A DNA stretch of 53,509 nucleotides from contig CAKZLV010000164.1 of assembly GCA_937127285.1 (NCBI GenBank), positions 1 through 53,509 on the forward strand, read 5' to 3'. The notes under the pieces were generated by a model. That model worked only from the letters and a program-made list of their open reading frames with translations. It was not told the DNA's origin and searched no databases. This document shows, one piece after another, positions 1 through 53,509 of this stretch. Within the stretch, counting starts at the first letter, position 1. Each line of letters starts with the position of its first letter. The stretch is from an uncultured Bacteroidota bacterium. Lineage in GTDB: Bacteria > Bacteroidota > Rhodothermia > Rhodothermales > Salinibacteraceae. The translations under genes and the position numbers were made by a program.

Positions 1-75
1 CGCTCCCGCCCAAACCAACGTCCCCGCTTCCCGTACCAGTATTTCGCCGTCGTTTCCCGAAAGCTCTGCGCGCTT

Positions 76-1224
76 ATGACTCTCCGTGACCTGCGTCGCC
101 AGTTTCCGCACGTCGAGAACCAGACGTACGTGAATCACGCGGCGACGAGTCCGATCAGCCGGCCCGTCCGCGACGCGATCAACGACTACCTGGACGAGCG
201 GCACGGGGCGGCGCCGGATGCGCCGATCGACAACTTTACCGCCTTCCAGCCGGTCCTCGCGGAGACGAAGGAGCGGCTCGCCCGGGTGCTGGGGACGGAC
301 GCCGGACGCGTTGAGTTTATGCCGAACACGTCAACCGCCCTCAACGTCCTGACCCGCGGATTCGACTGGAGGCCCGGCGACCGGATCGCGGTGCCGGACG
401 GGGAGTTCCCCACCAACGTCTATCCGTTCCTGAACCTGGAGTCGGAGGGCGTGGCCGTAGACTTCATTCCTACGGAGGACGGTACCTTCACGGTGGAGGA
501 CGTCGAGCAGACGATCCGTCCCGAAACGCGCCTCGTGTCGGTTTCCTGGGTGCAGTTTCTCTCCGGATTCCGCGCCGACCTGTCGGCCATCGGGGATCTC
601 TGTGCGGCCCGCGACGTGCACTTCTGCGTCGACGCCATTCAGGGCCTCGGGGCGCTGGAACTGGACGTGGAGGCGGCCGGCATCGACTTCCTTGCCTGCG
701 GCGGCCACAAGTGGTTGATGGCGACGCAGGGAAGCGGCTTTCTCTACTGCAGCGAGGCGATGCAGGAAAAGATCGACCCGCCGGCCGGCTGGCTGCACGG
801 CCCGGTCGACTGGGAGAACCTCGACGACTACGACCTGTCCTTCCACGACGACGCCACCCGGTTCCGGATCGGAACGACGAACAACACCGGGATCGCCGCC
901 CTGCACGCCTCCCTCGGGATGTACCTGGAGGCGGGGCCGTCCCGGTGCGAAGACCGGATCCTCGCCAATGCCCGTCACCTCGCCGAGGGACTCGCCGAGC
1001 GCGGCTACCGGCGGTACGGAAGTGCGGATCCGGACGCCGCCAGCGGCATCGTGACGATCACCCCGGAGGCGCCGGAGGCGCTCTTCGAGCACCTCATGGA
1101 TCATGACATCACCGGCGCCCTCCGCAACCGAAAGCTCCGCTTCGCCCCGCACTACTACAACACGATCGACGAAATGGACCGCGTCCTCGACGTCGTCGAT
1201 GCCTTCGACCCGGTCGCAGTGTGA
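76..1224 (+). CDS. Aminotransferase class V-fold PLP enzyme
   Basis: The 382-residue protein has the fold-type I, class V aminotransferase pattern. It opens with a short strand leading into a 'YVNHAATSP' motif, has a Gly/Asp-rich cofactor region, and carries the PLP Schiff-base lysine at about residue 212 within 'CGGHKWLM'. The C-terminal small domain ends near 'RFAPHYYNT'. This group includes cysteine desulfurases, kynureninase-like enzymes and isopenicillin-N-epimerase-like proteins. I see no clear active-site Cys loop of the SufS/IscS type, so a desulfurase is less likely. The ATG at 76 starts the conserved region directly. The substrate cannot be read from the sequence. The next gene is on the same strand but separated by a heptamer array, so an operon is not evident. 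Confidence 0.85.
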   Translation: MTLRDLRRQFPHVENQTYVNHAATSPISRPVRDAINDYLDERHGAAPDAPIDNFTAFQPVLAETKERLARVLGTDAGRVEFMPNTSTALNVLTRGFDWRPGDRIAVPDGEFPTNVYPFLNLESEGVAVDFIPTEDGTFTVEDVEQTIRPETRLVSVSWVQFLSGFRADLSAIGDLCAARDVHFCVDAIQGLGALELDVEAAGIDFLACGGHKWLMATQGSGFLYCSEAMQEKIDPPAGWLHGPVDWENLDDYDLSFHDDATRFRIGTTNNTGIAALHASLGMYLEAGPSRCEDRILANARHLAEGLAERGYRRYGSADPDAASGIVTITPEAPEALFEHLMDHDITGALRNRKLRFAPHYYNTIDEMDRVLDVVDAFDPVAV

Positions 1225-1242
1225 ACGCGATGGGGAGGGAGG

Positions 1243-1326
1243 ATTGCACATTGCAGATTGGTCATTGAGCATTGGTCATTGAACAATGAATATTGAACAA
1301 TGAACAATGAGCGGTGAACGTTGACT
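1243..1326. repeat. Heptanucleotide array, ATTGGTC/ATTGAAC type (12 units)
   Basis: Twelve consecutive 7-bp units can be read in register, with words such as ATTGCAG, ATTGGTC, ATTGAGC, ATTGAAC and AATGAAC. A purine tract (GGGGAGGGAGG) lies just 5'. The word ATTGGTC is the exact complement of GACCAAT, which makes up the arrays near 3.3 and 8.05 kb, so this is the same family in the other orientation. It fills the gap between the aminotransferase and the pseudouridine synthase gene. An open reading frame through it is an artefact of the 7-bp period. Confidence 0.85.
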
Positions 1327-1362
1327 CTTGACGCATCCCCCACCACCCAGAACCCGTCTCTC

Positions 1363-2469
1363 ATGCCCACGCCCGACTCGTTCGATCCGACCGACTATGC
1401 CGCCGACGTGGAGCGCGAAGGGGCGGCGGCGCAGATCGTCGTGCCCGACGAAGACGCGGGCATTCGGATCGACAAGTACCTGACGCGCTTCTACCCGGAG
1501 ACGTCGCGCACAAAGATTCAGCGCTCCATCGGGAAGGGGCACGTGAAGGTGAACGGCCGCGACGTGGCGAAGTCCTACCCCGTCGAGCCGGGCGATGAGA
1601 TCGTTTTTCGCCTCATCCGCAAGCCTCCGCTTGAGGCCGACCCCGAGCCGATTCCGCTCGACGTCGTCCACGAAGACGACGACCTGCTCGTCGTCAACAA
1701 GCCTGCCGGGATGGTCGTGCATCCGGCACCGGGGCACCGGAGCGGGACGCTCGTCAACGCCCTCCTGCACCACGTCGGGGGCGCGGGGGTTGCGGCCGAC
1801 GATGACCCCGATGCGGCGACGGACGAAGCGGTTGGTCTGTCGATGATCAACGCGCTGCCGGAGCGCCCGGACCATCCGGTCGTGCGGCCGGGAATCGTGC
1901 ACCGGTTGGACAAGGGGACGTCGGGCCTTCTTGTGGTGGCGAAGCGCGACCGCGCGCACCGGCATCTTGCGGAGCAGTTCAAGGCCCATACGGTCGACCG
2001 TCGCTACCGCGCGATCGTGTGGGGGACCCTCGACCCGCCGGCGGGAACGCTGACCGGGGCCATCGGCCGCGATCCGCATCACCGGCAGCGCATGGCCGTC
2101 GTGCCCGACGACCGCGGCAAAGCGGCCACCACGCACTACGAGACGGTCGAGCACCTCGCCCACCTCTCCGTCGTTGACTTCGAACTGGAAACCGGGCGCA
2201 CCCACCAGATTCGCGTCCACGCCGCCGAAAGCAACCATCCCGTTCTCGCCGACCCGAAGTACGGCGGCGACACCGTTCGCTTCGGCACGCAGAGCGGCCC
2301 GCGGCGCCGCTTCTTCGATCGTCTCCTCCAGCATCTCGGACGCCCTGCGTTGCACGCCTTCCGTCTCGGTTTCGAGCATCCGACCACCGGGGCCCACCGA
2401 CAGTTTGCCATCGACGCGCCCGACGACATCCGAGACGTTCTTGATCGAATTCGAGAGGTGGAGGGATAG
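1363..2469 (+). CDS. rluD: RluA/RluD-family 23S rRNA pseudouridine synthase
   Basis: The 368-residue protein isomerises uridine to pseudouridine in large-subunit rRNA. The N-terminal S4 RNA-binding domain covers about residues 25-90 ('IRIDKYLTRF...VKVNGRDVAKSY'). The RluA catalytic domain follows. The catalytic Asp is residue 183 in 'HRLDKGTSG', preceded by 'VVNKPAGMVVHP' and followed by 'GRTHQIRVH'. I chose the ATG at 1363 over the TTG at 1321 because the TTG lies in the upstream repeat array and residues before the ATG show no conservation. About 60 residues between the 'LLHHVG' segment and 'HRLDKG' form an acidic insertion. The RluD-type assignment, as against RluC or another paralogue, is by overall similarity only. 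Confidence 0.9.
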   Translation: MPTPDSFDPTDYAADVEREGAAAQIVVPDEDAGIRIDKYLTRFYPETSRTKIQRSIGKGHVKVNGRDVAKSYPVEPGDEIVFRLIRKPPLEADPEPIPLDVVHEDDDLLVVNKPAGMVVHPAPGHRSGTLVNALLHHVGGAGVAADDDPDAATDEAVGLSMINALPERPDHPVVRPGIVHRLDKGTSGLLVVAKRDRAHRHLAEQFKAHTVDRRYRAIVWGTLDPPAGTLTGAIGRDPHHRQRMAVVPDDRGKAATTHYETVEHLAHLSVVDFELETGRTHQIRVHAAESNHPVLADPKYGGDTVRFGTQSGPRRRFFDRLLQHLGRPALHAFRLGFEHPTTGAHRQFAIDAPDDIRDVLDRIREVEG

Positions 2470-2679
2470 GGGCGCCGGCCGGAGCGTCGTCCTCTCGGCG
2501 CAACGCCCGGCAGTGGCAGACACGAGCCGGACCGCCGGGATCGGGCGTCTTTTTTGCGCGAAAGAAGAGGGCAGACCGCCTCTTCCGACGAACACGGACG
2601 CCCCGGCTTCCGTACCCCGACCGGAGATGAAGAGACGCTCCGCGACCTCCGCCGCGCTTGCACCAGGCACCCCGTGCGT

Positions 2680-3165
2680 ATGCCGCCGACGCAGACCACC
2701 GAAATCAACCAGCTCTTGAGCCCGGAGCGAATTCGCATCGGCCTGCCCGGCTCCTCCAAGCACGAGGTGATCAATGCCATGGTCGACATGCTTCGGGATC
2801 ACGAAGCCATCGACCGCCTCGAAGCGGTGCGCACCGCCGTCTTCGAGCGGGAAGAAATGATGTCCACGGGCGTCGGCAAGAACCTCGGGCTGCCCCACGC
2901 GAAGTCAGAGGCCGCCACCGAAACCGTCGCCGCCTTCGCGACCACCGCTGAGGCGGTGGAGTTCGGCGCGATCGACGACCAGCCGGTTCGCCTCGTTCTC
3001 CTCCTCGTCGGCCCGGAGCAAGACAAGTCGCAGCATATCAAAATCCTGGGCCGCATCTCTCGCCTCGCCAGCCGCGACGACCTTCGCGACGCCCTCCTGC
3101 AGGCGACCGATGCGCAGAAGGTCATCGACATTTTGAGCCGGGGAGAAAAAGACCTTCGCGGATGA
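2680..3165 (+). CDS. ptsN: PTS EIIA-type protein (PtsN/fructose IIA family)
   Basis: The 161-residue protein matches the PTS_EIIA type 2 domain. The phosphorylated histidine is His73 in 'GLPHAKSEA', and the C-terminal half carries the usual 'VRLVLLLVGPEQDKSQHIKILGRISRL' pattern. No IIB, IIC, HPr or EI gene lies nearby, so a regulatory (PtsN-like) role is more likely than sugar uptake. The ATG at 2680 starts the protein about ten residues before the first conserved helix ('EINQLLSPERI'). The frame is open further upstream, but the extra residues look non-coding. The short gap to rluD allows co-transcription. Confidence 0.85.
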   Translation: MPPTQTTEINQLLSPERIRIGLPGSSKHEVINAMVDMLRDHEAIDRLEAVRTAVFEREEMMSTGVGKNLGLPHAKSEAATETVAAFATTAEAVEFGAIDDQPVRLVLLLVGPEQDKSQHIKILGRISRLASRDDLRDALLQATDAQKVIDILSRGEKDLRG

Positions 3166-3173
3166 AGGGGGAT

Positions 3174-3363
3174 CGGGAGTGTGGGAGTGTGGGGGCATGG
3201 GGGCTTTGGACGCGGGGACGCTTTGGAGGCTCTGGACGCCTTGGACGCGCGGGGCACCTGGCGCACAGGCCGTTCCCCGTGACCGATGTCCAGTGCCCAA
3301 TGCCCAGTGTCCAGTGACCAATCCCCAGTACCCAATACCGAGTACCGAATCCCAGTACCCGAC
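3174..3363. repeat. Composite repeat: G-rich 8-mers followed by C-rich heptamers
   Basis: The left part (about 3174-3262) is built of GGGAGTGT/GGGGGCTT 8-mers grading into TTGGACGC 8/9-mers. The right part (3281-3363) reads as twelve units of about 7 bp, including GTCCAGT, GCCCAAT, GACCAAT, CCCCAGT and ACCCAAT, one of them 6 bp long. The same order is seen at 11551-11786, and a similar one at 7913-8087. The array lies between ptsN and hisS and ends about 37 bp before the hisS start. Confidence 0.85.
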
Positions 3364-3400
3364 ACCGCCATTTCCCTCACCACCTGACTTACCGATCTGC

Positions 3401-4696
3401 GTGAGTACATCATTTCAGAATATCCGCGGCACCTTCGACATTCTCCCGGACGCCTACACGGAGGGAGAGACCCGCATTGCCAGCAGCGCCGAATGGCAGG
3501 CGGTCGAGTCTGTCATCGACGACGTGATGCGCCGCTACAACTATGAGGAGATCCGGACGCCCATCTTCGAGCCCACGGAGCTCGTCGCCCGCGGCGTCGG
3601 TCAGAACACGGACATCGTCCAGAAGGAGATGTTCGCCTTCGAGCGGTCGGACACGCAGTACGTGCTGCGTCCGGAAATCACCGCCCCCGTCATGCGGGCC
3701 TACCTGCAGCATCACCTCGACCAGCGCGGCGGCGTGCAGAAGCTCTTCTACGTCGGCCCCTGCTTTCGAGCGGAGAAGCCGCAGAAGGGGCGCTACCGCC
3801 AGTTTCACCAGTTCGGCGTCGAGGTCATCGGGGCCGACGACGCCCGCGCCGATGCCGAAACGATCGCCTCGATGATGGCGATCTACGACGCCTTCGGCAT
3901 CGACGACACCCGCCTGCGGATCAACACGCTGGGGATGCCCGCGGCCCGCAGCGCGTACGTGAGCGACCTTGTTGACTACCTGGAGCCTTACGCCGACGAA
4001 CTCTCCGATACCTCCCGGCGCCGCCTCGAGACGAACCCGCTGCGCATCCTTGACACCAAGCTCGACCACGAGCAGGACCTCCTGCGGGATGCGCCGATCC
4101 TGACCGACTACGTACGCGACGAAGACCGGGCGCACTATGAGGAGGTCAAGGGGCTGTTGGACGAACTCGACGTCGCCTACGACGAAGATCCGCACCTCGT
4201 CCGCGGCCTCGACTACTACACGCGCACGGCCTTCGAACTGGAGAGTCCGAGCCTCGGCGCGCAGAGCGCCCTCGCCGGCGGCGGTCGCTACGACCTGCTT
4301 GCGCAGGAGATCGGCAGCGACGAGCCCGTTCCGGCGATCGGCTATGCGGCCGGGATGGAACGCCTCTTCCTGGCCCTCGACACCGACCGCCTCCCGGAGC
4401 CGGACCGCCCGGACGTCTTCCTCGCCGCACTGGGCGATGACGCCGCCCGCTGGGTCTTCCGCACCACGCAGACGCTGCGCCGCGAGGGTCTGCACGTGGC
4501 CTTCGACATGAAAGGACGTTCCCTCAAGGCCCAAATGCGCGAGGCCAACCGGCAGGATGCCACCTACACCCTCATCATCGGCGGCAACGAGCTGGAGGCC
4601 GAGGCCGCCACGGTCAAACACATGGAGAGCGGCGAGCAGACGGAGGTGCCGTTCGCGGAGCTCACCGACTACCTGACCGACCGCGCAACGGCGTAA
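3401..4696 (+). CDS. hisS: Histidyl-tRNA synthetase
   Basis: The 431-residue class II aminoacyl-tRNA synthetase charges tRNA-His. The N-terminal 'IRGTFDILPD' signature is present. So are motif 2 ('FYVGPCFRAEKPQKGR...QFHQFGVE'), the histidine-specific 'LVRGLDYYTRTAFE' loop and motif 3 ('GYAAGMERL'). The C-terminal ~90 residues form the anticodon-binding domain. I chose the GTG at 3401 because translation there gives 'STSFQNIRGTFD', typical of the family, and the length is normal. All in-frame sequence further upstream encodes the heptamer repeat array and cannot be protein. A second heptamer array begins directly after the stop codon. Confidence 0.95.
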   Translation: MSTSFQNIRGTFDILPDAYTEGETRIASSAEWQAVESVIDDVMRRYNYEEIRTPIFEPTELVARGVGQNTDIVQKEMFAFERSDTQYVLRPEITAPVMRAYLQHHLDQRGGVQKLFYVGPCFRAEKPQKGRYRQFHQFGVEVIGADDARADAETIASMMAIYDAFGIDDTRLRINTLGMPAARSAYVSDLVDYLEPYADELSDTSRRRLETNPLRILDTKLDHEQDLLRDAPILTDYVRDEDRAHYEEVKGLLDELDVAYDEDPHLVRGLDYYTRTAFELESPSLGAQSALAGGGRYDLLAQEIGSDEPVPAIGYAAGMERLFLALDTDRLPEPDRPDVFLAALGDDAARWVFRTTQTLRREGLHVAFDMKGRSLKAQMREANRQDATYTLIIGGNELEAEAATVKHMESGEQTEVPFAELTDYLTDRATA

Positions 4697-4752
4697 GGGT
4701 TGCGGGTTGTGTGTTGTGGGGGGTGTTGCGAGTTGTTGGGTTCGAGGTTTTG
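4697..4752. repeat. G/T-rich heptamer array (about 8 units)
   Basis: Units such as GGGTTGC, GGGTTGT, GTGTTGT, GTTGCGA and GGTTCGA follow each other at 7-bp spacing immediately after the hisS stop. They are more diverged from one another than those at the other loci. Confidence 0.6.
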
Positions 4753-5004
4753 CTTCAGGAGGCCGTGAGGTGCGCGAGCGCAGCGATGCCGGCGAAATCC
4801 CGATCGCCTGATCGTGAATCGTCGTCGCGTGCCGCGGGCCCGGTCCGCCGACTTCGAGATCGACGACACGGTTGGGTAGGCACAACTGGAGCGTCGTGCT
4901 CTCGCAACGGAAGCTGCACCGGTACACGCGTGGGAATGCACCCGCATCTCCGATCGGCCTGACACCCCGTCCACAATCCACCATCTACAACCGGATATCG
5001 CCTC
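4753..5004. other. Intergenic region hisS-lgt, no gene seen
   Basis: Beyond the repeat array the remaining 250 bp show no plausible reading frame, RNA gene or clear terminator hairpin. Confidence 0.5.
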
Positions 5005-5946
5005 GTGTACCCTCGGATCAGCGATCTTTTCGTCGACCTGTTCGGGGTCGAGTTCCCCGTTCCGATTTACTCGTTCGGGCTGATGGTGGCCGTCGCCATT
5101 CTCGTCGGCGCCTGGCTGACCGGCCGCGAGCTCGACCGGATGTACGGCGCCGGACACATCGGCGGCGTGCGGGTGGATGCGGAGGGGCGCCGGGGCACGA
5201 CCGAGGCGAGCCCGTCCGTGCTCGTCGGCTTCCTGGCGGTCGTCGCCGGAATCACGGGCGTCGTCGGGGCCAAGATCTTCCACATCTTGGAAAACCTGAA
5301 TGACTTCGTCCTCGACCCGTCGGCAATGATCTTCTCGACGGCCGGGTTGACCTTCTACGGCGGACTCATCGTTGCGGGCCTTGTCATCGCCGTCTACCTC
5401 CGGCGCCGCGACCTGTCGACGACGCGCTTCGCCGATGCCGTCGCGCCCGGACTCATGCTGGCCTACGGCATCGGCCGCATCGGTTGTTACCTGGCCGGAG
5501 ACGGCGACTGGGGCGTCTGCTCCGACCTCGCCGAGAAGCCCGACTGGATCCCCGCCTTTCTGTGGAGCGAGACGTTTCCCCGCAGCATCCTCGATGCGGG
5601 CAACACGATGACGCAGGACGCCCTCCGAATCGAAAACTGCGGTCCGGCGGCCGACGGTGTCTATCCGACGATGCTCTACGAAACCGCCATGGCCGTCGTC
5701 ATCACCGGCATCCTCTGGGCGGTTCGGAAGCACCCGTTTCAGGGCGGATGGTTGTTCTCGCTCTACCTCGTCTTCAACGGCGTCGAGCGCTTCCTCATCG
5801 AGCAAATCCGCGTCAACAACACCGCCGTCGTCCTCGGGGTGGAGGTGACGCAGGCGGAAGTCATCGCCGTCCTGACCGTCCTGCTCGGCATCGCGGGACT
5901 CGCATTCACCTCCACCCGCGTCGCGGCGGAGACCTCCACGGAATGA
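5005..5946 (+). CDS. lgt: Prolipoprotein diacylglyceryl transferase
   Basis: The 313-residue inner-membrane enzyme transfers diacylglycerol from phosphatidylglycerol to the lipobox cysteine of prolipoproteins. Several hydrophobic segments are visible, at about residues 18-38, 70-92, 110-132, 210-230 and 275-300. The family signature region reads 'AYGIGRIGCYLAGDGDWG', close to the form I recall for Bacteroidota. It follows 'GLTFYGGLIVAG', which is the conserved 'FHGG'-like segment. Translation starts at GTG (5005). Two likely lipoprotein substrates are encoded within 6 kb (7095 and 11441, both on -). Confidence 0.93.
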   Translation: MYPRISDLFVDLFGVEFPVPIYSFGLMVAVAILVGAWLTGRELDRMYGAGHIGGVRVDAEGRRGTTEASPSVLVGFLAVVAGITGVVGAKIFHILENLNDFVLDPSAMIFSTAGLTFYGGLIVAGLVIAVYLRRRDLSTTRFADAVAPGLMLAYGIGRIGCYLAGDGDWGVCSDLAEKPDWIPAFLWSETFPRSILDAGNTMTQDALRIENCGPAADGVYPTMLYETAMAVVITGILWAVRKHPFQGGWLFSLYLVFNGVERFLIEQIRVNNTAVVLGVEVTQAEVIAVLTVLLGIAGLAFTSTRVAAETSTE

Positions 5947-6482
5947 CGCCCGTTCGGGGACGCATGTGGAGAGAAGCCGACGCTGGCAGATAGCCGTCCG
6001 CAATCGGTGGGCGAGGGCGGTTGCTCCGCACCGGTGCGTGCCGGACGTGGCGGTGTTACGCCGTTGGCACGCCCCGCACGGAAAGGTCGGGGATTCGGCC
6101 CTTCATCGGTTGCTGCCATGCAGCAAAAACGCTTCGCGGGTCTTCCGCTGATCTCCAGGTGCGATCTTCTCGCTCACACGGCGAGATGGATCGGATGGCC
6201 TCACCCTACCGAAAGGGAGCCTACCGAAAGAAACGAGGGGCTGCTTGGCGATCACGACCACGCCCCTTCCACGCATCGGGTGCGAGAAGGGTCTGTGCCC
6301 CCCGCACGGGAAGCAACCGCTTCAGAAAGCAACCGCGTCAAGAAGAAGCTGCTTCGGAGAGACGGGGTGTACCAGCCCATCTCGCGCGCTCCCCCATATC
6401 ATGTGAAGTGTGATCTCCTGAGGAAACGACGCAGGATATCTCGACGCAGGGGATCTGATCGAGGAGGTCCTACAAACCAAGA
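5947..6482. other. Gene-free region after lgt
   Basis: About 540 bp without a convincing gene. Long open frames here have no protein-like composition. A 15-bp duplication sits at 6205-6234. Base composition begins to fall below that of the flanking genes, reaching its lowest in the following lipoprotein gene. Confidence 0.5.
6205..6234. repeat. 15-bp tandem duplication
   Basis: The words CCTACCGAAAGGGAG and CCTACCGAAAGAAAC are adjacent, a two-copy array with a 15-bp period. Confidence 0.7.
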
Positions 6483-6513
6483 GTGCCCAGTCGCCAAAAC
6501 GACGACCGGGCAC
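6483..6513 (-). terminator. Possible intrinsic terminator of the lipoprotein gene
   Basis: An 11-bp stem (one G-U pair in the - strand RNA) with a 9-nt loop is followed on the - strand by TCTTGGTTTGT. It lies about 130 bp beyond the stop of the lipoprotein gene. The T-tract is interrupted, so it is moderate evidence only. Confidence 0.5.
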
Positions 6514-6642
6514 GCTGAGCCATCCCCCACCGGGAATGTTTGTCCGTCGTGGGAATTACATCCGATCCCTGCCATGCAGAGACGCGAGGCGGGTATCCGA
6601 CGATCCCGGAAAGACGATGTCGGAAATAGTCACGCCTGCGAC

Positions 6643-7095
6643 TTACTTCGCACCGGTAATCTTCACGCGGTCGGAGCCGTCTTCGTTCACGAGGAATCGC
6701 CCTTCCTCGGTCACCTCAACGGCATAACGCTCGCTTTCCGGCACATTGGACTCGCTCATGCTCACCGGGGCCCAGGCGTCTCCCGTCACCGTTACCTTCG
6801 TTCGGGGAAGGAGAATGTAGCTGGTCGTGAAGATCCGCGCATTGGTTAAGTAGGTGGCTTCGCTCCCTGCGTTCTCGAGAGCATCGTCCACGGCAAGCTT
6901 CAAGTCAAATGCTCCGAACCATTGCGCGTGCGACCCTTCTGTTGAGCCAATTTTCTCGTATTGCTCGCTGGTGTTAATGTTGAGTGTGCTTACTTGCGTA
7001 AAGTCGGCTATCCGGCTTGTGCACCCCGTAAAAAGGACAAGACACGCAAGGATGAATACATACTTTGCACCCCGGAGGAGTAAGGAGGAAGCCAT
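6643..7095 (-). CDS. Small secreted lipoprotein, function unknown
   Basis: The 150-residue protein begins with a charged n-region, a hydrophobic stretch (residues 12-22) and a lipobox 'LFTGC', with Cys25 as the expected lipidation site. The mature part has 'DFTQVSTLNIN', 'GSTEG' and a C-terminal segment 'YAVEVTEEGRFLV'. The general layout recalls TRL-like small lipoproteins of Gram-negative bacteria, but I do not recognise a firm family. The ATG at 7095 is preceded at suitable distance by AGGA; upstream in-frame codons would only delay the signal peptide. The gene is visibly richer in A/T than its neighbours and may be a late acquisition. Confidence 0.8.
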   Translation of the reverse strand: MASSLLLRGAKYVFILACLVLFTGCTSRIADFTQVSTLNINTSEQYEKIGSTEGSHAQWFGAFDLKLAVDDALENAGSEATYLTNARIFTTSYILLPRTKVTVTGDAWAPVSMSESNVPESERYAVEVTEEGRFLVNEDGSDRVKITGAK

Positions 7096-7458
7096 TTGAG
7101 TTCCTGAGGATCGATTGGAAAAAGGAAAGAGTTGTATGTTGGCAGATGACAAATGGAGACTCCAACCGACAATTGCACTCGCTCTCACCCGTTGTCAGGC
7201 GCGTACCCACAGGTACGTGTGCACGGAGCAATCACCGGTTTCTCCTCGGCCAACGAACCACGGAAACCTAAACGGGCGGTTTGTCGCCCGCCTTCCTCGA
7301 AAGGAGAATCAAACGATACGCCTGAGGAGCATTTGCAGAATACGTAAAGATTTTCGGGTGTGGACCGTTTTCCTTCACGCCTCTGGACGTCAGAACGGAT
7401 CTTCATAGGTCCAGGGCCGCATCGCTCCTCGTGTCGTAGCAATGCCTACTCGTAGCAG
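7096..7458. other. Divergent intergenic region, lipoprotein / yjbQ
   Basis: About 360 bp of relatively AT-rich DNA between two divergent genes, so it should hold both promoters. I could not identify a convincing -33/-7 (TTTG / TAnnTTTG) pair for either strand, and see no gene. Confidence 0.5.
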
Positions 7459-7911
7459 TTGAACGATCAACGGTCTTTCCTCTTGCTTTGGATTCAGACG
7501 GACATTCGACTTTCTGCAAAACCCCGCGGCTTTCACGTCGTGACCGACGAGGTGCTCGACCAGATCCCGGAGATCGAACGGATCTCCGTCGGCATGTTGC
7601 ACCTCTTCATTCAGCACACCTCCGCGTCCCTGACGATCAACGAGAACGCGAGTCCAGCCGTGCGCGGCGACATGGAGCGCCACTTCAACGAGATGGTGCC
7701 CGAAAATCAGCCGTACTACGAGCACACCCTCGAAGGCTCCGACGATATGCCCGCCCACATCAAGGCTTCGCTGCTCGATACCAGCCTGTCGATTCCCATC
7801 CGCAACGGCCGCCCGGCGTTCGGGACGTGGCAGGGCATCTACCTCAACGAACACCGCGACCACGACGGCCGGCGCACCGTCGTGGCAACCGTCTTCGGGG
7901 AGGAGGGATGA
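7459..7911 (+). CDS. yjbQ: YjbQ/UPF0047 family protein
   Basis: The protein of up to 150 residues is a full-length member of the YjbQ (UPF0047) family, a small single-domain fold reported to have weak thiamine-phosphate synthase activity. Its true role is not settled. Conserved features are 'AKPRGFHVVTDEV' near the N-terminus, 'LFIQHTSASLTINENASPAVRGDME' in the centre and 'GTWQGIYLNEHR' near the C-terminus. There is no ATG start: TTG at 7459 is used here, and TTG at 7483 would begin right at the conserved 'WIQTDIRL'. The stop is directly followed by a heptamer array that separates the gene from convergent glgB. Confidence 0.88.
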   Translation: MNDQRSFLLLWIQTDIRLSAKPRGFHVVTDEVLDQIPEIERISVGMLHLFIQHTSASLTINENASPAVRGDMERHFNEMVPENQPYYEHTLEGSDDMPAHIKASLLDTSLSIPIRNGRPAFGTWQGIYLNEHRDHDGRRTVVATVFGEEG

Positions 7912-7912
7912 T

Positions 7913-7982
7913 GGAGGATCGAGGATCGAGGGTGGAGGATCGAGGATGGAGGGTGGAGAATGGAGGATGGAGAATGGAGGAT
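7913..7982. repeat. GGAGGAT heptamer array (10 units)
   Basis: Ten units in strict 7-bp register: GGAGGAT, CGAGGAT, CGAGGGT, GGAGAAT and variants. It starts one base after the yjbQ stop. It is the G-rich left half of a composite that continues with C-rich heptamers at 8032-8087. Confidence 0.9.
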
Positions 7983-8031
7983 GGGGAAAGGCGCATCCCA
8001 GATGGCTCCCGACGATCCGTGCCGTCCCCAA

Positions 8032-8087
8032 CCCCAGTCCCCAATACCCAGTGACCAATGACCAATGTCCAATGACCAATAACCCGT
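8032..8087. repeat. GACCAAT heptamer array (8 units)
   Basis: Eight 7-bp units (CCCCAGT, CCCCAAT, ACCCAGT, GACCAAT twice, GTCCAAT, GACCAAT, AACCCGT) end three bases before the glgB stop codon. The units match those at 3281-3363 and are complementary to those at 1243-1326. Confidence 0.9.
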
Positions 8088-8090
8088 GCC

Positions 8091-9956
8091 CTACCCGTCC
8101 CGCTCGAGGATGAGGGCGCCGAGCGGGGGGAGGGTGAAGACGGCGCTCTGGTCGCGGCCGTGGGCGCTGGCGTCGTCGGTGTGCACGGCGGCGGGGCCGA
8201 CGCCGGAGCCTTCGTAGACCTCCGCGTCGCTGTTGAGGCGGACCCCATACCGGCCGGGCTCCGGCATCCCGATGCGGTAGTCGGATCGCACCACGGGCGT
8301 GAAGTTGAGCAGGAAGAGAAGCTCCTCGTCGCCGTTGCGGCGGAGGTAGGCGAGGACGCTGTTCTCGCGGTAGTCGTACGAGATCAACTCGAACCCGTCC
8401 TCCTCGTCGTTCCAGAGCGCAGGGTGCTCGGTATAGAGGTGGTTGAGGTCGCCGAGCCACTGTTGGATGCCGGCGTGCAGGTCGTTCTCGGTCAGCCACC
8501 ACTCCAGCTCCTGGTCGTGATTCCATTCGTGGTACTGCCCGAACTCTGCGCCCATGAAGAGGAGCTTCTTGCCGGGATGCCCGAACTGCTGCGCGTAGAG
8601 GAGCCGCAGGTTGGCGGCCTTCTGCCAGTCGTCGCCCGGCATCTTGCCCCAGAGGGATTCCTTGCCGTGCACGACCTCGTCGTGGGAGAGGGGCAGGGTG
8701 TAGTTCTCGGAGAAAGCCCAGGAGAGCGTCCACGTCAGCTCGCCGTGGTGGTACTGCCGGTGCACGGGCTCTTTCTCGACGTAGTCGAGCGTATCGTGCA
8801 TCCACCCCATGTTCCACTTGTAGAGGAAGCCGAGTCCGCCGTAGTCGACGGGGGTGGACACGCCGGGCCAGGCGGTGGATTCCTCCGCGAGCATGAGTGC
8901 CTCCGGAAATTCCTCGTAGACCCGCTCGTTCGTGTCCTGAAGCAGGGAGATCGCCTCCAGATTCTCGCGTCCGCCGTATACGTTCGGCGACCAGTCGCCC
9001 TCCCGGGAGTAGTCGCGGTAGAGCATCGAGGCGACGGCGTCGACGCGGAGGCCGTCGACGTGGTACTCGTCCAGCCAGAAGAGGGCGTTGGAGATGAGGA
9101 AGCTGCGCACGCCCGGCTTCCCGAAGTCGAAGACGTTTGTGCCCCAGTCGGGATGGGAGCGCATGAGCGGGTCGCCGTACTCGAAGAGGTGGGACCCGTC
9201 GAAGTAACTGAGTCCCTGCGGGTCGGTCGCAAAATGCCCCGGCACCCAGTCCATGATCACGCCGATCCCGCGCTCATGCAGCGTGTCGATGAGAAACTTG
9301 AGGTCGTCGGGTGAGCCGTAGCGGAAGGTGGGGGCGTAGTAGCCGAGCACCTGGTAGCCCCAGGACCCGTAGTAGGGATGTTCGGCCAGGGGCATGAACT
9401 CGACGTGGGTGAAGCCGAGCTCCTCGACGTGGTCGGCGAGCGGTTCGGCGATCTCGCGATAGCCGAGCGATTGGCCCGGTTCCTCATGCATCCAGGACCC
9501 GAGGTGCACCTCGTAGATCGAAAGCGGTCCGTCGAGGCTACCGGGCCCCTCGCGGGTCTCCATCCAGTCGCCGTCCTGCCAGTCGTACCCGTCCAGGTCC
9601 GTGATAATGGCGGAAAGCCCCTCGTAGGTGTTCTGCGCCGGGGCCTCCATGCGGAAGGCGAACGGATCGGTGCGGTCGTACTCGGTGTAGTTCGCCTGGA
9701 TGCGGTACTTGTACTTGTCCCCGGGCGAGGCGCCGGCGACGAACCCTTCCCAGATGCCGCCGTCTCGTTTCTCCAGAACGTTCGCGTCGGGGGTCCACCC
9801 GTTGAAGTCGCCCATGACGGACACGCGGTAGGCGTTCGGGGCCCAGACGGCGAACTGCGTTCCGTCGTCCTGCGGGTGCGCCCCCATCTTTTCGTAGCTT
9901 GTGTAGTGGGTGCCTTCGTTCCAGAGGTAGAGGTCTTCGTCGGATAGGTGCGGCAT
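8091..9956 (-). CDS. glgB: 1,4-alpha-glucan branching enzyme
   Basis: The 621-residue GH13 enzyme introduces alpha-1,6 branches into linear glucan. A single N-terminal CBM48/early-set domain covers about residues 25-120 ('[20 protein letters not shown]'). It is followed by the (beta/alpha)8 barrel with the nucleophile Asp306 in 'GLRVDAVAS' and the acid/base Glu358 in 'LMLAEES'. '[17 protein letters not shown]' and '[11 protein letters not shown]' are also typical. The short length against ~730 residues in E. coli reflects loss of the first N-domain, common in the family. It is the last gene of the - strand block glgE, treS-mak, serpin, glgB and would branch the linear chains made by GlgE. Confidence 0.95.
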
Positions 9957-10092
9957 ACGGGGGAGCCGTTGGGTAGGTAGAAGACGGATCGAAGGATCGG
10001 CCGCCGGGTCGAGGCGCCGGGGGAAGCCGGAGATGACGTCGGCCAGTCGGTTCGTGAAAGGTAACCGCCGCCCTGCATCTGTGTCAACGCAA

Positions 10093-10132
10093 ACGGGCGC
10101 GGCGCCCGGTCGAATCGGGACACCGCGCCCGT
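10093..10132. terminator. Hairpin between serpin gene and glgB
   Basis: A perfect 10-bp stem (ACGGGCGCGG / CCGCGCCCGT) encloses a 20-nt loop, 41 bp beyond the serpin stop. Neither side has a real T-tract, so it may attenuate or stabilise rather than terminate. If it does terminate, glgB needs its own promoter. Confidence 0.4.
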
Positions 10133-10172
10133 CAGGCGCTCTCTTTGCGAAGACTTGAAACGAGGTGGGGAG

Positions 10173-11441
10173 CTACGCCGTCGGGTCCATGACCGTCCCG
10201 AGAAAGAGGATCGTCCCCGAGTGGTTCTCCCGGATGGCCACGACGAACGGCCGGTCGACGACGACCTCGGGCGGAACGGACACCACCCCGATGCCGACGG
10301 CCGTGGCCGCGCTCGCTTCGGTACCCTCTTCGTCGACCTGCAGCGTCGTCTTGTGCTTCACGTCGTCGATCGCCAGGTTCGCATCGGCGATGTCTCGGAA
10401 GTTGGCGCCGTCGGAGAAGGCGATGCCCATTCCGAGGGAGCGGAGAATGCGGGGCAGGCTGCGCTCGTCCTCCAGCGTGAACTTCGGCATCTGCAGGCGG
10501 CTCAAGCCCTGGGGACGCATGCGGTCGGTGATTCGGGCCCAGGCGTCGGTGTCGAGCGTGTCGACGAGCCCCTGAACGGTGTTGTCTCCGCGCGGTATGA
10601 GAAGGGTCATGGAGTAGAGGCTGTCGCCGTAGGCAACGTCGACGGCGGTGAACGCGTCGGTGCGGTAGAAGGGGTGCGTCACGTTCTCGGTGCGCTCCAT
10701 CATCGGCACGGAGACGGTCGACCCGTCGGCGCGAGTAAACGGCCGTTCGCGCGTGTCGGCCGGATCGAACGGCACCCGCCAGTCCCCGGCGAAGTAGGTG
10801 GCGTTGATGAGGTACATGCGGAGGTCGCCCGGGATGCGACGGGGGACGATCGCGTCGATGTTGCCGCCGGTCGCGTCGGCGACCCAATTGTTGATGCGAT
10901 CGGACGCGGAGGGATCGGCGAAGTCGAGCCCTGCCACCTCGGCGTCGAAGTGCTCCCGATTCGTGTCGATGAAGGGCTGCTTGACGTTGAAGTGATTGTC
11001 GTGCCAGATCGAGTTGGCGATGGAGACCTCGACGCTCGGATCCAGGGTCGTCAGAAGGTCGAGGAGTCCGCGGTACGCGTCGTTGATCTCATCGGGGTCG
11101 AGGTCTTGTTTGCGGAGTGCGGTTTCCATGGCCGCTCGGGTGTCGCCCCGGGCGCCGTTGAGCGTCATGCCGAGGGCCATCGACACGCTGAGGGGAGAGA
11201 GGAAGACGTTGCCGCCGTCCTCGGCGCGGACGGTTTCGCGGAAGAGGGAGAGGCCGAACGCGTTGTCGGCCGTTACCACGTCTTTCTCGGCGGCCGTGAG
11301 CGGGCGCGGCGGGTCGGCCGGGGCGGAGGTGTCGGTGTCGCTGCCGGCCAGGTCGCAGCCGCCGGCAAGGAATCCGGCGAGAACGGGGATCAGAAACGCG
11401 CGAATCGCGGAGCGAAGCAGGGGAGACGGAAGCAAGAGCAT
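10173..11441 (-). CDS. Serpin (serine protease inhibitor) lipoprotein
   Basis: The 422-residue protein is a full-length serpin with a lipoprotein signal ('FLAGGC'), so it probably sits on the cell envelope facing outward. Serpin landmarks include 'NAFGLSLFRETV', 'NVFLSPLSVSMALGMTLNGA', 'INNWVADATGGNIDAIV', 'LINATYFAGDW' and the C-terminal 'RPFVVAIRENHSGTILFLG'. The hinge 'EEGTEASAAT' has the small residues needed for loop insertion, so it should be inhibitory. Counting from the hinge (P15 Gly373, P8 Thr380) puts the scissile bond at P1 Val387 / P1' Ser388. This predicts elastase-like targets. The start at 11441 is the only one that gives a proper lipobox; upstream in-frame sequence is repeat DNA. 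It is flanked by treS-mak upstream and glgB downstream on the same strand. Confidence 0.93.
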   Translation of the reverse strand: MLLLPSPLLRSAIRAFLIPVLAGFLAGGCDLAGSDTDTSAPADPPRPLTAAEKDVVTADNAFGLSLFRETVRAEDGGNVFLSPLSVSMALGMTLNGARGDTRAAMETALRKQDLDPDEINDAYRGLLDLLTTLDPSVEVSIANSIWHDNHFNVKQPFIDTNREHFDAEVAGLDFADPSASDRINNWVADATGGNIDAIVPRRIPGDLRMYLINATYFAGDWRVPFDPADTRERPFTRADGSTVSVPMMERTENVTHPFYRTDAFTAVDVAYGDSLYSMTLLIPRGDNTVQGLVDTLDTDAWARITDRMRPQGLSRLQMPKFTLEDERSLPRILRSLGMGIAFSDGANFRDIADANLAIDDVKHKTTLQVDEEGTEASAATAVGIGVVSVPPEVVVDRPFVVAIRENHSGTILFLGTVMDPTA

Positions 11442-11550
11442 ACGGGGGCGGGAGGGGGTCGGAAACGAGAACGGAAGAAAAGGCGGCGACGAATGATGGG
11501 CGCCGCGTCGTTTCCATAAACCCGCGACCGGGCCCGAACACACAGGGGGG

Positions 11551-11786
11551 CGTGGGGGCGTGGGAGCGTGGGGGCGTGGGAGCGTGGGGGCTTGGGAGCG
11601 TGGGGGCTTGGGAGCGTGGGGGCTTTGGACGCTGGGGACGCTGTGGGGGCTGTGGACGCGGGGGGACCTGGACGCTGGGAATGCTTGGGATGCGGCCGTG
11701 GGGACCGTTCGCATCGAAGACCGGTGCCCACTCCCCCAACCACGAACCACGAACGAATACCGACCAACGAATACCGACTAATCGGC
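11551..11786. repeat. Composite repeat: G-rich 8-mers, spacer, C-rich heptamers
   Basis: Ten 8-bp units alternating CGTGGGGG and CGTGGGAG (or CTTGGGAG) run from 11551 to 11630. They pass into looser GGACGCTG words up to about 11690. After a spacer, heptamers AACCACG, AACGAAT, ACCGACC, AACGAAT and ACCGACT run from 11738 to 11786. The last units overlap the stop codon of treS-mak. The block fills the space upstream of the serpin gene. Confidence 0.85.
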
Positions 11787-14700
11787 CGGGACCGGGTCGG
11801 TTGTTCCGAGGAGGCGGTGCAGGCCGCGCAGTGGAAGCCAGGCCCACGACGGTCGGTGGTTGATCTCGTAGCGAACCTCGTAGAGCGCCTTGTCGAAGAG
11901 GTAGGCCCAGAGGAAGGCGTCGCGCGCCTCGTGCGGTTGGAGGAAGCGGGCGTCGCCCGCCGTCTCGCCGTAGGCATCGAGGAAGGTGACGTCGGACCAG
12001 TAGAGTACGCTGTCGATCCAGGACGCATAGTCCGGGTCGGTGTCTGTCTGGTCCTGCCAGGCGGCCAGTACGGCGTACTCCAGCGACCGCAGCATTCCGG
12101 CAACGTCGCGCAGCGCGTTGGTGCGCCGACGTCGCTCTTCGAGCGGCCGGGCGGGCTCGCCCTCAAAGTCAAGCAGGTAAAAGTCGCCGTCGGCGCGCAG
12201 CACCTGCCCGAGGTGGTAGTCGCCATGGATGCGGATGTGATCGAACCCGCCGCCGAACGCCTCCAGCTGGTCGAGGCGGGCGTGGGCACGCGCCCAGCGG
12301 TCGGGGGAGAGCGGCGTGTTGAGGCCGTCGAGGTCGGTCTGGTCGAGCAGGCGGCGCGTGTCGGCGGCCTCGCGCCGAATCCGGTCGGCCAGGTCGCGGC
12401 CGGCGGTATCGGGGGCGGGTACGGGTCGAAGGTCCGGCGCCTCCGCCTCGGCGAGGGCCCGGTGCAACTCGGCCGTTCGAACGCCCAGTACCCGGGCCAG
12501 GTCGATCATTTCGTTTGCTACGTCGTCGAGCCAGACCGGTACGGTGGCGCCGTCGGTCGGGCCGTAGGTGCCGTTGCTGGACGGCCGGGTGGCGTCCGGA
12601 GGGAATTTGACGTTCGTCACGCGGTCCAGCAGCCGCGCGGTGACGTCCAGCGCGTACGACCAGCCGTCCGTGTCGACGGGGAGCGCCTGCTGCAGGATGC
12701 CGAGCGTGTACCGGCGGTCGCTGCGCCGGAAGTCGATCGTCCCGTGCAGGCGGGGGGTGAATCCGTATCCGACCGAGGTGAGGTGGTCGAGCAGTTCCTT
12801 TTCGGGGTTCGTGCCGCGTTCCAGGCGGCGGTAGAGCTTGACGAAGTAGGCGTCGTTGACGATCGCCGAGGTGTTGGACTGCTCGCCCGTGAGCAGGGTC
12901 ACGGTGTGCGGCCGCTCGCGCTGGGCGGCCGAGGACGGGTTGGCCACGTACACGCCCTTCAGCGATCGTCCCTTGCTTCCTTCCTTCCACCAGCGGAAGA
13001 GAATGCTCCAGAAGTCCGTGGTCACGGTGGCGTCGTGCAGCAGTCCGCCGCCCCCGCCGTCCACGTCCAGCCAGGCCAGCGCGGCTGCGGGTTGGTCGCG
13101 CAGGATCTGCTCGGACGTCTCCGGGTCGGTGGTGACGGCGAGGGGAAGGGTGTAGAAGGCTCGGTCGTCCCCCAGTTCGGCCTCCAGAATGGAGAGATAG
13201 ACCGTGGGCTGGGCCCGCAGCCGCACGGCGTCTTCAACCCGGACGCGGTCGAGGGAGTGCCCTTTGGCGCCGAACCACCGCTGCTCGCGGAGGAAATCCG
13301 GAAGCAACGCTTCCAGCGCTTCGGGACCGGTGTACTGCGCCATGGTGGGAACGAGGAGGTTTTGCAGGCCCTCGGCCACCTGCAGCACCGGCAGGTCGAG
13401 CCCGTCCGGGCCGGTTTCGGCCATCTGCAGGCCGCTCCGCCGGTGCTCGGCCGCGGCGGGGAGCTCCGCTTCGGGCTCCAGCTTGAACCAGTAGAATCCG
13501 TGCGGCCCCAGGATCACCTGGTAGTCCTCGTCCTCCGAAAGCGTCGGGAAGGGCGACTGGCTGAAGAGCTCCACGGGTGCCAGGCCGTCGAGGCGTCCGT
13601 CGGTCGGGATCTGCACCGGCTGCGCGTAGCGCGACAGGTTGGCGACGACGAGAATCTGCTCTCCCTCGTACTCGCGGAGGAACGCCAGAACGGCCTGGTT
13701 GTCGACCTCGAGGAGGTGAAACTCGCCGCGGCCGAACACCTTCTTGTGCTGCTGCCGCAGCGAAATCATCCGCCGCATGAAGTGCAGCAGCGAGTGCGGG
13801 TCGTTTTCTTCGTCCTCCACGTTGACGATCTCGTAGCTGTAGCGGCCCCGGTTGATCGGCGGCATAAACAGCTTGTGGTGCGGGGCGCGCGAAAAGCCGC
13901 CGTTCTTGTCCGGGCTCCACTGCATGGGCGTCCGCACCCCGTTGCGGTCGCCGAGGAACGGGTCGTCGCCCATCCCGATCTCGTCGCCGTAGTAAAGGAC
14001 GGGGCTTCCGTTGAGGGAGAGCAGGAGGGCGTTCATCAGCTCGATGCGGCGACGATCGCCCCCGAGCAGGGGGGCGAGGCGGCGCCGGATGCCGACGTTG
14101 ATGCGAAACCGGTCGTCGGCGGCGTACTCGTGGTACATGTAGTCCCGCTCCTCGTCCGTCACCATTTCGAGGGTTAGCTCGTCGTGGTTGCGCAGGAAGA
14201 TGGCCCACTGCGCGTCGTCGGGGATGTCGGCCGTCTGCTCCATCATCTGGACGAGGGGCCGGCGGTTGCCCCGACGCAGCGCCATAAACATGCGGGGCAT
14301 GATCGGGAAGTTGAACGCCATCTGCACGCCGGTCGACTGCCCCTCGTCGTCCATTCCGAAGTAGGGGAGGGTGTCCTCGGGCCACTGGTTGGCCTCGGCG
14401 AGCAGCACCTTGCCCGGCCCGTACCGCTCCTCGACCGCGGCCCGGAGCTCTTTGATATAGTGGATGGTTTCGGGGAGGTTTTCGGAATTGGTGCCTTCCC
14501 GTTCGTAGAGGTAGGGGACGGCGTCGAGGCGGAGGCCGTCCACGCCCAGGTCCAGCCAGAAGAACATCACCTCCTTCATCGTCTGCCGCACCTCCGGGTT
14601 ATCGTAATTCAGATCCGGCTGGTGGCTGAAGAAGCGGTGCCAGTAGTACTTCTGGGCCTTCTGGTCCCAGGTCCAATTCGACACCTCCGTGTCGGTAAAG

Positions 14701-15137
14701 ATGATGCGGACGTCCTCGTACTTCTCGTCCGTCTCGCTCCACACGTACCAGTCGTGCTTGTCGGAGTCCGGGTCGCGCGCCTCCTGAAACCACGGGTGCT
14801 GGTCGGAGGTGTGGTTGAGCACCAGCTCGGTGATGACGCGCATCCCGCGCTCGTGGGCTTCGTCGAGGAAGGCCTGGAAGTCGCTCAGGTCCCCGTGCAC
14901 GGGCAGGACCTTGAAGTAGTCCGACGTGTCGTAGCCGTCGTCCTTGAGCGGGCTTTCGAGGAAGGGAAGGAGCCAGAGGGTGTTTACGCCCAGCCGTTCC
15001 AGATAGGGAAGCTTCTCCCGCAGCCCCTGGAAGTCGCCGGTTCCGTCGTTGTTGGAATCGTAGAACGAGCGAACGTGCAGCTCGTAGATGACGGCGTCTT
15101 TGTACCAGAGGGGGTCGCTCAGGAAGTCGTCGGGCAT
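11778..15137 (-). CDS. treS: Trehalose synthase fused to maltokinase
   Basis: The 1119-residue fusion carries two steps of the GlgE pathway. Residues 1 to about 560 are a GH13 trehalose synthase (trehalose to maltose), with 'GLRLDAVPYLY' (nucleophile Asp205) and 'LLAEANQWPED' (Glu248). Residues from about 610 to the end are a maltokinase that phosphorylates maltose to maltose-1-phosphate with ATP. Its kinase-like catalytic loop is 'HGDYHLGQ' (Asp973), and 'LLDFEGEP' serves as the metal-binding motif. TreS-Pep2/Mak fusions are known in several bacterial groups. The product feeds GlgE, encoded 200 bp upstream on the same strand. The ATG at 15137 starts 'PDDFLSDPLWYKDAVIYE', the normal TreS N-terminus. 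The 3' end overlaps a heptamer array. Confidence 0.95.
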   Translation of the reverse strand: MPDDFLSDPLWYKDAVIYELHVRSFYDSNNDGTGDFQGLREKLPYLERLGVNTLWLLPFLESPLKDDGYDTSDYFKVLPVHGDLSDFQAFLDEAHERGMRVITELVLNHTSDQHPWFQEARDPDSDKHDWYVWSETDEKYEDVRIIFTDTEVSNWTWDQKAQKYYWHRFFSHQPDLNYDNPEVRQTMKEVMFFWLDLGVDGLRLDAVPYLYEREGTNSENLPETIHYIKELRAAVEERYGPGKVLLAEANQWPEDTLPYFGMDDEGQSTGVQMAFNFPIMPRMFMALRRGNRRPLVQMMEQTADIPDDAQWAIFLRNHDELTLEMVTDEERDYMYHEYAADDRFRINVGIRRRLAPLLGGDRRRIELMNALLLSLNGSPVLYYGDEIGMGDDPFLGDRNGVRTPMQWSPDKNGGFSRAPHHKLFMPPINRGRYSYEIVNVEDEENDPHSLLHFMRRMISLRQQHKKVFGRGEFHLLEVDNQAVLAFLREYEGEQILVVANLSRYAQPVQIPTDGRLDGLAPVELFSQSPFPTLSEDEDYQVILGPHGFYWFKLEPEAELPAAAEHRRSGLQMAETGPDGLDLPVLQVAEGLQNLLVPTMAQYTGPEALEALLPDFLREQRWFGAKGHSLDRVRVEDAVRLRAQPTVYLSILEAELGDDRAFYTLPLAVTTDPETSEQILRDQPAAALAWLDVDGGGGGLLHDATVTTDFWSILFRWWKEGSKGRSLKGVYVANPSSAAQRERPHTVTLLTGEQSNTSAIVNDAYFVKLYRRLERGTNPEKELLDHLTSVGYGFTPRLHGTIDFRRSDRRYTLGILQQALPVDTDGWSYALDVTARLLDRVTNVKFPPDATRPSSNGTYGPTDGATVPVWLDDVANEMIDLARVLGVRTAELHRALAEAEAPDLRPVPAPDTAGRDLADRIRREAADTRRLLDQTDLDGLNTPLSPDRWARAHARLDQLEAFGGGFDHIRIHGDYHLGQVLRADGDFYLLDFEGEPARPLEERRRRTNALRDVAGMLRSLEYAVLAAWQDQTDTDPDYASWIDSVLYWSDVTFLDAYGETAGDARFLQPHEARDAFLWAYLFDKALYEVRYEINHRPSWAWLPLRGLHRLLGTTDPVPAD

Positions 15138-15326
15138 GCAGGCAGAAGGCTGGGATGGAACGATCGAGCGCGCTCGGCAACCGGCAACCCGCAGGCGGAG
15201 CGCCGGCGGGGAGGGCCGGGCGTCCGTCCGCGCCGGCGCGTGCGAGCCCGGGGCGGCGGCGCGCAGACGGAGGCGGGAAGGGGGCGAACCGGAAGGGCCG
15301 GAGAGGGCGACCGGAGAACCGGTCGG
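15138..15326. other. Intergenic region glgE / treS-mak
   Basis: About 190 bp of very GC-rich DNA without gene or clear hairpin. A 15-bp duplication spans its glgE end. Confidence 0.4.
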
Positions 15327-15337
15327 GCGTGCACCGG

Positions 15338-17413
<2,076 letters not shown>

Positions 17414-17480
17414 GAGCCGAAAGGCGATTGCAGGAGAGAGGGGGCGGCAGGTGCAGGGGGCGACCGGGGCGAACCGGGGG

Positions 17481-18086
17481 CTACTCGGCCGGAAATCCGC
17501 CCAGCAGAACCGCCTGGGCGGTGATTCGGATGTTCTCCGTTCGGCCGACGCCGTAAAGAGCAATGCGGGTATCGTCCAGAACCGTCTCCATCGGGTCGTC
17601 CTCGGTGCGGGCGTAGGCGTAGCCGTCGATCAAGTGGTTGGATATCTCCGTGGCCCGTTCCTCCAGAATGTGGTCGCCGCCGTCTCCGAAGGACGGAATT
17701 TGCAGATGCGTGAAGGCGTGAACCTGGTCGGACGGTGCGTGGCTGGGGGCGTTGTAGCCGAAGAGAATCGAGTCGCCCGTGATGCCCGACGACACGGTCA
17801 GGCGAAGCTGCAGGTACGACGTGGCAAAGTCGAGAATCTGCTCCGGCAGGTCCTCGTCCCAATCCGACGCCGGAACCGGCGCCCAGTCCGCCCCCCAGAT
17901 GTCTTTTTCAACCTGAACCGAGCGGCCCAGCCGCCCGAAAAAGAAGCTGGGGCTGGACGGGGGCAGGGCCACCTCGCGAGCCAGGTCGCCCACGCCGGGC
18001 TTGTCCTTCAGGCTCTCCAGGTCGGTGGAAGACCAGTTCGTCTCGAAGAGAGGAACCGGAGAGATGCGACGAAACGAAGTACTCAT
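17481..18086 (-). CDS. Conserved-looking protein of unknown function heading the GlgE block
   Basis: The 201-residue protein has no signal peptide or membrane segment. I do not recognise its family. It is acidic, has a Phe/Gly segment 'SFFFGRLGRS' near residue 50, a central part rich in aromatic and small residues ('SILFGYNAPSHAPSDQVHAFTHLQIPSFGD'), and ends 'ITAQAVLLGGFPAE'. Codon use matches its neighbours and the start (ATG, 18086) is clear. Only 67 bp separate it from glgE, so it is probably the first gene of that transcript. A link to glucan or trehalose metabolism is suggested only by position. Confidence 0.75.
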   Translation of the reverse strand: MSTSFRRISPVPLFETNWSSTDLESLKDKPGVGDLAREVALPPSSPSFFFGRLGRSVQVEKDIWGADWAPVPASDWDEDLPEQILDFATSYLQLRLTVSSGITGDSILFGYNAPSHAPSDQVHAFTHLQIPSFGDGGDHILEERATEISNHLIDGYAYARTEDDPMETVLDDTRIALYGVGRTENIRITAQAVLLGGFPAE

Positions 18087-18448
18087 AGGTCGTACGATCG
18101 ATGATCCAGAGGGAATGAGAGGCGGGGGCAGGGGCAGCCTGCAACGGGGCGGCCGCCGGCCATCCCGCCACTCCCAATAAAGGCACTGAGACGGTCGGCA
18201 TCATCCGAAATCGTAAACCGGCGCCGGAAGTCCTCTCGCCAGGTCGAAGACATCCCCCTGCGCTTCGGCTTCTTGCCGTTCGCTCCGGCGCCGACCGGTA
18301 CCGGGCATCCCGCCCGACGGAGGAGGGCGCCCGGTCATCGGGGGGCACCGGCGGAAACCAGATGCCCGGCGGGTCGTGAAACCGAGCGGGCGACGCCCTG
18401 CCCCTTTCCGCCCCATTTCGCCTCCGATCATTGATCTGCCTAGCCCCC
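18087..18448. other. Divergent intergenic region, GlgE block / pepF
   Basis: About 360 bp between divergent genes, expected to contain promoters for both. I see no gene, no clear operator and no repeat array. Confidence 0.4.
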
Positions 18449-20263
18449 ATGGACGTCTCCTCTTCCGAACCCTCCGCGAACGGGACCGACCGTGTGCGCT
18501 GGACGCTTCACGACCTGCACGCCGGTCCCGAGGACGCGAAAGAAAGCCTCGACGCGGCCGCCGACGCCGCCGACGCGCTGGCCGACGACGCCCGGGGGCA
18601 GATCGCCGACCTCTCCGCGCCCGAGCTGGCGCGCGTCCTCGAGCGCGTCGAGGCCGTTCAAGACCGCGTCGGTCGCGCCTACGCTTACGCCTATCTCCGG
18701 TGGTCGACCGACACCACCGATTCGTCTCGCGGAGCGCTGCTGCAGGAAGTGCGCGAGCGGGCCAACCGGATCCGCCAGACGCTCGTCTTCGTGGAGGTCG
18801 AATGGGCCGACGTCTCCGAAGAACGAGCGGAGGCGCTCCTCGCCGAGGAGGCGCTGGCGGACTACCGCCACTTCCTGGAGGTCGAGCACCTGCAGCGCGA
18901 GCACGTCCTCTCCGAGCCCGAAGAAAAGATCCTCTCGGAAAAGAACGTGACCGGGCGCTCGGCCTGGACGCGCTTTTTCGACGAGACGATGGGCGCCACG
19001 ACGTTCGAACTGGACGGGGAGGAGCTGTCGCAACAGGAAATCCTCTCCAACCTCTACGAAGCGGACCGCGACCTGCGCCGCCGCTCGGCCCTCGCCTTTA
19101 CGGAGGGACTGGAGGACAACCTACGCTCGCTCACCTTCGTCTTTAACACCGTCCTGGCCGACAAGGCATCCACCGATCGCCTGCGCGGCTACGACCACTG
19201 GCTGGCAAGCCGCAACCGGTCGAACGAGGTCGACGAGGAGACGGTCGGGGCCCTCATCGAGGCCGTCACCTCGCGCTACGACCTCGTCGCCCGCTTCTAC
19301 CGCCTCAAGAAAGACCTGCTGGGGCTCGACGAGCTGAAGGACTACGACCGCTACGCCCCGGTCGGGGACGCGGACACGACGTACGAGTGGGGACGGGCTC
19401 GCGACCTCGTGCTGGATGCGTACGGAGACTTCCATCCGGAGATGGCCGACGCTGCCGGACGCTTCTTCGAGCAGAACTGGATCGATGCCGCCGTCGCACC
19501 CGGCAAGCGGAGCGGGGCGTTCAGTCACGGCACGGTGCCGAGCGCTCATCCGTACGTGATGCTCAACTACACCGAGAAGGCCCGCGACGTGCAGACCCTG
19601 GCCCACGAACTCGGCCACGGCGTGCATCAGTACCTCTCCCGGGAGCAGAGTATCTTTCATCACGGGACCCCCTTGACCACCGCCGAGACCGCCTCCGTCT
19701 TCGGCGAAATGCTTGTCTTCCAGCGCCTCTTGAAGCGCGAGGACGATCCCGAGAACCGGCTGGCGCTCCTCGTCGGCAAGATCGACGACACGCTGGCGAC
19801 CGTCTTCCGCCAGGTCGCCATGAACCGGTTCGAAGACCGCATCCACACCGCCCGGCGCGAGGACGGGGAACTCGACGCCGACCGCTTCTCCGAGCTCTGG
19901 ATGCAGACGCAGGAGGCGATGTTCGAGGGAAGCGTCACGCTGGGCGACCACTACCGGCTGTGGTGGAGCTACATCCCGCACTTCCTGCACTCCCCGGGCT
20001 ACGTCTATGCCTACGCGTTCGGCGAACTGCTCGTCCTCGCGCTCTATGCGCGCTATCAGAACACCGGCGCCGACGATGCCTTTGCCGACACGTACATGGA
20101 CCTGCTGCGGGCCGGCGGCTCGGACTGGCCGCACCGCCTCGTGGGTACGCTGGGCGTGGATCTGACCGACACGGACTTCTGGCAGCAGGGGCTCGGCGAA
20201 ATCGAAACCCTCATTGAAGATGCGGAGGCGCTTGCCCGCAAGACGGACGGAGCGCTCGCCTGA
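18449..20263 (+). CDS. pepF: Oligoendopeptidase F (M3 family)
   Basis: The 604-residue cytosolic zinc metallopeptidase cleaves short peptides. The M3 catalytic motif 'LAHELGHGVHQY' has zinc ligands His386 and His390 with Glu387, and a third ligand lies in the following 'TAETASVFGEML'. The N-terminal helical domain begins 'WTLHDLHAGPEDA', a form of the typical 'WDLSDLY' opening. The C-terminus has 'HYRLWWSYIPHFLHSPGYVYAYAFG', a signature of the PepF branch. I chose the ATG at 18449; a TTG at 18431 adds only six residues. The stop overlaps an ATG (TGATG), hinting at coupling to the next gene. Confidence 0.95.
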   Translation: MDVSSSEPSANGTDRVRWTLHDLHAGPEDAKESLDAAADAADALADDARGQIADLSAPELARVLERVEAVQDRVGRAYAYAYLRWSTDTTDSSRGALLQEVRERANRIRQTLVFVEVEWADVSEERAEALLAEEALADYRHFLEVEHLQREHVLSEPEEKILSEKNVTGRSAWTRFFDETMGATTFELDGEELSQQEILSNLYEADRDLRRRSALAFTEGLEDNLRSLTFVFNTVLADKASTDRLRGYDHWLASRNRSNEVDEETVGALIEAVTSRYDLVARFYRLKKDLLGLDELKDYDRYAPVGDADTTYEWGRARDLVLDAYGDFHPEMADAAGRFFEQNWIDAAVAPGKRSGAFSHGTVPSAHPYVMLNYTEKARDVQTLAHELGHGVHQYLSREQSIFHHGTPLTTAETASVFGEMLVFQRLLKREDDPENRLALLVGKIDDTLATVFRQVAMNRFEDRIHTARREDGELDADRFSELWMQTQEAMFEGSVTLGDHYRLWWSYIPHFLHSPGYVYAYAFGELLVLALYARYQNTGADDAFADTYMDLLRAGGSDWPHRLVGTLGVDLTDTDFWQQGLGEIETLIEDAEALARKTDGALA

Positions 20264-20966
20264 TGTCCGCCCCTCCCCCTTCCCTCTGCCCCTTGGATCG
20301 ACCCGTCCGTTCGCCATCGCACACCGAGAGAGTGGAACGCCGGACTTCTGGGACGTCCGGTATGCCGAAACCGATTATCTCTTCGGCACCGGGCCGAACG
20401 CGTTCGTCGCCGACGCGGCCGAACGGCTTCCCGTGCCGAGCCGGGTCGTCGAGCTCGGCGCTGGGGAGGCGCGTACGCTCGTGTGGCTCGCCGCCCAGCA
20501 CGGCCACCGGCCGACGGCGGTCGACTTCTCTGCCGCCGCGCTCGACGGCGCCCGGCGTCTGGCCCGGGCTCACGGGGTGGACCTGGAGACCGTCGCCGCC
20601 GACGTCCGGGCCTGGACGCCGACCGGCCGCTCATGGGACGCGGCCATCGTGACGTTCGTGCAGCTTCTTCCGGCGGAGCGTCAGCGGCTCTACCGGCTCC
20701 TTCGAGCCGTCGTGCGCCCGGGTGGATGGATTCTGGGGCAATGGTTTCGCCCCGATCACCTGCGAGGGAATTACGACCGGGTCGGGCCGAGCACCGAAGA
20801 CCGGATGGTACCGGTCGAAGAACTCCGCTCGGCCTTCGACGCCGACCGCCTGGACGTTTGCGAGAGCCGCGACGTGCAGCTGCACGAGGGCCCGTTTCTG
20901 CAGGGGCGCGCAGCCTGCGCTCAGCTTGCTGCCCGGCGGGGCGAGGCCGGCGTCCCCGCTCCGTAG
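20220..20966 (+). CDS. SAM-dependent methyltransferase, start uncertain
   Basis: The conserved part starts at 'DFWDVRYAETDYLFGTGPN'. It runs through the SAM-binding 'RVVELGAGEARTLVWLA' (motif I), 'AVDFSAAALDGARRLA', and 'SWDAAIVTFVQLL' to 'VVRPGGWILGQWF', a class I methyltransferase of the small tellurite-resistance (TehB)-like type. The only ATG or TTG in this frame before the conserved region is at 20220 or 20214, inside the end of pepF, giving a ~40-residue Arg/Pro-rich leader unlike the family. An ATG at 20263 forms TGATG with the pepF stop but lies in another frame. Either a rare CTG (20286) is used or there is a one-base shift. Substrate unknown. Confidence 0.75.
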   Translation: MRRRLPARRTERSPDVRPSPFPLPLGSTRPFAIAHRESGTPDFWDVRYAETDYLFGTGPNAFVADAAERLPVPSRVVELGAGEARTLVWLAAQHGHRPTAVDFSAAALDGARRLARAHGVDLETVAADVRAWTPTGRSWDAAIVTFVQLLPAERQRLYRLLRAVVRPGGWILGQWFRPDHLRGNYDRVGPSTEDRMVPVEELRSAFDADRLDVCESRDVQLHEGPFLQGRAACAQLAARRGEAGVPAP

Positions 20967-20984
20967 CCGGCCCCTCTCTGCGGC

Positions 20985-21085
20985 TCGCCCAGCGTCGGGT
21001 TCCCAGCGTCGGGTTCCCAGGGCGGGCTCCCACCGGCGGTCTCCCAAGGGGGCTCCGGGGAGCTTCCAAGGGCAGGTTCTCGCCG
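20985..21085. repeat. 14-bp GC-rich repeat region
   Basis: CAGCGTCGGGTTCC occurs twice in tandem and is followed by diverged copies (CAGGGCGGGCTCC, CACCGGCGGTCTCC and later GGC/AAGGG words) at 13-14-bp spacing. It lies between the methyltransferase and SDR genes. Confidence 0.7.
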
Positions 21086-21190
21086 GCGGGGACCTTCCGC
21101 CGGGGGCCAGCGGCACCGACGGTTTATCACCGGCGAAGATCTTGCTATCTTGCCCGTGCGCTGGCTTCTCACACTCCGATCGCACAGCTG

Positions 21191-21952
21191 ATGGACCCAT
21201 CCTTGAAAGATCGCGTCGTGCTCGTTACCGGAGGCGGATCCGGAATCGGCCGCAGCATTGCCCTGGCGTTTGCGGAGGCCGGCGCCCATGTGGCGGTGGC
21301 CGACCGCGACGAAGATAAAGCCCAGGACGTGGCCGATGACGTCCAGGCCCAGGGCCAAGACGCCCTGCCGGTCTGCGTCGACGTCTCGGATTCGGGGGCG
21401 GTGGAGAAGATGCTGGACCTCGTCTCCGACGCCCTCGGCCCCATCGGCTGCGCGTGCAACAATGCCGGCATCGAGGGCCCGCGCGGCCCCACCGCCTCGG
21501 TGACGGAATCGGACTGGGACCAGGTCATGAGCGTGAATCTCCGCGGCGTGTGGATCTGCATGAAGCACGAAATCCGCCAGATGCGCGAACGCGGCGGAAG
21601 CATCGTGAACATCGCGTCCGTCTTCGGATCCGTGGGCGTGGCCAAGGCTCCCCTGCGCGTCGCCGCCGACCATGGCGTCGTCGGCCTTACCAAGGCGGCC
21701 GCGCTCGAGTATGCCGACGACGACCTGCGCGTGAACGCCGTCTGCCCGTCCTTCGTCGACACCTCCATGCAGGTTCGCACCGGCACGCTCATCCACCCGG
21801 AAGAGCGCCAGGCGGCCGTCGAGTCCCATCCGATTCGCCGGTTCGCATCGGCCGACGAGGTGGCGCAGGCCGTCCTCTGGCTCGCCTCCGATCGCGCCTC
21901 CTTCGTCACGGGACAGACGCTGCACGTCGACGGAGGCTACACGGCCAGGTAG
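21191..21952 (+). CDS. Short-chain dehydrogenase/reductase lacking catalytic Tyr and Lys
   Basis: The 253-residue protein has a classical SDR fold. It carries the cofactor motif 'VTGGGSGIG' (residues 13-21), an acidic residue after strand 2 ('VAVADRDE', favouring NAD), 'NNAG', 'NIAS' with Ser143, and the C-terminal 'TGQTLHVDGGY'. The YxxxK motif should lie 13 residues after Ser143. Here the sequence is 'RVAADHGVVGLTK', so Tyr is Arg156 and Lys is Asp160, while the flanking 'HGVVGLTKAAALEY' is perfectly conserved. The protein is therefore probably not a standard oxidoreductase. It may be a binding or regulatory protein, or use other chemistry. The start ATG at 21191 is clear. Confidence 0.9.
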   Translation: MDPSLKDRVVLVTGGGSGIGRSIALAFAEAGAHVAVADRDEDKAQDVADDVQAQGQDALPVCVDVSDSGAVEKMLDLVSDALGPIGCACNNAGIEGPRGPTASVTESDWDQVMSVNLRGVWICMKHEIRQMRERGGSIVNIASVFGSVGVAKAPLRVAADHGVVGLTKAAALEYADDDLRVNAVCPSFVDTSMQVRTGTLIHPEERQAAVESHPIRRFASADEVAQAVLWLASDRASFVTGQTLHVDGGYTAR

Positions 21953-22185
21953 CAGCGACCGCGGCGGCCGCTGCCCGCCTCGGTGCCGGCACGAGGGGCA
22001 GCTTCCCGCGGGCAGGGGGGGGGACTCCCCGGCACGGATCGATGACAATTCCCCACGTGCAGGTCGGTCTCCAGACCCCGTTCTCCGTACATACAGACGG
22101 ACGGATGCGGCCGGGTATCGACCCGGTCTCTGCCGGCCCGTACGCGCGAACAGCCCTGCACGCGAGACCGCCGGGGTGCCCGGGT
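21953..22185. other. Intergenic region after the SDR gene
   Basis: About 230 bp with no gene. It holds a run of G (about 22015-22022) and no strong hairpin. Two 15-bp arrays follow. Confidence 0.4.
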
Positions 22186-22245
22186 CGACCAAGAAACCAT
22201 CAACCAAGAAACCATCGACCGAGAAACCATCGACTGAGAATCCGT
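22186..22245. repeat. 15-bp tandem array (4 units)
   Basis: Units CGACCAAGAAACCAT, CAACCAAGAAACCAT, CGACCGAGAAACCAT and CGACTGAGAATCCGT are contiguous, with a strict 15-bp period and increasing divergence along the array. Confidence 0.9.
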
Positions 22246-22297
22246 TTGCGGGCGTTGACATCAACCGCGGCCGGACGGCGAGACCGGGGCCCTTCCG

Positions 22298-22387
22298 TTT
22301 TCGGGCCCTGCCGTTCAAGGTTCTGCTGTTCAAGGTTCCGCCGTTCAAGACCTTTCTGTTCGGGACCCTTCTGTTCAAGACCAGTGC
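22298..22387. repeat. 15-bp tandem array (5-6 units)
   Basis: From 22313, GTTCAAGGTTCTGCT, GTTCAAGGTTCCGCC, GTTCAAGACCTTTCT, GTTCGGGACCCTTCT and GTTCAAGACCAGTGC follow each other. A weaker unit precedes them. The unit is unrelated to that of the array 70 bp upstream. Confidence 0.9.
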
Positions 22388-22450
22388 CCTCGCCTCCCGG
22401 CTCTGCGGCCGTCCCGTTTGCCGATTTCTGCTCACCGTCACCTACCCATC

Positions 22451-23404
22451 ATGCTCCACCTCGACAACATCCTGCTGGCCCGCGATTTCTCCCCGATCTC
22501 GAACCAGGCGCTCCGGCACGGGCTCGACCTGGCACGCCGGACCGGCGCCACGCTTCACGTCTTGTTCGCGGAGGTGCTTCACGAAAGTCCGCTCGGCGCA
22601 GACGAGCAGCCGGCCCCTGCGAGCGATCTGGAGGAGATCCGCGAGCAGCTGCGGCAGGACGGCAACGGAGCACCGCTGGCAACCGACCCCACCACCGTTC
22701 AGATCGAAGAAGCCGTCGTGCGCGACGTGGCGGCAGCGCCGGCGATTCTTAACTACGCCGACGATCACGACATCGATCTGATCACGCTCGGCACCCACGG
22801 GCGGCGCGGGGTGAAGCGGCTTCTGCTCGGAAGCGTGGCCGAAGAGGTCGTGCGCCACGCCGACCGCCCGGTCCTCACCGTGCGCGGACGCGAGAACACG
22901 CACGACCAGGGGGCGCCGTCGATCGATCAAATCCTGGTTCCCGTCGACTTCTCCAAGCATTCGCGGAAAGCACTGCGCACGACGCAGGAGATGGCGCGCG
23001 TCTACGGCGCCCGCATCGACGCCCTCCACGTGGTGGAGGAGACGCTCCATCCCGCCTTCTACGTGGGCGGTGTGAAGTCCATTCACGACCTCGACCCCAA
23101 GATCGAGGCGAAAGCGCAGGAGCGCCTTACGGAGTTCGTTGAGGCCACGCTCGAAGCGGAAACCGATCGCGCCACGCACGTGCGCCTCGGCACGGCTGCA
23201 CCCGCCATCGCGGAGTTTGTTGACGAGAACGGGATCGACATGATCACCATCGCCACGCACGGGCAGTCCAGCCTCGACCGATTTCTCCTGGGGAGTGTGA
23301 CCGAGAAGGTCGTGCGCCACGTGGGCTGCCCAGTTCTCACGGTGAAAGCCTTCGGCCGGTCGCTCGTTGCCCCCGCGCCGGCCGCCGAAGCCGCCCGCTC
23401 GTGA
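22451..23404 (+). CDS. Universal stress protein, tandem UspA domains (1 of 3)
   Basis: The 317-residue cytosolic protein contains two UspA domains (about residues 1-150 and 158-305). The first ends with a complete ATP-binding motif 'GTHGRRGVKRLLLGS' (G-x2-G-x9-G-S). The second has 'ATHGQSSLDRFLLGS', in which Ala replaces the first Gly. Each domain starts with the usual 'ILLARDFS' or 'ILVPVDFS' strand. The second domain carries an insert around 'HPAFYVGGVKSIHDLDPKIEAKA', which recalls USPs of halophiles. The ATG at 22451 begins the first strand. It is the first of three consecutive paralogues. Confidence 0.93.
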   Translation: MLHLDNILLARDFSPISNQALRHGLDLARRTGATLHVLFAEVLHESPLGADEQPAPASDLEEIREQLRQDGNGAPLATDPTTVQIEEAVVRDVAAAPAILNYADDHDIDLITLGTHGRRGVKRLLLGSVAEEVVRHADRPVLTVRGRENTHDQGAPSIDQILVPVDFSKHSRKALRTTQEMARVYGARIDALHVVEETLHPAFYVGGVKSIHDLDPKIEAKAQERLTEFVEATLEAETDRATHVRLGTAAPAIAEFVDENGIDMITIATHGQSSLDRFLLGSVTEKVVRHVGCPVLTVKAFGRSLVAPAPAAEAARS

Positions 23405-23499
23405 AACGGGGCGCCGCCGCCGTGCCGGATCGCATCCGCCGTGCCGACCCCACCCGCCGCCCTTCGTCACCCGCCTGCGCTCGTGCCCCATCTTCCCCC

Positions 23500-24417
23500 A
23501 TGCTTCGCATTGACCGCGTTCTGTTTCCGACCGATCGCTCCGACAGCGCCGAGCAGGCCCGGCGCCACGCCTCCTTTCTCGCCGACCGCCACGGCGCCCA
23601 GCTTCACGCCATCCGTGTCGAGGAACGCGAGGCCGACTGGAACGACGTAATCGACATCCAGGAGGCCGATGTCCTGTCGGACCTTCGGCTCGACGCCGAC
23701 CCCGGCGCGCTCTCCCCAACCCAGGTCGTGGAGCGGTCGTTCGTGCACCCGTCGGTCGCCGACGGAATCCTCTCCTATGCCGCCGAGCACGACATCGACC
23801 TGATCGTGATGGGCACGCACGGACGGCGCGGCGTCCAGCGATGGATGATGGGAAGCATTGCCGAGGAGGTCGTGCGCCGCTCGGAGTGCCCGGTCCTTAC
23901 CGTGGTGGCCCGAACGCAGGACCCGGACGATGAGGCGCCGGCGTCGGTGGGGCGACTCCTGGTTCCGGTCGACTTCTCCGACCCGACCGACTCGCTGATC
24001 GGCCACGCGCGCGAGATCGCCCTGGCCTACGATGCCGACATCGCGCTGCTGCACGTCATCGAGCCCGTGTCGCTTCCGAACGCCTACGGGACCGCGCCCC
24101 TCACGCTCGATCCGGACAGCGTGCGCGAGGACGCCCGTGCGGCGCTGGAAGACCGAGCGGATCGGCTCCGGGAGGCCGGGCTCGACGTCGACACCCACCT
24201 GCGCACCGGTCACCCGGCCGAGAACATCCTTGCGGCCGTCGAGGACGAGGCAGCCGACGTCGTCACCATCGCCACCCACGGGCGTACCGGCATGCGGCGT
24301 ATCCTGCTGGGAAGCATCGCGGAGAAGGTCGTCCGCCGCGCACCCGTGCCCGTCTTCACCGTTACGTCCTTCGGCCGATCCCTTATCGACGCGCCGGCTG
24401 CATCGGCGCGCTCGTAA
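23500..24417 (+). CDS. Universal stress protein, tandem UspA domains (2 of 3)
   Basis: The 305-residue protein has the same two-domain layout: 'VLFPTDRSD' opens domain 1, which has the motif 'GTHGRRGVQRWMMGS', and 'LLVPVDFSD' opens domain 2, with 'ATHGRTGMRRILLGS'. As in the preceding gene, the first Gly of the second motif is Ala. Its C-terminal tail ('VTSFGRSLIDAPAASARS') closely parallels that of the first paralogue ('VKAFGRSLVAPAPAAEAARS'), which supports a recent duplication of these two. I chose the ATG at 23500 because it starts the first strand; upstream in-frame residues look like spacer. Confidence 0.93.
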   Translation: MLRIDRVLFPTDRSDSAEQARRHASFLADRHGAQLHAIRVEEREADWNDVIDIQEADVLSDLRLDADPGALSPTQVVERSFVHPSVADGILSYAAEHDIDLIVMGTHGRRGVQRWMMGSIAEEVVRRSECPVLTVVARTQDPDDEAPASVGRLLVPVDFSDPTDSLIGHAREIALAYDADIALLHVIEPVSLPNAYGTAPLTLDPDSVREDARAALEDRADRLREAGLDVDTHLRTGHPAENILAAVEDEAADVVTIATHGRTGMRRILLGSIAEKVVRRAPVPVFTVTSFGRSLIDAPAASARS

Positions 24418-24509
24418 TCCCCCGCGCCTGCGATCCCCCCTACGCCCGCTGCCGAGTTCACCTTCTCGCCCGTACACCTCGCCCGTCCCGATCACCGTGC
24501 CCGCGTCCT

Positions 24510-25505
24510 ATGTTTGCCCCCGAACGCATTCTGCACCCGACCGACTTTTCCGACAGCGCCCGGAGCGCCTTTCGGTATGCCGTGCACATCGCCGAGCAGC
24601 ACGACGCCGACCTTCACGTCCTCCACGTCGTGACCGACTTCGGGGTCGACCCGGTTCGCGGTGCCTTCGAGAGCGGAGTCGATGAAGAGGCCTACTACGA
24701 GCGCCTTGAGTCGGAGGCCGAGCGGCAGCTGCAGCAGCTCCGCGAGGACGCATCGAGGGCCGGGGTTCAGTTGAAAACGACGACGCGCCGCCATCCCGAC
24801 CCGGAAACCGCCATCTGTGCGGTGGCGGAGGAGAAGAAGATGGACGTCATCGCCATGGGCACGCACGGCCGGCGAGCGTTGTCGCGGATGATCCTGGGCA
24901 GCGTGGCGGAGTCGGTCATGCGGCAGGCGCCCTGCGCGGTGCTGACGGTCCGGGAAGGAGACGTTCCGGAAGACATCGCCGTGCAGAAGATCCTGACGCC
25001 GGTGGACCTTTCGGAATACTCCGTACCGCTTCTTCGAGAGGCAGCGGACGTGGCGAACACCTTCGGCGCTACGCTCGACGTCCTCCACGTCGTGGAGCCG
25101 CTGCCCTTTCCCGTGCCGCTCGTCGGCGGGTTTACGCTCAACGACCTCGCGGTGGAGCCGACGCAGCGCGCCGAGGAACAGGTAAACGACTGTTTGAAGA
25201 GAGCCGGTGTGTCGTCGCCCCCGGCCCGGATGCACCTTGAGGAAGGGCATGCTGCCATGACCATCCTGGATGCAGCCGGCGACCTGGAGGCAGACCTGAT
25301 CTGCATCGCCTCTCACGGACTGTCGGGCATGACGCGGATGCTGGTCGGGAGCGTCACCGCGCGCGTCGTGCGTCGCGCCTCGTGCCCGGTCCTCACCCTC
25401 CGCGTGGAGGCGGAAGAACGGGGAGACGACGCGGATCAGCCTCCGGAGGACGAAGCGACCTCTTCGGACGAAGCGGCCCCTCCGAGCGAGAGCGCATCGA
25501 GCTAG
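24510..25505 (+). CDS. Universal stress protein, tandem UspA domains (3 of 3)
   Basis: The 331-residue protein again has two UspA domains: 'ILHPTDFSD' and 'GTHGRRALSRMILGS' in the first, 'ILTPVDLSE' and 'ASHGLSGMTRMLVGS' in the second. A strongly acidic tail of about 30 residues ('ERGDDADQPPEDEATSSDEA...') is unique to this copy. It is more diverged from the other two than they are from each other. The gap to the preceding gene is 92 bp, so the three may form one transcript. Confidence 0.93.
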   Translation: MFAPERILHPTDFSDSARSAFRYAVHIAEQHDADLHVLHVVTDFGVDPVRGAFESGVDEEAYYERLESEAERQLQQLREDASRAGVQLKTTTRRHPDPETAICAVAEEKKMDVIAMGTHGRRALSRMILGSVAESVMRQAPCAVLTVREGDVPEDIAVQKILTPVDLSEYSVPLLREAADVANTFGATLDVLHVVEPLPFPVPLVGGFTLNDLAVEPTQRAEEQVNDCLKRAGVSSPPARMHLEEGHAAMTILDAAGDLEADLICIASHGLSGMTRMLVGSVTARVVRRASCPVLTLRVEAEERGDDADQPPEDEATSSDEAAPPSESASS

Positions 25506-25636
25506 CGGACGGGGGACGACCGGGCCTGCGCGCAGCCCACACCGGTTGCTTCCGGGCCCGTACGGCCTACCGCCACCGGAGGCCCCGTCAGCTGCCGCAT
25601 ACCGCCCGTGAGCGAAATCGTCCCCGATGTTATCTG

Positions 25637-26335
25637 ATGTCGTCCACCGAGCCGTCGCCATCGCCGTCCACGCCGATCCCTACGATCCATCTCTGGAGTG
25701 GCGGCAAAGATGCCCTGCTGGCCCTCGACGTGCTCGCGCGGTCGGACGCCTACCGTCCGGCGGCCCTGACCACCGTCGTCGTTGACGACGCAGAGACGGT
25801 ACGCATGCACGGGACGCCCGTGGCGCTGGTCCGTCGGCAGGCAGACGCGCTGGGCCTTCCGCTCACGGTGGTTCGCGTGCCGCGCCGTGCAACGAACGCG
25901 CAGTACGAGCAGGCACTCGCAGCGTCGCTGGGCCCGCTTCGGTCGGATGGCCTTCGCACGGTCGTCGTGGCAGACATCCACCTCGAGGACATCCGGGCCT
26001 ACCGCGAAGACGTGCTCCGTCGGATCGGTGTCGATGCGGTCTTCCCGATCTGGAAGCGCGCGCCCGGTCGCCTGGCCAGGCGGTTTCTGGACCGGGGCTA
26101 TCGGGCCGTCGTCGCGAGCGTCGACGTCACGCAGCTGGATGCGTCGGCGGCCGGGCGGAGGTACGACCGCAGATTCCTCGCCGACCTTCCGGCCGGCGTC
26201 GACCCCTGTGGGGAGAACGGAGAGTTCCACACGTTCGTCACGGACGGCCCCATCTTTTCGCAGAGCGTCCCGGTGACCGTCGACGGTGTCGAGACGGGCG
26301 AGCGGATGTGCTCTGCCCGCCTGTCGGCGGCGTAA
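25637..26335 (+). CDS. Dph6-related ATP pyrophosphatase
   Basis: The 232-residue protein has the PP-loop 'SGGKDALLAL' (Ser21-Asp25). Further along it has 'VVADIHLEDIRAYREDVL', 'VFPIWKR' and the C-terminal 'CGENGEFHTFVTDGPIF', all hallmarks of the Dph6/ATP-binding MJ0570-type family. In archaea and eukaryotes the family makes the final amide of diphthamide. Bacteria lack diphthamide, so the bacterial role is unknown. It is the last + strand gene before convergent clpC. The ATG at 25637 was chosen because it precedes the first strand 'IHLWSGGKD'; upstream codons overlap the USP gene. Confidence 0.88.
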   Translation: MSSTEPSPSPSTPIPTIHLWSGGKDALLALDVLARSDAYRPAALTTVVVDDAETVRMHGTPVALVRRQADALGLPLTVVRVPRRATNAQYEQALAASLGPLRSDGLRTVVVADIHLEDIRAYREDVLRRIGVDAVFPIWKRAPGRLARRFLDRGYRAVVASVDVTQLDASAAGRRYDRRFLADLPAGVDPCGENGEFHTFVTDGPIFSQSVPVTVDGVETGERMCSARLSAA

Positions 26336-26365
26336 ACAACACCGGTGGAGGAAAAGGTGAAAGGA

Positions 26366-26406
26366 CAAAAAAGCCCTGCGGCAAGAGGTATCCCTGCCGC
26401 AGGGCT
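26366..26406 (-). terminator. Intrinsic terminator of clpC
   Basis: A perfect 12-bp stem (AGCCCTGCGGCA / TGCCGCAGGGCT) with an 11-nt loop is followed on the - strand by a run of five to six T. It lies about 30 bp beyond the clpC stop. On the + strand no T-run follows, so it acts mainly for clpC. Confidence 0.9.
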
Positions 26407-26438
26407 CATTCGTTGCGGAAGCAAGGGGGAGAGGACCC

Positions 26439-29078
26439 TCACTCTTCACTTTCGGCGGCTGCGGAAGCGCCCGGGCTTCCATCCGCGCTGCCGCCGGTCG
26501 GGGCGGCTCCGTCCGTCAGTTCCGCCTCGGCCGTGGTTTCGGTGTCGGCACCGTCTTCGGCGGTCAGTTCGTCGGGGGCTTCTCCCTTCTTGACGTCGAA
26601 GTCGAGCTCTTCACCGCTTTCGGATTGCGTGATGACCACGCGGTCTCCTTCGGAGATCTCTCCGTGGAGCATGTCCTCGGCCATCGGATCTTCGACGTAC
26701 TTTTGCAGGGCGCGCTGAAGCGGCCGGGCGCCGTACTTCTGGTCGAAGCCCTTGTCGGTCAAGAACTCCTTCGCGCTCTGGTCGAAGGTCAACTCCAGCC
26801 CCTGCTCGCGGGCGCGGGCAAAGAGATCCTCCGACATGATGTCGATGATCTCGAAGATGTTCTCCTTGTTGAGCGGGTGGAAGACGATCACGTCGTCGAT
26901 CCGGTTCAGGAACTCCGGATTGAAGACGTTCTTCAGCGCGTCCTGCACGGTCGACTTCATGGTGTTGTAGTCCATGTCGTCGCCGGCCTCGGACTGGCTG
27001 AAGCCGATGCCCTTCCCGAAGGACTTGATGTCCTGCGTCCCGATGTTGGACGTCATGATGATGATCGTATTCCGGAAGTCCACCCGGCGGCCGTTGCCGT
27101 CGGTCAGGATTCCGTCGTCGAGCACCTGGAGCAGGATGTTGAAGACGTCCGGGTGGGCCTTCTCGATCTCGTCGAGCAGCACCACCGAGTAGGGCTTGCG
27201 GCGCACCTTTTCGGTGAGCTGGCCGCCTTCCTCGTAGCCGACGTATCCCGGAGGGGCCCCCACGAGGCGGCTCACCGAGAACTTCTCCATGTACTCGCTC
27301 ATGTCGATGCGGATGAGCGATTCCTGCGAGTCGAACAGGTACTCGGTGAGCACCTTCGCGAGCTCCGTCTTACCGACGCCGGTGGGACCCAGGAAGATGA
27401 AGCTTCCGATCGGCTTCTCCGGATCCTTCAGGCCGGCGCGGGTGCGGCGGATGGCCTTGGAGAGCTTCTGGATCGCCTCGTCCTGTCCGACGACGCGCTC
27501 CTTGAGCGCCTCCTCCATCTTGAGGAGCTTCTTCTGCTCCGGCTCGCTGATCTTGTCGACCGGGATCCCGGTCATCATCGCCACAACCTGGGCGATGTCG
27601 GTGGAGGTCACGTCGTGGATCTCCGTTTCGGCCTTTTCCTCCCACTCCTTCTTGGCCGTCTCCAAGTCCTCCTGCAGGTTCTTCTCTTTGTCCCGCAGGC
27701 GGGCGGCCTCCTCGAAGCGCTGGCTCTTGACGACCTGGTTCTTCTCCTCCTTCACGTCCTCGATTTTCTCTTCGAGTTCGAGGATTTCGGGGGGCACCTT
27801 GATGTTGGAGAGGTGGACGCGCGCGCCAGCCTCGTCCATCACGTCGATTGCCTTGTCCGGCAGGAAGCGATCGGTGATGTACCGGTCGCTCAACTGCACG
27901 GCCAGCTCCAAGGCCTCCTCGGAGTACCGGACGTTGTGGTGCTCTTCGTAGTGCTTTTTGATGTTGGTGAGGATGTTGACCGTCTCTTCCGGCGTCGACG
28001 GGTCAACGATGATCTTCTGGAAGCGGCGGTCAAGAGCCCCGTCCTTCTCGATGTTCTGACGGTACTCGTCCAGCGTCGTTGCGCCGATGCACTGCAGTTC
28101 GCCCCGGGCAAGCGCCGGCTTGAACATGTTCGACGCGTCGAGGCTGCCGGAGGCACCGCCGGCGCCAACGATCGTGTGGATCTCGTCGATGAAGAGGACG
28201 ACGTCCGGGCTCTTCTCGAGCTCCTTCATCACCGCCTTCATGCGCTCTTCGAACTGGCCGCGGTACTTCGTTCCGGCCACCAGCGACGCGAGATCGAGCG
28301 TGACGATGCGCTTGTCGTAGAGCACGCGACTCACCTTGCGCTCCACGATGCGCATGGCCAGGCCCTCGGCGATGGCCGTCTTTCCGACGCCCGGTTCGCC
28401 GATGAGGACCGGGTTGTTCTTCTTGCGGCGGCTCAGAACCTGAGCCACGCGCTCGATCTCTTTCTCGCGTCCGATGATCGGATCGAGTTCGTCTTCCTCA
28501 GCCAGTTCCGTCAAGTCACGGCCAAAGTTGTCTAGCACAGGAGTTTTGCTCTTTTCCATCTTACTGCTTTCTTGTCCGTATCCCGATGACAGGCGACCGC
28601 CAGAGCCACTGCCGCTACTGCCGCTTGACGATGACGCTTTTCCGCTGATGATCGAATCGAGCTCGTTGCGTACGGCGTCGTAGGTGACCGAGAACCCCTG
28701 TTGGAGAATCTGGGCGGCAATGTTCTCGTTGTCGCGCAGCAGGCTCAAAAGCAGGTGCTCCGTTCCAATGACGTCGCTCTTGTAGAGCTTGGCCTCCAAA
28801 TACGTGATCTTGAGCACCTTTTCCGCCTGTTTCGTCAGCGGGATATTGCCCACCGACAGGGAGCTTCCCTTACTGCGAACCGTGTCTTCAACGGCCTTCT
28901 TCAGCTTCAAGAGGTCGCACCCGAGGTTGCGGAGGATCTTGACAGCAATCCCTTCGCCCTCTCGGATAATCCCCAGAAGCAAGTGCTCGGTACCGATGTA
29001 ATCGTGCCCCAGGCGAATCGCTTCCTCACGGCTGTAAGAAATGACGTCCCGGACACGGTTCGAGAAGTTACCTTCCAT
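26439..29078 (-). CDS. clpC: ATP-dependent Clp protease ATPase subunit ClpC
   Basis: The 879-residue AAA+ unfoldase works with ClpP. The double Clp N-domain occupies residues 1-150. The first AAA+ module has Walker A 'GEPGVGKT' and Walker B '[10 protein letters not shown]'. A UVR-type coiled middle region ('[21 protein letters not shown]') marks it as ClpC rather than ClpB or ClpA. The second AAA+ module has 'GPTGVGKT' and '[14 protein letters not shown]'. After the D2 small domain there is an acidic, low-complexity tail of about 55 residues that standard ClpC lacks, in line with a halophilic proteome. Start ATG at 29078 gives the typical '[13 protein letters not shown]'. Its own terminator follows. 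I saw no CtsR- or CIRCE-like operator upstream. Confidence 0.97.
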
Positions 29079-29828
29079 ACTCAGTGGTTATCAAAGTCAG
29101 AGGCGCCACGTAGAGGCGCACACACGAAGGGGACGAAAGGGAGGATCAACCGATGCGGTAACGAACGAGTATTCCCCGCGACCGCCCACGCGACGCAACG
29201 TGCATCACAGTGCTTCTAACCAGCCCCTTCCAACCACTGTTCCTCTTAGAGTGGGACGGAAGGGTTATGAGAGCGGCGATGAGACCGGTTGCGTCGCCGA
29301 AGAGCGGGAGGGGACGACGCCTCGATGCATCCCCGGCAGGCACCCGCGCAGACGGGAAGAGGGGAAATGACCCCGTCACCGGCTGCCGTTCTGCCAGATC
29401 ACTCTACCGGACGGTCGCACCAGACCGCCCCATCGGGTCCAGTCCAGGGTTCGAGAGACACCGCCCCTCACGCAGGGCGACGAGCACAAATCTGGTGCCA
29501 GAAACAGGCATTGCCAGAACGGCAGGCCGTGTGCCGGTTGGGTGCCAGTGAGAAGCGGCGCTAATCCTCGCTTCCGCCTGCGTGTAACGATGTCGGTACC
29601 CTTCTGTCAGCGCCCTCCTGTCACCACCCTCGCGGGTCCATTGGGATGCTCTCGGTGAGATGTTTCGGAACTCGTCTCGATATCCGGGCGCAGGGGGCAC
29701 GAGGCGGGGCGTTCTTCGTTCGGAACCGCTTCGTTCGGAACCGGCGGCACCCACCTCATGGGCCGGCCGGCACGCGAACCGATCCCGAACAGGAAGTGAT
29801 AGGCGGCGAAACGTCGTCCACGAACGCG
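29079..29828. other. 750-bp gene-free region upstream of clpC
   Basis: Frames here have no protein-like composition. It should contain the clpC promoter (- strand). A 15-bp duplication lies at 29714-29743. I found no tRNA-like or other RNA fold by eye. Confidence 0.5.
29714..29743. repeat. 15-bp perfect tandem duplication
   Basis: CTTCGTTCGGAACCG occurs twice in direct tandem without mismatch, about 85 bp beyond the iron-sulfur carrier stop. Confidence 0.85.
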
Positions 29829-30185
29829 TTACGCGGCGAAGCTGGCCCCGCACCCGCACGTCTCCGTTGCGTTCGGATTGTCGAACGTGAAACCGCGCGC
29901 GTTCAGGCCGTCGTGGTAGTCGATCGTCGTCCCCATGAGGTACAGCCCGTGGCGCTTGTCCATGAAGACGGTAATGCCGTCGATGTCGAACTCCTTGTCG
30001 TGCTCGCGCTGCTTGTCGAACCCGAGCACGTAGCTCATCCCCGAGCAACCGCCGCCGCGCACGCCGACCCGCAGGCCGTAGCCGTCCGGGATTTTCTTCG
30101 TCCGCATAATCTTGCGGATTTCTTGAGCGGCGTTCGGGCTGATGTCGATGGGTACGGCCGAAGCCGTCTGCGTTGCTTCTGCCAT
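29829..30185 (-). CDS. A-type iron-sulfur carrier (IscA/SufA/ErpA family)
   Basis: The 118-residue HesB/IscA-family protein transfers Fe-S clusters to apo-targets. The three conserved cysteines are present: Cys47 in 'GGGCSGMSY', and Cys110 and Cys112 in 'TCGCGASF' at the C-terminus. I selected the ATG at 30185; the frame is open further upstream but encodes Arg-rich sequence. No suf or isc genes are adjacent, so which A-type subclass it belongs to is open. It stands alone between two gene-poor regions. Confidence 0.93.
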   Translation of the reverse strand: MAEATQTASAVPIDISPNAAQEIRKIMRTKKIPDGYGLRVGVRGGGCSGMSYVLGFDKQREHDKEFDIDGITVFMDKRHGLYLMGTTIDYHDGLNARGFTFDNPNATETCGCGASFAA

Positions 30186-30455
30186 GGACCGAGAAGAATC
30201 GATTCGTGAGAGCCGGAGCCGGCGGTGGAAGCCCCGTCGAGGCGATGCGCATTTGGTCGGAGCGATGCGCATTTGCAGGCAGGGCCGAAGCCCTCGCGCC
30301 GTCGCTCCTTGAAGCGGCTCCACCGAAAAGGCCGTTCCGGATAATTGCGCTTGCGAGTATCCATACGATCCGGTGAAAACCCCTGTTCCACTGCGCCTCC
30401 GGGCCGAGCGACGGGCGGAACCTGGGACCGGGCGGATGTGGAAGCGAGAACGGGG
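30186..30455. other. Intergenic region with a 20-bp-period repeat
   Basis: The word GCGATGCGCATTTG occurs twice 20 bp apart (about 30240-30275). No gene is seen. Confidence 0.4.
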
Positions 30456-32231
30456 TCAGCCGCCCAGGGGACGGGCGAGGACGACGGGGCGTTTGTACCG
30501 TTCGACGAGGCCTCCGGAGGCATCGACCGCATCGACGAGCACCACGTAGATGCCCACCCGCAGCGACCGGCCGCCGTCGCCGCGCCCGTCCCACACGATT
30601 TCCCCTTGCCGCCCACTCAGCCGGGCATCGGCCAGCGTGCGCACGAGGCGTCCCCGGGCGTCGAAGATGCGAACGCGAAGGACGCTGACGGGGGCCTCGA
30701 GCGCGTAGCGGATTCGCAGGGCGCGGTCCCGTTCCACCGAGAACGGCGATGGCGTCACCGTGACGCCCCCGGCAGGCACGTCGGCCGGGGCGGCCGCGGC
30801 TCCGTTGACCGCCCCCGGCGTGCCTCCGGACGGATGAGCGCTGCTCGTCCAGTTGTCGGCCGACGCCGTCGGGGCCTCGGTGCTGATCCGCTCCAGCGAG
30901 GTGCCGGTCGGGTCGACGAGGGCGTCGGCGTGCCAGTCCTCTTCATACGCCACTGCGTCCAGCACGGTGCCGTCGCCGCGGTGCAGCCGAACGACGTCCT
31001 CGTCGTTGCGCAGCCCCAGCGCGCTGCGTTCGACGGGCAGCAGAGCCACACCGGCATCGCCGAGCGGAGCCTCCGGAAAGGCCCGGGCGAGGAGAGAGGC
31101 CGTTTCCGGCGCGGCCGGTGCGGTGGGAGCGGCGAAAAGAACGGCCCATCCCGCGGGCGGGAGCCCGGCACGGCGCCCGACCCGCAGCGTGTCCGCCGTT
31201 CCGTCTTCGCGCGGCCGGTCGGTGAGCATCCAGGCCCGCAGCGACAACAGATCTCCGGTGCGGTTGCGAACCTCCACGTACTCCACCTGGTTCGGGCGGT
31301 CGTCGAAGTCGTCGGCCCGTGGGGCGATCATCAGTTCGTTGATCGCCACGTCGTCCGGGTCGGGGGGCCGGGCGACGGGGACCGAAGCGGCGGAGGCCGC
31401 ATTGCCCGACCGGTCGCGAGCCCCCGTCACCGTGGCCCGAACCGGTCGGTTGCGGCCTGCCGTCTCCACAGCGAGGATTGCCGGCTCGACGAGCTGCACC
31501 TCGTCCGCCGGCACGCCGTCCAGGTCGACGCGGATCTCGGGCACAGTCGCCGGGTCGAGGGGCTCCGAAAAGACCACCTCGACCGGTCCCGCGAGCCGGA
31601 TATCGGCGAACACCGGGGCGGGCGGTTCGCGGTCGGGGTCAAACACGCTGTTGCGGCGTCCCGGCGTGGCGCCCTGGGGAGCGGTGGACGACGCGAAGTT
31701 GAAGGCTGCCGACGGGGCGGCGGGGTCGATCCGCTCCAGCGAGGCGCCGTCGCGCGAGGCCCAGGCGTCGTCGAAGGCGACCGAGTCCAGAACCGTCGAC
31801 CCCGTCTGCAAAAGAACGACGTCGCCGCCGTTGTTGAGGGCCTCCCAGCCGGCCGGAGCGAGGAAGGGCACGCCGGGAAAGGCATCGGCGAAAGCGGTCG
31901 GGTCGCGCACGGCCACGGCGCGCCCGCCAGGCGGCAGCGGCGTCGGTCCGTCGGCGAGGGGGTCGGGACGAGCGTTGCCGTCGGCCAGCGTTACCGACTG
32001 CAGGTCGACCGTGCGGGTCGAGACGTTCAGGATCTCGACAAACTCGTTCGTGGATGGGGACGGAGCAAACTGGATCTCCGTCACGACCACGTCGCCGGGA
32101 GCAGGCGCCGTCGGGGCGCGGGCGGTCCCGGCCGGGGAGAGGCTCCCCCCAGGGCGGGGCGAACCGCCTGCGACCAGGACGGCGCAGAGAACGAGGCACG
32201 GAGAAAGAAATCGAGTGAGGGCTCCATTCAT
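30456..32231 (-). CDS. Secreted protein with two lamin-tail domains and a FlgD-like C-terminus
   Basis: The 591-residue protein has an N-terminal signal peptide ('RFLSPCLVLCAVLVAGG'). Two LTD-type beta domains follow. The first is at about residues 45-190 ('VVVTEIQFAPSPSTNEFVEILN...GASLERIDP...GATPGRRN') and the second at about 290-470 ('VAINELMIAP...VEYVEVRN...GTSLERISTEAP...GGTPGAVN'). Between them is a Big/CARDB-like segment ('GPVEVVFSEPLDPATVP'). The last ~80 residues ('VRIFDARGRLVRTL...WDGRGDGGRSLRVGIYVV') form a FlgD-Ig-like domain, often at the end of exported proteins in this phylum. Likely a cell-surface or extracellular protein. Function unknown. No enzyme domain is visible. Confidence 0.88.
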   Translation of the reverse strand: MNGALTRFLSPCLVLCAVLVAGGSPRPGGSLSPAGTARAPTAPAPGDVVVTEIQFAPSPSTNEFVEILNVSTRTVDLQSVTLADGNARPDPLADGPTPLPPGGRAVAVRDPTAFADAFPGVPFLAPAGWEALNNGGDVVLLQTGSTVLDSVAFDDAWASRDGASLERIDPAAPSAAFNFASSTAPQGATPGRRNSVFDPDREPPAPVFADIRLAGPVEVVFSEPLDPATVPEIRVDLDGVPADEVQLVEPAILAVETAGRNRPVRATVTGARDRSGNAASAASVPVARPPDPDDVAINELMIAPRADDFDDRPNQVEYVEVRNRTGDLLSLRAWMLTDRPREDGTADTLRVGRRAGLPPAGWAVLFAAPTAPAAPETASLLARAFPEAPLGDAGVALLPVERSALGLRNDEDVVRLHRGDGTVLDAVAYEEDWHADALVDPTGTSLERISTEAPTASADNWTSSAHPSGGTPGAVNGAAAAPADVPAGGVTVTPSPFSVERDRALRIRYALEAPVSVLRVRIFDARGRLVRTLADARLSGRQGEIVWDGRGDGGRSLRVGIYVVLVDAVDASGGLVERYKRPVVLARPLGG

Positions 32232-32391
32232 CGGGCTGCAGGCCGGGCGAGAGGGGCGGTAGAGGAGCGGACGTCGGTTCGGAGCTCCTCGTCAAGATGC
32301 GTGCCCGGCCGCCCCTCCGGCTCCTCCGGCCTCTCGATGCGGGTTCCGGAGATGCGGGTTGGGAGCGCTGGTTCTCAGGGTCGACGTGTTC

Positions 32392-33741
32392 TCAGGGCAG
32401 ACGGGCCGTGCTCTTCTCCTGCCCGTTCGCGGAAAAGGTCGACAGGTGACGGGAGGCCTCTTCGGTGACGTTGCTGCGGAGGTGGTTGGCGAGCACCTTC
32501 GTCATCAGGCGCGAAGTCGGGGCCAGGGCCGCCTCGTCGATGTCGAACTGGTGGTGGTGGAGCGGGTGCGTCGTCTTCGGCCCCGAGGCAGTCCCGACAC
32601 GGACGAACGCACCGGGGACGTGTTGCAGGTAGTAGGCGAAGTCCTCGCCGCCCATGCTGGACTGCTCGATATGGTGGATGGCCTGATCGCCGAACATCCC
32701 GCGGATGGTTTCTCGGACGTTCTTGACGAGCGAGCCGTCGTTGACGACGGGCGGGGCTCCGTCCTGGATCTCCAGCTTGACGCTCGCCCCGTAAAGGTCG
32801 GCCATTCGCTCGGCCGTGCGGCGCATGTGACGCCGGATCGTCCGCCGGTCCTCCGGACTGATCGTCCGCAGCGTGCCACCGAAGCTGACCACTTCGGGGA
32901 TGACGTTGTGCGCCTCGCTGCCCTTCAGGGTGCAGATGGTGAGGACGGAGGCGTTGCGGGCATCCGTTACCCGGCCGGCGAGTTGGTAGAACTGCTGCAT
33001 GATCTGGTTGGCAATCCAGACCGTGTCGGCGCCCTCGTGAGGCCGTGCGGAGTGGCCGGTGCCCTCCTGGTGGACGTGGACGTCGAACCGGTCGGACGAG
33101 GCGGTGACGGGGCCCGTGATCAGGCCGTACCGACCGACGTCGAGCGTGGGGTCGACGTGGATGCCGTAAACGGATTCCAGGCCGTCGAGGACGCCGGAGC
33201 GGATCATCAGCGGAGCGCCGCTGGGCAGGCCTTCCTCGTTCGGCTGAAAGAACACGCGAACCGACCCCGGCAGATCCTCCCGGTACTCGTTGAGCAGAAC
33301 TGCCACCCCGATGGCGACGGCTGTGTGCGCGTCATGTCCGCACAGGTGCGCCGCTCCGGGCGTTTGCGACCGGTAGGGGACGGCCTTCTGGTCTTCAGCG
33401 GGCAGGGCGTCGATGTCCGCCCGGTAGCCGATGCGGCCGCCCGGTCCGTCGCCGCCCGCCTCCCCATCTGCGTCCCCCTCTGCCTGGCCGTCCGCCTCCC
33501 CGTCGATGTCGACGTACAGCCCGGTTCCCGCCACCGGCCCCTTCACGTCCAGCCCGTAGCCCTCCAGCGTCCGGCGGACGAACGCCGAGGTGTCGTGCTC
33601 TTCCATCCCCACCTCCGGGTGCATGTGGAGGTGACGCCGCACCGCGATCAAGAGCCGGGCCAGCGACTCCTCATCGGCCACGATGTCGGAGATGGAGTCC
33701 GGGAGGCGAGCCAGATCGACGGGCGAGATCTTCGAGTGCAT
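32392..33741 (-). CDS. M20 family amidohydrolase/peptidase
   Basis: The 449-residue metallohydrolase belongs to the IAA-amino acid/hippurate hydrolase branch of M20D. Metal-site motifs are 'HMHPEVGMEE', 'YRADIDALP', 'CGHDAHTAVAIG' (bridging His and Asp), 'FFQPNEEG' (catalytic Glu) and the C-terminal 'SMGGEDFAYYL'. Usual members are about 390-400 residues. The extra length comes largely from an Asp/Glu/Gly-rich low-complexity insert at about residues 78-98 that separates the first two conserved strands. Likely cytosolic and active on N-acyl amino acids. Substrate not readable. Confidence 0.92.
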   Translation of the reverse strand: MHSKISPVDLARLPDSISDIVADEESLARLLIAVRRHLHMHPEVGMEEHDTSAFVRRTLEGYGLDVKGPVAGTGLYVDIDGEADGQAEGDADGEAGGDGPGGRIGYRADIDALPAEDQKAVPYRSQTPGAAHLCGHDAHTAVAIGVAVLLNEYREDLPGSVRVFFQPNEEGLPSGAPLMIRSGVLDGLESVYGIHVDPTLDVGRYGLITGPVTASSDRFDVHVHQEGTGHSARPHEGADTVWIANQIMQQFYQLAGRVTDARNASVLTICTLKGSEAHNVIPEVVSFGGTLRTISPEDRRTIRRHMRRTAERMADLYGASVKLEIQDGAPPVVNDGSLVKNVRETIRGMFGDQAIHHIEQSSMGGEDFAYYLQHVPGAFVRVGTASGPKTTHPLHHHQFDIDEAALAPTSRLMTKVLANHLRSNVTEEASRHLSTFSANGQEKSTARLP

Positions 33742-33979
33742 CTATCGGGTCGGGCTTGATCGGGGTGCAGCGAGTATTTTATCCTACGTTCGCCCCATCG
33801 GGGAGATTCGACCGACGCCCCGCCAGCCGAGCTTCTCCGAAGGTTTCACGCGACCAGAAGCTGCAACATCAAGCACGAACGGTCCCCGACGACCCTGTCG
33901 ACGGGGGGATTCCCGGGCGAGACGGGGAGCTCCCAACCCACCGCAGCCGTCTCACGCCCCACACGCCCATCCCCCCTCC

Positions 33980-36172
33980 CTACACGAGCCCGAATCGTTT
34001 GCGGAGGGTCCACTCGGCGGCGAGGAGGGCGAGGATGGCGGCGAGGAAGGCCGAGGCTCGCCACAGTTCGGCCTCTCGCGTTTCGGTTACGACCTGAGGG
34101 GTAAAGGTGCCCGAGGCGGCGATGCGGTTGGGCAGGTCGCCGATCTGGTCGGTGGAGAGGGCGGTGCCGCCGGAGCGGGCAGCGATCTGCCGCATGAAGG
34201 CGGCATCCGCGGTGGTCTCCCGGTACTCCAGGGTGAGCGGGCCGACGGAGAACTGGCCGCGGTCGGTGCCGAGCGAGGCGCCGCCCTGTTCGGCAGCGGC
34301 GCGGTAGGTGTAGGTGCCCTCCGGCAGCATCCCCACGTCCAGCACGTAGCGGCCGTTGCCGACCGGTTCCATCGTGTAGGGGTACTGGGTGCTGTCGGGG
34401 GCGGTCACGGTCACCTCCACCGAGGCGTCGTCGACGGGGGTGAGGCTTTCGTCGTACACTTGTCCGGTGAACTCGACGCGCTCACCGCCGCCGAAGGTCG
34501 ACTCCACGGGCCGGACGCGCACGGGTCGGTCGTCCTGCCGCACGGCCGCCCAGCGGACGAGGTTGGAGACGAGGCCGGGCCAGAGGGGGTCGGCCGAGGC
34601 GAGGTCCGACGGAAGGTTGGCCCACCGCCAGGTTCGCGTGCCGAGGAGGGCGGCCGAGCGCTGACCGGCGCGGGAGCGAAGAACGAGGAGGGGGTCGTTG
34701 AGGGCCACATCTCGAACCGTAGATCGGGCCAGAACCGTGGCGTCGGGAGGTGCCTGAAACCGGGTATCCGATGTTTCCAGTGGGGGGAGCCGGTTGAAGA
34801 GGTCGATCGAGGCTCCGTCGATATCGAAGACCGGGTGCTGGCGGCGGTCGGGCGCGGGGCGGAAGGCGGCGTCTGTGAACCCGGGCCGGAGGTCGTCGAC
34901 GGTGACGGGCAGCACGGATCCGAAGGCATCGCGCCAGGCGGTCAGGTCCGTCTGGCGGTCCAGGAAGAACACGGTCGGGCGCCCGTTTTCGGCAGCGGTG
35001 GCGACGCGGTCGACCACGCTGCCGGGCACGGCCTCGCTGGGAAACCCGGCGCACACGATCACATCAAAGGCCGATAGGTCCTCCGGCAGCGGCCCCTCCA
35101 GGAAGCGGCCGCCGGGGCGGGGCGTCCGGGCGGTGACCTCCGTGTTGGCGTTTTGCTCCAGGACGCGACGCACGGCCGCGAATGTCGGGGACGGGGCGGC
35201 CGCGAGCACGAGCACCGACCGCTTGCTTTCGAGGACGCGGACGCTGACGGAGCGGCGGTTGTTGCGCGCGGTCGCCTCCCCGGAGACGCCGGATACCTCC
35301 ACGGTCAGGCGCTGCAACCCCGCCTCGTCGGGCGTCACGGCGAGGTCGACGGGCACTTCGGCGGTCCCGGAGGGCAGGCGGACGTCCTGCGCGTCGAGCG
35401 TTTCCCCGCCGCTGCGCAGGCGGACGCTGACGGTTTCGCCGCCGGCGTCTTCGGATCGCAGGCCGACCTGCACGGGCAGTTCGGTGTCGACGTAGGCGAT
35501 GTCGTTGGTGGTGACGCGCCGCACCTGCACGTCGCGCTGCCGGGTCGTATCTCCTACGGTTACCGTGTGGATGGGGACGGGAAAGCGCTCGGCGACGTAG
35601 AGGGGGTTTCGGCCGGCGTTGTACCGCCCGTCGGAGACCAGGGCGACGCCCTGCAGGTTCTCGTCCTGAAGAGCGTCGCGGACCTGCTGCAGGGCGGCGG
35701 CGATGTTGGTTCGCGGGCCGGTAAACGACAGGGAGTCCAGGGGGGCGTCCTCCCCGAGCGTGCCGACGGCGCGGGCCCCGTCCGCCAGCGCGAAGGCCCG
35801 TTGCTCCCCGCTCAGGTCGCCGGTTTGCAGCGCGTCGGTCACAGCCCCGACGGCGGACCGCAGGCCGTCGTCGGCCGGCGGGCGGCCGGTAGCGCCCGCC
35901 GCCTGCGTCGCCGTTACGCGCAGGCTCTCGCTGTCGTCGATCAGGACGGCGAGAAGAGGCGGACGCTCGCGCTCCTCGACCTGCTGGGCAACGGGCTGAA
36001 ACAGAAGCAGGCAGATGAGCGCGAGTGCCAGGAAGCGGCAGCCGGCCAGCAGGGCCCGGCGCGGGGGAGAAAGGGCGGGGACGGTGTTTCGGTACGTCCC
36101 GTACGTCAGCCCTCCTGCGGCGACGAGGGCGAGAGCAAGCAGCCACCCGGGATATGCAAAGGAGAACGACAT
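33980..36172 (-). CDS. Large membrane-anchored VWA-type protein (BatA/aerotolerance-like)
   Basis: The 730-residue protein has two N-terminal transmembrane helices (about residues 8-27 and 40-62, with 'YPGWLLALALVAAGG' and 'CRFLALALICLLLFQP'). A von Willebrand A-like region follows, starting 'LLAVLIDDSESLRV'; the usual DxSxS reads D-D-S-E-S. Next come Ig-like domains ('PVQVGLRSEDAGGETVSVRL'), a glutamine-amidotransferase-like segment ('DVIVCAGFPSEAVPG') and a final helix ('ASAFLAAILALLAAEWTL'). This layout is common in proteins near bat operons in Bacteroidota and their relatives, but no other bat gene is adjacent here. Function is probably envelope-associated. Assignment is by architecture. 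Confidence 0.8.
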   Translation of the reverse strand: MSFSFAYPGWLLALALVAAGGLTYGTYRNTVPALSPPRRALLAGCRFLALALICLLLFQPVAQQVEERERPPLLAVLIDDSESLRVTATQAAGATGRPPADDGLRSAVGAVTDALQTGDLSGEQRAFALADGARAVGTLGEDAPLDSLSFTGPRTNIAAALQQVRDALQDENLQGVALVSDGRYNAGRNPLYVAERFPVPIHTVTVGDTTRQRDVQVRRVTTNDIAYVDTELPVQVGLRSEDAGGETVSVRLRSGGETLDAQDVRLPSGTAEVPVDLAVTPDEAGLQRLTVEVSGVSGEATARNNRRSVSVRVLESKRSVLVLAAAPSPTFAAVRRVLEQNANTEVTARTPRPGGRFLEGPLPEDLSAFDVIVCAGFPSEAVPGSVVDRVATAAENGRPTVFFLDRQTDLTAWRDAFGSVLPVTVDDLRPGFTDAAFRPAPDRRQHPVFDIDGASIDLFNRLPPLETSDTRFQAPPDATVLARSTVRDVALNDPLLVLRSRAGQRSAALLGTRTWRWANLPSDLASADPLWPGLVSNLVRWAAVRQDDRPVRVRPVESTFGGGERVEFTGQVYDESLTPVDDASVEVTVTAPDSTQYPYTMEPVGNGRYVLDVGMLPEGTYTYRAAAEQGGASLGTDRGQFSVGPLTLEYRETTADAAFMRQIAARSGGTALSTDQIGDLPNRIAASGTFTPQVVTETREAELWRASAFLAAILALLAAEWTLRKRFGLV

Positions 36173-36244
36173 GATCGGTCGAGGAGGGTCGATGCGGCAA
36201 GAAGAAGGGGGGACCGGAGGCGGACGGGACCGTCCAAGCGGTCG

Positions 36245-38116
36245 TCAGCGGACCACGACCACCTTCCCCGTTTCGACGCGAGGTCCGCTTCGCAGACGGT
36301 ATGGGTACACGCCCGGCGCCAGGTTGCGGAGGTCCAGGCGGAGGGTGTTGGGCCCGGGCTGCAGCGGCATCGAAACCGAGCGGACGCGCCGCCCGAGCAG
36401 GTCGTACAGCTCGATGCGCACCGAGTCCGTCTGCTTCGGGGCGCGCAGCGAGAAGGAGACGCGATCGGACGCTGGGATGGGACGCGGGGGCGAGACCTTG
36501 AGAGCCGACGGCGGCTCAGACCGGGCCCGGCGCTCGGCGGCGCGCACGGCCGCCTCAGCGTCGATGAGGCCCCAGCCGTGGTCGTTTGCCGGCGACGACG
36601 AGCGCGTGGCCGTTTGCCGCAGGATGCGCCGCACCGCCACCGGGCCCAGGCGGGGATTCTGCTGAAGCATCTGCGCGACGACGCCGCTCACGAGCGGACT
36701 GGCGAACGACGTGCCGTTCACCTGCGCGTAGCTCGACGAGTCCCAGGCGGCGACGACCCCGCTTCCCAGGGCGAGAACGTCCGGCTTCGTCCGGCCGTCT
36801 GCCGTCGGGCCGCGGGAGCTGAACGGCGCAACGCTGGAGTCCGGAAGGGCGGCCCCCACGGCGACGGCGGAGTCAGCGTCCGCCGGCGTGCTGACGTAAT
36901 ACCAGCAGTTCTCGGGGCTGTTGCAGCCGGAGTTGCCCGCGCTGACCACGACGGTCATTCCCAGACGAGCCGCTGCATCAACCGCCCGGGTGGTCACGCC
37001 GGTGTCGCCGTCCAGGTCGTCCGTCGTGTAGCTGCGCTCGCCCGCGTCGAAGGTCGTGTAGCCGAGCGACACGTTGACGACGTCGACCCCCTGCCGCTCC
37101 ATCCATTCCAGCCCGGCCACGAAGTAGTCTTCCTCCACGTTTGTTTCGCTCGGGGTGTACTCGGTGGCGGCGGCGTAGATCTCGGCGCCGTGGGCCGGCC
37201 CGACGAGGATGCCGGGGGCGTAGCCGGCGGCGGCCGACACGACGCCGCCGCCGTGGTTGTTTGTTTGCGGCCCCTCGGTAAAGTCGCGGACCCCGCGGAT
37301 TCGCCCCTCCTGGCGCAGGGCGTCGAAGGCCGGATGCCGGAGGCCCCGGTACCCGGTGTCGAGAAAGCCGAGCCGCACGCCGCTCCCGTCGAGGCCGCGC
37401 CGGAGGGGGGCGAGAGCGTTCATCACCTGGAGTTGCGTGTACGAGGCCCCGAAGAAGGAACTGTCGGCATCCGAAGGAACGGTCGGTTGCTGCCGCGGCG
37501 GGGCGGATCGACGCCCGAGATCGGCAATCATCGGATGCCGGGACCGCCCATCGGGCAGCGCAGCCTCGTCGCGCAGGGCGATGTCGCTCTGGTTGTTTCG
37601 GTCGCTTCGGTCGGCCCGTGCTGTCGCCGGCGCGGCCCGGCCGATGCGCCGAATGTCGTCGACCCAGGGCTCGGCGGCGAGGACCTGCTTCTGGGAGGGG
37701 GACAGGACGGCGCTGACCGCGTTGAGCCACCGGCTGACGACGAGGGGGCGAATGTTGCGGTCGCGCAGTCGAGCCCGATGCGCGGGCGAGACGGGACGCG
37801 TGAGGGCGCGGGCTGCTGCCTCCCCGGCGCCGCGATCGGCGCGGCGGCGAACGGTTCGGGCGGGAAGGCCGCCGTCCGAGGGCGCGGCGCCGGCCGTTCC
37901 GGTCGAGGCCGCGGGCCGCTCGGCGAGAAAGATCCAGTACTTGGTGCGGGGAGGTCGGTCCGCGGTTCGGGTCCCGGTCGTCTTCTCCGGCGCAGCCTGC
38001 TGAAGGGCGGCGGGGACCGGCGGGGAGGCCTCCGCCCCGGAGCGAAGAGCGGGGGCGACCACGAACAGGAGGACGCCGAGGAGGCAGGCCGCCGCGGGTG
38101 CCGCCCCGCGGAGCAC
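36245..38116 (-). CDS. Secreted subtilisin-like serine protease with T9SS-type C-terminus
   Basis: With the GTG at 38116 the protein is 623 residues and opens with a clean signal peptide ('LRGAAPAAACLLGVLLFVVAPALRSGAEA'). The S8 catalytic triad is Asp253 ('LGFLDTGYRG'), His288 ('NNHGGGVV') and Ser470 ('VNGTSFASPLVSG'). An N-terminal propeptide-like region covers about residues 40-240. The last ~75 residues ('LYDLLGRRVRSV...NLAPGVYPYRL...GKVVVVR') match the type-A sorting domain recognised by the type IX secretion system. Alternative starts (GTG 38188, TTG 38191, or further up) would add a leader made of 15-bp repeats, so I prefer 38116. Confidence 0.88.
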   Translation of the reverse strand: MLRGAAPAAACLLGVLLFVVAPALRSGAEASPPVPAALQQAAPEKTTGTRTADRPPRTKYWIFLAERPAASTGTAGAAPSDGGLPARTVRRRADRGAGEAAARALTRPVSPAHRARLRDRNIRPLVVSRWLNAVSAVLSPSQKQVLAAEPWVDDIRRIGRAAPATARADRSDRNNQSDIALRDEAALPDGRSRHPMIADLGRRSAPPRQQPTVPSDADSSFFGASYTQLQVMNALAPLRRGLDGSGVRLGFLDTGYRGLRHPAFDALRQEGRIRGVRDFTEGPQTNNHGGGVVSAAAGYAPGILVGPAHGAEIYAAATEYTPSETNVEEDYFVAGLEWMERQGVDVVNVSLGYTTFDAGERSYTTDDLDGDTGVTTRAVDAAARLGMTVVVSAGNSGCNSPENCWYYVSTPADADSAVAVGAALPDSSVAPFSSRGPTADGRTKPDVLALGSGVVAAWDSSSYAQVNGTSFASPLVSGVVAQMLQQNPRLGPVAVRRILRQTATRSSSPANDHGWGLIDAEAAVRAAERRARSEPPSALKVSPPRPIPASDRVSFSLRAPKQTDSVRIELYDLLGRRVRSVSMPLQPGPNTLRLDLRNLAPGVYPYRLRSGPRVETGKVVVVR

Positions 38117-38421
38117 GCCAGGAGCGAATCCGCCGGAAGAGAATCCGCTGGCAGCAAACCCGCCGGAAGAGAACAGACCGGGAGACACCAAAGCAGAGGG
38201 CAGAGGAGGCACGGACGAGCGGAAGGTTCGTCGGGGGAGGCACGCAGGGGGCGAGGAGGCGCCGGGGCGGTCGGGCGTCAGCGGTTGGCCGTCAGCGGTT
38301 GGCCGTCTTCTTGCTGAGCCCGGGGCGAAGCGCTGCGACGGCCTGCCACCGGGCGGGGCCCGCGACCGGGAGGGGCCTGCCACCGGGAGGGCCCTGTGAA
38401 GGGGCGGAGGGAGCGAGACGG
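38117..38421. other. Intergenic region with several short repeat arrays
   Basis: It holds the 15-bp array at 38126-38185, a 14-bp duplication (GCGGTTGGCCGTCA-type, about 38281-38308) and a 17-bp triplicate of CCACCGGGAGGG-like words (about 38340-38395). No gene if the subtilase starts at 38116. Confidence 0.5.
38126..38185. repeat. 15-bp tandem array (4 units) before the subtilase gene
   Basis: GAATCCGCCGGAAGA, GAATCCGCTGGCAGC, AAACCCGCCGGAAGA and GAACAGACCGGGAGA are contiguous with a strict 15-bp period. Translated on the - strand it would read as a Ser/Gly/Phe repeat. Confidence 0.85.
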
Positions 38422-39384
38422 CTAGAGGTACGGCACCACGAGATACACCATGTATCCGAGGAAGCCGGCAAGGAGCACGCCGCCCTCGGCCCGAGAGATC
38501 TGATACTGCGTCCAGGCGATGGGCAGAAGCACAAGGGAGAAGGCGATCATCACCGGAAAGTGGATCGTGAGTGAGGAGGGCTCGACCCGGAGCGGGTTCG
38601 CGAGCGACACGAAGCCGACCACGAAGAGCACGTTGAGCAGGTTGCTGCCGAGGACGTTGCCAACAGACATGTCCGTCTCGGCCTTGATCGCCCCGACCAT
38701 GGAGGCGGCCAGTTCCGGCAGGCTCGTCCCGATGGCTACGATCGTCAGGCCAATGATGACGGGGTCGACCCCCATCGTGTTGGCGATGTGGACGGCGCTA
38801 TCGACCATCAGGTGGGCACCCAGGGCGAGGCCCAGGGTTCCTCCCCCGAGCAGCAGCGCCTTGCGCGTGGACGAAGTCTTTGGGTCGCCGGTTTGCACCT
38901 CCGATTCGACGTCGTCGATGAGGGCATCCGGACCGGAGCGCTGCGCTTCCCGGTACAGGTAGACCAGCAGGCCGACCAGCAGCGTGATGAGCAGCAGTCC
39001 GTCCGTCTGGTTGATGAGGCCGTCCAGCGCCATGACGTAGAACACCACCATGGTGGCGACCATGAACGGGTATTCCTTGCGCAGGATTTGCGGGGTGACG
39101 GCCAGCGGGAGGACGAGGGCGCTCGTGCCGAGGATGAGCGCGATGTTGCAGATGTTCGAGCCGATGATGTTGCCCAGGGCGAGGTGGTGCTCTCCGCCGA
39201 AGGCAGCGAAGGAGTTGACGAGAAACTCAGGCATGGAGGTGCCGAGGGCGACGACCGTCAGCCCAACGACGACCGGGCGGATCCCGTACTGGAGCGCGAG
39301 GCTGGACGCTCCTTCGATGAGCCATTCCGCCCCGTAGTACAGAACGATCAGGCCGAGGAGGAAGAGAAAACCGTCGAGGATCAT
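38422..39384 (-). CDS. Calcium/sodium antiporter (CaCA family, YrbG-like)
   Basis: The 320-residue inner-membrane exchanger has about ten hydrophobic segments and the two inverted alpha-repeats that bind the cations. These are 'ALGTSMPEFLVNSFAAF...LALGNIIGSNICNIALILG' in the first half and 'AIGTSLPELAASMVGA...MSVGNVLGSNLLNVLFVVG' in the second. The hydrophilic loop between halves is acidic. The family exports Ca2+ in exchange for Na+, which fits a saline habitat. It reads in the same direction as the subtilase gene but is over 300 bp upstream of it. Confidence 0.93.
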   Translation of the reverse strand: MILDGFLFLLGLIVLYYGAEWLIEGASSLALQYGIRPVVVGLTVVALGTSMPEFLVNSFAAFGGEHHLALGNIIGSNICNIALILGTSALVLPLAVTPQILRKEYPFMVATMVVFYVMALDGLINQTDGLLLITLLVGLLVYLYREAQRSGPDALIDDVESEVQTGDPKTSSTRKALLLGGGTLGLALGAHLMVDSAVHIANTMGVDPVIIGLTIVAIGTSLPELAASMVGAIKAETDMSVGNVLGSNLLNVLFVVGFVSLANPLRVEPSSLTIHFPVMIAFSLVLLPIAWTQYQISRAEGGVLLAGFLGYMVYLVVPYL

Positions 39385-39520
39385 GCGGGGCAGGTCGCGT
39401 CGGTCGCCGGAGGGCCGGGCGTGGAGGACGGGAATTGGGGCGAGGACCGGACGGGCTGCGCGGCCCCCCTCTCTGCACCCGCCGGCTCCGGGATCTTGGA
39501 TTCTGCGCCGCGTCGCGACG

Positions 39521-40336
39521 TCACGACAGCAGCGCGCGCCCCCGGAAGGAACCCGGAAGGAGCGCCGATGCCGTGGTGCGCTGCGGCGCGTCAGAATGCC
39601 GATCCATCCAAAGCGTCGCCTCCGGGGTGAGTTCCGCCAGGACCTGCCGGCAGGCCCCGCAGGGCGTTCCCTCCGGATCGTTCAGGCAAGACAGAAACAG
39701 GCGCCGGACGTCCGGCTGCCCGTAGGCGTAGGCGGTGCCGACGGCGTTCCGCTCGGCGCAGAGGATGCGCGTCCAGTCCGGGTGCTCGACGTTTACACCG
39801 GGGAGGAAGGGCCCGTCTTCGATCTCCAAAACCGCACCGACGGGGTAAGACGAGGCCGGCACGTACGCGCGTTCAGCCACCTGCCTGGCAGCGCTGATGC
39901 CGGCCGCCTGCTGCCCGGCGTGGTTTTCGCCGCCCGCCGCAGAGACCTGCGCCGGGCGGACCGACGGGTCGACGGGGCGGGTCGGCGTGGGAAGAGAGCG
40001 CCCCGGCCTCGAGGTCCAGACGTCGGGCGCAAACGCCTCCCACGGTCCGCCGGGAAGATCGGACGCGTAGGCGGCTTCGCCGCGCTGGAAGGGCCGGCTG
40101 AGCACCAGGGCCACGACGTCCTGCTGCCGCCCCTGGGCGACAGCGGTGGTGACGGCGTTGAGAAGGGCGGGCTGCGTCAGCGAGAACGACGCGCTCTCGA
40201 TGCGGACGCCCGGAATCCACATGCCGTCCTCTAGGAGAACCAGCGAGGCGGTCGGGCGGCCCGAAAAGGGCACGTGCGCCCGGTCGAGAAGGGGTTCGAC
40301 GGTGCGGCGAAGGGCGGAAAGAGGAGAAGAGGCCAC
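39521..40336 (-). CDS. cdd: Two-domain cytidine deaminase, active domain C-terminal
   Basis: The 271-residue protein deaminates cytidine and deoxycytidine to uridine forms. Both halves have the deaminase fold. The N-terminal half ('VPFSGRPTASLVLLEDGMWIPGVRIESASFSLTQPALLNAV') lacks all zinc ligands. The C-terminal half has 'YPVGAVLEIEDGPFLPGVNVEH', 'CAERNAVG' (Cys193) and 'PCGACRQ' (Cys226, Cys229). In the E. coli dimeric enzyme the order is reversed: active domain first, degenerate domain second. The Cys-Cys-Cys zinc set is that of tetrameric enzymes. Start codon is GTG at 40336. The next gene upstream is divergent. Confidence 0.88.
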   Translation of the reverse strand: MASSPLSALRRTVEPLLDRAHVPFSGRPTASLVLLEDGMWIPGVRIESASFSLTQPALLNAVTTAVAQGRQQDVVALVLSRPFQRGEAAYASDLPGGPWEAFAPDVWTSRPGRSLPTPTRPVDPSVRPAQVSAAGGENHAGQQAAGISAARQVAERAYVPASSYPVGAVLEIEDGPFLPGVNVEHPDWTRILCAERNAVGTAYAYGQPDVRRLFLSCLNDPEGTPCGACRQVLAELTPEATLWMDRHSDAPQRTTASALLPGSFRGRALLS

Positions 40337-40792
40337 AGACCGAGGCTGATGCGATCAAGAAAAGGACTGACACCTATTTGTCCGAACCGCAGAAGTTTCT
40401 CGCGCAGGGCTTCTCGCACAGGACGGGCCGAAAGCCGGGCCGTAAGGGGGCGGCACGGGCGGAAAGCCCCGCAGGCGGAACGTTACGGCAACATCCGGCA
40501 AAATCACGCTGCCGCAGCAACATTTTCGCACTCCTCTACGATACAATGGTGTTTCCCCTGCCGCTCGCCCAGCCATGCGCACATGGTTGCCGTCGTACGG
40601 CTGCTGCAAAGGTCGGCGCCACGGTTCCCGTGCGGCGGTCGCCGTACGGCCGCGCCCAACGACTCGACCGTGCGCTCGACTGCGTGTTCAACTGTTGTGC
40701 GCCCCGACCGCGTGCGCCCGACCGTGCGCGACCGGCCGACGGGCCGCTTGCTCTCTGCACCGCTTGCTCTCTGCACCGACCCTGCCGCCCCG
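40337..40792. other. Divergent intergenic region cdd / M16 peptidase
   Basis: About 455 bp with no supported gene. It contains a 16-bp duplication (CGCTTGCTCTCTGCAC, about 40745-40776) near the M16 start. It also has a weak sigma70-like TACAAT near 40540 on +, without a good -35 element. Confidence 0.4.
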
Positions 40793-42103
40793 ATGCCCAC
40801 CTCCCCCGCTCCCGCCACGCTTCCCGAAGGCGTCTCCTTCGAGACGTCCTCGGACGACATTTCGTGCTACCGCCTCGACGCCAACGACCTGCGCGTCCTG
40901 GTGCTGCCGCAAGACGGCGTCCCGGTGACGTCGTTCATGGTGACGTACCACGTCGGCAGCCGCAACGAACGGGCCGGGCATACCGGGGCGACGCACATGC
41001 TCGAGCATCTGATGTTCAAGGGCACGGACGCGCACCACCGGCGCCACGGAACGTCGATCATGGAGACGCTTGAGCGCCTGGGCGCGCAGCTCAATGCGTC
41101 GACGTGGTTCGACCGCACCAACTATTACGAGATGCTGCCCACGCAGCACCTGGAAACGGCGGTCGAGGTCGAAGCCGACCGCATGCGCGGCGCCCTGCTC
41201 GACCCGGACGACGTCGAAGCGGAGCGCTCCGTCATTCTCAACGAGTACGACCGCGCGCAGAACGACCCGGTGTCGCGCCTCTTCGACGAGGTGTGGGCGG
41301 CTGCTTTCGTCGCCCACCCCTACCACCACCCGACGATCGGATGGCGGAGCGACATTGAGACCATCAGTCCGGACGGCCTGCGTCATTACTACGACACGTT
41401 CTACTACCCGAATAACGCGACGGTCTCGGTGATCGGGAACGTCGAGCCCGACGACGCTCTGGCCATGGTGGCCGATCACTTCGGCTCCATCGAGCCCGCT
41501 GCACACGACATTCCGCAGGTGACGACGCGAGAGCCGGAGCAGACCGGCAAGCGTCGCGTGCGCGTCGAGCAGGACGGCCAGCTCGGGGCCGTCCTCTCCG
41601 CCTACAAGTCGCCGGCCGCCACCCATGCCGATTCGGAAGCCCTGGACCTGCTGGCCCGCATCCTGGCCTCCGGAAAGGGAAGCCGCCTCTACCGCCGCTG
41701 CACCGACCAGGGGCTGACGAGCGACGTCTTCGGGCTCAACTTCCGCCTGCGCGATCCCGGCCTCTTCTCGGTGTTTGCCTACCTCGCCCCGGAGCGAACC
41801 CACGAGGAGGTCGAAGCCGCCCTCCGCGAGGTGATTGCCGAGATCCAGGAGAACGGCGTGACGGAAGAAGAAGTCGAGCGCGCGCGGCAGCAGCTCACGG
41901 CGCAGACGGCTTTCAACCGCGACGGGCCGATGAAGATTGCCTCTCAGCTCAACGAGGCCATCGCGGCCGGCGACTGGACCCTCTACACGCGCTACCTCGA
42001 CCGCCTGGGCGACGTCACCGCTGCCGACGTCCAGCGCGCCGCTCGCACCTACCTGCGAGACGGCCGCAACACGGTCGGCTGGTACGTGCCAACGACGCAG
42101 TAA
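40793..42103 (+). CDS. M16 zinc peptidase, catalytic subunit
   Basis: The 436-residue protein has the inverted zinc motif HxxEH at residues 68-72 ('HMLEHLMFKG') and the downstream acidic ligand region in 'AVEVEADRMRGALLD'. This is typical of the processing-peptidase-like M16 family. The C-terminal half is the homologous non-catalytic domain with 'ASGKGSRLYRR'. I took the ATG at 40793 because upstream in-frame sequence is Arg/Pro-rich and unlike the family. No signal peptide is visible. It pairs with the next gene, 74 bp downstream, so the two probably form a heterodimer. Confidence 0.93.
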   Translation: MPTSPAPATLPEGVSFETSSDDISCYRLDANDLRVLVLPQDGVPVTSFMVTYHVGSRNERAGHTGATHMLEHLMFKGTDAHHRRHGTSIMETLERLGAQLNASTWFDRTNYYEMLPTQHLETAVEVEADRMRGALLDPDDVEAERSVILNEYDRAQNDPVSRLFDEVWAAAFVAHPYHHPTIGWRSDIETISPDGLRHYYDTFYYPNNATVSVIGNVEPDDALAMVADHFGSIEPAAHDIPQVTTREPEQTGKRRVRVEQDGQLGAVLSAYKSPAATHADSEALDLLARILASGKGSRLYRRCTDQGLTSDVFGLNFRLRDPGLFSVFAYLAPERTHEEVEAALREVIAEIQENGVTEEEVERARQQLTAQTAFNRDGPMKIASQLNEAIAAGDWTLYTRYLDRLGDVTAADVQRAARTYLRDGRNTVGWYVPTTQ

Positions 42104-42177
42104 CGAGGCGGCGACGCCCGCCGCCGAGCTTTCGCCCCCGCGCTCTTCCCGCAGAGACCCCCCGGAACTCCTTGCTT

Positions 42178-43461
42178 ATGAGTTCGACGATTCACTTCTC
42201 CGAACGCACCCAGGATCGGCCCGCCGGGCCGGTGCGACTCCTCACCCTTCCGACCCCCGTCGACGACTTCGTCTCGTTCCGCGGATCGTTCCTCGCCTAC
42301 CCCGACCTGGCGGCGGGCGAGGGCGTTCTTCAGCAGCTTGCAGTCGCGATGCTGGACCAGGGGACCGAGCACCGAGACCGCTTCGAGTTGGCGCAGGTGC
42401 TGGAAGACCGGGGCGCAAAGCTGAATCTGTCGAGCGACGGTCTGTACGTGGACATCCGCGGTCAGGCCCTGGCCGACGACCTGCCGGACGTGCTGGACGT
42501 CCTGGCCGAAATGCTCCAGTCGCCCGCGTTTGACGAAGCGGAATTCGAGAAGACCCGCGCCCAGACGGTCGGCCAGTTGCAGCGCAGCCTGGAAAAGACG
42601 AGCAGCCGGGCGGCCAACGCGCTCACCCGCAGCCTCTTTGCCGACGGCCACCCCAACTACCGCCCGCCCCTCGAAACGCGGATCCAGCAGGTGCAGGCGG
42701 CTACGCGGGCGGACGTCCGGGACTACCACCGGGCGCACTTTGGGGCGACCGACTTCACACTCGCCGTTGTGGGCGACCTGGCTCACGACCCCGTCGCGGG
42801 GGCGGTCGAGGAGGCCTTCGCCGGGTTTGCGCCCCACGAATCGGCACCGGCCCATGCGGTCGAGGCCCGCGGCGGCCGACCCCGTCGCGAATCCATCCCG
42901 ATGCCCGACAAATCCAACGTCGACGTGCGCCTGGGCCATGCGCTTCCGATTCGCCGCGACGATGAGGCCTACCTGCCGCTGTACGTCGGCAATTACATTC
43001 TGGGCGGCAACTTCGCGGCGCGGCTGATGACGACGGTGCGCGATGAAAAGGGGCTCACGTACGGGATCGGATCGTCGCTTTCCGGCATCACAACCCGCTA
43101 CCCCGGGTACTTCAAGACGCAGGTCACCCTGAGCCACGACGTGCTGGAGGAAGGCATCGAGGCAACCGAGACGGTGATCCGGACGTTCGTCGAGGAGGGA
43201 GCCACCCAGGAGGAGCTGGAGGCGAAAAAGGAAACGATCGCGGGCTCGTTCACGGTGGGATTGGCCACGACCGGTCGTCTCGCCTACAGTCTTCTCCTCA
43301 ATGCCGAGCGCGACTTCGAGGTCGGCTATCTCGACGCGTTCCTCGACCGCGTTCACGCCCTCACGCTCGACGACGTGAACGACGCCGTCCGCACGCATCT
43401 GCGTCCGGATGCCCTCCATGTCGCCGCCGCCGGCACCCGCCCCGAGGTGGTGAGCGTGTGA
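42178..43461 (+). CDS. M16 peptidase, non-catalytic partner subunit
   Basis: The 427-residue protein has the M16 fold but lacks HxxEH: the corresponding region reads 'LQQLAVAMLDQGTEHRD'. It keeps the Arg/Tyr pair of the second subunit in 'TTVRDEKGLTYGIGSSLSG', which contacts substrate in two-component M16 enzymes. 'NYILGGNFAARLM' is also typical. The start ATG at 42178 gives 'SSTIHFSERTQ'. Together with the upstream gene it forms a catalytic/regulatory pair. Confidence 0.92.
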   Translation: MSSTIHFSERTQDRPAGPVRLLTLPTPVDDFVSFRGSFLAYPDLAAGEGVLQQLAVAMLDQGTEHRDRFELAQVLEDRGAKLNLSSDGLYVDIRGQALADDLPDVLDVLAEMLQSPAFDEAEFEKTRAQTVGQLQRSLEKTSSRAANALTRSLFADGHPNYRPPLETRIQQVQAATRADVRDYHRAHFGATDFTLAVVGDLAHDPVAGAVEEAFAGFAPHESAPAHAVEARGGRPRRESIPMPDKSNVDVRLGHALPIRRDDEAYLPLYVGNYILGGNFAARLMTTVRDEKGLTYGIGSSLSGITTRYPGYFKTQVTLSHDVLEEGIEATETVIRTFVEEGATQEELEAKKETIAGSFTVGLATTGRLAYSLLLNAERDFEVGYLDAFLDRVHALTLDDVNDAVRTHLRPDALHVAAAGTRPEVVSV

Positions 43462-43496
43462 GGATGCAGGCGGCGCGGTTGCCTCGGCGGCGGAGG

Positions 43497-44255
43497 TTAG
43501 CTGTCGCGAATGATGCGAATCCGGTCGGCGGCCGTCACGTCCTCTTTCGGCATGGCAAAAGCCAGGCCGAAGTAGGCCAGCAGGAAGGGCCCGCCGGTAG
43601 CCACGACGCCGATCACGAAGGCGATGCGAACGAGCGTGGGGTCGAGGTTGAGGGCCCGGGCCAGTCCGCCGCACACGCCGAGGATCTTCTTGTCGGTGCG
43701 CGAGCGGCGCAAGCGCTTGCCCGAGAAGCCCCAGGACGACTCCTGCGAGGACGACGCGGCATCGGCCTCGACCTCCGCCTCGATGGCTTCTGCGCTGGAC
43801 GGGGACGCCGCCCCGCCGCGTGCGTCCGATTGGGAGCGCCACGACAGGAGGCCGAACCCGAGGAGAATCACCATCACGCCCCCGATGACGGGCAGCATCT
43901 CGATCAGAACGCCCAGGTCGGGGCCTGCCCACACGCCGAGGGAGGTGAGCAGGTAGGCGATGCCGACCAGAATGAGTCCGAGGCCGGTGATGGTTGGCAG
44001 GTTCCAGACGGAATCCGAGGTGTCGCCGTCGTCTTCGAAATAGAGAGCGCTGAGCTCCTCGTCGGAGATGTCGTCGAGGTCGAGTGTCGTTTCGCCGACC
44101 TCGAACGGCGACGGCTGCTGGACGTCACGGTCGGTGGCTCCGGTGCGATCCGTTCGGGGCGACCGGGTGCCGTCCGACTGGGTGCCGTCCGGCCGGGTGC
44201 CGTCGTCCGACGATGCGTCGTTGGGGGCAGCACGGGGGCGATCGCGGGAAGTCAT
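43497..44255 (-). CDS. PspC-domain membrane protein
   Basis: The 252-residue protein starts with about 80 disordered, Asp/Ser/Thr-rich residues. It then has two hydrophobic segments ('ITGLGLILVGIAYLLTSLGVW' region and 'LPVIGGVMVILLGFGLL'), an acidic Ala/Ser-rich linker, and a C-terminal PspC domain. The PspC domain reads 'RSRTDKKILGVCGGLARALNLDPTLVRIAFV...FLLAYFGLAFAMP'. PspC-type proteins take part in envelope stress sensing; the partner genes are not here. The N-terminal stretch includes three five-residue repeats (DGTRP, DGTQS, DGTRS) encoded by a 15-bp tandem repeat. Convergent with the M16 pair. Confidence 0.88.
   Translation of the reverse strand: MTSRDRPRAAPNDASSDDGTRPDGTQSDGTRSPRTDRTGATDRDVQQPSPFEVGETTLDLDDISDEELSALYFEDDGDTSDSVWNLPTITGLGLILVGIAYLLTSLGVWAGPDLGVLIEMLPVIGGVMVILLGFGLLSWRSQSDARGGAASPSSAEAIEAEVEADAASSSQESSWGFSGKRLRRSRTDKKILGVCGGLARALNLDPTLVRIAFVIGVVATGGPFLLAYFGLAFAMPKEDVTAADRIRIIRDS
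44160..44204. repeat. 15-bp tandem array inside the PspC gene (3 units)
   Basis: CGACCGGGTGCCGTC, CGACTGGGTGCCGTC and CGGCCGGGTGCCGTC are contiguous and encode the DGTxx repeats of the disordered N-terminus. Confidence 0.85.
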
Positions 44256-44276
44256 GGCAGGAGCGAATGGGTTCGA

Positions 44277-44336
44277 GAGCAGGGAGCTTACGAGCAGGGA
44301 GCTTACGAGCAGGGAGCTTACGAGCAGGGAGCCGGA
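44277..44336. repeat. 15-bp tandem array (4 units)
   Basis: GAGCAGGGAGCTTAC occurs three times without mismatch, followed by GAGCAGGGAGCCGGA. It lies in the 96-bp gap between the PspC gene and the folate enzyme gene. Confidence 0.95.
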
Positions 44337-44351
44337 GGACGGAAGGGCCGC

Positions 44352-45005
44352 TCAGGAAGGAAGGGAAACGGTTTGGTGTTCGGTTACGATCGCCGACACC
44401 GGGACGTCGTGGGCGTCGGCGGGGACGGCGTCGACGAGGCAGTCGTCGAAAACCAGGGCCACTCGCGGCACGCCTGCATCAGCGAGCGGGCGGAGGAACG
44501 CGTCGTAGTACCCGGTTCCGTGCCCCACCCGGTGCCCGTTTCGTCCGGCTCCCAGCGCGGGCACCAAGACGACGTCGATCGTCGCGGGGTCGACGGCCCG
44601 GGTGCCCACCGGTTCCGGAATCCCCCATCGGTTCGGCTCGGTTGCCTCCCGTCCTCGAAAGAGGCGGTGCTCCATGGCGGGCGGTGCGGGCGGGTACTGG
44701 GTGACGACCGGCAAGACCACCTCGACGCCCCGCTCGTGCATCCAGCCGATCAGCGGCCGCGTATCGGCTTCGCGGTGCTCGGTTCGGGGCCAGTAGGTGT
44801 GAACGCGCTTCGCAGATCGGATCTCGGGCCGACGGCGTGCGCGTTCGGCCATCGACCGGCTCCGGGATGCGTACGCCTCCAGGGAGAGAGACCGACGCGT
44901 GCGCCGAAATCGGTCCCGCAGATCTTCCTTCGAAACGGTTTCCTGCCGTCCCTGCTGCCAGGAATCTGCGGGTGCGGAGTCGGCTCGCTGCGAAGACGTG
45001 CACAT
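44352..45005 (-). CDS. 5-formyltetrahydrofolate cyclo-ligase
   Basis: The 217-residue protein has the 5-FTHF cyclo-ligase fold, which converts 5-formyl-THF to 5,10-methenyl-THF with ATP. Recognisable parts are the N-terminal 'KEDLRDRFRRTRRSLSLEAY' helix, 'IDVVLVPALGAGRNGHRVGHGTGYYDAFL' (the nucleotide/phosphate region) and the C-terminal 'DVPVSAIVTEHQTV'. The ATG at 45005 adds about 25 poorly conserved residues before the first helix. A later start is possible but no good codon sits there. It is preceded by an 800-bp gap with repeat arrays. Confidence 0.92.
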   Translation of the reverse strand: MCTSSQRADSAPADSWQQGRQETVSKEDLRDRFRRTRRSLSLEAYASRSRSMAERARRRPEIRSAKRVHTYWPRTEHREADTRPLIGWMHERGVEVVLPVVTQYPPAPPAMEHRLFRGREATEPNRWGIPEPVGTRAVDPATIDVVLVPALGAGRNGHRVGHGTGYYDAFLRPLADAGVPRVALVFDDCLVDAVPADAHDVPVSAIVTEHQTVSLPS

Positions 45006-45127
45006 AGGGCGAAAGGGCCGGTGTCGACGTCGCTCGGTGAATGGTTTCCGTCCGTCGCCGGCTGAATACGGCGAACCCGGGCAGGAAAGACCGGAGACCG
45101 GACGCGGACCGATCGACACGTCGTCGC

Positions 45128-45202
45128 GATCTCGCGCTGTTCGATCTCGCGCTGTTCGATCTCGCGCTGTTCGATCTCGCGCTGTTCGATCTCGCGCTGT
45201 TC
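45128..45202. repeat. 15-bp perfect tandem array (5 units)
   Basis: GATCTCGCGCTGTTC is repeated five times without a single mismatch, which suggests recent expansion or active slippage. It is the most regular array in the window. Confidence 0.97.
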
Positions 45203-45520
45203 ATGCCTGGAGGGGTCGCCTGGAGGAGGGCCGGGGGCGGCGGTCGTGGAAGCGCCCGCGGGGTGAATCCATCCGGTACCGGACGCGTCTTCCAATACAG
45301 ATGAGTCGTCCATCTGTGCCCTAATCACGATTGGGAACGGCTCTCTGTTACAGCCTTCCGGCACCCTCCCCCGGTACGGTCTTTCGGGGCCGTGCACGAC
45401 CCGGATACCCGGATGTGCATTGCGCCTTCGTCTGAGCGCCGCATTCCTCCGGCACGGCCGCGACCGGGTCGATCTCCATCCAGTCCGCCTCCGCTGGGGC
45501 GCCCTGTGCGAGTGACGCGG

Positions 45521-45562
45521 TCCTGCCGGTGCGATCCTGCCGGTGCGATCCTGACCGATGCG
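45521..45562. repeat. 14-bp tandem array (2-3 units)
   Basis: TCCTGCCGGTGCGA occurs twice in tandem, followed by a diverged copy (TCCTGACCGATGCG). It lies about 240 bp upstream of ffh. Confidence 0.8.
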
Positions 45563-45805
45563 GCAGAACGTCGTGCGTCCCGCCTCCACCCGTTCGAGTG
45601 AAACGGTTGCCTACTGGCGAATAATCCATGAACCCGCTGTGTCTGGGGATCGACCGGGGTGGCCGCGTGCGTATAGCGTCTATGTGCAATTGGTATCTAC
45701 GCCCGAATCCTCCGCTGTCGGAGTTGAAAGCATTGCGGGCGCTGCCCGGCTCCCTCCGGCCTGCTTCGTGCATCGCCTCCTCCCCTCGCAACCGCGACGA
45801 CTGCC

Positions 45806-47194
45806 ATGTTTGAAAGCCTGTCTGACAAGCTGGAGAGCGCCCTGCAGTCCGTCACCGGGCAGGGGAAGATCAACGAGCTCAACGTCGCCGAGACGATGCG
45901 CGAAATCCGCCGCGCGCTCTTGAACGCCGATGTCAACTACAAAGTGGCGAAGGAGTTCACGGCGTCGGTGAAAGAGAAGGCGACCGGAGAAGAGGTGCTC
46001 ACCTCCGTCACGCCGGGGCAGCAGCTGACAAAGATTGTGTACGACGAGTTGACCGACATCCTCGGCGGCGAACACGAGAGCATCGAGATGGCTGAGACGC
46101 CGCCGACGGTCATCCTCGTGGCCGGCCTCCAGGGGTCGGGAAAGACAACGTTCTGCGCCAAGCTGGCTCGCCATCTGAAGAAGAAGGGGCACGCGCCGCT
46201 TCTGGCGGCAGCGGACGTGTACCGGCCCGCCGCCGTCGACCAGCTCAAGAAGCTGGCGGGCGAAATCAACACCCCGGTCTACTCCGTGACCGACGACGAC
46301 GGATCGATCGTGCAGGACGCCGTCCGCGTGGCGGAAGAAACCGTCGACGAGGCCCGGCAGACCGCCCGCGACGTGGTGATTATCGACACCGCGGGCCGGA
46401 TGCACATCGACGAGACGATGATGCAGGAGGTCTCCGACATCAAGGCGGCCGTCGATCCGAACGAAACCCTGTTCGTCGTCGACTCGATGACGGGGCAGGA
46501 TGCGGTCAACACGGCGAAAGAATTCAACGAGCAGCTCGACTACGAGGGCGTCGTCCTCACCAAGCTGGATGGAGACACCCGCGGGGGGGCTGCCCTCTCG
46601 ATCCGCTCCGTCGTGCAGAAGCCGATCAAGTTCGCCTCGACGGGCGAGACGCTGGATGCGCTGACGGAGTTTTACCCCGACCGCATGGCCCAGCGCATTC
46701 TGGGCATGGGAGACGTCGTCTCGTTCGTGGAGCGGGCGCAGGAGCAGTACGACAAGGAGCAGGCCGAGAAGCTGCAGGAGAAAATCCGCTCCGAGGAGTT
46801 CGACCTGCAGGACTTCTACGACCAGCTTCAGCGCATCCAGAAAATGGGCTCCATCAAGGAGCTCATGGGCATGATTCCCGGCGTGGGAAGCAAGCTCAAC
46901 GACCTGGACGTCGACGATGAAGCCTTTACGCACATCGAGGCGATGATCCAGTCGATGACGCCGGAGGAGCGGCGCAACCCCGACATCTTGAACGGACTGC
47001 GGCGCCGGCGCATCGCGAAAGGAAGCGGCATGGAGGTGCGCGACGTCAACCAGCTCGTCAGCCAGTTCAACGAGATGAAGAAGATGATGAAGACGATGCA
47101 GAAGCTGACGAACCAGGGCCGCTCGATGAATCTCGGCAACATCATGGACAAGCTGACCGGCGGGGGCGGAGGCCGCTCCGGCAGCGTCCGGTAA
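45806..47194 (+). CDS. ffh: Signal recognition particle protein Ffh
   Basis: The 462-residue SRP GTPase targets nascent membrane and secreted proteins. The N-domain covers residues 1-85. The G-domain has 'GLQGSGKTT' at residues 107-115, 'DVYRPAAVDQL', 'IIDTAGRMHID' and 'TKLDGDTRGGAALS'. The Met-rich M-domain is at the C-terminus ('EMKKMMKTMQK', 'GMIPGVGSKL') with the RNA-binding 'RIAKGSG' region. It heads the ffh-rpsP-rimM-trmD-rplS order known from many bacteria. A hairpin after the stop may separate it from rpsP. Confidence 0.97.
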   Translation: MFESLSDKLESALQSVTGQGKINELNVAETMREIRRALLNADVNYKVAKEFTASVKEKATGEEVLTSVTPGQQLTKIVYDELTDILGGEHESIEMAETPPTVILVAGLQGSGKTTFCAKLARHLKKKGHAPLLAAADVYRPAAVDQLKKLAGEINTPVYSVTDDDGSIVQDAVRVAEETVDEARQTARDVVIIDTAGRMHIDETMMQEVSDIKAAVDPNETLFVVDSMTGQDAVNTAKEFNEQLDYEGVVLTKLDGDTRGGAALSIRSVVQKPIKFASTGETLDALTEFYPDRMAQRILGMGDVVSFVERAQEQYDKEQAEKLQEKIRSEEFDLQDFYDQLQRIQKMGSIKELMGMIPGVGSKLNDLDVDDEAFTHIEAMIQSMTPEERRNPDILNGLRRRRIAKGSGMEVRDVNQLVSQFNEMKKMMKTMQKLTNQGRSMNLGNIMDKLTGGGGGRSGSVR

Positions 47195-47286
47195 GCCTGC
47201 AACGCCCGGCGGCCCACCGCCCCGACCCACCGATCGAACCGGGTGCGGTGCGCGGCCGTCGATTTCTGTTCCCCCTTGCTCTTGAC

Positions 47287-47330
47287 CCCGCACCGCCGGA
47301 GACGGCTGCCTCCGCGCGGCGGCGGGTTTT
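47287..47330 (+). terminator. Possible intrinsic terminator after ffh
   Basis: A stem of CCGCCG / CGGCGG extended by four more pairs beyond a 2-nt bulge is followed by TTTT. It lies about 95 bp after ffh and about 75 bp before rpsP, so rpsP may have a separate promoter, or the site may attenuate. Confidence 0.55.
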
Positions 47331-47406
47331 CCGGTCTCGTTTCTGCGAGTCCGACCGTCACGCCCGACCTGATCACTCCTTGTAGAACTGAACCCCTACC
47401 CCGAAC

Positions 47407-48060
47407 GTGTCTGTTAAACTTCGACTGCGCCGAATGGGGCGCAAAAAGATCCCGGTCTTCTCGGTTGTCGCCACCGACAAGCGCAATGCGCGTGACGGTC
47501 GGTACATCGAGGACCTCGGGCGGTACTACCCGCTGGAGCAGCCGGCCGAAATCCGCCTCGACGAAGACCGCGTACTGTACTGGCTCTCCAACGGAGCCCA
47601 GCCCAGCGATACCGTCCGCTCGATCTTGCGGAAGCGCGGACTGCTCCTCGCTCACACGATGCGCGAGAAAGGCGCGTCGGACGACGAGATCGCTGAGGCG
47701 CGCGAGGAGCACCTCGAACGCGTAGAGGCGCGCGGTGACGATATCAAGATGACGGCCGAGATGCGGCAGCAGAAGGCGCTCGAGGAAGAGCGCAAGCGCG
47801 CCCGCGAGCTCGAAGAAGAAGCCAAGCGCAAGGAAGAAGAGCGCCGCAAAGAAGAAGAGAAGCGCCGGCAGGAAGAAGCCCAGGCGGCCGACGAAGCCGA
47901 AGCGACCGAAGAAGCCGAAGCGGCCGATGAGGCCGGCTCGGAGGCGGCTGAAGAAGCGGAGGCCGCGGAAGAAGACGCCGCCCCGGAAGAGGACGCTGAG
48001 GCGTCCTCCAGCGAGGAGGCGGATGCCGATGAATCGTCCTCTGACGACGACGAGACGTAA
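47407..48060 (+). CDS. rpsP: 30S ribosomal protein S16 with a long C-terminal extension
   Basis: Residues 1 to about 85 are a complete S16 ('KLRLRRMGRKKIPVFSVVATDKRNARDGRYIEDLGRYYP', 'WLSNGAQPSDTVRSILRKRGLL'). The protein is 217 residues, where S16 is usually 80-90. The extra ~130 residues begin with a linker, then a charged Glu/Arg/Lys coiled-coil-like helix (about residues 118-158). They end in an almost pure Ala/Glu/Asp/Ser tail. Longer S16 forms are known in Bacteroidota. Start is GTG at 47407. The end of the gene is itself repeat-like at the DNA level. Confidence 0.95.
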   Translation: MSVKLRLRRMGRKKIPVFSVVATDKRNARDGRYIEDLGRYYPLEQPAEIRLDEDRVLYWLSNGAQPSDTVRSILRKRGLLLAHTMREKGASDDEIAEAREEHLERVEARGDDIKMTAEMRQQKALEEERKRARELEEEAKRKEEERRKEEEKRRQEEAQAADEAEATEEAEAADEAGSEAAEEAEAAEEDAAPEEDAEASSSEEADADESSSDDDET

Positions 48061-48138
48061 ACTCAATCCGGACGGGAAGGTGCGCGGTCGGGCTGTTGTG
48101 CCTCGACCGCGGTGCCGTCCCTCTCGGTCCCCGCAGCC

Positions 48139-48744
48139 ATGCCGTCCCCGAGCTCCTCTGCCGACGACCCCGACGCGTCCCCCGGACCCACCTACGCGGC
48201 CGCCTATGCCGATGTGGACCCGGAGGGACTCGTTCGGGTCGGTTTCGTGTTTCGACCCCACGGCGTGCACGGCGAACTGAAGGTCGACCCCGAAGATACC
48301 GGCGACCCGACGCGCTACGAGAGCTGGGACCAGGTCTTCGTCGGTGCCCGCCCCCAGCAGGTGACGCGTCACGCCGTGACCGGCGTCCGCTACCAAAAGA
48401 CCAAGCGCGGCACCACGGTCATCCTAGATCTTGACGGAATCGACTCGCGGGACGATGCGGAAGCCATCACGAAACGGGCCCTGTTCGTCCACGAAGACGA
48501 TCTCGACCTCGACGACGAGGAGATCTTCATTCACGACCTGATCGGCCTCGACGTCGAAACGGAAGACGGCACGCGCGTCGGCACCGTGTTGAACCTGCTC
48601 GAACTGCCCGCACACGACGTCCTGGTGGTGCGCCGCAGCGACGGGCAGGAGGCGATGATCCCGGCCGTCGACGACTTCGTCCTCGCGCTCGACCTCGACG
48701 CCGGTTCCATCACCGTCCGCCCCATCGAGGGCATGATCGATTGA
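48139..48744 (+). CDS. rimM: 16S rRNA processing protein RimM
   Basis: The 201-residue protein assists maturation of the 30S head and binds S19. The N-terminal RimM beta-barrel starts at about residue 30 ('[20 protein letters not shown]') and the C-terminal PRC-barrel includes '[31 protein letters not shown]' and '[12 protein letters not shown]'. The ATG at 48139 is preferred; a GTG at 48112 adds nine residues. The first ~30 residues are acidic and not conserved. It lies between rpsP and trmD as in the classic operon. Confidence 0.95.
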
Positions 48745-48845
48745 GCCTGGGCGCACGGGAGCCCGGGCGCATGGGAGAGATGTGGACTCTCGATGCAGAA
48801 GACTCTCCCACACTCCCGATCTCCCGCACACCCATTCCTAAGACC

Positions 48846-49664
48846 ATGCGCATCGACATCATTGCGGCGCTTCCGGAGATTGTGGACGGGCCGCTGCAGC
48901 ACAGCATCGTGCGCCGCGCCCGGGAGGCGGACGCCGTGACGATCGAGGTACACGACCTCCGCCAGTTCGCCACCGACAAGCACCGCCAGATCGACGACTA
49001 CCCGTTCGGCGGCGGCGCGGGGATGGTCCTCAAACCGGAACCCCTGTTTCGGGCGGTCGAATCGGTGGTCGATGCGCACGGCGAGCCGGACGAGGTGGTC
49101 TACATGACCCCCGACGGTGAGCCGCTGGACCAGCCCACCGTCAACGACCTGTCGATGCGCGAGCACCTCGTTCTGCTGGCCGGTCACTACAAAGGCATCG
49201 ATCAGCGCGTGCGCCACGCACTCGTAACCCGAGAGCTCTCCATTGGCGACTACGTGCTGAGCGGCGGTGAACTTCCCGCTGCTGTCCTCGTTGATGCGGT
49301 CGTGCGTTTGCTGCCCGGAGTCCTGGGCGATACTTCCTCGGCCCTGACGGACTCGTTCCAGGACGGGTTGCTGGACGCTCCGGTCTACACGCGCCCGGCC
49401 GAATATCGGGGCCTGCGCGTTCCGGAGGTGCTGCGCTCGGGCGACCACGCCCGCGTCGAGGCCTGGCGCGACGAGAAGCGGATGGAGAAAACCCGCACCC
49501 GCCGCCCCGACCTGCTGCGAGAACGAATGCCCGAAGAGGGCCGCACCGAGGAAGAGCCCGAACCCGACGACCGGGAGAACGGGGCCGAGAAAAACACAGA
49601 TTTGAAGAACCGGACTCCTGGCGATGGACCGCGCGGTGGGGAAGCAGAGGAGGACGCTCGATAA
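48846..49664 (+). CDS. trmD: tRNA (guanine37-N1)-methyltransferase
   Basis: The 272-residue SPOUT enzyme methylates G37 of tRNA with SAM. Family motifs are '[13 protein letters not shown]', '[17 protein letters not shown]', '[13 protein letters not shown]', '[27 protein letters not shown]' (trefoil knot) and '[13 protein letters not shown]'. After the C-terminal helix ('RRPDLL') there is an acidic, charged tail of about 40 residues absent from standard TrmD. I chose the ATG at 48846 because the 35 upstream in-frame residues are a GC-rich repeat-like stretch. Confidence 0.96.
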
Positions 49665-49844
49665 ATCCCCCCTGCTCCCTCCGGTGCCTCACCGCCCCCG
49701 GGGGCCGACGGGGTGCGCACCGGGAGACGATCCCCCGCCGTCGTCGATCTAATGAGATCTACACGAAGCGGCCGGCACCGAGTGCGGGCTGCTGCGTGCA
49801 TAATTAACTGACTGTTGTACATCCAATCCAACGAGGTATCTGTC

Positions 49845-50204
49845 ATGGCCACCGACCTGATGAGCGTCATCGAGGCCACGCAACTTCAAGACGACCGGCC
49901 CGATTTTGACGCGGGCGACACGGTCAACGTCCACCTGCGCGTGGTTGAGGGCGACAAGGAACGCATCCAGCAGTTCGAGGGCGTGTGCCTCGGCCGCCGC
50001 GGCAGCGGGCCCAACGAAACCTTCACGGTTCGCAAGATCTCCGGAGGAATCGGTGTGGAGAGAATCTTCCCGGTTCACTCCCCGCGCATTGCCAAGATCG
50101 AGGTGAAGCGTCGCGGCAAGGTGCGTCGCTCGAAGCTGTTCTTCCTGCGCGACCGCTCCGGCAAGAGCGCCCGCATCAAGGAGCGCATGCGCGAACTCGA
50201 GTAG
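49845..50204 (+). CDS. rplS: 50S ribosomal protein L19
   Basis: The 119-residue protein is a full L19 located at the 30S-50S interface. Typical segments are '[33 protein letters not shown]', '[29 protein letters not shown]' and the basic C-terminus '[25 protein letters not shown]'. The ATG at 49845 begins '[13 protein letters not shown]' with a weak purine-rich site before it. It is the last gene of the ribosomal block and is followed by a terminator. Confidence 0.97.
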
Positions 50205-50304
50205 CGGATTCGGCTGGTTGCGTGTCGCGCCGATTTCGGTGCGGCCGAACCGCCGGCCCCCGCCGCCTTCCGGCCCGCGGACCTGCACGGGTCCGCCCGT
50301 GCCC

Positions 50305-50337
50305 AAAGCCGCCCTGCTTGTACAGACGGGCGGCTTT
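50305..50337 (+). terminator. Intrinsic terminator of the rpsP-rimM-trmD-rplS operon
   Basis: A perfect 10-bp stem (AAAGCCGCCC / GGGCGGCTTT) with a 13-nt loop, 100 bp beyond rplS. The T-tract is short and part of the stem. Confidence 0.75.
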
Positions 50338-50404
50338 CGTCATGGACGGCCGGGGGCGCAGGCCCGCCTCTCGCCGCTTTCCCTCGCCATTTCGCCGCCG
50401 ACCG

Positions 50405-51217
50405 ATGGATCTTGCGATCTGGGACTATCCGCCGGCCGAATTTCTGGTGTCGGGCTTCACGTCCGGCGCCGTGGAATCGCCGTTTCGCATCAAGCGCTAC
50501 CGGCCGGAGGAGTGTGCAGGACAGCTCGTGGAAGACGAGGTCGACGTCGCCCTGCTGCCCACGATGCTGGCGCTGCAGGCCAGCGATGCGATCGACGCCA
50601 TCCCGAGCGTGGGACTGATTTCCTGGAAGTACCCCTACGCGCGTCTGGTGTGGAAGGGCGGGCTGCATGACTTCCCGGAGACGGTCGCCTACGACCGCCG
50701 CGTGGCGCAGGAGCGCTTCGTTTCCCGCGTCATCATGCAGGAGCACTACGGCGTGGATCCGGCCTTCGTACCGTACGACGACCGCTCCCCGCAAGAGCTT
50801 CTGGACACCCCGGAAGACGCCGCCCTCCTGGTCGGCCCGCGCGTGCCGTCGATGCAGCCCGAGCCGTTCACGATCGACATCGGCCGCGAGTGGTACGAAC
50901 TCGTCAACTACCCGATGGTGTGGGGGCTCTTCGTCACCCAGCGCGACCGCGCCGACGACGAAACGATCGAAGCGCTGATCGCGTCGGCGGAGTCGGCCGA
51001 AGACAACCGCGACGTCTGGGTGCAGGCGCAGGAGACCTCTCCGACGCTGAACGAGTTCTACCGCGAAGACCTGCGGAGCGGGATCGACAAGCTCGCGATC
51101 GCCAGCCTCACCGAACTGCGCAAGTATCTGTTCTACTACGACGTGACGGATGAAGTCCCGGACGTCCCTTTCGTCTACCTCGACGAAGACGAGGAGGAAG
51201 AGGAAGAAGAGGGATAG
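50405..51217 (+). CDS. MqnA-like (menaquinone biosynthesis / SBP-type) protein
   Basis: The 270-residue protein resembles the MqnA/MqnD substrate-binding-protein-like family. MqnA is the chorismate dehydratase of the futalosine route to menaquinone. Supporting parts are 'LVEDEVDVALLPTMLAL' (the 'G..D..liPs' region), 'IPSVGLISWK', 'PEDAALLVGPRV', 'YELVNYPMVWGLFV' and the helical C-terminus. The N-terminus ('DLAIWDYPPAEFLVSGF') departs from the usual 'ISYLNT' motif, so the enzymatic assignment is uncertain. It ends in an almost pure Glu/Asp tail of 11 residues. No other mqn gene is nearby. Confidence 0.65.
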   Translation: MDLAIWDYPPAEFLVSGFTSGAVESPFRIKRYRPEECAGQLVEDEVDVALLPTMLALQASDAIDAIPSVGLISWKYPYARLVWKGGLHDFPETVAYDRRVAQERFVSRVIMQEHYGVDPAFVPYDDRSPQELLDTPEDAALLVGPRVPSMQPEPFTIDIGREWYELVNYPMVWGLFVTQRDRADDETIEALIASAESAEDNRDVWVQAQETSPTLNEFYREDLRSGIDKLAIASLTELRKYLFYYDVTDEVPDVPFVYLDEDEEEEEEEG

Positions 51218-51387
51218 GTGCTGCCCCGGGAGGGCGTGCCCAGGGAGCGTCGCGGATGCGAAGTTGGGAGGTGCTGCGAGGTTGGAAGGTGCGTCCCGGA
51301 GCCTCTCCGTCGCTTGTTCGTGCGTCCCGATGAGCCGCCGCCCCGCTCAGGGTTCGATGTTCTCAACCGCACAATCGAATTGTTGCC

Positions 51388-51852
51388 ATGGGAGAAGGCG
51401 TCCAGGTTGTTGAACGTAATAAAAAGGCCCGGTTCGAGTACGACATCGAGGACACCCTCGAGGCCGGCCTCGTGCTCAAAGGTTCCGAGGTGAAATCCGT
51501 CCGCGAAGGCAAGGTGAGCCTCGATGGAGCCTACTGCCAGCAGGACCGCAACGGAGACATGATCGTCCACGGTATGTACATCAAGCCGTACGAGCAGGCC
51601 GGGCACTTCAACCACGAGCCGCGACGTAACCGGCGCCTGCTCATGCGCAAGAAGGAGATTCGGCGGTGGACGGATGAGGCGCAGCAGAACCGGTACACGA
51701 TCGTGCCGCTGGCGCTCTACTTTCGCGAGGGGTGGGCGAAGCTGAAGATCGGCCTCGCCAAGGGCCGGCAGAAGCACGACAAGCGCCAGGTCATGAAGGA
51801 GCGCGAACAAAAGCGCCGCATGGACGAAGTCAAGAAGGCGTACAACCGCTGA
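51388..51852 (+). CDS. smpB: SsrA-binding protein SmpB
   Basis: The 154-residue protein delivers tmRNA to stalled ribosomes. The OB-fold core shows '[37 protein letters not shown]', '[19 protein letters not shown]' and '[28 protein letters not shown]'. The C-terminal basic helix that enters the mRNA channel is '[16 protein letters not shown]'. Start ATG 51388. No tmRNA gene was found in this window. Confidence 0.97.
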
Positions 51853-51958
51853 GCCCCTTTGCCGCCGAGCCCCTTCGCCCGTTCGATTGCGGGCGTCGAC
51901 GGGCGGTCCGCGACGCGACGCCCGGTACCCGTCACTCCCATCCCAAACTGGAACCGCG

Positions 51959-53191
51959 ATGCCCTTTCCGCCTGTTGACGAGCAAATGGACGTCCTTCGC
52001 CGGGGCGTCGACGAAATCCTTCCGGAAGAGGATCTCGTCGAGAAACTGGAAGAATCCCGCACGACCGACACGCCGCTGACCGTGAAGCTCGGCTGCGACC
52101 CGAGCCGGCCGGACCTGCACCTCGGTCACACCGTCGTTCTGCGCAAGCTCCGCCAGTTCCAGGATCTGGGGCACCGGGCCATCCTGATCGTGGGCGACTT
52201 CACCGGCATGATCGGCGACCCGTCGGGCCGGTCGAAGACGCGCCCGGCGCTGACGCTGGAGGAGACGCGGCGGCACGGACAGACCTATTACGACCAGGCC
52301 ACTCGCATCCTCGACCCGGACAAGACGGAGATCCTCTACAACTCCGAGTGGCTGGACGAGATGTCGTTCAGCGACGTGATCGAGCTCGCCAGCACCTACA
52401 CCGTGGCGCGGATGCTGGAGCGGGAGGACTTCAAGAACCGATACGACGCAGGGCAGCCCATCAGCATCCACGAGTTCCTCTACCCGCTCGCGCAGGGGCA
52501 GGACTCCGTTCACATCGAGGCCGACGTCGAGCTCGGCGGGACGGACCAGCGCTTCAACCTGCTTCTGGGCCGGCACCTGCAGGAGAAGACGGCCGGGCAG
52601 GACCCGCAGGTCTGCATGATGCTTCCGCTTCTGGAGGGGACGGACGGCTCGAAGAAGATGTCGAAGTCCCTCGACAACGCCATCGGCATCACGGAGGCCC
52701 CGGAAGATATGTACGGGAAGACGATGTCGATCGCCGACGACTTGATCTACCGCTACGCGGAACTCGTCAGCGACATCCCGACGGACGATCTCCCGAAGGT
52801 GAAGCAGTTTGCCGAGGAGAATCCGCGGGACGCGAAGGCGCAGCTGGCCGAAAACATCGTCACCCAGTACCACGGCGAAGACGCCGCGCAGAAGGCGCGC
52901 GAGCATTTCGAGCAGACGGTCGTTCAGGGCGACGTCCCCGACGACCTGCCCGAGTACCGTCCGGAGGCGGGTGCAGGGGAGGAGGTCGGACTCTTGAACC
53001 TGATGAGCGGCGCGGGGCTGACGGAGTCCAACAGCGAGGCGCGTCGTCTCATCGAGCAGGGGGCCGTCTCCATCGACGGCGACACGGTGGAAGACACCGG
53101 GCTGTACGTCGACGTGTCGGCCGCGGCGCCGTTCGTCCTGCAGGTCGGCAAACGCCGCTACGCCCGCGTGGTGTGGAACGGGGCGGAGTAA
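51959..53191 (+). CDS. tyrS: Tyrosyl-tRNA synthetase
   Basis: The 410-residue class I synthetase charges tRNA-Tyr. The HIGH-like motif is 'PDLHLGHTVVLRKL', the KMSKS motif is 'KKMSKSLDN', and 'ELGGTDQRFNLLLGR' is the tyrosine-specific helix. The last ~70 residues form the S4 RNA-binding domain ('SNSEARRLIEQGAVSIDGDTV'). Its length and KMSKS context fit the TyrZ-type branch. The ATG at 51959 begins 'PFPPVDEQMDVLRRGVDEI'. The 106-bp gap to smpB allows co-transcription. Confidence 0.96.
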   Translation: MPFPPVDEQMDVLRRGVDEILPEEDLVEKLEESRTTDTPLTVKLGCDPSRPDLHLGHTVVLRKLRQFQDLGHRAILIVGDFTGMIGDPSGRSKTRPALTLEETRRHGQTYYDQATRILDPDKTEILYNSEWLDEMSFSDVIELASTYTVARMLEREDFKNRYDAGQPISIHEFLYPLAQGQDSVHIEADVELGGTDQRFNLLLGRHLQEKTAGQDPQVCMMLPLLEGTDGSKKMSKSLDNAIGITEAPEDMYGKTMSIADDLIYRYAELVSDIPTDDLPKVKQFAEENPRDAKAQLAENIVTQYHGEDAAQKAREHFEQTVVQGDVPDDLPEYRPEAGAGEEVGLLNLMSGAGLTESNSEARRLIEQGAVSIDGDTVEDTGLYVDVSAAAPFVLQVGKRRYARVVWNGAE

Positions 53192-53509
53192 GCGGTCAAG
53201 CGACGGCGGACTGCTGACGGTAGCGAATCAAGGAGAGGGCACCGATCCGTCGGTCGTCAGCGGTTCTGGTTCTCAGTCTGAAGAAATGATGTGAAGTTGT
53301 TTTCGGGAAAGCTCTCTACTCTCCCCGGAACGGTACGGCTGTCCCCGCGTCGTTCATTCGGCAGGTCCGTTCTCTCCATCCATTGAGATGGATACCAATC
53401 CCGAGGTCCATTTTGATGGCCCCAAAATGGACGAGACGAGCGAAGCGACTCACAAAGTAAAAGGGCTTGGCTGCCTGAAAAGGACCTGACCCTCGCCCGC
53501 GCTCCACTG
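53192..53509. other. Intergenic end of the window, two inverted repeats
   Basis: No gene is visible in these 318 bp. They contain a 6-bp stem at 53378-53393 and a 10-bp perfect stem at 53406-53432. Confidence 0.5.
53406..53432. repeat. Perfect 10-bp inverted repeat
   Basis: GTCCATTTTG and CAAAATGGAC flank a 7-bp loop (ATGGCCC). There is no T-tract on either side, so it is not a standard terminator. It could be an operator or part of a small repeat element whose remainder is beyond the window. Confidence 0.6.

What the first reader, a model, noticed from the sequence alone, without database searches (positions are those of the whole stretch)
10173..11441. Serpin lipoprotein with an alpha-1-antitrypsin-like reactive loop inside the GlgE block
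Seen: full serpin with lipobox, inhibitory hinge (E-E-G-T-E-A-S-A-A-T) and, after the predicted P1 Val387/P1' Ser388, the run S-V-P-P-E-V. This parallels S-I-P-P-E-V of human alpha-1-antitrypsin at the same distance from the hinge. Bacterial serpins are sporadic. A surface-anchored elastase-type inhibitor between treS-mak and glgB is unexpected. It might protect against the cell's own subtilase (36245-38116) or against predators and competitors.
Basis: partly seen in the sequence, partly recalled or inferred. Interest (0 to 1): 0.65.

Follow-up and report, generated by a model that had tools for sequence, protein, structure and literature searches.

The report
Ordinary bacterial lipoprotein serpin, relocated
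The gene is a genuine membrane-anchored protease inhibitor of an ordinary bacterial type; its likeness to human alpha-1-antitrypsin comes from a common bacterial loop pattern plus one changed residue, and it sits in the glycogen-enzyme cluster only in this genome.

Summary
In detail: window 10173-11441 (minus) encodes a full-length serpin (Pfam E=1e-105) with a lipobox, an intact inhibitory hinge and, 17 residues on, Val387-Ser388 followed by V-P-P-E-V. The interpretation mostly fails. Among 165 bacterial serpin loops, Ser stands at P1' in 141 and S-x-P-P at P1'-P4' in 42, so the alpha-1-antitrypsin likeness is a common bacterial pattern; only P1 Val (usually Thr, 127/165) and the Glu are less usual. 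A Calditrichota serpin has the same V-V-S-V-P-P. The best solved match is bacterial miropin (278 bits), not alpha-1-antitrypsin (139 bits). The gene forms a supported clade with four Salinibacter/Salinivenus serpins whose predicted P1 is Asp, Ile, Thr or Ile. Linkage to glgE is not conserved: relatives with a readable junction, including sister genome G004, have treS-mak directly before glgB without a serpin, while Salinibacter keeps its serpin between an HDAC-like gene and a thioesterase gene. The serpin thus entered the cluster in this lineage; a dispersed 16-bp minisatellite expanded only in this genome abuts it. Most likely it is a suicide inhibitor protecting the envelope from serine proteases; target unknown.

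The parts
10173..11441 (-). serpin CDS, 422 aa, start ATG at 11441
   Evidence: PF00079 E 1.4e-105 full length; AlphaFold2 mean pLDDT 85.6, best PDB match miropin TM(target) 0.96
11355..11441 (-). signal peptide with lipobox LAGG|C (Cys29)
   Evidence: sequence; Cys29 invariant in 17 relatives
10263..10331 (-). reactive loop residues 371-393: hinge EEGTEASAAT, then AVGIGVV|SVPPEV; predicted P1-P1' Val387-Ser388 at 10278-10283
   Evidence: P1 by loop length only
11546..11629 (.). 16-bp minisatellite array (unit CCCACGCTCCCAAGCC on the minus strand), one of many dispersed in this genome, between treS-mak and the serpin
10094..10108 (-). GC-rich hairpin with T-rich tail after the serpin; terminator-like, so serpin and glgB are probably separate transcription units (inferred)
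   Evidence: 4 sites found in the region, 1.3 expected
8091..9956 (-). glgB, 1,4-alpha-glucan branching enzyme (context, not part of the serpin unit)
   Evidence: conserved next to treS-mak in relatives
11778..15137 (-). treS-mak fusion, trehalose synthase / maltokinase (context)
15338..17563 (-). glgE maltosyltransferase (context)

Best explanation
A lipid-anchored inhibitory serpin of the ordinary bacterial (miropin-like) kind. It is made with a signal peptide, lipidated at Cys29 and held in the envelope; a serine protease of elastase-type preference attacks the exposed loop at Val387-Ser388 (or the adjacent Val386), the loop inserts into sheet A and the protease is trapped as a covalent acyl-enzyme, protecting the cell envelope. 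The gene was inherited within the Salinibacteraceae and inserted between treS-mak and glgB in this lineage, with no functional tie to GlgE metabolism. Shown here: family, hinge, lipobox, kinship, lack of linkage. Inferred: anchoring, inhibition, site of cleavage, protective role, route of relocation.
For: Full-length serpin domain; best solved match miropin by sequence (278 bits) and by fold (41% identity). Small-residue hinge E-E-G-T-E-A-S-A-A-T intact, and AlphaFold2 models residues 373-386 as an added strand, i.e. the loop can insert. Lipobox Cys invariant in 17 order-level relatives. The serpin is in a 98-supported clade with four serpins of the same family; with the window's host outside that Salinibacter group in the four-gene tree, this fits vertical descent with many losses. 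Serpin GC 66.8% and GC3 88.7% match the neighbours. The syntenic sister locus G004 holds hisS, lgt, glgB, treS-mak and glgE in the same order without the serpin. Val at P1 is tolerated for elastase in alpha-1-antitrypsin M358V (PMC6168689).
Against: No biochemical evidence. P1 is assigned by loop length; [quoted passage not shown] Cell-surface exposure is unproven: the lipoprotein could face the periplasm. P7-P6' of the loop is not significantly more variable than the core in the five-member clade (4/13 versus 160/319 invariant, p 0.26), so there is no statistical sign of an arms race.
Confidence: 0.78

Rival explanations
1. The serpin regulates the cell's own secreted subtilases (for example the T9SS-tailed S8 enzyme at 36245-38383), preventing self-damage during export.
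For: The genome has 9 S8 matches; the encoded subtilase carries a T9SS sorting domain, so it passes the same envelope; miropin inhibits subtilisin (PMC8201313).
Against: The subtilase is 25 kb away and nothing links it to the serpin; many relatives lack a serpin altogether. Val at P1 is not a preferred subtilisin residue (own knowledge).
Confidence: 0.25
2. The serpin is functionally part of the GlgE glycogen/trehalose cluster (for example co-regulated under osmotic stress).
For: Same strand, lying between treS-mak and glgB.
Against: No serpin in the treS-mak/glgB gap of relatives, including sister G004; serpin and glgE are far apart in complete genomes (G007 1.09 versus 2.92 Mb, G033 4.05 versus 1.12 Mb); 336-bp repeat-bearing gap upstream and terminator-like hairpin downstream.
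Confidence: 0.04
3. Acquired from a eukaryote, or converged on alpha-1-antitrypsin under selection by an elastase.
For: V-S-V-P-P-E-V differs little from the alpha-1-antitrypsin loop; it was the only one of 165 loops to match S[IVL]PPE[VIL].
Against: Nests among serpins of its own class; S-x-P-P is common in bacteria, PPE occurs in 5 loops; alpha-1-antitrypsin scores half as many bits as miropin; the 2021 superfamily phylogeny favours ancient prokaryotic serpins rather than transfer (PMC8233489).
Confidence: 0.03
4. Non-inhibitory serpin (storage, chaperone or hormone-carrier like).
For: Such serpins exist, and bacterial functions are poorly known (PMC8233489, PMC10090351).
Against: Hinge P15-P8 keeps small residues and the G-T-E-A-x-A-A-T pattern; most Group T/U serpins are judged inhibitory (PMC8233489).
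Confidence: 0.08
5. The position in the GlgE cluster is an assembly error of a fragmented draft genome, joined at the dispersed repeat.
For: The genome is in 370 contigs, and the junction upstream of the serpin crosses a repeat with 73 matches in the genome.
Against: The array is 84 bp; serpin and glgB are contiguous without the repeat; treS-mak and glgB on the two sides are neighbours on the same strand in relatives, which a random misjoin would not restore.
Confidence: 0.05

Closest known systems
Miropin (Tannerella forsythia; PDB 5NCS, 5NCT, 5NCU, 5NCW), serpin Group T
   Same: Best match by sequence and fold; same hinge and start of the loop; bacterial
   Different: Miropin loop continues V-K-T-S-S-P-S; here G-V-V-S-V-P-P-E. 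The host here is not an oral pathogen; target unknown
Salinibacter/Salinivenus serpins (G007, G020, G023, G025)
   Same: 63-67% identical, same lipobox, same S-x-P-P loop
   Different: Predicted P1 Ile (G007, one-residue longer loop), Thr (G020), Ile (G023), Asp (G025) instead of Val; located between HDAC-like and thioesterase-accA genes
Human alpha-1-antitrypsin and its M358V variant
   Same: Loop length from hinge to P1', Ser P1', P-P-E-V at P3'-P6'; Val P1 as in M358V
   Different: Half the bit score of miropin; P2 Val not Pro, P4-P3 differ; the bacterial protein is a lipoprotein; no kinship
Chloropin (bacterial serpin)
   Same: Characterised bacterial inhibitory serpin
   Different: Chloropin has P1 Arg and prefers thrombin-like enzymes (PMC10090351)

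Membership tests
Serpin superfamily (PF00079) | full-length serpin domain | tested here: met
   354 bits, profile 2-370/370; fold matched to solved serpins
Serpin superfamily (PF00079) | inhibitory hinge with small residues P15-P8 | tested here: met
   G-T-E-A-S-A-A-T, residues 373-380
Serpin superfamily (PF00079) | metastable native state with loop insertion on cleavage | tested here: inconclusive
   AlphaFold2 draws the loop as an inserted strand 373-386; a single static model does not show metastability
Inhibitory serpins | SDS-stable covalent complex with a target protease | not testable with these tools
   needs protein
Bacterial Group T (miropin-like) serpins | nearest relatives are bacterial miropin-like serpins | tested here: met
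   miropin best of PDB by sequence and fold; tree of 123 bacterial serpins. The published Group T tree itself was not rebuilt
SERPINA / alpha-1-antitrypsin | nearest kin among vertebrate clade A serpins | tested here: not met
   alpha-1-antitrypsin 139 bits versus miropin 278; clade with Salinibacter serpins
Bacterial lipoproteins | signal peptide with lipobox Cys | tested here: met
   LAGG-C29, Cys invariant in 17 relatives; pattern judged by eye
Surface-exposed lipoproteins | export to the outer face | not testable with these tools
   no validated export rule for this class is known to me
GlgE-pathway operon member | conserved linkage to glgE/treS-mak/glgB | tested here: not met
   absent from the treS-mak/glgB junction in relatives; unlinked elsewhere

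The most novel reading that the evidence does not exclude
A serpin that changed both its locus and its predicted specificity (Thr/Ile/Asp to Val at P1) in one lineage of the Salinibacteraceae, riding on a newly expanded dispersed minisatellite that reshuffles genes, and now inhibiting an elastase-like protease of a predator or competitor.
Probability: 0.07. Interest if true: 0.45.

Novelty: new member of a known kind. Interest (0 to 1): 0.2.

Why it matters
It shows that alpha-1-antitrypsin-like loop motifs arise easily from the common bacterial T-S-x-P-P loop and should not be read as elastase mimicry. The Salinibacteraceae give a compact set of related lipoprotein serpins with differing P1 residues, empty sites and decayed copies, useful for asking what free-living bacterial serpins are for.

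Tried and rejected
A single-sequence scan of genome contigs found nothing; an alignment-based scan gave 80 loci. The idea that Salinibacter's serpin locus survives as an empty site in the window's genome was only partly borne out: the thioesterase-accA pair there is followed by nadC, not HDAC, an arrangement shared with G003, and the HDAC-like orthologue was not found (genome 88% complete), so the ancestral position is unresolved. Faster evolution of the loop was tested and not significant. A foreign base composition was looked for and not found. The original miropin paper (PMC4281766) is not held; statements about miropin rest on citing papers and PDB titles. Human serpins were not placed in the tree; comparison with alpha-1-antitrypsin rests on PDB search scores.

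Full report
Observation. The minus-strand ORF 10173-11441 encodes 422 aa. Pfam finds one domain, Serpin PF00079, over the whole profile at E 1.4e-105. It is the only serpin found in the genome. The N-terminus is a signal peptide ending L-A-G-G-C, the Cys invariant in 17 relatives. The hinge E371-EGTEASAAT-380 is followed by AVGIGVV387-S388-VPPEV.

Is the loop special? I read the loops of 165 bacterial serpins: the window's, those of its class and 80 named loci from other genomes. At the length-predicted position, P1 is Thr in 127, Ser in 13, Val in 7; P1' is Ser in 141. Forty-two have S-x-P-P at P1'-P4', and five have PPE in the loop. The window is the only one with S-[IVL]-P-P-E-[VIL], but a Calditrichota serpin (L143) has V-V-S-V-P-P-V. 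So the likeness to alpha-1-antitrypsin is mostly the common bacterial T-S-x-P-P loop, with Thr changed to Val and a Glu that a few others have. The sample is biased towards canonical hinges, since one search pattern used the hinge itself. In the nearest four serpins P1 is Asp, Thr, Ile and Ile (one has a one-residue longer loop). P2 is also Val, so a shift by one residue, as may occur in miropin (PDB mutant V367K/K368A; several cleavage sites, PMC8201313), would still present Val.

Kinship. Among solved structures the best hits are miropin at 278 bits; alpha-1-antitrypsin entries score about 139. The predicted structure (pLDDT 85.6) matches cleaved miropin with TM 0.96 on the target. In a tree of 123 bacterial serpins the window joins the four Salinibacter/Salinivenus serpins at 98 support. 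A tree of GlgE, TreS-Mak, GlgB and AccA places the window's genome next to G004, outside the Salinibacter group. That fits inheritance from the shared ancestor with losses; transfer within the family is not excluded. In the class 100 of 245 genomes have serpins.

Setting. In relatives whose junction could be read, treS-mak and glgB are adjacent without a serpin, most often 50-470 bp apart (in G002 and G003 glgB was not found in the stretch read). Sister genome G004 has the same order of hisS, lgt, glgB, treS-mak, glgE without it (L070). In the genomes G007 (taken to be S. ruber DSM 13855 from its chromosome length, own knowledge) and G033, serpin and glgE lie far apart. Four Salinibacter-group genomes keep the serpin between an HDAC-like gene and thioesterase-accA; in G012 and, as read by eye, G015 only a decayed remnant is there, and in G018 and G024 the two flanking genes are 17-25 bp apart. 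The serpin therefore entered the glgE cluster in the window's lineage. Between treS-mak and the serpin lies an array of a 16-bp minisatellite with 73 matches in this genome, none in the reversed control, and 0-2 in 45 relatives. An array also borders the thioesterase-nadC locus. Repeat-mediated relocation is possible but unproven. A terminator-like hairpin follows the serpin, so I infer a separate transcription unit.

Mechanism. The anatomy fits a suicide inhibitor anchored in the envelope. Val at P1 suits elastase-type enzymes, and alpha-1-antitrypsin M358V keeps elastase inhibition (PMC6168689). The target is unknown: exogenous proteases of competitors, or the cell's own (9 S8 matches). [quoted passage not shown]

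Verdict. Real, correctly described, ordinary.

Noticed in passing
window 11546-11629; G000 genome-wide: A 16-bp minisatellite (CCCACGCTCCCAAGCC and variants) has 73 matches over roughly 45 contigs of this genome on both strands, 0 in the reversed control and 0-2 in 45 relatives. A lineage-specific expansion of a dispersed repeat, sometimes at contig ends.
   Followed up: partly
L045 8677-9323; L234 4471-4898; L232 1168-1184; L239 1830-1854: The HDAC-serpin-thioesterase locus of the Salinibacter group shows intact, decayed and empty states of the serpin in close relatives.
   Followed up: partly
window 36245-38383: Subtilase with a Por secretion-system (T9SS) C-terminal sorting domain.
   Followed up: no
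L025 (G017): A very divergent serpin (about 28-35% identical) with a long branch in the tree, in a genome whose near relative G025 has the usual one.
   Followed up: no
window 44277-44332, 45127-45202: Perfect 15-bp tandem repeats (3.7 and 5.1 copies, 100% match); the period is a multiple of three, so they may be coding.
   Followed up: no
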